Assembly (NCBI GenBank): GCA_903813345.2
Contig: CAIIXF020000008.1
Location: 28,148,005-28,212,004 of the forward strand
Length of the DNA stretch: 64,000 nt
Source of the DNA: Owenia fusiformis
Lineage: Eukaryota; Annelida; Polychaeta; Sabellida; Oweniidae
Reading direction: 5' to 3'
Shown: positions 1 to 64,000 of the stretch, in pieces
Layout: each line of letters starts with the position of its first letter
How positions within the stretch are numbered: the first letter of the stretch is position 1
The notes under the pieces: generated by a model
What the model saw: only the letters and a program-made list of their open reading frames with translations
What the model was told of the DNA's origin: nothing
Database searches by the model: none
Position numbers and translations under genes: made by a program

Positions 1-1526
1 TTATTTATAAGACCATATATTGTTAAACAAAAATAGGACACAACTTAGTATTCTATGAACTTATGTAAAGTTCGGAAATAATTGTTAAACGCACAATTGT
101 TTTGGACAATAAAATCAAAAGACTTTTAAACATAGTATAGCTTGATGGCCATACCGATATAGTTGTTTCCGTAAAAGTATTATCTAATAAAATGTAAACC
201 CTCCAATATCCCCTCCCACTTGATTCGATTAGAGACGCTAAATTCCCACAGAGCTGAGCATATTCTTACTTTCCATGGGAGGAGTTATACGTCTCTATCA
301 TAAAACTATCATCAGTTTTGATTATTTACATTTGATTTAAACATAAACCCATAGATATCGAATATAGACACTAATAATCCCAACGCACAGTGTCATCCAT
401 ATCCACCGCGTATATCCCTATCGAGAGATAAGGCTAATCAGATGGGCGTGGCAGATATTATGAAGATTTGACGTGCTGTAACATTGTGTACATATGGATT
501 ATAAACCATGTATAAAGTTAATTAATAAATTAATGTCAGTTCTAAAATTGGATCGCAGAAAGGAGTTCCAATCCCCTACAAAAGTTTGGCACCCGGCAAA
601 ATCTCTATTCGGATCAATGTTTTATTGCCTATTTATGCTTATTGATATTTATGTTTTATTGCCTATTTATGTTTGGCGTTTTAAAAAATTCATATTTTTG
701 GGAATCAAGAAACAATATTAAGACTAAAAAGTAACGTAATCCGGCTGCCAAACTTATAGAGGGGGCTCTATAAAATGCCACTTTATTTTACAGGGAGATT
801 AGATATTTTTATCTGTTTTAAATAATCTAAAAGTTCTAAAAATAAGTCCAGAAATGTTAATGATATTTCCTCGTTTGATGAATGGACGTAAAAGTGCCAC
901 TCTTGTGAATGTTTACGGTCACTTAGAAATTAATTAAACTTTAGACATAAATATTTATATCTAATTAAAACAGACTCTCTCCAATTCAAAAACAACTACT
1001 CTGAATCTACAAGTGAATAGTTACTTAAGATAAATTTGATAATACATTCTACAACTTTTTTAATAATAAACATTTACGTTTAAAGAGACTGGAATCATAT
1101 TTTGAGTCTCAGAAACAAAATATACCATTACTTTGATTTACGTAATATTACTGTGACAAATAATTAGATAGATGAGTTTCACTAATCTGAATTATCTTTC
1201 ACTAATTAATACTCTGCGCTGTAAACATTGTTAAACAGTATAAGATAGTAGAGGATTGAGTGGCGATATATATTCACCCGTGTAAACAGTCCGGGCTAAA
1301 ACATAAACATACAATGCCACCACGAAGTTACTGATGCTGGGAAAGAAAACTGCATGCAGTCATGTGCTTGGAGATTTGAAGTATTTAACAGTTTTGCGTG
1401 CATTAATACAAGCATAAAGCATGGTGATATTTACTCATATGCATCTCGAGAGCATTTTCTGTGGAAAAATATAAATTCGTTAATCATCTAATCTTAACAT
1501 TTCAGTAATTCTGTGAGACAAAATTA
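1..1526. other. AT-rich stretch without a recognisable gene
   Basis: I see no exon with credible splice sites and no family resemblance. A 75-codon open frame at 494-721 (plus) has a short internal direct repeat (TTTATTGCCTATTTATG-like, twice) and looks like chance or decayed transposon sequence. Confidence 0.5.
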
Positions 1527-2292
1527 TGAGGCAAAATTCATTTCGTTCCTCTGTAATTATCAATGAGGCAAAATTCATTTTGTTCCTCTGTAGTTATCAA
1601 TGAGGCAAAATTCATTTCGTTTCTCTGTAATTATCTATGAGGCAAAATTCATTTATTGCCTCTGTAATTATCAATGAGGCAAAATTCATTTCGTTCCTCT
1701 GTAGTTATCAATGAGGCAAAATTCATTTCGTTTCTCTGTAGTTATCTATGAGGCAAAATTCATTTTGTTCCTCTGTAATTATCTATGAGGAAAAATTCAT
1801 TTCGTTCCTCTGTAATTATCTATGAGGCAAAATTCATTTTGTTCCTCTGTAATTATCTATGAGGAAAAATTCATTTATTGCCTCTGTAATTATCTATGAG
1901 GAAGAATTCATTTGTTGCCTTTGTAATTATCTATGAGGCAAAATTCATTTGTTGCCCCTGTAATTATCTATGAGGCCAAATTCATTTGTTGTCTCTGTAA
2001 TTATCTATGAGGCAAATCTTTTGTTGCCTTTGTAATTATCTATGAGGCAAAATTCATTTGTTGTCTCTGTAATTATCTATGAGGCAAAATCTTTTGTTGC
2101 CTTTGTAATTATCTATGAGACAAAATGCATTTGTTGCCTTTGTAATTACCTATGAGGCAAAATTCATTTATTGCCTCTGTAATTATCTATGAGGCAAAAT
2201 CTTTTGTTGTCTCTGTAATTATCTATGAGGCAAAATCTTTTGTTGCCTTTGTAATTATCTATGAGGCAAAATTCATGTGTTGCCTCTGTAAC
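1527..2292. repeat. Minisatellite, about 37-bp unit, about 20 copies
   Basis: The unit reads roughly TATGAGGCAAAATTCATTT followed by CGTTCCTCTGTAATTATC. Copies differ by point changes (CGTTCC/TTGCC/TTGTC) and small deletions, and later copies drift to CTTTTGTTGCC. Each unit has a GAGGCAA...TTGCCTC inverted pair, so single strands can fold into small hairpins. The array has no spacers of unrelated sequence. Confidence 0.9.
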
Positions 2293-2299
2293 TATATGC

Positions 2300-5200
2300 A
2301 TGGGTCGTGAAAGATTATAGCATGGTCATTTGTAGAGCATTTGGCATTGAAACCATTAGAGCCACGTTGGGCCATGGGCCAAGGAAAAAAGTACTATTGT
2401 CTCTGAGCTTAATATAGAAGTGACCTCTACCTTTCCCTTGGCCTATGCGTTGGACTATAATCCCGGGGACTAAAGTTTCAATTTTGCACGGGTGTGTCTA
2501 AAAATGATAAACCGTTCGAAATGAGTGATGATGTAAAACTCAACAGATGTCGTATACCAGACACCATCCATCCAAACTTACGTGAAAACTAATGAATGCT
2601 TGATGGTTTGTTGTTTTAGCTAGGAATAACTCCAGTGTTCTTAGACCATTCACTCAATTTACTCCCAGTTGAAACACAACCCAGCTGGCAATTGTAGCTT
2701 ATCTGACTCTATGTAGAAACACACACTCTATAAAACTCGCAGTTATAAATATTTAGAAACAAAATCCACTGTTGAGGCTTAAAGATAAGTGATACGAATG
2801 TTATGTAAATGATAGAAGGTTGGATAACTAATTTTGAAATACCACACGTAGTTAGTCCGATGTGGTGGCATGACTGCCCACCTTCCTTTCGTCATGTTTA
2901 ACAACCATTAATCTCAAACCAAAGTGTATGATAAAATTAAACCTGTGAACAATACTTGTGAACGAGATCGAGTTGACCACAATATACTATCTATGGTCCT
3001 ATTTCCTCTATCCCAGAGGCAAACAGAAATCAAATGTAGTAAGCAGGATGTAAAGAAAAACGTAACAATTTTATCTGAAATCCAGAATCAAATGATTTGG
3101 AAAAGTGACAAGATTTTTATACCTTCTGTTTGTTTAAATAAACATTTTCCACTACACAGGCCAGATACGAACCAGTGTGTTTATTAATTTAAGTGTGTAC
3201 ATCTAATTTGAACATCCTCCAAGCTAGCTCACGTCGATAACTTATGACGGGACCAGAAGCAATCTATGTAGCAGAAGTGGTTATCTCTCATGCAGCTAAC
3301 ACTCGAAGTAACACTAACAGATAAACATAGGATAGAATAGTTGGTAAACATACAGTAAATAGAATCTGTGTTTCGAGCCCCTTAGATAAACACACCGCCA
3401 ATTTGATACAAACTATCTGTGCCCCAAACATCACAGAAACTATTGCCTCTTGCAGAACTGGTCAGATTTGGCGTAACCTTGCAGAAAGGTTCAAAAGGGG
3501 AATCGTATAATTGTCAAATTATAGCTAAATCTGTTTCACCCGTACGGCTTTTCTCCTTTTAACAATTCTTAATGTACTGTCATCAACCGCTCCAACGTGA
3601 CGCAACTTACCGTCATTAGGGCGTTGTGTTAAAGCTTGCAATGTTTTTCACAACCTAGACGTGAACGGAAAATATTTAAGCGATGCATTTGTATGGGCTA
3701 TACGTATAGGTTGGCGTTTCGATTTTATATGCAAGCTTAAACATCCTATTAACATAAAGGGAGTCTTGACAGCTTTAAGGATGACACACGTAACACAGCA
3801 GCATCTCATTACGCTACTCCTAAAAACAGTTTATCCAGACATTTCCACCAGTTCTCTCGCTCAGGTGCAAGTCGCTCTGCGCTGCAAGGGAGAATTGCTC
3901 CAAGCTGTGGGCTTCCGTACCAGATTCCGCTGAAACTGTAACAAAAACAATTAAGTAACCACCCATGATTGGTAGTGATCATCAGATAGCACAGATGGAT
4001 AACCATCTCTGATAAAGATCCGGTCTGAGCCTAGAGCAGATCTTATATAGACGAGGAATATACAGTGACTGAGTTGCCGAGTGCCTATCTCTATGGATCA
4101 ATCCGGGGATCACCAAGGGCCTCCTTTGTAAGCGATTATTGGTCTTTGCTCCCATGTCTCACGAACAGTTTCGGCAGCAAACCGTAGATACGGCAACGTA
4201 CAAAGTGACAGTGTCACAGAAATGTACATTATCCCTCTTTATCGCTTCCACTGGACCTCTCACCTCGGAAATTTAGGGTCGCAGATTTTAAAACATAAAT
4301 GGTGTATGGATGTGAGTGGGAATGGGGATAGCCAGTATTTATTTATTGCAGTATTGCCTAAGCGAACGTATTAGTGTCCATTGTAGCCAGGATCCCGGGA
4401 TCAACCCAATTGCAAGGATCATTGTCAGAGGTCATTGCATGAATAAGCCCTTTTAGCCTTAGCTAATTCCATTTATAGATGGCAGTCATATGATAAAAAT
4501 TCAGGAAATGATAACATAGAAGGTATGGGGATTCTCTAGATTTTTCACCCTTTTCTTTGATTCTTTGAAAAAACTATTTTTATTTTAAAAAATTCTTGGG
4601 CCATAGGTCATGATGAAATTGTTATCTATTTAAAGACATCAAAGATATATCTTTTCCAACTGTTATATAACTGGAAAATGACTAATTGGTCAAGGGTCAC
4701 TACAGGGCCATACATTACATGTGAATTAGTTAATCTACTTTCTTCTTAGTATTTCTTCTGAAAGTACAAGATATCTAACATCTATAAGGCCATAAGAAGT
4801 AGATTCTTTGTTTTGCGTCCTCGCAAAATCCAAATCATGCAAGGATACAAGGAAAACAAACACACACTCAAGAAAAACACAAACTTGTTTGCTGAGATAT
4901 GTATACATTTCAAGGGCATAAAAGGGCATGAAATACCAATTTCTATACATTCAATACAGTATATTTAAACATATAGCTATTTCAAGGGTAAAAATAAGGA
5001 AATACACAATGTATGCCAAAGTAATCAAAAACACTGTCCATTTTGACGTACACCAAATTATCCGCCATTTTGTCTGATTCTGATTGAACGAAATGCGATG
5101 GTACTTCCAGACTTTGTGATTGCTATTTGGATGTGTTTGCTTTTTCTACATTTTGTAGTATTCGTTAATAAAAATGTGTGGAGAAAAAACTTTAGAAACA

Positions 5201-8200
5201 TTTTCAATGATATCAAATATAAGTGTAAGTTCTCAAATCCTGCATCAAATATCTGAATGATCTCTAACTATCTAGTTAACTTAACCTTTTATCCCGTATC
5301 AGTATGTGGACAATAGTAAACATTGTAATTCAAGCTGCACTTAAAACAAGCAGTATCTTACTGGTGGCTATATAAACTTATTGACCCCAGGTCATTTTGG
5401 TGATTTAAGCTGACCAACATCAAGCCAAATATTTTAAACAAAATAGCCAATATTCATCTTTATTTTCCATTATTTATGTTGTTTTAAAAGACTAAAAAAA
5501 ATTTATACCAATGATATATAAGATCTTACCTAAAGATCTGTTGATTTTCTGAATGAATGAGGAAACAGAAATGGTAGCATTATGATGTTAAAATCATAGT
5601 ATAAATGTGATGTTTTACATGTTGGTTCAATGGGGAACTGCTTTAGGCCTAAGATTCTTTTCCTGAAAATGGGCTAGACATCTATTGGCTGTTTATAGAG
5701 TATTTTCAACTAATCTTGCTAGGCTAAACTCCTGTATTGATTAAGTTATTTTAGTCTTCAAGACCCTGGGCTTTCAACTCTAACAACTGTGTCACAAGGG
5801 CTTGTAGGGCTAAGGTTATTTATGATTATAACCGTTTTGTCAACTTTCACAAGTATTAAACATGGTCTAGTTCTCTAGGGCTCGGGAGAAGATTAAACTT
5901 ATGGCATTTCCGAATTTAAAGATGCAACAAAAATTATGCATGAATTTCAAGGGTGATAGACTACTTAATATTGAACTATCATAGATGTTGCAAAATTTAA
6001 AAGCTTCCCTATTCATTGAGAGATATCACCTCCCATGAATCAAAAGGCTTGTAACCTGACGTGTGCTCTGCCAATAAGGGAAGATAATCATATGGAGTTT
6101 GGATGATGGGACATTCCTCCTTCGGTTGTTGACCACTTATCCCAGGGGCCTGGCAATGTTGAACTTACCCGTGGAGTTGATATCATAACATTCACTAAAA
6201 ATATCGTTTTATATTTAGTCACCTATATTTACACACATTATGCCGTTTATGGTCACTTATAGCAAAAACAATTTCATAATTGCCACTGGGAACCCCAATG
6301 CGCCAAAAAATAACATGTTGTTAGTCGGAGGTCAATTGACTTTGAAGTGACGAGACATATCGCGGTGAAACCACGGGCGCAAACATAGCTGGTTGATTGA
6401 AGCGAAAAACAAGCGGTAAGTGATGGCGATATCCACAAGGACCGAGAGGCGGGTGAACAATTAAATACTCTGTAAGCTAAGCCCATGCTGTGGTATTGGT
6501 AAGCAATGCACGGGATAATCTCCCATTTAGACCCTGGGTTGCTGTATTTAATCTAAAACGTCGCATCGGGCCCGCTGGTGCGCTATGAAGTCCTGAAAAC
6601 ATGTTTTCGAATGAACATTTCGAGAAACAATATGTCCAGTCTGTGGTAGCCAAAAACTTGGCAGAAACGTGTCATTAACGTCAGTTTGTGTATGATTATT
6701 TTGATATAGTTACAGTGATGTTTCATCTTCACATCAAGTTGTTTAACAGAGTAAACTTTAATTTTGTGTAACCGCTGTTTCGCCCCAGTTTAATTGGTAA
6801 ATAAAATAAATGGCACAACAGTCTATAAAAAGTCAGCCAAAATAGTCTTCGTCTTGTGCGATCAAAATCTGACATACCAGGATTGACATTCCAAAAAAAC
6901 GACAATTGAGAATATTGTGGCCAAACATTTTTCCGAATTTCGAGCCAACCTTACATGTACAAATATGGAAACAAAGAAAACACTCTTTCTGTTATTCCTA
7001 ACTTTCGGTATCTTGTACGTAGTCCGGAAGGAGAAAATGGAGAAGGCGTGGCTTATCACGATGGAAAACATATTTTTCTTAAATACTGTGCCTGAAGCCT
7101 CTGTCACATTTGCTCTACGGCGGGTGTACGGCGGCCGTAGCTCAAAAAAATCGATATAGAAAATCTACATCGTACTGCTTGTCCCCATATAGACTGCCCA
7201 TTTCTCTTGATTTTGGGGAGGTGTCGATCAAATGCATTTTTGAATCGCCACAGTGTACAGTGTTATCCTGGGGAGTGTTATACTACTATATGGTATAAAA
7301 ATAAAGAGTAATATTTCTCGATGTTCTGATTTATCGAGATGACCCGGGCTCTTAATAACTCCAGACTCTTTTTCGGGCGATAGAATTGATATCAGTAGGC
7401 TATTGAATATGCTTTTGTATTCAGCATATAAGATAATTTTTTGATTCACACTGTGCAGTTGAAATAAGTATCTTTAATAACGAAATGGACTAAATAGTAG
7501 TCCTTTTCATCAACATCTTTTTACGATTACAATAAAGCAATTTTAACAATGAACTAATGATTTTAATTGGCTTACCCCCTCCATTTGGTCAACGATGACC
7601 TGCTGATGCTTTTATAAATGTTGTATTATTTCACAGGTTTAGTGTAAAAATCACCAGGACTTTACATTAACATGTGGTGAAAGTTGTTTTACTGATAATT
7701 TGCAGTGCCGTTTTAAAAAGATGCATACAACTTTACCACAAGGCTGCTCCTTGAGAAAATACCGTAAATAAGTGCAACAATTTGTTATGATTTACTAGTA
7801 ATGAATTATAATTTAATTGCCTTTTTGATTTTCCGTATTATACTAGTAAAGTACAATAAGCAGGAATCTATTTTCTATGTGGATCCGAGAATTAACGTTA
7901 CGTTAATCTGTTACTGTTTTAAATAAAAGAACGGATGTATTTTTACTCCAATTTTCTCATTAGTGTATCTTTAACTCAATTAGTGGTCCGATTTACAAGT
8001 TCCGAAATTTCCAACACATTCCCCTGGCTTATCTCAAAATTCTAACTTTTCCCAATCATTTTTGAGGTTATTCAACAGAATCTAACATTTTCTAGTCAAA
8101 TACCCTTTGCATTTGTTGAGCATCTTAAATGATATTTTCGCCTGGAACTTATTAAACGATGCGCTCGGGGTTCTAGTCAAGGGGAAATTATGACTGAGGT

Positions 8201-8247
8201 TTCCCCTTGAAGCCCTTTCATACTCAACAAGGGTCAGTATGGATTTA
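2300..8247. other. Intergenic stretch, no gene recognised
   Basis: Only short open frames occur here (for example 2924-3187, 3661-3933 and 6917-7159 on plus), none with a family resemblance or a convincing exon border. Around 7099-7140 there is a single end of the CTCTACGGCG repeat that occurs as a full palindromic element at about 9.0-9.36 kb. Confidence 0.45.
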
Positions 8248-8249
8248 TA

Positions 8250-8874
8250 CAGGGTGGGCCAAAAAAAACGCCACTTTTTTTTCAAGAGACTATAACTTTT
8301 TTATTTTCCAACCTACATACCCCAAATTTTGCAGTTATATAGTGCCAAGGGTTCTTAGTAATAATATAATGTAACAAGTCCTTCAACTGGGATTATATAT
8401 GATCTAAAAGAGGAGTTCAATCGGTCCGCCGCCCCGTTTGAGGATCAATTTTAGTCTTAGTCGCCTTGCTGATATAGCAGTATCAATGAAATCTTAGCTA
8501 TATTTTTTTCAACGTGTCTTAATTGCCAACTTTAGTTAAGCATTTTTTTAGATTGGGTGCCTTCATACCATCTCCTGGAGACCTCCCCATACCCTATACT
8601 CACTTGGGTTTGAATTTGGCCTATTAGCTTGCGGCCATCAGGGCATATCAGTTTAGGAACATTATGCAAATTATGCTTATTTCTCATTGCACACCACATG
8701 TTTAAGTGAGACGCTGGTGACATATTTTATTCAAGTAAAAGTGTATAATTCATGATCAATGGCTAGATAACAACCTCAAGTTTCATGTGGTATGTAAATT
8801 ATGATTTTGTATCAAAAATTAAAAAAGTTATGGCATTTTGAAAAAAAAAGTGGCGTTTTTTTTGGCCCACCCTG
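8250..8874. mobile_element. Non-autonomous DNA transposon (MITE), TA-flanked
   Basis: The ends are inverted copies: the left begins CAGGGTGGGCCAAAAAAAAC and the right ends in its reverse complement, each followed inwards by GCCACTTTTTT. A TA dinucleotide flanks both ends (8248-8249 and 8875-8876), the target-site pattern of Tc1/mariner-type elements. The 625-bp body encodes no transposase, so it would be mobilised in trans. The related TIR CAGGGTGGTCA occurs at 11.87 and 49.67 kb. Confidence 0.85.
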
Positions 8875-9007
8875 TATATAGTAGGACCATAATCCCTGGT
8901 GTACTATAAATACCGTTTCCGATAGTTTTATTTTGATTGTTAAAAGCGAGCTTCATCTACTAATGTACCAAGACAGAGGATCGTAAATGCCTAGAGTGCC
9001 TCGGACA

Positions 9008-9358
9008 CATTTGCTCTACGGCGACCGTAGTTCCCCGAAATCGCAGGAAGTGCCGCAGTAGGGTGGCCGTAGATATTAGACAAGCCGTAACCAAACTGTT
9101 GTGTCAGATTGGCCGTAAGTATCGGCAGTGGCAGCCTTGTCTCTGACTTGGTACATAAATACAAAGGGGACGCCTTTCGGCGACCGTGCGTCATCATTTC
9201 AAAGGTCATACGGCAAAGATTTGTCTGCATAAATTCAAAATACACCATACGGCTGCTAAAGCATATGCGACTGGTAAAGTATGACACCTTACAAATTCTG
9301 CAGTGGACGTAAGAAAGGTAATGACCGTAGATATATCGTAAGGTCGCCATAGCAAATG
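9008..9358. mobile_element. Palindromic MITE-like element (CTCTACGGCGACC ends)
   Basis: The left end has CATTTGCTCTACGGCGACC and the right end GGTCGCCATAGCAAATG, which is its near reverse complement. The interior is rich in CCGTA/TACGG words in both orientations. The open frame on minus (8991-9449) arises from this palindromic sequence and is not taken as a gene. Confidence 0.6.
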
Positions 9359-10401
9359 AAATTGAGGTGTAATGTGGTCCTATTTTGATTTTTTTGAACA
9401 TTTCAGTTTTTTCGGCAATGGCATCAATGTACGAGGCCTTATCTGTCATTTGTTAAAGACGGCGAACGCGGACCGCCGAACACCAACCGCCGGTCAGAGC
9501 ATGGATAGTACACATTCTTTTTTATTTGTCTTGAAACATTGTTACTTTACAAAATATTGTCAAAGTAAAAACAAAAAGGAGATGAGAGTTTGGGAAGTCT
9601 ATGTAAAGGTCAAAAGCTTCAGAAACACTAAAATCCACAAGTTGATTTTCAATATATATTTCTGTAGTATATTAAATAAAATGGACTTAGATTGTAGAGA
9701 ACAGATATCTTTAAAACTGTACTACATTTAATTGTTAAGTGTTACACACATAATAGACTGTAAATATACAAATTAATATACAATAAAATATATTACACGC
9801 ATTGGAATAGATTGCAAACTCATTTTTGATTTCTGAAGTTGGTCTAAAACATTTAGGGACACAACCTAGTAAAAACCTAGTAAAAACCTAGTTGAGGCAT
9901 GAAAGGACAGTTGTATGGCAATGGAGTTGAAAGGTCTCTCTGAAGTTTGGCTTAGAATGAGAACTCAGACCCTTCATACATTCCTCTGGGTAGAGCATCC
10001 AATGTAGTCTTTCATTAAGCCCCAAATAATCCCTTGCCTATGTGCTTGGTTTATATGCAATGGGATTATATCATTGGCTGTAGGCAATGAGATTTCATGC
10101 TCTTTCCTCAAATACAAGTTCTTGGATGAAATGGACTGGGGTTGTACTCTAGATCGTTTGTACACTATGTAGATGTACTAGGATTTGTTGAAACTCCCAT
10201 CAAGCACACTATATTTCCTCGAATACATGTTCTGAGACTACATGCACTGGAACTGCATGCTCTGGGATTCAGGGACGCTCCCAGTGCCAGTATGTCACAT
10301 ATATATGATCCCCTCATTATAACATAGGAGCATCACATTATACTGTACTGTACAATACTTATAATACATGGTTGAAGATATATACAAGAGATTCCCATGA
10401 A

Positions 10402-10524
10402 TTAGAGTTTATCCACTTTCTGTGCAAATATTGCCACTTGTTTCTCGAGCTCCTTCTTCAATGCTGCCTCTCCAGAGTTGGGATGTTTCTTCACAAAATC
10501 TGCAATTGCCATGTAGAACTCAGT
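10402..10524 (-). CDS. Exon 3 (last) of the 103-aa gene
   Basis: 40 codons plus TAA, starting TEFYMAIADF after a strong TTTTTTCAG acceptor. The end is Lys/Glu/Ala-rich and likely a helix or short coiled coil. Confidence 0.8.
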   Translation of the reverse strand, partial: TEFYMAIADFVKKHPNSGEAALKKELEKQVAIFAQKVDKL

Positions 10525-13500
10525 CTGAAAAAATATGTAGTAAATAATTTTCTTGTTAGACACAACTTCATGGACAGGGCGTAGCAAGACATGAGGCAGA
10601 GAAAAAATAAAAATTGAAAAGACTTGTTATTTTAGAGATTTTTGAAATAAAAATTTGATAAGAAAAAGTCAACTATTTATTATTGAATATTTATTTTATT
10701 AATTTAATAAATAAATAAATAAAAATTTCTCAAATATTCAAGATTGAATTAATTTTTATAATATTGACACCAGTATTTATCACTTTTTATTCAATTTTTC
10801 ACTCGCCTATTTATATTCACATTTGCCTCACTTATTTTTTAACACTTGTCTTGCCCCTTAACTTACAAAACAAAATATTTTTATCCAGATTTTGTCATTC
10901 ATCTTCAGTTTGTTTAGATAAAATCGATAAGTCTGTCATCTTTATGTGACACCAAGATGGAGAATGAAATTAATAAAAAGTTATACAACTATGCCATCTA
11001 TCTAAGTTAATCAAAGTTAAGTTAACAAACGCATAAGAGATTGTGAGAACTCCTAGAAAATACCAGTGCTCATGTTAAATCTTCCCAAAAGGATAATACT
11101 GGATTTTTTGGTGAATGTTTTAGCTGAAATTCTTAATTGTGAATTCAGATTAAAAATAACAAGCAATTCCTCATGATGAGGGCAAAAAATCTGCTGGGTG
11201 CAAGGTAATGTCCACATTTCGATGGGTGCAAAAGAATTTTCTCATGGGTGCAATGCAATTTTCAACTGGGTTCAAATGAACTTTCCATTGGGTGTAAAGA
11301 AGTTGGGTGCAAAAGAATTTTCTCATGGGTGCAATGCAATTTTCAACTTGGTGCAAATTAATTTTCCATAAGTTGCAAGGTAACTTTAAAACTTTAAACT
11401 TGGTGTAAATGAATTTTCCATGAGATGCAAGGTAGTTTTAATACTTTTCAACTGGGTGCAAATTAAATTTTCACTGGATATGAGGTAGTTTTCAAATTTT
11501 CAACTGAGTGGAAATGAATTTCCCATTGGGTGCAAGGCAGTTCAAATATTCAACTAGGCGCAGATGAACTCATCAAAAGTAAATGAATTGAATAAAAGAT
11601 TTTCATGGTATTAACTGGTTCTAGTCCTTGGTTGCTTCAAAACTGACCTGATATGCTTCTATTGTAGATTGGCTGCTGACTCTGTCATACAGTTCAGCTG
11701 CAACCCTGATCCCAGTAATTGTTTTAAGCATTTCAGCATTCTCAGTTGGTTTGTCCAAATAAGCTAACAATGCCAGCTGAAATGTAAATACATAGCTAGA
11801 ATCATTGAACATACATATATATATTGTAAATGGTATACTGGCACTTTATTAGTCAATTAAATTGCCACATACAGGGTGGTCAAAAAACCCTATCAGTATT
11901 TTCCTCAATTCTTCAAAATTACTCCCTGATATATGACATGCTTGAGCATCATTCAATATCCTACCTACACTGCATGCAGAGTCTAGTTATAAACTACCCT
12001 CTGCATAGAATATACAGTTTAGTAGAACTCACCCCTCCCCCCCCCACCGACCTATGCCCATGGCAGCCCAGATCATAAATCAATTCAAACCTACCGAGCT
12101 GATCTTTTCTCAACCAATCAGCAAGCTGGAAGGAACACATGATAAATGTGCTCAGGGGGAAATAATCCCAGGGTTCAAAGAAGACATATCATAGACAAGA
12201 CATTTCACATGTCATGTAAATCTATATTGAGAAGACATATCGTCCCGATTGGTCAAATCGCAGGCAAACAATGGGGGTTTCAAAATTTTCAAAATTTTTA
12301 GTTCGGTGAGTTCAAAGATTTATTATAAACTGAAAGAGTGAACATGAAGCTCTCTTTTAAAGAAGCGAAGTTGAACAAATGAAATGGTTTATCCTACCAG
12401 CTTACAAGAGGTGTCACGGATACCCGATTTTGTTCCGATCCGCGGAATTATGCCCTCGGAATTGTTCTGTTCCGAAGCAAAATGTTCCGAACCGAACCGT
12501 TCCAATTTTTTTTGTTCCGTGACATCTCTACAGCCTACCATATTAATTTTATGATCATCAGACTGATAGTCACAATGTTACAGCTCTTTGAACAACATGC
12601 TCCAGTGGCCACTAAAGCACTATCTTTTGAAATGCTGACTGAATTTTCAAAAAGTTTCTGATTCAAGAGTGTATGAACACCTCAAACAATCAAAATCTGC
12701 ATTTACATTTACATACTTTATTTGTAATCAAAATATTGTAACACCTATCAATAAAGAAATGACTTGCAAGGAAGGTATTGAAAATCTCAATCTTGAAAAA
12801 TTCTCAAATTTTCTTTGAAAATCTGTCAACTTTCTCTATAGCCAGGGGAGGGAGATTTCCAAAAGATGAGTGTTGGTATTGGCACGTTCGATAACCAATT
12901 TTATATAGGGCCATATTTGCCATTGAAATTAATCTCAGAATGTTCGCTGTTGTTTTATGAGTGTTCTCTTCAAGTTTGGATTGAGTTACTTAAATAGTAA
13001 GAAATGATGATGTTGAACTGATGTTGAACTGAAACAAACGACATTTCCACGATTTCAATTTTACTTTGAGCATGCGCAGCTATGAGTGAGCATGTGCTCA
13101 TGATCCTGCGATATGATTGGACTTCATATGTAGGTGTGATTTAAATAAATTATGTTCATGAATATGAAATAATTATGAAAGCTACTGATGTGACATCATC
13201 CGGAGTGGTGTCACATTCTCAGATTACACATATGATCTTTGAAATAGACATCAATATCACTGGAAGTTGCCAAAACCCTCCATTAAAAATATGGTCAACT
13301 ATTTTGTGCTTTTATCAACAGACACTTTCATATTTGTGTGGCTTTATTTATTAGAGATAAAGCTCGAGTCCATTTCACTGCTTCATTTCGTCAGTAGAAC
13401 GACAAAAATAAGAAATTGGGAGACCACTGTGCAATAATATATGGAAAAGTATATTCATAATGTACATGAATGACATTTGTATATTTCAGATTTTTTAGTT

Positions 13501-14442
13501 TTTTGTGCAATAAGCCTGTGCCGTCTTGTAATTTGAAGAATTTCAGCCAATAATCTTATTGAAAATAACATGGAAGAGAAACATCCAAATATAAGAGGCC
13601 ACACACTTTATAAGCCAAACTAGAAGCAATTCAAGATATACAAATGTCATTCATGTACATTATGAATAAACTTTTCCATATATTATTGCACAATGGTCTC
13701 CCAATTTCTTATTTTTGCCATTCTACTGACAAAATGAAGCATTGAAATGGACTCTAACAGCACAGACCGTCCAACTGACAGTCCCACAATTTGCATATTT
13801 TCACCCATTTGCTGAAGAAATTGAAGTCATGCCAGCTTTTTTTGTGGACTTTTCACGTGAATCCCGTATATGTCAAACATTTGGTTCCAAATTTTTCTAT
13901 CCAGGTGTCCACAATTTGAAGGAAGGTGTTCAACATTTGTAAGTCACACATGTTAGGTGTTCCCAAGTTGACAGGCCTGACAACAGTTCGCATCACTTGA
14001 GTATGACATGCTTGCCTATAGCCAGCTTTTACCAAGAGGGATAGCTTTTGACGAGGGGGGAGTTTTTTGACAGTTTGGGCTAGAAATATTCGAAAAGTGC
14101 TCAAAATGGTGAAAACTGCAGGATTTTGAAAGAATTTCCAAACAGGGGAGGAGCTTCCACTGTCTCAGCTCACCTTGGCTACGGGTCTGACATGTTTAGG
14201 CCTTTTATGAATAAACTGACTCCAAAATCAAGAAGAAAATAAAGATTTTCCGAAGATTTTATTATGTCCGATTCTTATTGAGTATATTTATTGTGTCTAG
14301 AGATCAAGAGGAGGAATCTGGCGGAGGTCCGTGTTTTCGTGAGCATATAGAGATCATTGAAAAATGAACTACATATACATACCTGCTGTAAAAGGTCAGG
14401 ATTTTGAAGTTTCCAAGTGGAAAGATTAAATATTTGGTCCAT
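10402..14442 (-). CDS. Small three-exon gene, unidentified 103-aa protein
   Basis: Coding exons on minus: 14383-14442 (20 codons, ATG in the context AACAAAATGG), 11648-11776 (43 codons) and 10402-10524 (40 codons plus TAA). Donors are GTATGT and GTCAGT; acceptors are TTTACATTTCAG and TATTTTTTCAG. All junctions are phase 0 and the joined frame is open throughout. The protein starts MDQIFNLSTWKLQNPDLLQQ and ends KQVAIFAQKVDKL; it looks all-helical, with no signal peptide or membrane segment. The spacing of Leu residues and the LKTITGIRVAAEL stretch weakly recall the TFIIS N-terminal (LW) helical fold, but key Trp residues of that fold are absent, so no function is assigned. It is divergent to MOK, 3.1 kb away. 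The splice structure is strong; the identity is unknown. Confidence 0.75.
11190..11580. repeat. Degenerate minisatellite (GGGTGCAA units) in an intron
   Basis: Repeated phrases GGGTGCAATGCAATTTTCAA and GGGTGCAAAAGAATTTTC alternate about every 30 bp and decay toward the right. The array lies in the second intron of the 103-aa gene. Confidence 0.75.
11648..11776 (-). CDS. Exon 2 of the 103-aa gene
   Basis: 43 codons, from LALLAYLDKP to STIEAYQ, between a TTTACATTTCAG acceptor and a GTCAGT donor, phase 0 at both ends. Confidence 0.8.
11872..12060. mobile_element. Fragment of the CAGGGTGGTCA transposon family
   Basis: It begins TA-CAGGGTGGTCAAAAAA and shares phrases with the full element at 49.67 kb (CTCCCTGATAT, ACATCATTCAATNTCCTACC). 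No right terminal repeat is found, so it is truncated. It sits in the first intron of the 103-aa gene. Confidence 0.55.
12407..12533. mobile_element. Short foldback element with GTTCCG-rich core
   Basis: The ends AGAGGTGTCACGGA and TCCGTGACATCTCT are inverted copies with one mismatch. The interior is built of GTTCCG/CGGAAC words. No coding potential. Confidence 0.6.
13376..13754. mobile_element. Long inverted-repeat (foldback) element
   Basis: Left arm 13376-13486 and right arm 13636-13754 are nearly exact reverse complements over about 110 bp (outer ends GAGTCCATTTCA and TGAAATGGACTC), separated by about 150 bp. The open frames across it are by-products of the repeat. Confidence 0.8.
14013..14189. 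repeat. Dispersed palindromic repeat, GCCCGTAGCC family, copy A
   Basis: It starts TGCCTATAGCCAGC and ends GGCTACGGGTCTG, with a middle containing GTCAAAAA/AAGTGCTCAAAATGGTGAAAACTGC phrases. Similar copies occur at about 20.7, 34.7 and 59.3 kb. Confidence 0.6.
14383..14442 (-). CDS. Exon 1 of the 103-aa gene
   Basis: It runs from the start ATG to the GTATGT donor and encodes 20 residues ending in DLLQQ. It is too short to stand out as an ORF; it was found from phase fit to the next exon. Confidence 0.65.
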
Positions 14443-15099
14443 TTTGTTTCTGTTTTACGGAGTGAATATTTATTCTGACACGCCAAATATTATTTTTGCG
14501 ATGCCTGGTATTACTCCACCATTGATTTTGATTCACATTTCACGACTGCTAGCGCCCCTGTTAGCTTATCAATCCAGGCCCGTTTTCCGTGAGACTTGGT
14601 CAGACTGCCACTAGGATGATATGAATTAATCTGTTACCAGTAATGTTTTATTTCTTCATAGACGGGTAAAACTCGGGTAAAACGCCATCAGCTATCGAAA
14701 TAGTATGAAATGACCAAGGGTGCGTGACGCATGATATCATATTCAGAGAATTCATTAACAAGAGTTTGACATGATGTCCCAATAAAACCGGAACCACATA
14801 CAATCATAAAGATGTTTGTCATCATCTTGGCCTGCAAAAGCTCCTGTACCGGCCGTATCAGCTTTTTAAAAGAAACAAACGCTTTTTTCAGTCACTAATT
14901 GATTAATGGCATTAAAGTCAAGACAGATGTCAAAAGAAATATCAAGAAAACAGCCCTATTATTTAAACTTTTCGCCTTTTTCAAAATGGATACCTTATCC
15001 ATAGTAGTGTATAATTAGTATTCACTTTTTGGAGTCATAGCAAAGAATAACAATGCATTAACATTACAAAATGCCACCACTTAGTTGCTCACAATACCT

Positions 15100-15420
15100 T
15101 TAGCTGATCTTGAAAAAATAGGCAATTTGAAGTTGAAAATGCCCTTTTTATCTTGAGAAGGTCATTGAATTGAAGGTAAAATGTCATATCTAAAGTCAGA
15201 TTTGAACTTCCGAGAATTTGTTGATGATTTTGAAAAAGAGGTCAATTTAAAGCAAGTTGTAAAAAGTTCCTTTTTAAATTTTCTTACCTTTAGAATGTCA
15301 TGGAAGGTCAAAGATCAATTCTAAAGTCAGATTTGAACTTCTGAGAAATTTTGAAAAAATGTCAATTTGAAGCAGGGGTGAGAGAATACCTTTTTGATTT
15401 TTTTACCATACCTAAAGTAC
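15100..15420 (-). repeat. Decayed, inverted copy of the AAGGTCA-type tandem repeat
   Basis: Phrases such as GTCAGATTTGAACTTC, GAGAATTT, GATGATTTTGAAAAA and GTCAATTTGAAGCA are reverse complements of the units at 47.1-48.2 kb. Confidence 0.6.
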
Positions 15421-15899
15421 CTGATTTTGATGTCCATTATTTTATGTCCATTTGGTGGTCTTGTCGGTCTATGATGCCCTCATTGGAGAAATAAGGATTA
15501 TTGATAACTAGTATTGGTTGAAGTAGTGCAACTCATGATTTTAAGGTAAGTTTATATTTGCATTTTTAATGGTTTAAATTGAACGTTTAATACGAAGGAA
15601 ATATTTTAATCTAATTCATATGAATGAAATGTATTGATATGTCAGAGTTAACATTTTTGTGTAACCAAGGTTATTATTTTGTTGCATTTGTTACACCGAG
15701 ACACTAAAAGTATATCCCCCGGTGTCACCGTAAGGGTTGGTTGGTAAAATGTTACCGAATGGGTATTTGTGTATGGCTTCTTTTGTCTAAACAAATGTTG
15801 TTGCACTCTATGCATTTTACAGGAATCCAAGGTTGTGGGTTTTCGGGATGCGTTTGTTTAGGGTTTGACATCTTGTACGACCCTCTCCGTCCAAATCTT

Positions 15900-16043
15900 C
15901 TAGCGGGTTTTGTTTTCAGCTTTGCTGGTGCGTTCATTTCGAGTCGTGTCCATTGGGGTTCCCAGCCCCATGCTTTCCACTTTTTGTGTCAGATTATTGA
16001 TCATCTCTTCAATTACTTTTTCCTTTGGTGGGGCTTCCATCAT
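15900..16043 (-). pseudogene. Broken coding fragment, possibly retroelement-derived
   Basis: A 47-codon minus frame starting MMEAPPKEKVIEEMINN has coding-like composition and follows a good TTTATATTTTACAG acceptor, but an in-frame TGA separates acceptor and ATG. At its TAG stop, the coding look continues in another frame (KPARRFGRRGSYK, then IPVKCIECNNICL). This pattern fits a decayed gene, perhaps gag-like; I cannot name the family. Confidence 0.3.
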
Positions 16044-16319
16044 TTCTCATATTTCTTGGAACTGTAAAATATAAATATGTGATGTCCATTTTGTTAAGTT
16101 CTTAAAACGTATGTTGCATAAAACACTTTCGAGATCCGACCTAACGACGTCAGAGGAGAAACGCCAATTATCCGTTTTATATTCAGAAGGTGGAAAGGGG
16201 AGACGTTCAATGTTGTAGGGAGTTTTATTTCGTCCTCTGTGTTGTTCAATCTAATACACATTGAATCCCAATCGATAAGAACGTGATGCCAAATGTCACC
16301 ACCACCTGTCATTTGTCAC

Positions 16320-16390
16320 AGGTACCGAACTCCGAACACCAACCGCCGAGCGCCGTCACAAAAAAAGTCGGTCAGAGTTGTGGGGGTCGA
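16320..16390 (-). repeat. End fragment of the GGCGGTTGGTGGTTGG repeat
   Basis: CCGAACACCAACCGCCGAGC with a following run of A is the reverse complement of the head of the repeat at 47.1 kb. Another fragment lies at about 9478-9500. Confidence 0.6.
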
Positions 16391-17565
16391 CATAAAAACC
16401 ATTAATCCATATTAAAGATCCATTTCTACCTTCTGTTTTATATCGCATGAACGTTTGTGCGTACTTTGCGTACGCACTTTGTGACAACTATCCATGAATC
16501 TGACATCGTGTGAGTCTGCAATCATATCATAGCTTTTAGGCTAATATAAAGATGGCAGCAGGAGTATGATTTCATTGTAATGAGAAGTTGTAAAATTGGG
16601 AGTCAGTCGTGTTTCAGCCAAATAAGCACTCAAGGGATGCAGTTAGGCTATTTCTTCACAAACATTTTCTTAAAGCATCAAGTTCACGTGGGGGGGGGGT
16701 AGACTGGTTTTCTTGATTTTGAGGTTAACACTGAGAAACCAAACGGTACTGTGGACACTATAAACTATGGGGATATGTTGTGCCCCGCCCAACCCCCCCC
16801 CCCTCCCCGGGCAAAGGGACCCCATCCGATTGCATGTGAGAAGACATTTAATTTTGGCACACATCAAATACGCAAATCTATGGAATTCCTCTTTTTGCAC
16901 GTATGCCCCAGTGCTCCTAAAAATTATCTCACCCAGCCCCCGGGACCCAGCCCCTCCCACCCAGTCAGTGCTATCTGAAGAAGATCATGAAGTCTGATAG
17001 CGACTTGACCGTGATCCCGGGGCCGTGATCTTTAGCTCAGGCACCAAAAGATCAATATAAATATACAAGTTGATGTCAAGAGGAAATATTATGAGATTCA
17101 ACTACCCAAACAATCATATAATGTAAGGATAAAAAGATTAGTGAAAGTAATGTTGTCGGTTGCCAGGTGAACTATTGTCAAAAGTTGAGACTTTTGTAAG
17201 AATAAACAAACCGAACGACGCATAATAGCACCTGCATATTACACCGCGTAAGAAGTTATCTCGCAGACTCTGTTAAATATCATTTTCAGAGAATTATGTG
17301 TGATTTGAAAGAGAATTGCCATAAAAATGTGATAAATATTGAAATATATTCTTATAATTAATACATTCTCATTTTCAAAATCAATACGAGAGCAAATAAA
17401 ACAGGAAAATAGTGCGTAGGAATATAATAACAGTAAAGTAGTTCGGATTACATGTGTATTCGTGAAAAAGTTCGGGAACCTCGTATCTCAAGTTATTAAC
17501 GTATTTTTTACCATTCTTGATGCCAAAATGTGACATCATTAGGGTCATGATATACGGATAATACC

Positions 17566-17586
17566 ATGGAACAACAACAACAATGA
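17566..17586 (+). promoter_or_regulatory. Possible upstream ORF overlapping the MOK start
   Basis: ATG in a good context (ACCATGG) opens a six-codon frame, M-E-Q-Q-Q-Q, whose TGA overlaps the first candidate MOK ATG as ATGA. If the transcript starts upstream of it, MOK translation would depend on leaky scanning or reinitiation. This is inference from sequence only. Confidence 0.35.
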
Positions 17587-17601
17587 ATGTTGTCATGCAG
17601 A
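17583..17601 (+). CDS. MOK: MOK exon 1 (start codon)
   Basis: ATG at 17583 and in-frame ATG at 17595, then a consensus donor GTAAGTATT. It ends in phase 1, exactly what exon 2 needs. From 17595 the protein begins M-Q-K-Y, the same length before the conserved Tyr as human MOK (M-K-N-Y). Confidence 0.65.
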
Positions 17602-20600
17602 GTAAGTATTCTCGTTTGTTTATAAAATTCGTCTGCTCAATTTTCTTGACATTGATTTTCTCTGTCTTTCCAGTCCAAAATCAAAGATTGTTCAGATTGT
17701 ATTTATGATTTTGAAAACTGAGGGAGGATATTGTATCTGTCAGATCAGTCAGCATTTGAAAGAGGTTAAACCCAAGACCGATAAGACTGATTTCTATAGT
17801 CAAGAGATGATTCAGGATCATTTTTAGGTCTCAGTTCTAAATACAGTCCGAATCCATATTATAGAACTATAGGCAGTCTGACCTTATAGGACCACTAAGT
17901 CTTTGAAGGAGGTAGAGCTTGAAGGCCTATGTCAATGACTAGCTTCTCCATCTCTTCCCCCCCCCTCCTCAGGTGCCCATGAGTAAAATGTGTTGACTGG
18001 ACTAATTGATTTCTTTAGTTTTAGGATAGATACACACAAGACTGAAGAAGAAAATTTGTAAGTCAATAGGACAAGCCATGAATGTTCAAGATAAAAGCCT
18101 TAATCATTTAATGTTTATTTTTAGAATACCGTGTCCTTGGGAAAAAGGGCGAGGGCACATTCTCAGAGGTGCTCAAATGCCAGAGCATCAAAGATGGGAC
18201 TTACTACGCATGTAAGAAAATGAAACAACATTACGACAGGTAAGTGTCACTTTAATGAAACAACATTACGACAGGTAAGTGTCACTTTAATTTCATTGAA
18301 ATTCTAGTTAAAACACTTGCAGAAACAACATTACGACAGGTAAGTGTCACTTTAATTTCATTGAAATTCTAGTTAAAACACTTGCAGAAACAACATTACG
18401 ACAGGTAAGTGTCACTTTAATTTCATTGAAATTCTAGTTAAAACACTTGCAGAAACAACATTATGACAGGTAAGTGTCACTTTAATTTCATTGAAATTCT
18501 AGTTAAAACACTTGCAGAAACAACATTACGACAGGTAAGTGTCACTTTAATTTCATTGAAATTCTAGTTAAAACACTTGCAGAAACAACACTACGACAGG
18601 TAAGTGTGACTTTAATTTCATTGAAATTCTAGTTAAAACACTTGCAGAAACAACATTACGACAGGTAAGTGTCACTTTAATTTCATTAAAATTCTAGTTA
18701 AAACACTTGCAGAAACAACATTACGACAGGTAAGTGTCACTTTAATTTCATTGAAACTCTAGTCAAGTAAAACACTTGCAGAAACTATTGTTTCACAAGA
18801 AGTTGTTATCAGAGACGTATGGCATGTTATGTTACTTGTTTTTTTCTTTCTCAATATCATGTTCAATTTTAATTCAGAGTCATTTCCTTGAAAAATATGG
18901 CAACTGTTTTTAATATTTTAATATGATATTGGGATTCGGAGGATGAGAATATCGTTTATACTGTATTCATTATTTTTATGGAATTTAATAATTTTCGATT
19001 TATTATAAAACATCTATATTAGTAATTTTCATAATATAGCCCTCCTGTATCAAAAAACAATAAACATTACCAGATCACATGTATTTAAACTGTGTCAAAT
19101 TCTCACCTTAGAAATAAAATAATTTGAATATTTTGATGAATGTAGGTTGCTATTATCAAATAAGCACCTGATTCTGGAACATGATCCAACAATCAAATAA
19201 ACCTTTTTATTTTTTATGACTAAATATACTTCAAGTATATACTTTTCAATGAATATCGACCCATGGCCACTTTAAATGCAAACAAACCTAGGATCTTTTT
19301 TTTAGAAAACTAGTACTTTTTGTTTAGATTATGTCGTGTACTCATGCAGAGGTAAAATATAAAAAATAGAGAATTCTACCAATATTCTGTGTGCAATACC
19401 TTTCTCCGATTCACGATCCATGATTATTCCAAAGTCTCCCTAAAGTGACATCCATCTCTGAGGTCCAGCCCCTCTAAATAATTCATAAGACCAAAATGCT
19501 CCTTTAGTGTGCTGCCCCAAATGTTGTACAAATAGCAAGAAAATCCTTAAAATGTTGCATGTAGAATTTTCTGACATCGAAAAATATTTATGGTCCAATT
19601 TCGTCCTCACCAATTAAAATTTATCATTTTTTATTTCAGCATCGAGCAAGTGAATAACTTGCGAGAGATACAGGCCATGAGGCGTCTAAGTCCACATACA
19701 AATATCCTGGAGCTGAATGAAGTTGTCTTGTAAGTTTTAAAATAACTATTTGTTAATTGAGTTCCCCTTTTTCATATGTACATGAGATAATTAAGAGAGA
19801 TATTCAAATATTCTCAAACACTAAGGGGTTGCGACTATGTTTTGTTCAGCAATTTCTCACAAGAGTCATTTTTTCCAAGTGTCACAGATGTACCTACTGA
19901 ACTTTGCTTTTCAGGTGTTTTGTGATAGGTTTTCTCTGAGGTTTCAAAACGTTCTACTATACTTTTCATACCACTTATACTGTCGTTTAAGCTATCACTT
20001 TCTGAATCCTTTGTCAGGGTGCTTGTTGGGGTGCTTTTCTTTTCAGAGTACTTTAATTTTTTTGATTTGTTGCGCCACCTCGAAAATGTAGTTTGCTCAT
20101 CGTATTTTGTACATGTGAAACATGTTGAACTGCAGGCCTTCCACTGTACATTGACACTTTGTACAAGATTTAAGAAATCATTAGAGAATCTATAGTCCTT
20201 TCTTTGAAGATTTCTAGAACATCTCTCACAAACATTCTTGGGATGAATGCACTGATCGTCATATCTTGTATTCAGTTCTGCTTTAATAAATATCTCGCTC
20301 TCAAATGACTTACAAGTTCTTATAGAAAATCCCTTTCTTTTTCTCTTTTCTGTTTGAACTTTAAGTCCACATAGTCTACATAAAGTATTTAGTGCCAAAG
20401 AATGTTTCTCTGAAGCCATTTTCAATGTTCAAACACTTGTTTCAAGGAGAATCATATGTACTAAGACAGGCAATGAAAAATCCCATGGAACATGAAATGC
20501 AAATCAGATTTTGAGGGTTGAATTACAGACATTGCTAGATTAACCCATTAGCCCCAGTGATTAAATGAAGTCTTAACATGAAAACTTGAAAAATTTATTG

Positions 20601-23600
20601 AAATCCATAGGGGTGGACATAGTCTACACCAGATACAGGAAACCATATGTCATACAGTATATCTTAAAGTGATTTGTGAGGAACACATGCTTTATTCACA
20701 GTGGTACATTTTGTGTTTCCAGGTTCATAGCCAGGTTCTCCCCCCCCCCTAACCAAAAACTTTCCAAATCAGGGCAGTTTTTAAGCACTTTTTAAGTGAG
20801 TTTGGTCATTTTTGGCCAAAATTGTCAAAAGTGAACCCCCTGGAAATTTTTGAAAAGTGAACCCCCCCCCCCCTTGGCAAAACCTGACTACGGGCCTGCC
20901 CTCCCATGCTTCTTGAACACCACACTCTTATAAATTTAGAGTCTGACAATGTGATATTTTCTTTACAGTGACAAGAAATCAGGAGTATTGGCCCTGTTAT
21001 GTGAACTTATGGATATGAATATATATGAGCTTATACGAGGTAAGTACCTGAAATTGGTATGCGATTCATGCTTTCTTCACTCTTTTTTCACGAAATGGGT
21101 CATTGACTTCAGGCTTGATTACTTCCTAACTTCATCTGAATCTCATTTTTTTCTCATGCCATTGTGACATTTTTTGTTAGATATATGGGTCTGAAATAAC
21201 TCCCATTGTGACTATCCATATACTATGAGAAACCTTGAAAAACATTGATAAGAAAAAATAATTGTTATCCAATTCATAAATCAACTGCCTTTAAGAGAGA
21301 GTTCTATGGATAAACGACACTTTGACACATTAATATTCAATAAGTAACTGATACTTTAAGGAAGCATGGTTAGTATGTCTTGAAAGAGGGGAGAATTCTA
21401 TAAATAGAATAAGATTGAGACAGTCTTTGTTACAGGCTACCACAGATAATTATCATGTGTATATTAGAATTGATTGTTGAGCAAGCTTATTGTCAATTCC
21501 GAGTAAACAAGATGAAATACTGATACATCACTTTTCTCTCTAAAACTTGAAAGATATGCCTGATTTTGTGTCATTTCTGTACTAAAGATCGACTTGGTAT
21601 CTGTGAAGTTCTCATTCAACTCTTGCCACTCTATCAACAATTTTAATAACATCATCAGACATTTTAATAGAATTTAATATCAAAGGAAACACTTTATATA
21701 CAAAATGCAGCTTTGCAATAGAGCAGTTATAGCCACATTGAAAAGATAATCACTGTGTAATTTTTTAATGGTTTGTTTTTATACAATTCCAAATGGATTT
21801 TGACATAATGAGCCAATGCTCAACAAACAAAATTTCTACATGACACAAGTCACATCAACATTCATGTATTTTAAATTTTTAAATGTAAAACTAAATACAA
21901 TAGCTTAAAATAATATTTGTTAAAAGACTCGCTATTTTATGATTTTCTATATCAGTTTTGCTGAATGTTTTGCTGTCTCAACTTTCTAATTTATTCTATA
22001 CCAATTGTCAACTTTTATGTTCAGATAAACAAAATAACAGGCGACACATATATGATTACACCCCCCCCCCCTCAAAAAAAACTATAGAAATTATTTATAT
22101 TCTAAATTCATAAACTCAACCGTATCTGAATTACAAATATTCATTGTTGTCTCAGTGCATGGTAGTAATAAGTAGAAGACAGAAATTGCCATTAATCTTT
22201 TGTACTTCTCTCTGTATCTCTAAAGTGATAGCTCTAATGTACGACATAGGAAAAAAACGTACATATTGTATTTAATTAGATTTAACATAATTAGACTTAA
22301 TTTAATCAGTGCAAAGATTTCCACTATGGTCATAAGAAAGAGAGGGGGAGAGAAATAATGTTTTCATGAAAGGTAAATAGTATGATGTTCTTTTTTCCTA
22401 AGATGAAACTTATCCCGTAAAACTGAGACTTATCAATAATGAAGGAGGTAAAGGTATTGTCTGAAATGACAGATTTATGGTTATGTGCAATTATTTCTGT
22501 CCGAGCCTCTATTGAAATGGAATATTCTTGTTACTCATTTAGAGAAGCGATGATCTATGGATTAAATGAGAAACACTTCTGCAGAATTGTTAGGATGTGC
22601 TTTGTCTATATATAGGGTAGTAGCCTGTATACAAAATAATTGAGTGGTCTTGTATCTAATCATAATATACTACAGTCAGTAAAAAGTGAAATCAGAAAAA
22701 CCTGTCTTGGTGAACACCTCTCTCTCGTGAACACCAGTCTCTAGTGACCCCCCATCTTCCGCATATACTCTACTGACTTTTGTATAAATTACACTCTGTA
22801 GTGAACATCCAACATCGAACATTTTTTCTATGTAAAAAATGTTCAATATATACAGGTTTTACTACACTTTTATGACAGAAATGTATACCTTAATTCTCAT
22901 CCAGAATTTTATAATCATACGATTTATCCCAAAACTTAAGCCATATTAACCTCTTCTTTCATGTTCAGAGCTTTTTTATAAAACATAATGAAGTTGGCAA
23001 CTACTAACAGCTATTTGTATATTATTATTCAAGAAGAAAATCTGGCTTTTTATGTCACCCTCCCCCCCCTAATATACATAGTCTCGCAACCAGTCCCTCA
23101 TATTTGTTCATTCATCACCAGTGGAGATCAGAGAATAGAATACCATAAGAAATGTATTCTGTATTCTGTTGTTTTATAATGGAAAATAGAGTTGAAAAGA
23201 GTGGAATCAGCAAGGAATAGAATAAACAGGCATGTAGTCAACACTTCGAATTGTATAGAAATGCAAGAAAATCAGAAACCTCCTTCAAATTTTCGAGAGA
23301 AAAAGATGCATGACAAGGGAAAATTCTAGATACGTGCATGCTTTTAATGAATGTGACAGACATTCCAAAACTGTTGTTATTTAAAAAATTAAACCTCAAA
23401 CAATTTTACCAAACAATAAAATTGTGAACAAATACTAAAATTGCTGAACCTTTTGTATTGGGAAAGATAAAAAGATCCTTTAGAAAATGAAATGTGTATA
23501 ATATTACTTCTTTCAATTCAAACCATTTAAAGTTCATAGAAGGGAACTTCAATATTATGGATAAAGTTGAAGTTAGTACCTTTAGTTTAAGAAAAAAGGT

Positions 23601-26600
23601 CTTAATTTTGAACAGTAGATGAACTCTATTGTCAATTATGAAATTAATATTAATTTAGTAAGTTAATATATGGGCATTAGATTGCATGGGTATATGCCCA
23701 TATTGGGCATTAGGTTTTAAGTCACTATATTTAGGCATTTTCTTATAGAGTTTTGGCCATTAAATGTAAGGAAACTCTAATGAGGCCCTATGTACATAAG
23801 TCAATCCGTTAAGTCCACTCATTTCAACGGGGATAAAAGTTGTTATTTCTGGGTCAATATTTGTTACAAGTTTACCACCCAAAGGGGTTAATGTTATTTA
23901 TAAGGGAGCTAAGGGTATACTATCAATATGTGTACAAACTCCAAGTTGTTTCCTTTTCTTAAATTGATTGCTATTATTGTAAGTGAAGGTCCTGCTTGTG
24001 TTGGTTACAATAAAGACCGCTCTTCCAAATAATAGCCAAATCGAGTCATGCCATTATTTGCTAAATATGGTTCTAAAGTGCTCATTTTCAAGGTCAGACT
24101 ATCTAAATGTCGTATAACATTTAGAACAAAATTCACACTATTAAGATTGAATATTTTGAGGGGGATTAAAATTGATTGATTATAATTCTTGTTGAATATT
24201 TTGAATGGGTGTTTCAATGTTAAGTCTTTGTTAAGTTAAGGTTAGTATTCTGTAATGGTTTATAAGATTATAGGGGCTACCCCTTGGGCATTTGTATATC
24301 CATCATGCTGTATTGTGTATGAGCTTTATTGAGCTTTATTGGGTCAGTGGCGTAAATCATGGAATTGTATACATGGTAGAATATGCCAAATTGATCTTTG
24401 GATTTGAATGTACACAAATTGGATTTGTAGAGTTTATATTGAGATAAGAAATTCAAAGCTTTAAATAAAATGTACTGTATGATATTATTGTTGAATAACA
24501 GTGTAGACATTTCTAGATGAATTGAGGCCATGAACTATTATTTTATTTTTGGCTTGCATCCTTTTTTAACAGTTTGTGGTTTTAATGGTTAGATGGGATG
24601 GAATTTAAGATTTGTACCTTTACTTATTTGAAATATTCCATGGAATATTTTTTAAATATTTTGTTATGATTCATATTTCCCTTTTAAGAGATTGATTCAG
24701 TGTCAAACATGTGAGTTTTTCACCAATATACTTGTTTGAATATTTCCAGTGGTTATCATTAACTTAATTAAATTAACTTTATGACAAAAAGAACCAGGAT
24801 TTGCTTATTGAAAATGTAAATTCTTCAACGATTTTAGTACATTTTATCAGCTCTTAGATCCAATTGTGTCTCACAGTTCAAACACATATTTACATAAAAA
24901 ATAACTCAACAAATAATTCTATTGACACCCAGTGTTGTACAAGAACCTTTTTATTGAGTTGGTTTTCATGTCAAACCTTCATTCATGTAATATTTATTTT
25001 GAAAATCTGAGATGTTTGAAAATCATTGTTGTATTTTGAGAACGCTACTTCATCGAATTTTTTACAAGAGATTTGTGTTTTCTGGCATAGCAACAATATT
25101 TACCAAATTCAAGGTCATTTATCAGAATGATAAAAATAGCATGCCTACACATTTAAATAAGTATGTTCCAAAATCATTATATATTGTTTATTGTTAATCA
25201 TAATATTGTTTCTTTGTTAATCCAAAGATTTTGTAAAAATTGAAATTTTCATTCAAATAAATGTACATGTACATAAAGTCTCACTTATGTTTGATGAATG
25301 GTTATTCTTATTGTAATATGTTGATTGTAATTTTTTTATTTAATTGATTAGAAAATTAATCTTTTTGTTTATAGGGAGGAGGCATTATCTCTCAGAGACC
25401 AAAGTGAAGAGTTATATGTATCAACTCTGCAAATCTATAGACCATATGCATAGGTAAGAGAAGGAATTAATTTTTAGATAATAATGAATTGTACACATCG
25501 GATATTTAGATGTTTCATCGAAAACATAGGCAAAATGTGATTTTTTACTTTTATTTGTAACAAAATTACCTGATTTGAGAATTTTTTGTTCACATGTTGT
25601 CAAAATATATATGCATCTTCTGTAGTCTAAATACCAATCTAAAAACAAAAATCTTATATGCTAAAAAAACATTAGATCTAAACTTTTTATTGTATGAGCT
25701 AAAATTAGCTAAAATTTATTTTTATTTTATAGATTATCAGATATTATAATTACTCTCTTCCAGGAATGGAATCTTCCATAGGGACGTTAAACCAGAAAAT
25801 ATTTTAATAAAAGATGAATTGCTCAAATTAGCAGACTTTGGTTCATGTCGGAGCGTGTACTCCAAGCAGCCATATACAGAATATATCTCAACACGTTGGT
25901 ATAGGGCACCCGAGTGCCTTCTCACTGACGGATATTACACACATAAGATGGACATGTGGAGTGTCGGCTGTGTCTTTTTTGAAATTTTAAGGTGAGTGCC
26001 CATAATTGAATATTAGCCTACCCTGAGACAAGCATTAAAAGGACAATGTGCAATTATTGTCAAATATCCCTATGGTCAAAATGAATCATTCGTAGGTGTA
26101 ACATGAAGAATAAAATGTCATATAATACTTTGGAAAGTATTAAAGTGCTCGGACACACATAAGCTGAGATAGGGATCATTTCGTTCAGTAAGGTTATATT
26201 GACTTACATGGGGCTGTGCACCATTGATTTAACATGAGGATATCAGCAGATCCCAATAGAGGCCATTGGTTTCCATTAATTATCACAGAAATACCAAAAA
26301 TACACTATGACCTGAATCGATTGCAAACTTAATAATTTCACAATACGACACAAATGGTTTATCTCATCAAATGTGCAAATATGAAGTTTGCAATCGATTC
26401 AGGTCATACTTAAAATTAAAAGATTGTACATTTTTTCATCATTTTTTCCCTACAAAATGGCTATAGAAAAATGCTTCAAAAACAACTTTTACACTTATCA
26501 AATATCATACAAGTTTGTAAAACCAAAGATTATACTATTATATTTCATTATGTAGTAACATATTTGGATAAGATGCAGGGATGCGTAGGATGTAAATGGA

Positions 26601-29600
26601 TTTTGACAGACACAAAAATACTTCCTGGTTTGGAATCTATGCCTCTACACTTCATGATTGAATTATGACCCTAATAAGTGGCCTATACATCAATACAGTG
26701 CTGAATATAGGTCAACAAGATACTAGTGTGCATATAAATGTAATAATTGAAGCAGAATACTCATTTTGAAAAATCAGATGAATTATTTTTTTCCCATGGG
26801 GAGATCCCAATGGAGGGTGTATAAGGTCCTTTGACACTCTGAATATCTTGAGTGAACGAAGCTCTCTTTTAGAGATGACAAATTCAACTATTTTCAAAGG
26901 GTAATCTTGTATGTATCCATATACATTATTACTCCTCAGATGTTTTATATTATTACCATTCAGATGTTTTATGTGTTTTCTATGCCATGGTTCTGTCATC
27001 TGGTGACCCCCTCTTGTCCAAGAAATATCTTTTCATCACATCCCTATCACTCCCCTATTTTCTTGATATCACACCTTGCCCTTGCCTCGGTTTTAGTGTA
27101 TAATCACTCCCAAAATTGTGCTTAACCTTTACCATGCTGCCTTATTTCAGCAAATATATCCCACGCAACTGGCTTATTTTTCAAAGAGTGCAAAAAATGA
27201 TATACCTGGACTAAATAATTAATATCTCAATAACTACTGAATGAATCTGGATAAAATTTTCACAAAGGGAAGATACAGTGGCCTGGCTCATGAAAAAAAA
27301 ATGTTCTCATGAATTTTTTCGTACATTAACACGACTGGGCATAAATATACCATGAATACTCCTCCGGAATCCGCCGCTCCGCCTCTTCGTCTGGTCAGAA
27401 TCCAAATCTGAATTTGCAGCGATCGAATGTTCAATTTTTCAATTCAGAAAATATTCTAGTTTCTATTTTCGATGACCGTTATCGGCTTCCAAGAGCCTAA
27501 AGAGCTCGAAATCGTAAACTATTTCCTCCACATTTTCGTTGTGATCGTATTTGTCCACCATTTTGTACGATTCGTTCACTAAAAACGACTAAAACACTGT
27601 TTAAATTGTTGAATTGAGAATTATTTTTCGAAATATCGCCATTTCTAGGTCAACAGGAAGTCATGTTAGGCACTGAATAAATCGGGCAATCTAATTGGAC
27701 AATACGAATGGCCCGAAAAAGTAAAGTTTTTAAAAGTTTGAAATCGGGCGTACGGGTCCGCCGGCAGTTGTGAGAGACATTTTAGTTTCGGCGGACGAGT
27801 CCGCCGGCAGCACGCTAAAGGTTAAGGCTTTGGTCATTTCAACTTGAATTAAAGGCATGTTGAGTGTAGGCTGTACCTTCTTTTTCAATTAAAAGCTTAG
27901 AGCTGTCTTTTGTACAGTCTTAAAAGGGATGGAGTCCAAAAATGTGGGAAAGTCATTTGCAAATATGATTTCATCAGGGAAAATGTTGATTTTTTTTAAT
28001 ACGTAAAAACCAAATGAACACCTTCAATTTAAAAAACAGATGAGGGGTAAACAAAAAGTTACAAAATAACTTTGTGTTTGTTATATCATCACAAAGTAAA
28101 AAATGTGTGAACACTTTTCTGAAATAAACATTAACTGTATGGTAAATTAAGTCTGTTTTATAATATATCTGATTCTTTATAAATCGCTATTACAGCCAAC
28201 CTTAGACACATACATATTGTTAAGTGATGAAATATTACACCATGCTACAAAACACAACACAATTTATCATTTCATTTCAACATCTGTCATATAATATTTT
28301 CACAGCTTTTAAGTTCATTTTTGATTGAGTCTGATAGCTCAATAGTGTCAACGTTTTGATTTATGGTCTACAAATAATTGATCAAAAGACCGATGAGTGA
28401 GTTAGCTCAAATAACATTTTTTCTGAAGAGCTTAGCTCTGGGGGTGGTTACTTATTCGTGTAGGGGTAAAAGATTATGTTTCGTTTAAAGAATTTTGATC
28501 CCCATATACTGGCTTCATTGGTCCATGCATTTGAGCAACCTTAATGATCAGGATTTCAAATTTTGATCTTTGGAATCGGGGGCACTATCTTATTATGATG
28601 AGAGGAAATAAATGTGTGCATCAATGTTGTGTTTCTTCTTCCTCCTAACTATCTACAGGTATATACCTATATACCTAGAAGGAATGTGAATTGCTGTTTA
28701 ACTCATGTATATTGTAATTATTAAGAAACAAAGGGAAAAGTATGACATTCACATTTCATGAGTCTAAAAGGTATTATCATAAACATTTTTTCAAAAACTA
28801 AAAGACCCCTCAAAATGGATATCAATAATTTTGAAGGCTTTGATAGAGCTAGAAAATGTTTGAGTATTCTTTTAAAGATGGCATCACAGAAGTTAATGTT
28901 GGAATAAAAAACTTGATATATCACGCTTCTTCATTGGGCTTTCCTGCAACAAATGTAATGAAATACAAGGGACAATCGATAAATTTCGCAACCATTAACA
29001 ATTGCAATAAATTGCAATCTGATAAAATATTTGAAGTCATGTCATCAAACCTTTAACAATTATTTCCAAAACTAAAGGCCCCTCCAAAATTGTTAGAAAC
29101 AGAGGGTCACTTGTATAATTTATTGATCACCCCTCGTACCTTTAGACTATACGGATACTGACACATGTATTTCTGTTGTTTCAGTTTACACCCACTGTTC
29201 CCTGGTTCCAATGAAGTGGACCAGATTGCCAAGATCCATGACGTACTAGGAACCCCTGATCCTAGTGTGCTCAATAAACTTAGGAAGTAAGTTGACTGTT
29301 TAGGGCATGGAACACTATGTTTTTATGTAGGCTTCAGTGCTTAAACATTTATGGATATCGAAGATGCATCTCTGAACATGTCTGAAAATCGGACAAAGTG
29401 TTTACAGAGCTCTAGAGAATTTGAGGTGTTAAGTCATGCAATTAATTTTGTGTACTTTAGAATTAATTGAACATTTGAAGTGTTGGTTATGACAGAAATT
29501 CATTGTTTATTCACATGCGATAACACTACATTGCCGTTTTTTGGGTGGACTTCTGTAAACAATAAAAGCAAAAAATGTAATTGATGACATGAAAAATTTT

Positions 29601-32600
29601 CCAAAATTGAAACTATCATACTTTGGTCAAATTGGTAATTTTCTCCTTTTTAGTAAAACTCGAGGAATGAATTTCAACTTCCCATCAAAGAAAGGAGTCG
29701 GCATCGAGAAGTACCTCCCTCATGCGTCCCAGAGTGCAATAGAGTTAATTTACGATATGTGTGCGTACGACCCTGATGAACGGATGTCAGCAAAACAGGC
29801 TCTTAAACATTCATACTTTAAAGAATTAAGGTAAGAAAAATACCCTTACACATGAGCTACATTATATTGGACAATGTGAAATATCAATGTGTAATTTTCT
29901 CCCAAAAAACTTGATTTCCAAAAATTTAGCATTGTAGGAACAATAATGTTACTCCAGTTGTAACATATTATGAACAGAGGAGTGGGAGGGGTTGAGTCTT
30001 TTAGCAATGAGTAAAATCTATATAGATAGATTCAATTTAGAAATCCCTCATTTTAGGAGACTATCATCTGATCACACTCTGAACTTTCATTCATGATTTT
30101 AGTAAGTTATGAGTAAAATAGAGGTCACTGTCTGTTTATACACTACCTTAGCTGGGCCATGAGTTTTCTTGTGTACATGCTATAATTTGTTTTCATATTG
30201 TGTGATAAGACAGTAAACAAGGAACACATTTTAAAAGATCCAGACACATAAAAAGCCCATTTCACATGCATTATTGCATGTAGTACCGCTATGTGTTATT
30301 GGTTATTATGTGTTTTTTATTGACAATTTGTGGGAAAGTGACAATTTTTTCTTGAAATCGGGTTAAAATTGATTTCAAATTCCTATTAGCTTCTTAGCAA
30401 CAGTAAATTGAATACTGTCCTGGGGTCAACTTATTTTTAGACAACCCACATATAAAACTTCATGGTATAGGTTTTAAATATAAGTGAAGGGAGAGAAATA
30501 TGGAAAAAAGGCATGAAAACTATATATGAACAGACTAAAGAAATATAATTTGTAGATGTATAAAATTAAATCAGTGAGAAAATTCACGTGTTTTAAAGAG
30601 AAAGTGTAACCAAATTTGCATTTTATGTCTGGGTAACATTCATTTCATGATTGCACGTATATATATATAGTCTATACTCTATAGCAACCTACCTACCCAA
30701 AATATTACATGGTGTGTTCAATGGAGATTGGAGCACTTTTTAACTAAAAATGATCATCTGGCAAATAATGCTATTAACCAGTTCAAATATGAGGTGAAAA
30801 TGTGAGTTGTGTTTTTAGTGTACAGTCAGATTTTAATGAGTGTTACTTCATTAAAGTTGTATGTATGTTTGTGACTTGTGATTGGTTTTATTTGTTGGAC
30901 AGGGGAATGATGCCAGACTGTTTGTATAATTAAAATTCTGTAGGCTGATATGAATGACTTGGCTATAGTGGCTTTCCGTTGGTCTAAAGTCGGGAAAATA
31001 AATATTCCAAAACAAATACCAAATATTAAGTTGAACCTCAACCTCAGTTTTGTTGATTTTTAAGAAATTTAGTTGTTGCCTAGTAGTTTGTTTGCCAAAC
31101 AATGTTTTCATTGCTTGATTGACAAGTTTTATGTCTGCCTAACAAACTAGATGCAAGTACAAATACATTTATTTACAAAGTTGTTTGAAATCTACAAAAA
31201 ATATTTCTACACTTGGGGATTTAAAATTTATTTTTCAACCTTGAAATCTTCCGAAATGTAATTTCTACATTGAGTAGAACAAACCTAACCAGTTTGTTTT
31301 TTCATAAATCTGTGCTTTTTCAAACAACTGCCAGACATGTTTATTGATAATTCACTTGTATCTTACCTGACTAAGGAGATAGAACAATGTTGTTTACTGA
31401 TTGAATAACCATATCAGATACATGTAGGCATTGTTGAATAACTAAGATCATTGTTAAATAAATAAGAGGACACTTATACCTAAATATTGACATCTATACG
31501 ACATGTTAATATTACAACTGAAATGACCATTGAAAAGTCAATAAAATATAGAGAAAGAATGCTACCTCGTTTGACTTATTAGGACTTCATATTATAAATA
31601 ATTTGTTATAGAACAAATCTAAAAAATCTTCAATAGGTAAAATATTATAGAAATAAGAAGAAAATAATTTAATAACCTGATATCAAGATGAATTGCTTCT
31701 GTGTTTGATATAAATAGTATAAATTATGTTTAAATATTTGATATGTAGATTAGACATGTTCCAGACAATATTCAACACCTTTGACCTTTTAGCACTAATG
31801 TCTATTGTATTCCTCTCTGCTTAAACTTATTTCAGTTTATTTCTCTCTAAAATTGGAAGTATTCAATTTTCTAATATTTCTATATTATAATTTTTGTTTG
31901 TACATGTACATGTACTTGGGTATGAATGTACTTAAAGAATAAATATTATTTAGCGTGTTTGCTACATTTTTTCCTTGCTAATTCCTCTTTTTTATCATGG
32001 TACCCTAATCCTAAGGAGTCACATTTATTGAAGTTTTGATACAAAATATTATATCACTGTATACTGATTCAGTTCAATAGAAGTGTGTGTTTATTATTTC
32101 AGTAGTGATATTGAAATATTGACACAACCATTTGGCTTCATTTTCAAGAAATTTTCAAAAATGGATTATTAAATTCATTGATAATGTTTTCAAAGTAGAT
32201 GTTATAATTAATTAAATATCTGATGTCTCTGATGTTGGCAGCTTTTCGCACCTTAGTTGACAAAACAATAGAACTTATCTTATCTTATAAAATAACAATC
32301 ATCCACAGGCAATCCACTTTGTAATTACACAGCAATCAGTTATCCAGTAGGTAAGTGTCATTGTGATACCCTTTTCTTGAACTTTCCAAAGTCGCATACT
32401 TAACAGCGGATATGTGTCTGGTAAATCAGGATTGGATCACGTTATTTAGTTTCGTTTTGATGGAAACTGCTTTGTTCGAATCCTGATATTTCTTTGGGTT
32501 CATTCAAATATCAAAATTGGAGGTAACTTATATCATGTTTTTGCTGGAAATGAGAATCTTGAAACTTGATATGTTTCAGTATGGATATTATAAGGATTTA

Positions 32601-35600
32601 TTAAGAACAAAAAATAAAAATATCCGTGTCATTGAAAAAACTATTGTACGTTAAAGTTAGGAAGTATTGAATTGTTATCTAATATTATATTTTCATAATA
32701 CTTATGAATTAATTCAACAATGATAAGTTGACTTTTAGAAGTGCGGCACAATCAATCAATTAGATAACGTCAACTCTTGAAGTTATTTTACACGGAGCTA
32801 CTGATGAAGGAATTCCAGCCAAGGCTCACTCTCATGATAACCTGAGTCTCAAGTTTATCTAGCGTTTTATGACCCAGGTGCATGCCGATATAACATTAGG
32901 TTTTATGGGAAAGTATGAAGCGTTTTAACATTGAGTCCTGATCTTATTGAGATCCTCTTGGAATTAATGCAGGGTTTTAATGCAGGATATAATGCAGGAA
33001 AAATCTGACAGACACAGTTGCATCAGGTGCAGTAAAAAATTTATTGATTTATTAATTTAACGTAAGACCATATATAGTATTGTGAAAGTAAATGAAGAGA
33101 CGGCTTAATTGTGGGGTTGATGCATGAGAAATAATTTTTTACATGTAAGTTGACCCAGAAAATCCTAAAAATATTTCCAAAGAAGTATCAGATTTATAAA
33201 TATGAAATTTTAGTTGTTGACTGTAATTTGAGGTCTAGATTTCAAGGATACGATTTTCATTCTCAGAAAAACTTATTATATAAACTTGATATTACGGATA
33301 TTTATCTGCGAGGAAGTTGACCTACCCAGATTTATTTTCCTTGAAATGTCTATTTAGTGATAGGTAGCAGATACATCAGTATATGTTGTACTCTTGACTT
33401 ACCATATAAGGAAAGATGAAAAATTAAATTCTGCGAATTTCAATTAAGAAGAACAAATACAATTACGAACAAAACTAAGATAATGCATAGATATTATCGT
33501 AATAGTATATATTACAGTTAATCTTGATGGTTACGAAAATATCTAATGCTAAATTATATCAGAATTTGGAGAAGATTGTAGATTTCATTATCGGGTTGTT
33601 CTTTAGTGGATGTAGGCACTCATATTGTGTTATTTTGTTTTAAAGTTATTAATGCAGTGAATGGACGGAATTATGTTTCAACAAGAGAAGTAATTATTTT
33701 ATTTGTTTGTTCGTTTGTTTTAATCAAGTAACTTGAAAATTTAAAGCCAGTTTTACACAATACAATACAATATTATACAATACAATACAATATAAAATTT
33801 GAAGTTAATTTTATGTGGTTACAATATCATACAATACAACACAACACAATACAATATAATACAATACAATACAATATTATGCAATACAATACAATATAAA
33901 GAAATTGAAGTCAGTTTTATATGGTTACAATATCATACAATACAACACAAACAATAGAATACAATACAATACAATATGATACAATATAATACAATACAAT
34001 ATTAGACAATACAATACAATATAGAAATTTGAAGTCAGTTTTATATGGTTACAATACATACGATATTATACAATACAATACAATACAATATAGAAATTTT
34101 AAGTCAGTTTTATATGGTTACAATATCATACAATACAACACAACACAATAAAATACAATACAATACAATATGATACAATATAATACAATACAATATTATA
34201 CAATATAGAAATTTGAAGTCAATTTTATATGGTTACAATACAATACAATACAATTAAATACAAGTAATAGCTTTTAAAACAAGGACTGCAAAACGTGACC
34301 AAGAAGTTAGATGCACCATGAGAACGAGTAAGTGGAATGACAGTGCGTTGGTCCACCTTATTATAAAAGGTTGTAATTAAGCAATGTAAACCTAGTAGTA
34401 CTTGAAACTTGAGAGAGTTGTTATAGGCAAGTGCGTCAAGTTCAAACTGGTGTGGGCAAATTCAAATAGGTGCGAGCAAATAATGACTGAGTGAAATGGT
34501 GAGGGAAAATGACACTGAAACATTATGCATGTCACTTATTCATTAATTGGTTTATCTTGGTGGATCGAGTTGGATAGTTTGTATTTGGATTCTTAGGTTC
34601 AATTTAGCCAATTTTAGGTGAGTTCCCAGGTGAGTTACTTTGAGATACATTTGTATTGACAAGTTAATATTAAGTGAGTTCAGTGATTATTTATCATCTG
34701 TATGTAGACTGGAGATTAAGTTTGCCAATACAAAGGCAGGCCTCAGGCCAGGGGGAGAGCTGGCCAGAAATCCTTTCAAAATCACACAGTTTTTAACAAT
34801 TCTGAGCACTTTTTTCATGATTTTTTCACCAAAACTGTCAAAAATCTTCCCTCCCCTTGGCAAAAGCTGGCTACAGGCAAGAAAGAGTAATTTAGTGCAT
34901 CAAAAAGTATTCAGTTTGTGGAAATTACATACCCTTGCCATGGTAAGTGAATATAATGACATAAAATGTTAATTTCCTGGGGTTGTTGTATGTATTAAAC
35001 TTAATATCCAAACAAGGAGATATAACCAATTAATTAAGAATAAAAGGAACTGAATAATATGGCCATTAGTTGATCTTTTAACATTTGACAGGATGAAATT
35101 ACATTACCCAGATAAAATATAATTATCATGATTAAGACAGACTAGAAATCATATCATATGGCATTTAGGATGACTAATCAATCATGGTAATATGAGAATG
35201 TGTTGTGTAATTATCATTACCCTCTGCAAAGTAATCAACTTTATTTCACTCTTTAGATTTCTGAGAAACCCCAAATCTTGATGATTGAAAAAACCTCATC
35301 TCACTCATACATCCCTCGATATCACTGGTGATTTTTACTGAAGTCGGCCATCTCTTTTGATTTAATGAAGTTAATCTACAGAGCTCTCTGATTGGTTAGA
35401 AACTACATGTAAACTGCAAAATGATTGATCATAGTCAGTGTTTTGTACACTTAGACTATTTGCTCAGGGTAATAATTCTTGATATTGCTTGAAAAACTAT
35501 TTGTCTTGAAAGATGTACAGAAATGATTTCAGCATGATTTGGTTGGTTGGTATGGTAACAGCCAGCTAATTGTCTTATAAAATATAGCAGGGGTCTGCAA

Positions 35601-38600
35601 AACAACACAATTCTGAAGTTTGTCAAATAAATTGAAATTATGAAATTGATGAAGATAATCAATTTCAATGAATCTAGAAACAGCCAAGTTGCAAATGGAC
35701 CAGGTTTTCTCTGTCTTTGTCCATTGGGCTTTTCTGGTAATAATACGTTGCAAACTGCTCGATGAATCTATACTCGTACCATAGTAGAACACTTGGAATA
35801 TATTTATATACCTTCAGAACTAGGGAAACAAACAAACAAATGTCCTCCATTTGCAACTTCGCTGTAGTCTGTATTTCTTTAAAAGGAATACAGGATACAG
35901 TATGGGGGTATAGTAGTGTGAAAATATGAGCTAAATTACATCTGGGAATTTATGGTGCATTGAATCTGTTTTTCAAGTTTTGCTTTACATGCATTGCATA
36001 TGCATTTCAGTATATATATTGTGTTTCATGAATTCATTTCAAAGGCATGAAGAAAACAATGAGTGTTTATTAATTTTGTTATATGCCATCGATAGCCAAT
36101 AATATTTTGAACTGACCCCTTTATTTAATATATAACCAAATCAAAAGCTAGATATTCCATTCTCATATTGAAGATTTGAAAGTGCGCATATGTCTGACAT
36201 GAGCATTTCTTCAATTTCTTGACAAACATAGATATGCTTATTGGTATATTCATTTTTAAAAGTGATTGCTTCAATACAAATAGATTTATAAGTTCAGAAA
36301 AAGATCATTAAACTTGGTGTAAAAAAGATTGAATTTTGGGATATTTGTGAAGAGCCACTTACTGAAACTATCACATGGATACAAAAACTATCACGTGGAT
36401 GTTAAGTGCAGGTTGAACTAACAACCGGATGACAAAAGAACAACTCTTTGAACCTTAAAAATATATTTATTTTAAAGTTAAGTTTATATGCTGAGGTATT
36501 GAAGACAGGGAATTAAGAAGCTTTGAAGAACTCTGAAAGTTTTCATCCCAGACTTCTTTTCAGTTTAAGTCAAACTTCTAGATTTTCTTAAGAGCTGGCA
36601 GGTAAGAACCTGATATTCATTCTAAAAGACACTCAAAATCTTCTTGGAGAGCACCCATTTTATTGGTGTCAAACAACAAACATCAAGAAAAATGAACTGA
36701 ACTTGTAATACATTGAGTGAGATATTCGTGAGAAAATTATCAACTTGAGGATGAATAATCACTCATCATGAATAAATATTCTGCAGAAACCTGCCACTAG
36801 AATAGTATTGCACTAAGGTGATTTAATTTATTTAAATTACTGTATTATAGTAGCTTAACTAGTCAGAACTTTTAAGAAAAAAAATGTGGTTTGGAGGATC
36901 ATTTAGTGCTGGAACCAAACTTGAATAACTGTTGATAGGTTGACGGAATCAAAAACAGAGAAATAAATGTTAATATATTAAAGAATTTATAAATATAGAA
37001 TAATAAGGATATACAGAAAAAAAACCAACTTGATGCATGGTTTATAGCTAAGGATGCCAAAAGACAAAACTACATGGGAATTAAATGCAATCAATTAAAC
37101 ACATCAAAATAAGTGATGTTCATTGAAGTTCTGAATATCAATACAGCAAACTGCTAAATAACAAATAAGGAAGAGCAAAAGCAGCAATTTTCAAAATTTC
37201 AAAATCTTTAAAATCATTTAAAAACAGTACAGTTATATGCTTACTAGGTGTTTGTAGTTAATATATCCACTCACTGTATAGTTAATAGTTTAATGGCAGT
37301 TCACCTAGATACAGAGACAGAACTTGAAAGAAGTTGTATGTTTCCAAGAATAAATTCATGCTACAATAACAGGTAGGATTAAAATTGTATCATGTATAAC
37401 TTATTGTTTGATTCAAGATTATTGTATGATTATTGTATGATGTATGGCTGTTGTATGATGTAGGATTTATTGTATGATATATGACCAATTTCTATTTCAT
37501 TATCATTTTATTAACCTTTATTTAAAACTCACTGTGTTTTTTATTCAAGTTGTCTGGATCTCATGTGCCAGACCACATATATTATTGAAACTCGGGACCA
37601 AACACAAAACCATAATGTTAATGTGCATTAAAATCATGTTTTGATCTAAATATAGGGTAATATCAATCTATATGACTGACTTAAAGCTTGTACAAAATGC
37701 ATCGTGTCAAAATGCATCGTGAAGTAGGATTTTGTGCCCATTAAACACCTCAAAAATCCTTTGTTATATGAAGCTTTTTGTCAAAATGCTTCATGAAGAA
37801 GCAATTAAAGCTGCTGTGTAACTCGAATCATTTTAATGTAGTCTAGGCATTTTCTTAAATTGGGTCAAGGTTTATGTTCACTTAGAACTTTTATACAAAT
37901 TGTGTCCTGCATGAGACAAAAGTTTCAAAATCCTGCCTACCTCAATAGAAACATCAATTGCTATAACAACTCCAAAATTCTAGATGTTATTAAGAAATAA
38001 AACTTCACTTTAATCATGTATAAACCAATTGAAAACTGGAACTTATTCAAGTTGTCATGGCGCCAACAGAATGCCAAGTAAAGTAATGATTGTCAAGTTT
38101 CTTGGATACCAAATTATTTTAAGAAAATTGATTTGAAGTGAAATGTTATATGTCACGCTGAGAGTGTCTCTTGATACTTTGATCAAAGGAGCCTTTCAAT
38201 TACAATTTTAATTGCAACAGGTTAGTCCTAAATAAAGATAAGGAAACACAATAGGCAAAGAGTAATTCAATACAATAATGTTTTGTTAGGTATTTATATG
38301 GGATCCTATGATCCAAATTGGACAGTAAAACCTGTTTTTAAAGAACAGTTTTCAATTCACAGAAATCGAAGTCTGATTTTTGATTTTGATTTAAACTTGT
38401 CTGAATGAACACCTTAAAGGAACACCTCTCTATGTGGAACAGTTTTCAATAGTATAGTTTCCATATAGCTTTTGAAATCTCGCTAAATCTCGTTTTTCGT
38501 GAGATTTTAAGAGACTTGCATATTAGACCTCTAATGACTTACATTACCTTCTTTTAAATGGCATATTTGAATTCAGTGGAATTTTTTCTCCTTTAATATC

Positions 38601-41600
38601 TTTGATTTACACAGTTATGTAATTTGAATAACTTTCTATAACAATTTAAAAAAACTTCTTTAAATCCGTGGATTATTTGTATGTCAATCAACATTTGCAT
38701 GTTTAATCACATCATGTTCATAAACAGGGTCATCATGTGGTATATCATTCAAGTTTTATACAGATTCAACAAACACACTTTGATAAATCATGAAATTAAG
38801 CCACTTTTCCAAGATTTTAGCATGTAAATGAATGGATCTCTAGCCCAAGTTAAAAGCTGAATAAAAGATGGCAGCACGAGATTTCATTGATTTTTCTGCT
38901 ATTTAGAAACTATCCTATTCATACAAGAATGATCCAAGAATATACAATGATATCTGTCTGGTTGAACACATCTCTTTTTAAATCTTTTTTTTTTTGAATG
39001 TACAATTAAACCAATCATGTATGATGTACTTAAAATGATTAATGGCAATAAAATCTCTTGATAAAAAGAACTAATCTGATAAAACACCTCTCAGTAAAGA
39101 ACACCTCTCTATATGGAACAGTTTTCAAAAACCTCTCATTGGCTTAATCTTAATGATCCTCTATTAGGAGAACATCTGTATATGAGGAACAATAAAGGAA
39201 ACTACTGAAATCGTTCCATTAAGGTTTCAATGTAATGGTATGCATGTAGCCAACCTCAAAGAGGCATCAACCCCTGTTTTCTATGCCAAATTGTTTTGAG
39301 GACTTATTTGAGGGCATCAACCCCTGTTTTCTATGCCAAATTGTTTTGAGGACTTATTTGAGGGCATCAACCCCTGTTTTCTATGCCACATTGTTTTGAG
39401 GACTTATTTGAGGGCATCAACCCCTGTTTTCTATGCCAAAATGTTTTAAGGACTTATTTGTGGGCATCAACCCCTGTTTTCTATGCCACATTGTTTTGCG
39501 GACTTATTTGAGGGGAAGAGATGTTTATGTACCAAGCTGGGTTAATCAGTCCCATTCGTAGTTGGTAGTGGTACATTTCTCACTTGTCCAACACAGAGCA
39601 GATCTTAATGTCGTGTAGGTTTGTTTAGTAATCAATTTTAGAATTTCTGATGAAATATATTTAATAAAGACATATCACTAACTTGTAGGGATGCTGATAA
39701 ACGCCAAGCTCAGCTCGAAAAGCAGAAAAAAGAGAAGGAGAAAGATAAAAATGATAAACTTGCCAAAGAGAAAGAAGATGATGATGACAACAAAGATGAG
39801 AAGAAAGATGAGAGGTGAACAATGATGATTGATGCTTTGCTTGAATAACTGCACTGATTTGTGGAATATCATAACATGTTTTTGCATTTTAGATTCATCT
39901 AATATGAATGTATGTTTGTTCAATCTAACAGCATGGTGTTATTGGTACTACATTACTCAACTGCACTACACTACAATACTCAATTTTATTTTAGCACAGC
40001 AACATTTGAGTGCAGTGACATCGCAAGTGCTTACCCAACTTTTGCTGTGGATATGCAGTATTTTATAATACTATTTATTTACTGGATGTTTGGTTAAGCC
40101 TTAACCATAGGGTTGAACAATGAACATTATGTTACGATGGTTGAACACTGTTTCATATGGTTGAATTTTATGTTTATGGTTGAACATTGTGTCACAGTGT
40201 GTTGGAGTTTATGTCACATGCATGAATATTGTGTCAAATTGTTGAACTTCGCTCACACCCGGTTGAACAATGCATTTCATGGTTGAACACTGAAACACAT
40301 GATTGAACATTGAATCACATGATTGAACACTGAATCACATGATTGAACACTGGATCACATGATTGAACACTGAATCACATGATTGAGCACTGAATGAATG
40401 GCACATTCAATCAAATGGTTGAACACATATGGTCAATATTTTGCTCATGAAGTTGAAACAGAACTTTATAATCTTACACATTTTGTGATTATCTGAATAA
40501 TTGTTCACATAGAAAGAAAATTTTATTTTCAATTTTGGTTCATTGAAACTAAATCTCATTAGAATGTAAAAGATACATGAATGAAAATTCGATGTAATCA
40601 AGCCTTGAATTTGTGAATTTAAACTTTTGATAGAAAAAAGAAAAAGTCGAAGTTCAAAGCACATTCAGTGTTCGCTGATGAGGTTCACGAAGGAACAAAG
40701 TTTTTGTCCATCCATGACTTGGACAAAAAGTCACAATTCTCCATTTCGCTGTTCGCTCTTTGAATCAGAACGTTCGCATATATGGTGCATATATGTACTC
40801 AAAAAGGACAAAATTTGATTGGTCAATATTTTTCAACGATGCATTTCGTGTAGCTATTTGTGAGACCCGAAAGTTCTAAATCAAATTAATTACGCAATTT
40901 TGTTTTTACACCCGCAAGCTAAATAAAAAATGACACCATCGGAATTCTTCTTCTTTGTCATTGAATTAATAGTCAGTATACCAGATTTAATCAATAAAAG
41001 ATTATACAATTAACAACAAAATTCGGAAACGAGTATGTAAGATTTGCTTTCGAACCACTAAACTTGACCTAGATAATAGCGACGTGTCTTCTTTGGTCAA
41101 ATGCTCAGTTGTTTGTGGGTTTTCAACGTAACTCTATAATGTAATATGAAGATGAGTACTTTTATTCAGTTGTTGCATCGATGTTACAGTTTGTAGTGCG
41201 GTAATATTGGCATGAACGTGTTGAAAGTCGAATGGAATTGCTTTTTCCAATATGGCGACTAGTCACGCGACTTCTTCTCTTCCGGAATATACTCCCATTT
41301 TCAATCATTGTTTTCACCCCGTTAGGAGCCAATAAAATGAAAAAAAATATATGTTATATAAAGATTATTAAAAGACTAATTGTTTCTGATAGTTTGTTTT
41401 CTCCGATCGCATGGAGATTCGATCGAAAATATCGCTTGAAAAATGGGTATGAAAATCCCCATGTTAAACCAACGGGGAAAAACAAGGTAGAAAAATTTGT
41501 TCCCCCGCGAACTGCATCATGGGAAATATTTTGACCTTATAAGGAAAAACTTTCGCGCCATCTTTATTAGAGATTCAATACTACCGAATCCGCGATTTTA

Positions 41601-44600
41601 AGAATTGGGAAACTATGTGGATGAGATAGCTTCTATGACAACCATGTAAGTCAGTGATTCAATATATACACCCCTCTCAATAGAATTGGTAATTCAGACT
41701 ATGATTGCCAAACTTATGGAGGTAGTGTACATGTAAAATGGGTTAAGGTCAATATTTATATTTTAGGTTATTTTCAATTGACAAGTTGCTTTCCTTTAAA
41801 AATCAGCTAACAAAAAATTGACTCTTACCCCTCCCAATGAGTAATGGTGCTAAATGCACCGCAAGGTTCAATATTGAGGTATTCACTATTATCACTCAAT
41901 CATCGCTCAATTATCACTCAATTTGTAGCTCCAAATTAAAAGATTCACAGTTGACTAAATGCCTCACTAATTGAAAGCAATCACTCCCAACCACACAGAA
42001 ATTTTCTTTGTAAGCATAATGACTCAGTGAACTCCTGGAGCGTAATCACGTTTTAACCCATTCACTGAGGTTAATTTGATAATTTAACATTACTAATAGA
42101 TGCATGAATGGCGTTACACATTGGAAAATATTTTTTTGGGTAGTGTATATGGAGATGGCTTCTTTTCAAATCCTATAATTAAACACACTTTAGATAACTA
42201 AGGACAATATCAACATCAACTATTCCAAGATATAAAAAACCTAAAAAATGAAACTATATCTATCTACACTACTCAAAGGGCTTATATTTATTATTGAATC
42301 AAGAATTCAGTTTTTTGGGTAGTGTATATGGAAATAGCTTCTTTTCAAATTAGATAACCCCCTCTTAATTGCTTAAATAAACTATAAAAATATTTATTTT
42401 TATGTTCTCCAGAGACGCTGAGCGAAGAGCAGCTGGGATTGCCAAAGTTGTCAAATCTAACGAGGCCATGACGAAAAATACAGACAATCGTACATTAGAG
42501 GGACGGGAGAGCAAGATCGGAGATGGAAAGTCAGATAAACCAGGCTCAGCTTCTACAGAAGCATCTAAATCTATCAGTATTATCAATAAAGAAACAGAGA
42601 AACAGAAAAAAGAAAAGCGAAGGGTAAGTTAAATTCAATTTTTTTTTTGATAATACAGTAAAACCTGCATATCCAAACACGTCCCTAATCAGAACATCTC
42701 TCAATGTGAAGACATTTATGTCCAGATTTCGATCTTCTATTGATTCACATTGTACGCAACCTTGACATGTGAATGACTGCTTATCCAAACTCTTGACTGG
42801 CCCCAGTTGTATTCAGGTTTTACTGTATATAAGGAACACATCAACATGCTTGAACAACAAATGAGCGATGAATCTAAAGTAATGGACAAAATCTATAACA
42901 TACTAAACACAACCAAATAAATATGTAGCTTGACATGAAATATTTCCAAATATCTTACCACAAAAATATTATTTATTTGAATTCAACAGATTGCTGTTAT
43001 GAGTGACATATCAAGAAAATCAATTTTGTGTAAATTACCTAAATTAAATTTATTCATCACATACTTTGAATGTTTAAAAAATGGCGGGGTGTAACAAAAA
43101 GTGTGTTTCGATCTCACAAAACTCACGAAATTATAAAAACACTAATATGAAATTATTCATAAATTTATTCATTTTATTTGATTGATAACTACAATCTATG
43201 TGCTGTATCAAATTCGAAGAAATTCGCAATTGTTTGATTATATCTAATATTTACTTGTAAATAAAATTGGTCTTTCTATGAAATTCATTAATGTTAAGAG
43301 TACATTTTGTTTTATTAATTTATTGGTAAATAAAATTGTATCTATTTAAAGAATGTCATAATTGATTGATTGACTACAAAATTATTGATTTATTCTTAAA
43401 TAGTAAATAAAATGATAAGATAAGTGTTACCAAGAAATTGTCATTTTGACTTTAACTATAATTATACGTATGAAATACTAGTGTTGCACGAATAATAAAA
43501 AGTTATTCCATTTTGTAAAACATTACACACAGATACAAGACTTGAAAATTACATGTAAAATAAAGTATGATTGATTCCTCCAAAATCTAACCTAGAGTGA
43601 GCTCTTTTTAGGAAAAAAACTATAGATTAAATGAAATTGATTTAGGTTTTCCAAAATAGTCAATATTTGAACCCTACCATTAAGATTTAGAGTTTGAAAT
43701 GTTTGTAGCACTTTCAAGTGGTCTGAATATTTCGCTGGAGAGATTAACACTTCACTTTTGATAATAGTTATTAAAACCTATTAATTATTCACTTGTTGTG
43801 CGTCATTCATAAGTTATGGACTCTAGGTGTCAAACAACTATAGTCATATATACTCTTATCTGAGAGCATATTAAGAGAAACTTGTGTTACATTCAGGACA
43901 TTTTCAAATAGTTTAAAAACCTTGCTTTGCAATAGGAATATATTTCCTAGGCGAGTCGGAGAGAAATATTACAATAAAAATGAAGCTTTCGGTGTCAATC
44001 TCAAATAACTCAGTGATAACTACAACATCAGAAAATAATGCTCCGAAACCATCAAAGTCAGAACATTTTAATGCATATGATATGTTTGCCCACCACCTAT
44101 TAACCGAAGGCCACATAAATACATTACAGAAACGACGAAAACAGCTCCAAGGGGAAAACACAATCAAAGACGGGAGTCTATTACCCAAAGTGCCACAGGG
44201 CAATGGGAGCTTTAATAATAGTTTCTCGAGCTCGAATACAACAGGATTTCCACGTATTGCCAACGCAGGTGCAACTTCTACCACAGTGCTTCCTAGTATT
44301 ACCACATCTTTCAAGCCAAAAGCTGCCACGAAGGTAAGAATTTTATCATATGTCACTGCTATCCCGAGAATTTTCCCCTAGTGGGTGCAAATTTCTCATA
44401 TTCACAATTTAGACCAAAATTGGTTAAACTACAATGCAAATTTTTTTCATTTTGTAAGGGGATTGAAATTGATTTTTATCCAAGCCTTATGTAAGCCTTA
44501 TCCAACGTGTATGTAACACCCATGGTCTGGTCCACACAAACTCTCTAAACTGAACTGTTGAGTTTTATATAAGACCATAACTTCTCTTTTTCAAAACCAT

Positions 44601-44935
44601 ACCTGACATGACTAAATCTAATTCTTAATTTTGATATTATATATCTCATGGAATCAATCAAGTAATTCCACGTTTTTACACTTTTCATATTCCCTTTTCC
44701 GATTCAATCATATAATTACCATTAACCAGAACAAGATTTATAATGCCAGACTTCCTGGTTTGTTTGATGTTAATGAGAAGCAAGCAAAATCGCAAATTAC
44801 ATAATAAAGCACAACTATTTAACATCATTTAATAAAACATTTGATATGTTTCAGACTTCAAATGCAGTTGCCACAAAGAATATGTACGGCCATTATTCAC
44901 TGCCATCGATTGACCGCAGAGGCGCAGGATACTGA
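17583..44935 (+). CDS. MOK: MOK protein kinase (MAPK/MAK/MRK overlapping kinase)
   Basis: A Ser/Thr kinase of the MAK/ICK/MOK group, linked to cilium control in other animals. Coding exons: 17583/17595-17601, 18125-18239, 19640-19729, 20969-21039, 25375-25453, 25764-25991, 29185-29286, 29654-29830, 39689-39814, 42413-42623, 43951-44333, 44855-44935. Counting from ATG 17595: Gly-loop GEGTFSEV 11-18, ATP Lys33, helix-C Glu50, HRD Asp128, DFG 145-147, TEY activation motif 159-161, APE 169-171. These positions match human MOK, which favours the second ATG. All phases agree except between 42623 (phase 0) and 43951 (needs one extra base), so a small exon there is missing; 43612-43645 fits but has a weak donor. 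With it the protein would be about 567 aa, longer than human MOK (419 aa), through a Lys/Glu/Asp-rich and Ser/Thr-rich tail. The tail ends [11 protein letters not shown], like the human end. AATAAA follows at 45042. Confidence 0.93.
18125..18239 (+). CDS. MOK: MOK exon 2 (Gly loop and ATP lysine)
   Basis: Encodes [15 protein letters not shown] through [10 protein letters not shown]. Acceptor TATTTTTAG, donor ACAG-GTAAGT. The last 17-20 bases and the donor are amplified in the array that follows. Confidence 0.95.
18224..18790 (+). repeat. 65-bp tandem array that copies the MOK exon 2 splice donor
   Basis: The exon 2 end ACAACATTACGACAG and donor GTAAGTGTCACTTTAAT recur with GT at 18240, 18275, 18340, 18405, 18470, 18535, 18600, 18665 and 18730. 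The first step is 35 bp; the rest are 65 bp. Each full unit also has an acceptor-like AAAACACTTGCAG directly before the 17-base exon copy, so every unit is a potential micro-exon. Using any later donor with retention reads AGG-TAA, a stop. The true exon uses the first donor. Confidence 0.95.
19640..19729 (+). CDS. MOK: MOK exon 3 (helix C)
   Basis: Encodes [17 protein letters not shown] to LNEVV with the helix-C Glu. Acceptor TTTTATTTCAG, donor GTAAGT. Confidence 0.95.
19835..20419 (-). CDS. RAG1 N-terminal-like zinc protein, in a MOK intron
   Basis: A 194-codon frame from ATG at 20419 (context AAAATGG) to TAG. It has C14-x2-C17, then I-H-P at 58-60 with HP-x3-C64-x2-C67, then W93-x6-C100-x2-C103. 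The HP-x3-C-x2-C and W-x6-C-x2-C spacings equal those in the N-terminal zinc-binding region of vertebrate RAG1. After residue 104 it becomes basic and Ser/Thr-rich; RING, core nuclease and DDE parts are absent. Mobile elements encoding only a RAG1 N-terminal-like protein are known from molluscs (N-RAG-TP in Aplysia), and this is the best comparison. A ZAD-type zinc domain is less likely because of the IHP and W-x6-C pattern. It is antisense to MOK, wholly inside intron 3. It could be a whole short element ORF, a first exon or a truncated copy. Confidence 0.65.
   Translation of the reverse strand: MASEKHSLALNTLCRLCGLKVQTEKRKRKGFSIRTCKSFESEIFIKAELNTRYDDQCIHPKNVCERCSRNLQRKDYRFSNDFLNLVQSVNVQWKACSSTCFTCTKYDEQTTFSRWRNKSKKLKYSEKKSTPTSTLTKDSESDSLNDSISGMKSIVERFETSEKTYHKTPEKQSSVGTSVTLGKNDSCEKLLNKT
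20722..20899. repeat. Dispersed GCCCGTAGCC-family repeat, copy B
   Basis: It starts TCATAGCCAGGTTCTCCCC and ends CCTGACTACGGGCCTG, with C runs and AAATTGTCAAAAGTGAACC phrases. It ends about 70 bp before MOK exon 4. Confidence 0.6.
20969..21039 (+). CDS. MOK: MOK exon 4 (hinge)
   Basis: Encodes [20 protein letters not shown], ending LIR. Acceptor TTTCTTTACAG, donor GTAAGT. Confidence 0.95.
22672..22868. mobile_element. Diverged MITE with AAAACCTG ends
   Basis: The left side has CAGTCAGTAAAA...AAAAACCTGTC and the right side ACAGGTTTTACTAC, with GTGAACACCTCTC phrases within. It is related to the cleaner element at 42.66 kb and to partial copies at about 38.3 and 39.1 kb. Ends are approximate. 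Confidence 0.45.
25375..25453 (+). CDS. MOK: MOK exon 5
   Basis: Encodes [20 protein letters not shown] and IDHMH. Acceptor TTTGTTTATAG, donor GTAAGA. The preceding intron is 4.3 kb. Confidence 0.95.
25764..25991 (+). CDS. MOK: MOK exon 6 (catalytic and activation loops)
   Basis: Encodes [22 protein letters not shown], the TEY motif, STRWYRAPE and [13 protein letters not shown]. This exon alone identifies the family. Acceptor CTCTCTTCCAG, donor GTGAGT. Confidence 0.97.
26307..26408. repeat. Perfect 25-bp inverted repeat (hairpin) in a MOK intron
   Basis: TATGACCTGAATCGATTGCA(AACTT) at 26307-26331 pairs exactly with its reverse complement ending at 26408; the loop is about 52 bases. Confidence 0.85.
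27126..27821. mobile_element. piggyBac-like non-autonomous element
   Basis: TTAA flanks both sides (27122-27125 and 27822-27825). Left end CCTTTACCATGCTGCC and right end GGCAGCACGCTAAAGG are inverted copies with two or three mismatches. TTAA targets and CCYTT-type ends are typical of piggyBac. The interior has GTCCGCCGGCAG repeats and no transposase. It lies in the intron between MOK exons 6 and 7. Confidence 0.8.
29185..29286 (+). CDS. MOK: MOK exon 7
   Basis: Encodes [20 protein letters not shown] and [13 protein letters not shown]. Acceptor TTGTTTCAG, donor GTAAGT. Confidence 0.95.
29654..29830 (+). CDS. MOK: MOK exon 8 (end of kinase domain)
   Basis: Encodes [15 protein letters not shown] through [20 protein letters not shown]. 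The open frame continues upstream to 29589 but that part is intron. A 9.9-kb intron follows. Confidence 0.95.
32309..32350 (+). other. Possible cassette (poison) exon in MOK intron 8
   Basis: A 42-base segment between TCATCCACAG and the strong donor GTAGGTAAGTG. In the MOK frame it reads AGG-CAA-TCC-ACT-TTG-TAA, a stop after five codons. No conservation evidence; speculative. Confidence 0.2.
33755..34262. repeat. ACAAT/ATACA microsatellite with a higher-order unit
   Basis: Runs of ACAAT pentamers alternate with a longer phrase (AATTTGAAGTCAGTTTTATA then TGGTTACAATATCATACAAT) that recurs about every 100-130 bp, five times. Confidence 0.9.
34737..34880. repeat. Dispersed GCCCGTAGCC-family repeat, copy C
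   Basis: It starts CAGGCCTCAGGCCAGGGGGA and ends CAAAAGCTGGCTACAGGC, with AAAACTGTCAAAAATCTTCC in the middle. The overlapping open frame at 34640-34972 comes from this repeat. Confidence 0.55.
39261..39513. repeat. 50-bp minisatellite, five copies
   Basis: The unit is GGGCATCAACCCCTGTTTTC then TATGCCAAATTGTTTTGAGG then ACTTATTTGA. Copies are nearly identical, so it is young. It ends about 175 bp before MOK exon 9. Confidence 0.95.
39689..39814 (+). CDS. MOK: MOK exon 9 (charged tail)
   Basis: Encodes [20 protein letters not shown] and a DDDD-containing Lys/Glu/Asp-rich stretch, probably helix or coiled coil. Acceptor ACTTGTAG, donor GTGAAC. Phases fit both neighbours. Confidence 0.85.
40110..40430. 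repeat. 20-bp minisatellite (ACATGATTGAACACTGAATC)
   Basis: Degenerate at the left (GGTTGAACATTGTGTCAC) and nearly exact at 40,290-40,390. It lies in the intron after MOK exon 9. Confidence 0.85.
41240..41570. promoter_or_regulatory. Promoter-like block inside a MOK intron
   Basis: Within 330 bp there are a CCAATATGGCGAC site (YY1-like), CTTCCGGAA (ETS-like), a CACGCGAC CpG cluster and TTTCGCGCCATC (E2F-like joined to an inverted YY1-like core). Such sites cluster in animal core promoters. It could drive a shorter, kinase-less MOK transcript or a non-coding RNA, or be chance. Confidence 0.3.
42413..42623 (+). CDS. MOK: MOK exon 10 (tail)
   Basis: Encodes [20 protein letters not shown] to [13 protein letters not shown], charged and low-complexity. 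Acceptor TATGTTCTCCAG, donor GTAAGT. Confidence 0.85.
42656..42825. mobile_element. 170-bp MITE, TA-flanked, CAGTAAAACCTG ends
   Basis: The left end CAGTAAAACCTG and right end CAGGTTTTACTG are exact inverted copies, each next to TA (42654-42655 and 42826-42827). It is inserted about 30 bp after the donor of MOK exon 10. Confidence 0.85.
43951..44333 (+). CDS. MOK: MOK penultimate exon (Ser/Thr/Asn-rich tail)
   Basis: Open frame with [17 protein letters not shown] and [20 protein letters not shown], then a [13 protein letters not shown] and [15 protein letters not shown] stretch. The start at CCTAG-GCGAG is the best acceptor, though CAATAG (start 43936) is possible. It enters with two bases of a codon, which does not match exon 10. 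Confidence 0.75.
44855..44935 (+). CDS. MOK: MOK last exon
   Basis: 26 codons plus TGA after ATATGTTTCAG; it ends [13 protein letters not shown], resembling the extreme C-terminus of vertebrate MOK. Confidence 0.85.
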   Translation, partial: TSNAVATKNMYGHYSLPSIDRRGAGY

Positions 44936-45041
44936 TTCAACTGCCATCTATGCAGTGTTTTGTATGAAATACAGTAATACTGGCCCAGATGATTGGCTTC
45001 AGAAACTGAGACATAAATGATGTCAGCTCTTCAAAGACTTT

Positions 45042-45047
45042 AATAAA
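45042..45047 (+). terminator. Candidate poly(A) signal of MOK
   Basis: AATAAA about 107 bases after the MOK stop codon, the first on this strand. Confidence 0.5.
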
Positions 45048-46405
45048 GCTATGCTGACATCATGCAGTAACAGGATATGACATCCCAAGATTGTCACATG
45101 ACATCACCAAACTGTGTCTGACTTCACTAAACTATGTCAGCCAAGGGACTTGCATAATGCATTTAGTGTTTGAGCTTTTGCATTAGGTAGGACAGAGAGA
45201 TCCTGCTTCATATAGTACATAGTAGACCCAGCTAAAGGAGACCCTTGAAATGAGCCGCTCACATTTTGCAATAACTTTTTGTTGAAATTTTTTCGAATTT
45301 TTTTGTTCAGAAAATTCAGTCAAACAGTTGTACTTGCATCTACAACTTATTGCATTTTGAGGGTCAGCCTGTACTTCAGAGCAGTCTCATATGACAAAGA
45401 GTACTCCAGGTGACAGATGAAGTAGATCATTGGGATATACATATTTTTAATGTAGATAGGATCTAGGACCCAAGTCTGATGGAGATACTGCCATCCAATC
45501 AGAGAACAGGGGTACAATCTTTGGGGATTAAAGGTCTCATTTAAATAGAGGACATGATGACACTGACCTGTTTTATGTCTGAACTGGGACTGAGAGTGTG
45601 AGAATCTCAATTTGGGTGAGATAAAAAACAATAAAACAATGGCATTTAATGTTTGTAATGATTAGAAGAGGACGAAGGGCTAAAATAACTAATTTTTATG
45701 TTTGGCATATTCTTTGTAGATAAGAAGGATAGGAGCAGGAAAAAGAAAAAAAAGAAAAAGGGAATTAAATATGTGAGATAGAAACATATGTTCCACATAT
45801 TATTTATAATTATTAAGTACTGTAGTTAGAAATAGATGAGAAAGGATATGTCAGACATTATATTCAATTATTTTGGCCTAATTAGATAATGTTATGTATC
45901 AATGCCTATTCTCATGTAGAGCATCAGAAATGGTTAACTGCAAAAACAGTTCATGTTTTTGTAGAAATGTCAATGATAAGCCATCCAGTCACGTGACACT
46001 TGCAAGGGATCATGGGAGAATACTCCTCTGGAATCCTCCTCCTTATCCGTCCAAAAAAGGATCTCAAAAAGTATTATTTTATATGTGTAAATTTTATATA
46101 AAAAGTGTACATAGTGAACATAAAATGTAAAAAGAGAATATATTTATGATATGATTTGTATAATATTTTAGTACAAATAGTACAAACAGGACATCGTTAA
46201 ATAGATATTTAATTTGTAGTGGCCTCAGAGTCGAGGGCTTGACAAAGTAAATAAAATAAAAGGAGATTTATTTTTAGTTGTTTACAACTGAACAAATCAG
46301 TCGCCAAAAACTTATAAGATGAATATGGGAAATCTCAGTATACAATGAAATTAGAAAAATAGAAAATGTTCTAATCAATGTTTGGAATGTATTTCGATTC
46401 ATGTT

Positions 46406-46835
46406 CATTGTAGTCATCACTTGTATATTGTAGTCATCACTTGAACACCATTGTAGTCATCACTTGCTCATTGTAGTCATCATTTGTGCACCATAGTAGT
46501 CATCACTTGCTCATTGTAGTCATCACTTGTGCACTATTGTAGTCATCACTTGCTCATTGTAGTCATCACTTGAACACCATTGTAGTCATCACTTGCTCAT
46601 TGTAGTCATCACTTGAACACCATTGTAGTCATCACTTGCTCATTGTAGTCATCACTTGAACACCATTGTAGTCATCACTTGCTCATTGTAGTCATCACTT
46701 GAACACCATTGTAGTCATCACTTGCTCATTGTAGTCATCACTTGTTCACCATTGTAGTTATCACTTGTGCACTATTGTAGTCATCACTTGCTCATTGTAG
46801 TCATCACTAGTTCATTTCAAGTTACCCATGGTTCA
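46406..46835. repeat. Two-level minisatellite (ATTGTAGTCATCACTTG)
   Basis: The 17-base core is followed alternately by CTC and AACACC, giving 20- and 23-bp units that form a 43-bp higher-order pair repeated about eight times. Confidence 0.9.
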
Positions 46836-47089
46836 TTGGAGTCATCATCTGAGGGAATTGTATTTTTATTTTTTTATTATTTATTATTGAAAAGGGTTCA
46901 TACAACCATATTCCAGTATAATACATACCGTATTTGCTGTAATTGGCGCCCAAGTTCCTATTAGCACCCCCCCCCCCCAGACTTTTGGAGGCCCGAGGTT
47001 GAGTCCCTGGGTGAAGAATCAACAATCATTAGGGTCAAACTTAAGAAATTAAGTGGGTGATTATAGAGTACTTTATAGAGTATGTTTTT

Positions 47090-48205
47090 ATGTCACCACC
47101 AAAAGTGGTGACATATTGTTATGGTCTCCGTTTTTTTTTGCGACGGCGGTTGGTGGTTGGCGTCCGGCGTCCGGCGTCTGTAACAATTTCTTACAACTTC
47201 CTATAACTTAACAAATACTGTTTAGACTGACTTCAATTTTTTTCTAAATCATCTACATGTTCTCAGAAGTTCAAATCTGACTTTAGATTTGACATTTGAC
47301 CTTCAATGACCTTCTCAAGGTCAAAAAGGTCTTTTTTCAACTTGCTTCACATTGACTAAATTTTTTTCAAAATCATCTACATGTTCTCAGAAATTCAAAT
47401 CTGACTTTAGATTTGACTTTAGATTTGACATTTGACCTTCAAATCTGACTTTAGATTTGACATTTGACCTTCAATGACCTTCTCAAGGTCAAAAAAGGTC
47501 AAAAAGGTCTGTTTTCAACTTGCTTCAAATTGACTAAATTTTTTTTTCAAAATCATCTACGTGTTCTCAGAAATTCAAATCTGACTTAAGATTTGACTTA
47601 AGATTTGACATTTGACCTTCAATGACCTTCTCAAGGTCAAAAAAGGCCAAAAAGGTCTGTTTTCAACTTGCTTCAAATTGACTAAAAAATTTTTTCAAAA
47701 TCATCTACGTGTTCTCAGAAATTCAAATCTGACTTCAGATTTGACATTTGACCTTCAATGACCTTCTCAAAGTCAAAAAAGGTCAAAAAGGTCTTTTTTC
47801 AACTTGCTTCAAATTGACTAAATTTTTTTTTCAAAATCATCTACATGTTCTCAGAAATTCAAATATGACTTTAGATTTGAGATTTGACCTTTAATGACCT
47901 TCTCAAGGTCAAAAAAGGTCAAAAAGGTCTGTTTTCAACTTGCTTCAAATTGACCAAATTTTTTTTTCAAAATCATCTACATCTTTTCAGAAGTTCAAAT
48001 TTGACTTTACAAGTTCTCAGAAGTTCAAATCTGACTTTAGATTTGACCTTTGACCTTCAATGACCTTCTCAAGGTCAAAAAGGTCTTTTTTCAACTTGCT
48101 TCAAATTGACTAAAAAAAATTTCAAAATCATCTACGTGTTCTCAGAAATTCAAATCTGACTTAAGATTTGACATTTGACCTTCAATGACCTAACTAGGTG
48201 GTGAC
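47090..48205. repeat. Tandem repeat of AAGGTCA-rich units in a dispersed element
   Basis: It starts with ACCACCAAAAGTGGTGACAT and a GGCGGTTGGTGGTTGGCGTC head, then seven or so units of about 137-178 bp (CAACTTGCTTCAAATTGAC, AAATCATCTACATGTTCTCA, ACATTTGACCTTCAATGACC, TTCTCAAGGTCAAAAAGGTC). It ends AGGTGGTGACATTTTGTCA, inversely matching the start. The short inverted ends suggest one mobile unit with expanded inner tandem repeats. Confidence 0.85.
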
Positions 48206-48894
48206 ATTTTGTCATGTTAATGCCTTGTTAACATTTATAGTGTGTTCATTTTGCTGGAATATGGATGAATAGATCGCATGAGTGATTCTATTTTAAATGA
48301 ACAATAATATAAAGTGAAACATTGCAAACTGTCAACATTATTTAGAAATCACTCTTTACATTCAAAGTATGGTACATGTATGATTTAATGCATCTGACAT
48401 AGAAAATATATCAGTATTATACAACTTTGTGGCACTGAGTTGGCCAACCTCATAAGGTAAAGAGTATAAGTATTACCTTATAAAGCAGAATTGATGATTA
48501 TGTTACCATACAAGGTGCTGTATTTATCAGTAGATTATCTTGTGAGACAATTTTTATCAATATCACGCTATGAGGTAGTATTACCTTATAAGGCAGTGTT
48601 GATTAATATTACCTTATAAGGAAATGATGATCAGTATTACCCCACAATACAATTCAGTGTTAATAAGCCATATTTTTTACATTAGAATGAACACTTTAAG
48701 ATTTTAAACCAAAGACAGTTATACATGATATAGGTACAGCAAAATTTCATGTATGCACAAAAAAGAATAATTTATATTTTAAATGTAAAATGAAAAATGG
48801 AAATAAATTCTGTGGCTATGACCCTTCAATGTGTTATAAAATTGCTATTTATGTTATCTGTAAAAGACACTCTACAAAAGGCACAATCAGGGGC

Positions 48895-48943
48895 GAACTC
48901 CCGTGCAGTGATATATCTATATGGAAACACTGCACAGGAGTTC
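48895..48943. repeat. Compact hairpin
   Basis: GAACTCCCGTGCAGTG (48895-48910) pairs with CACTGCACAGGAGTTC (48928-48943) with a single C-A mismatch around a 17-base loop. CAG/CTG can extend the stem past an internal bulge. Confidence 0.75.
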
Positions 48944-49000
48944 AAATCTGGGGTATTAGGCATTCTGATACTCATAGCATCTCTTTTTGTTGCATCGCAG

Positions 49001-49330
49001 AAGGATAGAGATGGAGAGGGCGTGGCTAACCACGGTGGGTATTTAGAACAACACTAAAACATATCCATATTCAATCAATGCTGCAAGGGATAACCTTTCA
49101 TAGTATAGTTGATAACATTAAATGGGTTGTCATTTAAAACTAATGTGGGCTCTAATGTTTATTTAAGACATTTCTAATGAACTAAGATAATCAGCAATTT
49201 AACTCCTGAACAAGGAACTTGGGAATGAACTTATTTATATCTAGATTTGACCTTTTGCATTACAGGTCAAAATGGGAAGGGGTTATCGTCACTGGCTACA
49301 TCTTTTCACCACTCATCACAACAGGACTGA
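49001..49330 (+). CDS. Two small exons, possible alternative MOK 3' end
   Basis: Exon 49001-49034 (after TTTTTGTTGCATCGCAG; donor GTGGGT) and exon 49266-49330 (after CCTTTTGCATTACAG) join in phase to encode KDRDGEGVANHG, then QNGKGLSSLATSFHHSSQQD and TGA. The first starts in phase 0, which fits the MOK donor at 44333, so they could replace the MOK last exon. AATAAA follows near 49583. No other plus-strand exons were seen between 45 and 49 kb. They could equally belong to another gene or be chance. Confidence 0.35.
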
Positions 49331-49671
49331 TTCAGTTTGACTCTATTAATATGATGAGAGTATATGTTGTAAAAAAATAATACAAAGCATATGGTTCAAA
49401 CACCTATACATGTAATATAAATAGTACAAACTTGAAATAACAAAAAATGGATTTATACAATAATACAATATTTAAAATAATACAATATGGGACATAACAA
49501 TAATACAACATTTTTGACATTGCAAGACATATCATTGCCAACATGGACCTCTATCCCAATGTTAACGACGAGACAATATGTGTAATAAACATGTACGGAT
49601 TATAGTTTGAAATATGTTTTATACAGAAAGAAAGATGGCAGTATTGTCTAAAACGTCTCTAAATGTAACTA

Positions 49672-50235
49672 CAGGGTGGTCAAAAAATGGAAACCCTGCA
49701 TTTTCCATATATATCTTTGTCATTTTAAAAAACTCCTCCCTGATATTTCACACACTTGTACATCATTCAATCTCCTACCACCCTACCATATTTCATGACC
49801 ATCAGATAGAGAGTCACAATTTGAAAGCACTTTGAATAACATGCATCAGGTTTGGCCATCATCGCGCTGTAAGCAAAACAGCACAGTTGTCAATGACCCG
49901 AATGCATTCATCAGCAGGTGTGGCCTGAAAGACACGGATGATCTTCCTTTTGAGGTCTGCAATTGTCCTGAGGTCATTCTCATATACTCACCCCTGCCAT
50001 ATCCTCACGTGAGGATATTTTAGATGAGTACAGGTTTCCCGACAGCGCAATAGTGCCCTGGAGCATGTTCTTTAAAGTGCTGTAACATGTAACTATTAAT
50101 CTGATGGTCATGAAATAAAGTGGGCTGGTAGGAAATTGTATGATGTACAAATGTGTATTATATCAAGGAGTTATTTCTTAAAATGCCGAAGATATGAGGA
50201 AAATGGTGCACGGGTTTCCATTTTTTGACCACCCG
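49672..50235. mobile_element. Non-autonomous DNA transposon, CAGGGTGGTCA ends
   Basis: The left end CAGGGTGGTCAAAAAATGGA and the right end (TCCATTTTTTGACCACCCG) are inverted copies with one base missing, flanked by TA on both sides. It is 564 bp and has no transposase. Open frames within are not genes. Confidence 0.85.
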
Positions 50236-50455
50236 TATGTACCATCCAAAAGCAGCCCAGGGTTACAAACACATGATTCGTGACTTGGACATGCATTGGA
50301 TTTAAGATTCATCTCCAATAAATTAGAGAATCACCTATTTCAGGGTGCGTTGATCAGGAATGTGCTATGTAAAGGGAGAGGTTAATAATAAATCTGGCAG
50401 TAAAATACTAAGGCCCTTAAGGGAGCCCCCTTAGGCTAGAAAGTGCTTGAACAGT

Positions 50456-50724
50456 CTAGTTTGCATCAATTGAAATAGTTTCGATGTATTCCAAAATGCT
50501 CATTACGGGGAAATTGGTTCCAAACAATCCTGGTAAAAGAGCAGCAAAGAAGTGCGAAACAATGTTTTCCATTGAAAAGTAGGCGTCGCCTGCAATGTAC
50601 GTAATCCAATGGGACGGAAAAAATGGCCGACGGACCAGTATAAACTTTATATATCCGATTTTGTAGAAAAAGATCAGTGAACTACCAGCACCATTTGTAA
50701 CCCGTGTTAAAGGGCCGTTGTGAT
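50456..50724 (-). other. Coding-like frame of unknown identity
   Basis: After a possible AATGTTCTCAG acceptor, an open minus frame of about 89 codons contains NGAGSSLIFFYKIGYIKF, FFPSHWITYIAGDAYFSMEN and FFAALLPGLFGTNFP before TAG. Its codon mix looks more like coding DNA than the surroundings and it could hold membrane helices. I do not recognise a family and see no partner exons. It may be a last exon, a gene relic or chance. Confidence 0.25.
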
Positions 50725-50881
50725 CTGAGAACATTCTTGAAAAAGGACACACCCTACACAACAATATTTAATGAGTTTAATGTATATCCGTGCGTTACAC
50801 GGTCTCATATACCAAGGTTAAGATGCCCGTGTGAGTGCCCTGACGATTTTCAGAAAATAACACTACATTACATATTACAAT

Positions 50882-50940
50882 ACCAAGATCACCAGAATAT
50901 TATCTGCAATTGGAAGAATTGGAAGAAGAAAACCTGAACT
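50882..50940 (+). pseudogene. Decayed copy of exon 1 of the DUF3419 gene
   Basis: This segment matches 53934-53996: ACCAAGAT then CCAGAATATT then TCTGCAAT and GGAAG then ATTGG then AGAAGA and AAACCTGAA are shared. The start ATG has become ATC, about seven bases are lost, and the frame ends at TGA soon after. The rest of the exon is missing, and the G-rich repeat region begins close by. Confidence 0.7.
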
Positions 50941-53360
50941 GTTTGGGTGTGCAAGAGGGGGTGCGGTCGCACCGTTTGCCTCCCCCCCCCCCTTCATTTG
51001 ACGGGCGGCCTGCAACAGAAAAAAATGATACATGTCGAATTCGAGTTTAGGGGTTTATCGATACCTGCATCATCCCACCAATAAACACTATATTGTATGC
51101 GATTCTCTTATATGGATGGTGCAGATATGGATATCACTTGTAATAAAAAAGGTTTCCTAGTACGTATATACTTTAGAGGTGAGGCTCTGCCATCCTTCTT
51201 GTGGAAGGCAGACAGGCAACATAGGCGGTTAGATAGCCCTGCAGTTTCCTTGCAATTCCCGGTTGTGGCGTGTCAAGTGTTTCAATCTGACAGATTCACT
51301 CTCCCCTTGTGCACAGGACAGCGCGGAGCCACTGGCGTATCCAGTGGGGCCAATGGAACCCCAGGCCCGTAAGACACTTTTCTCCAAGGGGGGTGCGGTT
51401 TTTAGCTTAGTAAAGAGAATATAAAATTGTCAATTTTTTTGCCGCGTAAATCAAATCGCGTAAGTCAGAGGGGGGGGGTGGGGTGGGGGCTCAGTTACTC
51501 CCTATATTGGTTCTGAATTAACAAATGCAACTTCCAAACGTTCCAATTGTTTTATGTGGGCCGGGTGTGAGGAGTGATCCACTCCCCCTGGAAAATTTTA
51601 CAGTTTTGAGGTGCTATTTGGTGCTTTCTGGGCACTTTCAAAGTGTAAGTTTGCAAGTAGTACGGCACCACCATTGGAATAAGAGTTGAGTGAATAAAAA
51701 ACCGAGCATTCAGGGGGGTCTGGGGGTTCTCCCCCAGGAAAATTTTGAAATTTGGTTGTATTTGGAGCAAATTTGCAACCATCTGGTACGCCTGTGCGTT
51801 ATGAGTCAATAAGAAAAATGTGTATTTTTTCAAATTCTTTTGGGGGTGTCAAGTGGATGAGAGGGTAAAGTGGGGTGTGGTGCCAGTAGGGGAGCAAGGG
51901 GTTGTCCCCCAGAAACATTGACCATATCAAGGTGCTATTTGATGATGTCTGGGCACTTAAAAAATGTCTGAGACAATACATGAAATTCAGAATATTTTCT
52001 TTTGTTTTGTGGGGGATGTGAGGGGTGGCTAACTCTCCTAGAAAATTTTACAATTTAAAGATGATATTTGGTGCTTCTCGGCACTTTTAAAGTGTATTAG
52101 TCAATAAAAACATTGAAAAACAATCACAATTTTTTTCAAGTGTTTGTCCCCCATATCAAAATTTACAATATCAAGGTGCTATTCGATGAAGTTTGGGCAC
52201 TTTAAAAGTGTCTGTGCCTAAAAGTGCCATTTTCCCAAGAAAATTTTAAGATGCTATTTGGTGCTTTCTGAGCACTTTAGTCAATAAAGTCAATAAAAAA
52301 ATTTGAACTTTTTTTTTGGGGGGGGGGGTTGTTAAGGGGGGGGGCTGCCAGAGGGGGAGGTGGAGTGGGGATGCCAGAGGGCGAGTAAGTGTTAGTCTTC
52401 CAAAATCATTAACTTTATCAAGGAGCTATTTGATGATGTCTGGGCAATTTAAAAGTGTCTGTGGCAATACATAAAACAAATTCAGAACTTTTCCATTGTT
52501 TTGTTTGGGGTGTGAGGGGTGGCCCACTCCCCTAGAAAATTTTACAATTTTACAACGCTATTTGGTGCTTTCTGGGCACTTGTATGAGTCGCAATTAAAG
52601 AATTTGAGAAAAAAATTTTCGGGGGGGGGGTCAAGGAGGGGGGGGGGCGCCAGAGGGGGGGTCTATGCAAGTGCAAGATGCAAGAGGGGGAGCAAGTTCC
52701 CCAGAAACACTAACTATATCAAGGAGCTATTTGATGATGTCTGGGCACTTTAAAAGTGTCTGAGACAAAACACTAAAATAAATTTAGAACTTTCCATTGT
52801 TTTGTGGGGGGTGTGAGGGGTGGCCAATCCCCCTAGAAAATTTTACAATTTTACAACGCTATTTGGTGCTTTCTGGGCACTTGTATGAGTGTATGAGTCG
52901 CAATTAAAGAATTTGAGAAAATCACAATTTTTTTCGGGGGGGGGGGGGTCAAGGAGGGGGGGGGGCGCCAGAGGGGGGGGGGGGTCTATGCAAGTGCAAG
53001 ATGCAAGAGGGGGAGCAAGTTCCCCAGAAACACTAACTATATCAAGGAGCTATTTGATGATGTCTGGGCTATTTAAAAGTGTCTGAGACAAAACACTAAA
53101 ATAAATTTAGAACTTTCCATTGTTTTGTGGGGGGTGTGAGGGGTGGCCAATCCCCCTAGAAAATTTTACAATTTTAAGATGCTATTTGGTGCTTTCTGGG
53201 TACTTTCAAAGTGTATGAGTCAATGAAAAAAAAATTACAAAAAAAAATATTTTTCAAAAAAAAAAATTTTCAAATTTTTTTTTTCAAATTTTTTTTGGGG
53301 GGTGACAAAGGGGGGTGCGGTCGCACCCATCGCACCCCCCCCCCCCCCCATCTGACGGCC
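50941..53360. repeat. G-rich tandem repeat region
   Basis: Long near-repeats of 170-330 bp (ACTCCCCTAGAAAATTTTAC, GCTATTTGGTGCTTTCTGGG, ACTTTAAAAGTGTCTG) are separated by G runs of up to about 15. Both edges have GGTGCGGTCGCACC beside C runs. Several G runs per unit could form quadruplexes. Open frames here (52496-52753, 52889-53086) are repeat artefacts. Confidence 0.85.
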
Positions 53361-53762
53361 CTGAACCCACACCCTCCCTTGGGTGGGACTAGAAAAAATG
53401 TTGGGCCAAAAAATATGTTATGCCCAAATATGTGGGCCTTTTACGGCATTACATGAAGTTGGCCTTTTTGCACCTTTATAGACCAAATCTTCATGACATT
53501 GGGTTAATGTACACTTTTTCATTGGAATTTACGTGTCTTATGTCACGTTGATAAAATTCTAAAAACTGGTACACTGTACTCTCGGTATTTTTCACGTCAG
53601 ATTGAATTACTCACAATGGTTAAATTTGCCATTTAAATTCCCAGGTAAATATGAAACTGGGTAGACAAATGATAATGATTACTGTACGAGAGAGAACAAT
53701 GCATGCAATTTAAACTTTTGAAATCGCAAATTTTATAGCCGCGATATATGTCTGTAGTACAG

Positions 53763-53794
53763 CAAGGACGTCAACCTCGAGGTTGACGTCCTTG
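53763..53794. promoter_or_regulatory. Perfect 32-bp palindrome with two CRE-like halves
   Basis: CAAGGACGTCAACCTC is followed immediately by its exact reverse complement. It contains GACGTCA and TGACGTC, each seven of the eight bases of a CREB/ATF site. It lies 145 bp before the DUF3419 start codon, a likely promoter position. Regulation is inferred. Confidence 0.6.
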
Positions 53795-53939
53795 AGTACA
53801 GTAACTGCAATTCGGTCACTTCGTTCTCGTAAAACTGTACAAAATCCAGGCATCATTTTTACCTAGTTTTTGTTAACTCACTTATCACGTAAGCATAAAA
53901 TAAGAATACATAAAATAACCGATCGTATGTAACACCAAG

Positions 53940-54095
53940 ATGTCCAGAATATTGTCTGCAATCGGAAGGATTGGTAGAAGAGCAGTGAAACCTGAAAAGT
54001 TGACTTCACATGTTAGAGGACTCTCTTTACTTTCAGAAGATATCTTGAAAACGGATGTGGAAGAATGGAAAAATGATAGAGTTGTATTCGTATGG
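53940..54095 (+). CDS. Exon 1 of the DUF3419 gene
   Basis: 52 codons from ATG (CCAAGATGTCC) to VVFVW, ending at GTAAGA. Joined to HGEDHRP of exon 2, it gives the F-x-W...ED pattern expected before the first SAM motif. Confidence 0.8.
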
Positions 54096-56826
54096 GTAAG
54101 AATCAAATAGTTATTATCACTCCAATTTTCTGCAAATGGGCTGCGCTTTGCATGATATCTCCGAAAAATCTGGAAACTTGATCGAACCCTGGAAAAACCA
54201 GGAAAAGGTGGAGCAGCAAAAACTTTAATGCGATGAAAAATTAAAGGAATTAGTAGAAACATGGGCTTTAAATTTGAAAGCCCATGGTAGAAATTGTAAA
54301 AAAGCATGTTATTTCCCAAGTGTAAAATGTTGAGAGCAATCTTTTAAAGAAGCATGTTATTTCTCAAGTGTAAAATGTTGAGAGCAATCTTTTAAAAAAG
54401 CATGTTATTTCCCAAGTGTAAAATGTTGAGAGCAATATTTTAAAAAAGCATGTTATTTCCCAAATGTAAAATGTTGAGAGCAATCTTTTAAAAAAGCATG
54501 TTATTTCCCCAAGTGTAAAATGTTGAGAGCAATCTTTTAAAAAAGCATGTTATTTCCCAAGTGTAAAATGTTGAGAGCAATCTTTTAAAAAGCATGTTAT
54601 TTCCCAAGGGTAAAATGTTGAGAGCAATCTTTTAAATAAGCATGTTATTTCCCAAGTGTAAAATGTTGAGAGCAATCTTTTAAAAAAGCATGTTATTTCC
54701 AAAGTGTAAAATGTTGAGAGCAATCTTTTAAAAAACATGTTATTTCCCAAGTGTAAAATGTTGAGAGCAATATTTTAAAAAAGCATGTTATTTCTCAAAT
54801 GTAAAATGTTGAGAGCAATCTTTTAAAAAGCATGTTTTTTCCCAAATGTAAAATGTTGAGAGCAATCTTTTAAAAAGCATGTTATTTCCCAAGTGTAAAA
54901 TGTTGAGAGCAATCTTTTAAAAAGCATGTTATTTCCCAAGTGTAAAATGTTGAGAGCAATCTTTTAAAAAAGCATGTTATTTCCCAAGTGTAAAATGTTG
55001 AGAGCAATCTTTTAAAAAAGCGTGTTATTTCCCAAGTGTATAATAGCATGCTTTTTTAAAAGATTGCTCTCAACATTTTAACACTCAAGGTAAATAACAG
55101 GCTTTTTTAAAAGATTGCTCTTAACATTTTAAGCAATCTTTCAAAAAAGCATGTGTTTTCCCAATTGTAAAATGTTGAGAGCAATCTTTTAAAAACATGC
55201 ATATTTCCTTACAATAATGATTTTATTTTCTGGAAAAAGAACTGACATAGCCGATTCACTATAGAAATATCCCAAAATGAAATGAATAAAGAATCGTCTT
55301 ATTTTACGAAACTGTTCTTCAGAAAACCTGAACGTCGAAAGAGTATCCCCATATAGAGAGAAAAATTTTCGAAAAGTATGGCATGAAACTTTTACAGCAA
55401 AAATATCAAAAACCGTGTCAATTTTTTACTCTATGATCGTCTCCATTCCTTCTCCATTAAAAGGGATATTCCTTGCCAGATCATTTCTCTCCTGTAGCTA
55501 TAACCATATACTTTCCATATTTGGCAAAACACGGGACAATCAATATGATCAATGATCATTCAAATCATAGTTCTTATTATGGTAATAGCTACCATACTTG
55601 GATAGAAATGGTCTGGTAAGGAAAATCCCTAATATCATGTTGGCATGGAAGGAGATGTAAACTGAGAATAGTTGATTGATGGCTTGTTTTTGATTTATGA
55701 GGGGTTGGGATTGCTCTGTTTCCTTGAATGGTACCCCTTGTGAGTTATTAATTCCGTAGCACATTTTCTTTTGAAGCACGGTGAAGACCACAGGCCAATA
55801 ACAAAAGCTCTAGAAATCAAGGAGGGGTCAACCATATTCAGCATAGCATCTGCAGGTTACAACCCGTCAATGCTGCTTCTAGAAAACCCAGCAAAGGTAG
55901 TCATGACTGATATCAACCCTACTCAGATTGCCTGGTGCATGCTTTACTTTAGTGCTATCAAGAATCTTACGTATGAAGAGTTTCGAAGCCTGGTTGGATT
56001 TGGTGAAGGTGCTACAACCACCTCCGATGAGAGGGGGAGAATTTACGACAGTCTGAGAGGTTCATTGCCGAGTAATGCATTAGTCTATTGGGACTTCCAC
56101 CGTGACAGTATGAGCAAGTCGGGAATGTACTTATTTGGGAACTTCATTCGCTACTGGGGTTTGGAGAGATTTGCACCAATAGCTCACAGCGAGGAAACTT
56201 TGGACAAGTTTTTAAGTTTTGGAGATATTGACCAGCAGCGTGTTTTCTATGAGGAACAATGGGACACATGGCGATGGCGAAGAGCTTTTATGCAAGCCCA
56301 TCTGAATATTTCACCAGTTGTATTTCGCCCATTTATGGATCTATTGCCACAACTTGCTCCGAGGTGGTTGAGTCGCTTCCGGGAAATTTGCATGAGTGTT
56401 CCTAATATGGACAATCCCCAAATTGAGATACACTTAACTAGCAAAATCTCGGGAAAATACGGTTTACCAGATTTCTGGAAACGGGAAAATTTCGTCCCGA
56501 TTCGTGAGCGCCTAGATAAGTTTGAGCTCATCCACGCTGATGCAAATGAGTACCTCGAACGTACATCTGAAAAGTTTGATGGCTTTGTTCTATCAAATGT
56601 AGGAGATGCGTATGGCAAAGAAAAACATGACCAATGGGTTACAAGAGCCATAAAGCGTGGAAAGCCTGGAAGTAGGATCACGTACCTCTCTGTCGCAGGT
56701 ACAAATAAAGGATGGCCTGATGCTGAAAAGGACAGCATTCGTGTTGAGCAAGAGCTGTCTAGCCTGCTACAAGGAATAGAACGAGGCTTTCTCTGGGATG
56801 AGTTTCATATTGCTACGTTGAAATAA
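53940..56826 (+). CDS. DUF3419/BtaA-like aminocarboxypropyl transferase
   Basis: Two coding exons: 53940-54095 (52 codons, donor GTAAGA) and 55777-56826 (349 codons plus TAA), both phase 0; 401 aa. The nearer acceptor at 55759 would give a stop at once, so 55777 is chosen. The core has SIASAGYNPSMLL (about 74-86) and VMTDINPTQIAW (94-105), the two S-adenosylmethionine-binding motifs of the family, then LTYEEFRSLVGFG, YWDFHRD and, near the end, FDGFVLSNVGDAYG. Bacterial BtaA moves the 3-amino-3-carboxypropyl group of SAM to diacylglycerol, the first step of betaine-lipid (DGTS) synthesis. The second enzyme domain, BtaB methyltransferase, is not fused here. The first 20 residues are basic and lack acidic ones (MSRILSAIGRIGRRAVKP), possibly a targeting helix. 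The family is well known from bacteria, fungi and algae; in an animal it may reflect gene transfer. The substrate is inferred from the family. Confidence 0.82.
54303..55195. repeat. 48-bp minisatellite with an internal inversion
   Basis: The unit AAGCATGTTATTTCCCAAGT then GTAAAATGTTGAGAGCAATC then TTTTAAAA recurs about 16 times with little change. At about 55,045-55,125 two copies are inverted (TTTTAAAAGATTGCTCTCAA), after which the direct orientation resumes, so the array can form a strong hairpin. It fills most of the only intron of the DUF3419 gene. Confidence 0.95.
55777..56826 (+). CDS. Exon 2 of the DUF3419 gene
   Basis: A single 1,050-base exon carries nearly the whole domain. Acceptor ACATTTTCTTTTGAAG. 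Its long uninterrupted frame contrasts with the many short MOK exons. Confidence 0.9.
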   Translation, partial: HGEDHRPITKALEIKEGSTIFSIASAGYNPSMLLLENPAKVVMTDINPTQIAWCMLYFSAIKNLTYEEFRSLVGFGEGATTTSDERGRIYDSLRGSLPSNALVYWDFHRDSMSKSGMYLFGNFIRYWGLERFAPIAHSEETLDKFLSFGDIDQQRVFYEEQWDTWRWRRAFMQAHLNISPVVFRPFMDLLPQLAPRWLSRFREICMSVPNMDNPQIEIHLTSKISGKYGLPDFWKRENFVPIRERLDKFELIHADANEYLERTSEKFDGFVLSNVGDAYGKEKHDQWVTRAIKRGKPGSRITYLSVAGTNKGWPDAEKDSIRVEQELSSLLQGIERGFLWDEFHIATLK

Positions 56827-57376
56827 ACTGCAACTATTCAGTGTAGGAATGCTGGTTGATAATTTTGAGAATGAGAGCCTTGATCCAGCCCCAGGGGTAT
56901 CATGAGTTATAAATTGATATTAATTTTCAAGAGAAACATAGGTCCAACATTTTTTTACCTGATAGTCTGTGCAGTTATACCCTATTGAAACATTTGAAAC
57001 ATTTAGTAAAATTGAGATGTAAAATCAAATATTAAACAAAAAATGTTTGTAAAGATGTAAAATGTTTGTTTTGTTTATTCAGTGTAATTATACTGTAATC
57101 GACTGTATAAATATCATGATTCATTCATGGTAAAAATAGAGTGAAAACGCAATGAAAGATGAACAAATTTTCGGACTTTCGAAGGTCAGCGAAAGGAGGT
57201 ACAGTATCTCAAAATCATCTTTTTCTAGCACAATAATTCACTTCACGAGTATTTCGCGAATATTTTTGGAGACATTATATTTGAGACAGGAGGAAATGTG
57301 TAGGTCAGTTATGTACACGTTGCATGCAACTTTATCACCTCTATAGATCTGATGCCGTTCGTTAAAATTTTCCCAG

Positions 57377-57553
57377 TTTCCTCAATAGGTCGAAAATTGA
57401 TGATGAATCCGATGAATTTTTGAAAATCGGCATTCCCATGGAAACCAATGGGAAATGGTACGTTTGCCAAAATCAGATTTGTTTGCATGGGAATGACGAC
57501 TTTCAAAAATTCATCAAAATCATCAAGTTTCAACCTATTGTAATTGAGGAAAA
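57377..57553. mobile_element. Imperfect foldback element
   Basis: The left arm TTTCCTCAATAGGTCGAAAA through GAATTTTTGAAAATCG and CATTCCCATG is matched in reverse complement on the right (CATGGGAATG, TTCAAAAATTCATC, CAACCTATTG and TTGAGGAAA). Confidence 0.75.
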
Positions 57554-57881
57554 AATGGCCCGGAAAATTTGGAGGCATTGGAAATGAAGTCGAGTTACTA
57601 TACGTTTCCATCAATATTATAAGCTTGCGTATTTTCCTCGCAGGTTATGTAAATAATTAAAAATTCAAACATGTACATAAAGAGGCTTTAACACGTAGTT
57701 CAATGAGGGAGCTAAGGTTGCCAAACTTCTGGAGAGGAGTGCAGGCGCGTATCGTCATGTACGCAAAATACGCCCAGGCGTACTGTTTGAATTTGAAAAA
57801 ATATTTTGAAAAAAACATGAAATTCATTATTTTCGATTCAAAATTCTAAAATCACCTTCCCGTCTGAGAACGATCATGAAG

Positions 57882-58369
57882 TTCGTAAATAGACCTTAGA
57901 AAGTTGCAGCTACGTTCATTCCGTTCGCAAACAGTTTAAAACCAGTTTTGAAGAACGCAGTGGCAACTTGTTTGGTGTGATAGCTATATTTTGCTAACTC
58001 GTTCATAAGCAGTCTTAAATAAGTTCTTAATCAATTTAAACTCGTTTGCAATTAGTTCTGCCTCGTTCTCAATACGTCCTCAGACAATTCAACTAGTTGA
58101 TAAAACGTCCCTAGTAGGATTGAAGTACGACGTTTCCGTTCGTAGTACGTTCAGCTCATCGGTAGTACGTTGTCACTCGTTCTAATTGTAGAACGTATCG
58201 ACCACGAGAACATTTTGAGCATGTTCTAAGTTCTAGGGGATCTACCCGTTCGAGTACGTTCGATAAAGTTTGTAAATAGACCCCAAACGGTTCTAAGTAC
58301 GTCCAGTCCGTCCGTACACAGTTGAAGCCCGTTTTCGAGAACGTAGTAAAAACTAGTTTGGTGTGATAG
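57882..58369. repeat. Pair of about 103-bp direct repeats bounding 280 bp
   Basis: 57882-57983 and 58268-58369 share TTNGTAAATAGACC at the left, AACAGTT-like and GAGAACG/GAAGAACG phrases, and TAGTTTGGTGTGATAG/CTTGTTTGGTGTGATAG at the right. The bounded part is rich in GTTC and ACGT words. Long direct ends around a non-coding core resemble a very small terminal-repeat element. Confidence 0.5.
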
Positions 58370-59311
58370 TAGGGTAACAATAAGTTCTCGATTCCCTCAT
58401 TGTCATTCACTGTTTTCGCGATTCAAAGATTCAAATTTTTTCGTGATTCAAAGAGTTGCGTCATTCTTGTACGCTTCTTCATGGGGTCCATCCCGGCAGA
58501 GTACACGCTCAAAATCAGCAAATTCAGTACGTATAAACCTGAGTATCACTTGACATTATTGAATGTAAGAAGTAATTTTTTATTCATCCACAAAATGACC
58601 ACGATACGCGCCTGGAGTGTAACTAAGATTTTATTTAGTCTCTGTGCAGGTTACCCGTGAATTTATTTATTGAAAATAAATTGAACATATTAATACTCAG
58701 ATAGTTGAACACGTTTAACGATTAGTCTAAAACGCGTACGTAGCCTAATATTATTGAAATTTATAATTTGATGAATTAAACAAGTGACATCTATTTGAGA
58801 CTCGTTTCTCCGTTCTTTTGTCTCTATACTGTCTCGCCATCTATTTATTACCATTAAAAGTCATCGAGACACAGGTCATACAGTATACAGACTCCCGATT
58901 GTGGCAAATACCAGTCATTGTTAAATAATTTTTGGGGAGCACGTCACCGAGTTAGGTTCACCAGCCTCTCATTTATCAAACAAAGCTATCATCCTGATTT
59001 AAAACCTATATCACTGCATATACTGGAAAATAGCCTAGCTTAGACTGCACAGTTCCCTAAATCTATGTGCTGATGAGCACTCCTTTCAGTACAACTGTAC
59101 CGATATGGGAGTGCTCCATCAACAAAAATAGAGATGTAAATTATTCTTTGATGATACAGCATTTCCATTCAGCATCCTTATATTCCTTTGTACAAAAAAA
59201 CAACTTCTTTGATTGGTTGCCATGACTTCACTGTCATCTACCAATTCATAGCTAATTTTTCCATATTTCAACCCTTAAAATATTGAAAATGCCATCCAAA
59301 TAACTTGGACA

Positions 59312-59437
59312 GCAGGCCTATAGCAAAAATCACTCAAAAATTCTCAGAATAGTGAAAAACTGCATGATTTTGAAATAGCTTTTGGCGAGGGGGTTCGCTC
59401 AAACTCATCGAACCCCCCCCCCCTATCAGCCTGGAGA
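59312..59437. repeat. Dispersed GCCCGTAGCC-family repeat, copy D (diverged)
   Basis: It starts CAGCAGGCCTATAGCAAAAA and has GTGAAAAACTGCATGATTTT and GGCGAGGGGGTTCGC phrases like copies A-C, then a C run and CAGCCTGG. Confidence 0.4.
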
Positions 59438-61300
59438 GGTTGCTGAAGATGTTATCTGCACAAGAACTGCATATCCGTCCTTACCCCTGTATTGTTCAAA
59501 TTCTCAAGAACAAAAAACATGTCTTCATTTTTATAACTATATTATGTTTTACAAATATACAAAAATACATACATGACATGACACTACAAGTAAAGCTATT
59601 TGCACATGCTGTATACAGGTACATAATGAAATTTATTTGACAAGCCTCGTACTAAACTAAAAGTCGATAATAAAAGTAGATTGTCATCTCAATCTAATGT
59701 TTCATAAAATAATTCACAAAAGTTTTGAGACAAATTCATTTTGATACATAATTTTAGAAATAATTCATTGTCAATTTAAAATTAAATGTTGTCAATTGAG
59801 TACCCTTTGCATTCGTTCGACTTTGCTTCTTAAAAGAGAGCTTCATCTTCAGGTAGTTTATAACTAGAACTAGACTCTGCTCGCAGGGTATCAATTGAGC
59901 TCCCTAAATGCCTATAGGAATTCAATTGTAACTTTTAAAATAAGAAAATGTCATGTAAAACTCGTAATGATTAGAAATTTCAAACCGGTATATTATGCCT
60001 AAATTGTCATAATTTAGTATAAACTGCCAGGCTTGTTAGCCTTTAAAACATAAAAACTTATTTGATTACAATTTACACTGTTTTTCCGTGGAATATAAAT
60101 GAAGACAAAAATGTCTATGAAAAGAATATGAAATTGAAGATTCGAGATCAATGTTATAAGTTAAAGGCCCATGTGATAATTTCAAACTTTGCATGGGGCC
60201 TTTAACACATTGCATTTTTGTCAAAAAGGAATATAAAATACAGTAACTCAAAAAGTTGAGACAGACATGTAAATATGTACCAAATATGTACCTACGCATA
60301 TCAGTATTTCCAAGTTCACTCGGCCAATTTTTTTAGTTTTTGAATGATTTAACACTTTCTATTGTAGAACAGAAATATATGGCCAATTCAAATGATCTTT
60401 TTTAATAAATGAGGTTTTAGATTTTAACAAAATAAAGTCAAACAAATGAGAATTCAACTAAGTGAGGCCAACCAAGGAGAATACATTTTACAGAATTGGG
60501 CCAAAACAAGTGCAACTTGGAACTAAAATGCTGCTTTTCTACATTCACAACATTACTTATGTTTGCTTGATGTGACTATAATACCAGCTGTATATAAAAC
60601 TATTTGCAAATATATACAAGCTGACATATATGACTCATGAAAATTGCGTAGTCTTTGTATAAAGTATTCAGACAATGTACAGATTCGTACTTGCCAAAAG
60701 AAAAATTTCTTGTTGATTTTTCTGTGAAGTTTATATTATTTTTTGCGTAGAGAATTCTAATTTAGTTTTCTTCACATCACATTTGATTATGAAAAAAGCA
60801 ATAATTAAAAAATCATGTAATAGTGACTTTTTTATAATCCTCTTGATACATCTTGCTGTAAAATATTGTAGACTGGCAAGGAGGACTCTGTAAATGCTGA
60901 ATTTTCATTCATTCTCTATTTTCTCATTTATTTTCAGCTGATTTGCAGTAAATATGTACTATCTACAGGCACTATATAAAATATTTATATTACTATGTCT
61001 ATCTATACAGAATATCGCTGTACAACAACTAAAAGTAAATAAAACATTGGATTTTCATGTTGAAATAGCTCCCATTGAAATCTTCTGATGCAAATTGACC
61101 CTTTGGAAAACAAACCAAAAATTAAAAGGAAATATATATCTGAGTTTGGTTGACCCTACAGTAAGTCAGAGTCCAATTTTTGTCACATGTATTACCCTTT
61201 CGCATAATAACTATAAATGGATGATGTGTATGAGATTAAATTGATGTTGAATGTTACTGAAGTCAAAGGGTGATTATGCACGACCAGTGTCCACTTTCGT

Positions 61301-61557
61301 TCATTCTGTCGACTCTGGTGCCTCAGCAACAGCCTCGGTGGGAGCAGCATCTGCACTTCCATTAGCATCATTACTAGCTTCGTTGCTTTCGCCATTTGAC
61401 TCTGGCTCCACATCAATCACTTCCTGAGCGGCTTCGGGGTTGATTCCAACGACAGTTTGGAAAAAGTTCTTGAGAAGAGTATCAAGCTCGGATTCCTCGT
61501 AGTCTCGGCACAGGAAGTTCTTGTCATTATTAGCACCACGAATCATTGCAGAAAGTA
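61301..61557 (-). CDS. DNPH1: DNPH1 last exon with acidic tail
   Basis: Encodes [26 protein letters not shown] and then the acidic tail to TGA. Acceptor GATTTAATTCCAG. Confidence 0.93.
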
Positions 61558-62933
61558 CTGGAATTAAATCAAATGCGTCACAGTTTACAGCAGGTTCTTC
61601 AGAATTTCTGACAAAAGGAAATGGAATGAAAATGAAAACAACAAACAAAATGATCAGATGATAACTATCAGATTGAAGCCTAAAAATTATTGATGGATGG
61701 ACTGATGAATTGATAAGCAACAAAATAATTCAAGTGACAACTTAGGAGATTATTGGAAAGAAATACATACCTTTGTCTGGTTGAGGTCTGTAAAGGCAAA
61801 GGACCTTCTTGTCCATAGCAACAGCTCGGCCTATTTCATAGCCCACACCTAGAGATGGTTGTGTAACCTCCGCAACAACAGCTGAAATAGACCACACATT
61901 TGAGTCAGGTGTACATAAGGTCATTCATACACAGGCAAAACTTTAGATTCTCAAAAATTGCATTCTGTCATTTCACATGACATGGTATTTGGAGGCATCA
62001 TTTCTCCCACATATTGTAGTCCCTTATGCTCAAAGTACTGACGAGTATCTATGTTAAAATAAGAACTCTTTCAATTTAGATGCATGATACTTAACGTGGG
62101 TTTCATTCATAGCATTACACTAAAGTGTATTCAAATTTTTGAGAGATGTCATAAAAATATCAAGAAAATATATTGCATTTAACTTTTATTGCGATTATAA
62201 TTTTTAAGTTTCAACTACTCATCGAAAGGTTAGTTATATTGAGGTTAGTAAGTTTAAAAACCCAAACAATAATGTGCTGAAGTGAACTCCCACAAAAATT
62301 ATTACAAATCTGTTACTTTGTACCATACCGTTATCTCATAACTTGTTTTAGTTGATTTAAGCCAACTTTTTTTAAGTAAACCCTTTTCTACATTACTAGA
62401 TAAAGTAATGGGTATGTAAAGTGAGTAGACTCAGGATGTCAAACCCTGAAGCAGAGGGGTTGTAGTAATTAAATATGATAAAATATTAATGACCCAAACA
62501 GTAGCTGTTGACCTTTCAAAAATCCTCATACATCATTTGAGGTAGAAGCAAGGCATAGAGTTGATTATATAAATTCACATAAAGTACAGACCATTGTTAG
62601 TATAGCAACATACAATTTCACAAAACGGTATTCAACGATACAAGTACTCAAAATAAGAAATGTCTAAAAGGGTGAGCTCTGAGCTGGTCAGGATTAAACA
62701 TTTGTTTTGTTTGGCTTTTCATGAGCAAAGTTATATGAAACTTCACTCACCCGACGATGCTGAGAGCCATTTCATATCTATGCCGTGCATTTTTATCTCG
62801 TCATTTTCCAGCGACACTTCAACTATAAGACACAGAAAATTAAGTGTAAAAATAACTTGTGTTTTCTTACCAGTTGATTGGTTAAGCCAGACCAAGTCTC
62901 TGTCATGGATAAACTTCTCGTCTCTGACGGCAT
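61301..62933 (-). CDS. DNPH1: DNPH1, 2'-deoxynucleoside 5'-phosphate N-hydrolase, 3' part
   Basis: This enzyme splits the base from damaged deoxynucleoside monophosphates such as 5-hydroxymethyl-dUMP, cleaning the nucleotide pool. Minus-strand exons: 62871-62933, alternative 62751-62822, 61771-61881 and 61301-61557 (TGA). All borders are GT-AG and all junctions phase 1. The catalytic Asp (human D80) is in IHDRDLVWL, the catalytic Glu (human E104) in [11 protein letters not shown], and the phosphate-site Ser (human S128) in VLSAMIRG. The human LQQADVVVAEV has T (or S) in place of its last Asp here. The protein ends in an acidic, Ala/Glu/Ser/Asn-rich tail of about 40 residues ([13 protein letters not shown]... 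...APESTE) absent from human DNPH1. The first part, with the YFCGSIRGG nucleotide-binding motif, was not found and should lie beyond 64000 or in an unrecognised exon. Confidence 0.9.
61771..61881 (-). CDS. DNPH1: DNPH1 exon with catalytic Glu
   Basis: Encodes [20 protein letters not shown] and [10 protein letters not shown], nearly identical to vertebrate DNPH1. Acceptor TCTATTTCAG, donor GTATGT. Confidence 0.95.
62751..62822 (-). CDS. DNPH1: DNPH1 exon with catalytic Asp, version b
   Basis: Acceptor TGTGTCTTATAG, donor GTGAGT. Encodes [21 protein letters not shown] after V-E-V. The DE-x2-(I/M)H-x2-D-(L/M)-x-WL pattern matches version a, including His and the catalytic Asp. It has the same start and end phase, so either exon can be used with the same neighbours. 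Confidence 0.7.
62871..62933 (-). CDS. DNPH1: DNPH1 exon with catalytic Asp, version a
   Basis: Acceptor TTTTCTTACAATTATTAG, donor GTAAGA. Encodes [21 protein letters not shown], close to the vertebrate IHEQDLEWL segment; likely the standard version. Confidence 0.88.
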
Positions 62934-63477
62934 CTAATAATTGTAAGAAAATTAAAGACAAGTGAACATTTTTTGACATATACATATTCTATCAAAAGGT
63001 GGGAAAAATTGCAATTTGAAGACAAGCAGATATGGATAGACAAACTAGAAATAGGCAACTCCACGGAGAAGGAAATCCCAACGAACACTATATAAATCAT
63101 GAATCTGTACAGTCACAATGTAATTTTTACCATCTATTCTTCCCTTCAATAAACACTAGAGACCGGGCACTAGAGATCATTGTAGTATCATGTAACCATA
63201 CTTGAAGATATCTCAAGTAATGGCGAATTCCTGCTCTATGCAGCCATTTTGAATTTTCTGAGGCATAAATCAGAAAAACAATACCACATTTGTGATCTAC
63301 TCTAAAATTCCTTCAATTTGAGTGTAATATAGCCATACTTCTAAGAGATCAGAAAATTATTGCGAAATCCCACATTAAGCGTTTCGCCCCATTCACTGCC
63401 CCTGGGGGTCAGGGTGAAAAACACAGACTATATGTGAAATAGATATATTTTTTGAATATACATTTCAAATAAATATA

Positions 63478-63658
63478 GGTTATTTCATGCTTGATTTTCA
63501 ATATGAATTTTATTCCAGGGTAATATGTTATTGACCGAGGGAAATATGATATTGACCGAACGAGCGTAGCGAGTCAGTGTCAATATAATATTTACCGAGG
63601 TCAATGTCATATTTCCCGTGGAATAAAATTCATATCGAAAATCAAGCATGAAATAACC
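63478..63658. mobile_element. Palindromic MITE-like element
   Basis: The arms GGTTATTTCATGCTTGATTT...ATTCCAGGG (63478-63520) and its near reverse complement (63616-63658) enclose a further inverted core around GAACGAGCGTAGCGAG. It lies upstream of the DNPH1 exons. Confidence 0.8.
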
Positions 63659-63661
63659 TTT

Positions 63662-64000
63662 TTATTCCATAATTTAATTTTTGAGAATTCAAGGAAGAAG
63701 ATATTTCAAGAAAATTGAAAAATTGAAAATTTTGGGAAAAAATGAAAAACTGGTTCAAAATTGAATTTTTTTTAAACAAATGAAAATATTTGAAAAATTG
63801 CAATTTTTTGAAAAAATGAAAATTTCTGAATCTTTTTTATTCGAAAATTGTTGGAAAAATCAAATTTTTTGGAAAAAATTGATTTTTTGAAAAAAAAACT
63901 TTTTTTGAAAAAAATAGGGACAATATGATTTTTTTCCAGGGACAATATGATTTTTCAAGTATATATGATTTTTTTTACAGGGACAATATGATTTTTCGAG
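63662..64000. repeat. Low-complexity TTTTTTGAAAAAAT and CAGGGACAATATGATTTTT repeats
   Basis: T and A runs joined by TTGAAAAAT words, then CAGGGACAATATGATTTTT recurring three times to the window edge. It partly shares ATATGATATTG/AATATGAT words with the adjacent palindromic element. Confidence 0.75.

Follow-up and report, generated by a model that had tools for sequence, protein, structure and literature searches.

A tandem array of nine splice donors at the end of exon 2 in a MOK-like kinase gene of the annelid Owenia fusiformis, and similar exon-edge minisatellites elsewhere in its genome

The stretch of DNA analysed here (the window: 64,000 nucleotides of an Owenia fusiformis contig, GC content 34%) carries on its plus strand a MOK-like kinase gene. 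Seven of its exons, numbered 2 to 8, have been located, all with open kinase-like frames; the name MOK is given from the motif set. The first-pass annotation was right about the gene, the end of exon 2 and the reading frames, the joined frames having since been computed. The exons are as follows.

18125–18239, plus strand: exon 2, ending in KMKQHYD plus AG (phase 2), with the acceptor TTTTTAG upstream
19640–19729, plus strand: exon 3, which joins exon 2 in frame
20969–21039, plus strand: exon 4, boundaries placed by eye
25380–25460 (approximate), plus strand: exon 5, an open kinase-like frame
25764–25991, plus strand: exon 6, ending in EIL; the surrounding open frame (25750–25995) matches Pfam Pkinase at E 8.1e-28
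29190–29288 (approximate), plus strand: exon 7, an open kinase-like frame
29654–29830, plus strand: exon 8, ending in YFKELR; Pfam Pkinase at E 5.5e-6 on the enclosing open frame, under the cut-off

GSK3, MAP kinases and CDKs are among the best 60 of 1762 PDB matches to exon 6. Exon 2 matches profile positions 1–35 of Pkinase (E 1.5e-4, under the family cut-off) and has a single match in the genome; exon 3 by itself has no kinase match in Pfam. Intron 3 contains, on the minus strand of the window (19835–20428), a 197-aa open frame matching the Pfam family RAG1_imp_bd (E 3.7e-5; 23.9 bits, cut-off 23.3), putatively a RAG1-N-like gene or element fragment inside MOK.

The boundary between exon 2 and intron 2 is repeated. 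Nine copies of the donor GTAAGTGT, the number originally claimed, lie in tandem at 18240, 18275, 18340, 18405, 18470, 18535, 18600, 18665 and 18730; they are nine of the eleven plus-strand occurrences of this sequence in the window, and none was found on the window's minus strand. The array is far beyond chance. Its parts are listed below, D1 denoting the first donor.

18223–18257, plus strand: copy 1, with the exon tail, the donor and the 35-bp short step to copy 2 (from repeat analysis)
18240–18245, plus strand: D1, CAG/GTAAGT, joining exon 2 to exon 3 in frame and presumed to be in use
18258–18322, plus strand: copy 2, 65 bp, its exon part lacking TTGCAG upstream
18323–18712, plus strand: copies 3 to 8, 65 bp each, with TTGCAG, a 17-nt exon copy and the donor
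18713–18781, plus strand: copy 9, its intron part unlike that of the internal copies (GAAACTCTAGTCAAGTAAAAC), an unhomogenised array edge
18781–18785, plus strand: GAAAC on the intron side, also present in the exon at 18222–18226 (by reading)

Tandem Repeats Finder reports the array as 18257–18785, with period 65, 8.1 copies and 97% matches, and separately reports the first step as 18219–18291, with period 35, 2.1 copies and 100% matches. The earlier description of a 65-bp minisatellite with the end of exon 2 as its core holds, the last eight donors lying in the 65-bp array and the first step being 35 bp. One correction concerns the acceptor-like TTGCAG that had been assigned to every unit: of the eight later exon copies, seven (18323 to 18713) have it directly upstream, and the copy at 18258 lacks it because the step there is 35 rather than 65 bp; it occurs once more past the array, at 18782. 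Each 65-bp unit consists of 17 exon bases and 48 intron bases, the boundary reading as the 17 exon bases followed by GTAAGTGTC... and intron, so that the unit spans part of an exon, a splice site and part of an intron. The authentic boundary copy is retained in a gene that is open through exons 2–8.

The internal units are alike, and those at the edges lie outside the homogenisation. Three of the six internal copies (3, 4 and 6, identical to one another) match the consensus, and copies 3–8 together hold four substitutions in 390 bases. The final copy has a diverged intron part followed by TTGCAGAAACTATTG, the exon counterpart of which is TGAAACAAC, with GAAAC common to both. Selection acting on the exon portions of the copies was considered and set aside: two substitutions in 102 exon bases against two in 288 intron bases are too few changes. 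By reading, the differences at 18464 and 18591 (copies 5 and 7) are third-position transitions, silent in the KQHYD frame, two being too few to interpret. A DNA search of the genome with two units gave at least five matches, all within the array, and no locus beyond MOK.

Arrays of this anatomy belong to a published kind, the amphioxus "mirages", which were reportedly first described by Canestro in 2002. As a later paper describes them, mirages are tandem repeats across exon–intron boundaries in Adh3 and in the globin genes BflGb6 and BflGb9; they are found at either boundary, and AG/GT signals are present in many, though not all, of their units (PMC3087553). The same paper describes two BflGb6 haplotypes with six and three units and edge units that escape homogenisation, and proposes that introns may be gained from mirages; the Adh3 data and globin RT-PCR given there suggest that regular splicing is undisturbed (PMC3087553). 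Mirages have also been described in TnC and PGBD5, and that report states that the Adh and TnC arrays make no aberrant mRNAs (PMC3902484). The MOK array resembles the amphioxus cases in its exon-boundary unit, its unhomogenised edges and the recurrence of such arrays across genes. It differs in its non-cephalochordate host, its 65-bp unit and its nine donors, and in being known here from the sequence of one assembly alone. Minisatellites at exon–intron boundaries are likewise a feature of human segmental duplications, where they can give rise to alternative splicing or to new introns (De Grassi and Ciccarelli 2009, PMC2812944); the human repeats were scored by transcripts and by repeat-number variation among paralogs, whereas MOK exon 2 is single-copy and read from DNA only. 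A search by title and abstract of literature on other animals, annelids included, found no further splice-site arrays; most subscription papers lay outside its scope, and it is no proof of absence. What is new is thus the extension of the phenomenon outside cephalochordates, into an annelid.

The anatomy of the MOK array was also sought genome-wide, as three exact donors in series, either CAGGTAAGT or AAGGTAAGT. Three copies of CAGGTAAGT with spacers of 45–75, 15–44 and 76–106 occur at 147, 110 and 114 places (55, 50 and 58 in reversed-pattern controls), and three of AAGGTAAGT with a spacer of 45–75 at 182 places (control 41); since several overlapping places can fall in one array, they are not independent; these are not counts of arrays, and no enrichment of arrays is claimed from them. 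At least 31 other donor arrays could be grouped from the places listed, and 28 of them were analysed (L006–L013 and L015–L034), many in stretches that end inside the array; C4:11887377, L014 (whose stretch begins within the array) and L035 (with no donor at its start) were left out. Exon translations ending at the first donor were put to Pfam for 22 of the 28. The exon at the start of the array has a Pfam match in 12 of the 28, eight passing the family cut-off (B56, Ion_trans_2 with TVGYGD, UCH, Adaptin_N, NIF, NT-C2, Caprin-1_C and Il2rg) and four under it with E<1e-3 (FANCI_S2, Kringle, Sec5 and Calpain_III). Four more, without a match, have frames of 112, 117, 182 and 442 codons ending at D1 (L017, L020, L016 and L025, respectively), which brings the arrays with either a match or a long frame (112 codons or more) to 16 of 28. 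A further six have plausible exons with no significant match (L006, L008 at E 0.043, L010, L019, L023 and L029), and the six not put to Pfam have short frames only at D1 (L011, L013, L022, L024, L028 and L032).

The opposite boundary is affected as well. A corresponding acceptor pattern is found at 81 places, with 44 in the control, and leads to arrays over the starts of exons; 13 of these, from a larger number, were analysed, and of five exon heads put to Pfam two pass the cut-offs (PI3_PI4_kinase and UMPH-1). These two, L039 (C10:27220100-27221700) and L041 (C7:14574700-14576200), are mirror-image arrays, in which the repeat comprises an acceptor and the first part of the exon after it. Exon-edge minisatellites thus recur in this genome, on both sides of the boundary and in unrelated genes, with MOK as one example. 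As a rough estimate, units of about 55 bp and an assumed 200,000 introns would, with random placement, leave some thousand donors (in order of magnitude) at the edge of an array, so that recurrence needs no special mechanism.

Some of the donor arrays might instead be translated as repeats. Units of a length divisible by three (3n) are found in nine of the 21 arrays measured (20 others and MOK, which is not one of the nine), where seven are expected by chance. Read in the exon frame, three of the nine reach a stop no more than three codons from D1, and four (L009, L019, L030 and L010) stop after 1.6 to 21.3 units. The remaining two, L017 (C6:7469300-7471000) and L031 (C5:3181300-3182900), with units of 42 and 54 bp, meet no stop over the 10.1 and 4.4 units that the stretches contain, so that later donors there would lengthen the protein rather than truncate it. 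Inserted or deleted bases among the nine number 4 and 6 in L009 and 0 and 5 in L010, with one base deleted in each of L019 and L030 and none in the other five. Translation as a general explanation was rejected or left weak in view of the in-frame stops in seven of nine 3n arrays and of the count of 3n units, L017 and L031 being the exceptions; on balance, the copies in donor arrays fit intron, with translation conceivable for those two.

The intron share of the unit is skewed low, with a median of 0.23 in 21 arrays (20 others and MOK, with L016 excluded; Kolmogorov–Smirnov test against uniform, p 0.0013). In L010, L015, L019, L021, L026 and L033 the duplication edge lies inside GTAAGT, at an exonic AAGT or GT, and the unit consequently holds almost no intron. 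MOK, with an intron share of 0.74, is not of this low-intron type.

The likely course of events at MOK begins with a tandem duplication across the boundary of exon 2 and intron 2, which would have produced the 65-bp unit of 17 exon and 48 intron bases. The seed may have been the 5-bp microhomology GAAAC, present in the exon tail and at an intronic TTGCAG. Slippage or unequal exchange would then have expanded and homogenised the array. The donor would be repeated simply because it lay inside the duplicated unit, and the TTGCAG "acceptor" would be native intron sequence carried along with it. At the RNA level D1 would most likely be the donor used, and copies 2–9 would be removed with intron 2; since they would leave with the intron, the array would be close to neutral.

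Reading frames bear on which donor is used. Splicing from D1 joins exons 2 and 3 in frame. Because of the phase 2 end of exon 2, each later donor would give AGG TAA at once, and the immediate stop foreseen for any later donor with retention is indeed present in eight of eight. Computed joins also agree with the earlier statements that one micro-exon gives a frameshift and a stop in exon 3, and that three stay open and restore KQHYDS. In full, inclusion of the first 1, 2, 4, 5 or 7 micro-exons shifts the frame and meets a stop in exon 3, while the first 3 or 6 keep it, restoring KQHYDS with an additional 17 or 34 residues. That the frame recovers at each third 17-base copy follows from the number 17 itself and is not evidence of design. 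As all later donors stop at once, the gene can work only if D1, or a seamless product equivalent to it, accounts for a substantial share of splicing, and D1 is, to judge from these frames, probably used substantially.

Two considerations complicate the choice of D1. Where several identical donors compete, the one nearest the intron can be preferred by the spliceosome, as reported from experiments with duplicated donors; such a preference here would yield truncated products, and it counts against the reading in which the first donor is used. The other is RNA structure: the idea that the later donors are hidden by local folding was rejected, the prediction being the opposite, with D1 the least open of the nine (0.21, against 0.30–0.42). 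Some mis-splicing at the array is possible, and its products would be bait for nonsense-mediated decay (NMD). It nevertheless seems quite likely that this is a mirage-type array in which D1 is used, copies 2–9 are spliced out with intron 2, and the repeats themselves are nearly neutral.

The first-pass annotation had gone further, proposing that copy number could tune kinase output or create substrates for NMD. In its fuller form, competing donors and micro-exons would make up a copy-number-dependent switch: premature stops and NMD would set the kinase output, and inclusion of three or six micro-exons would lengthen the kinase by 17 or 34 residues. In favour of such a switch, none of the nine donors is damaged, an AG acceptor stands before seven micro-exons, the frame is kept with three or six of them, and the predicted openness is lowest at D1. 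The acceptor tracts are weaker than those of the gene's own exons, however, with a pyrimidine fraction of 0.50 before the micro-exons and 0.45 at the site past the array, compared with 0.65 and 0.70 at exons 2 and 3. The switch would also have to work with 17-nt exons and with 48-nt introns between them, and 48 nt is short for an intron in an animal. Similar anatomy at unrelated exons of the genome counts against such a switch, as do the in-frame stops, such as intron would have, in seven of the nine other donor arrays with 3n units, although two lack them. In amphioxus, comparable arrays were reported to leave regular splicing undisturbed (PMC3087553, PMC3902484). Tuning by copy number has found no support beyond the frame arithmetic and, opposed by the weaker tracts, the recurrence at unrelated exons and the amphioxus precedent, is unlikely; we would give the switch perhaps one chance in ten of being correct.

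Another possibility is that each unit is spliced as a seamless 65-bp GT...AG intron, stepwise removal leaving the exon unchanged, in the manner of recursive splicing or of intron gain by AGGT duplication. Intron gain through tandem duplication of AGGT sites is reportedly the subject of work by Rogers and of Zhuo 2007, and a study in Drosophila is said to concern intron gain by tandem duplication. The likeness is that each MOK unit could itself serve as a GT...AG intron and be removed seamlessly; the difference is that the AGGT duplicated at MOK is an existing donor, with no new intron position needed. By reading, CAG/GTAAGT is present in every copy, so that the canonical mRNA would result whichever copies were joined, save for silent differences between them. 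In the 20 bases upstream of the CAGs at the nine donors, however, the pyrimidine fraction is 0.30–0.40, under that of the acceptors of exons 2 and 3, and the open gene is already explained by D1. Use of the units as ratchet sites, which would call for a pyrimidine tract immediately before CAG/GTAAGT, was rejected as the main route on these weak tracts, and seamless splicing in general is decidedly improbable.

The repeated donors might also serve without being cut. In one version, the donors past D1 form a docking platform for U1 that strengthens the definition of exon 2 or protects the intron from premature polyadenylation. The integrity of all nine donors is compatible with this, as is the slightly better preservation of donor columns across the 21 arrays, with 36 mismatches in 1540 against 411 in 12026 for other columns (Fisher p 0.023), a difference biased by the selection of the arrays through exact donor matches. 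Better-kept donor columns are not predicted by pure neutrality. Homogenisation alone, on the other hand, would maintain the likeness of the copies, and a U1 platform at MOK seems slightly less probable again than seamless splicing. A broader conjecture is that exon-edge minisatellites stand at hundreds of exons genome-wide, that their repeated donors are kept as extra U1 sites aiding exon definition, and that array length is a heritable, fast-mutating splicing dial for genes such as MOK; this is about as doubtful as the stepwise removal of units. Finally, an assembly artefact or a wrong copy number is scarcely credible: tandem arrays misassemble easily and the haploid assembly gives one haplotype only, but the copies carry private substitutions, both edges are unlike the inside, and comparable arrays occur elsewhere in the genome.

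If, as the mirage-type reading would have it, D1 prevails over eight identical donors downstream, the MOK array and its siblings constitute a natural experiment on the choice that the spliceosome makes between donors of equal sequence, in which copy number, spacing and reading frame vary between genes and perhaps between individuals. Exon-edge minisatellites also supply material from which introns and exons may newly arise, a role proposed for those of the amphioxus globins, and their recurrence in Owenia fusiformis means that this material, described in cephalochordates, is found in an annelid too.

The window contains six further minisatellites, at 1525–2295, 11341–11542, 39263–39514, 46406–46816, 47446–48172 and 54297–55044. 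With the MOK array these make seven arrays with periods of 25–150, spanning 3,640 bases; adding five 10-kb pieces of DNA, one with three arrays and four with none, gives a rough density of 10 per 114 kb. A candidate for bantam, a protostome microRNA family, was also noted (E 9.3e-8, under the gathering score). An uninterrupted 360-aa frame on the plus strand of the window, at 55744–56826, matches DUF3419 (E 4.8e-33), a BtaA-like family.
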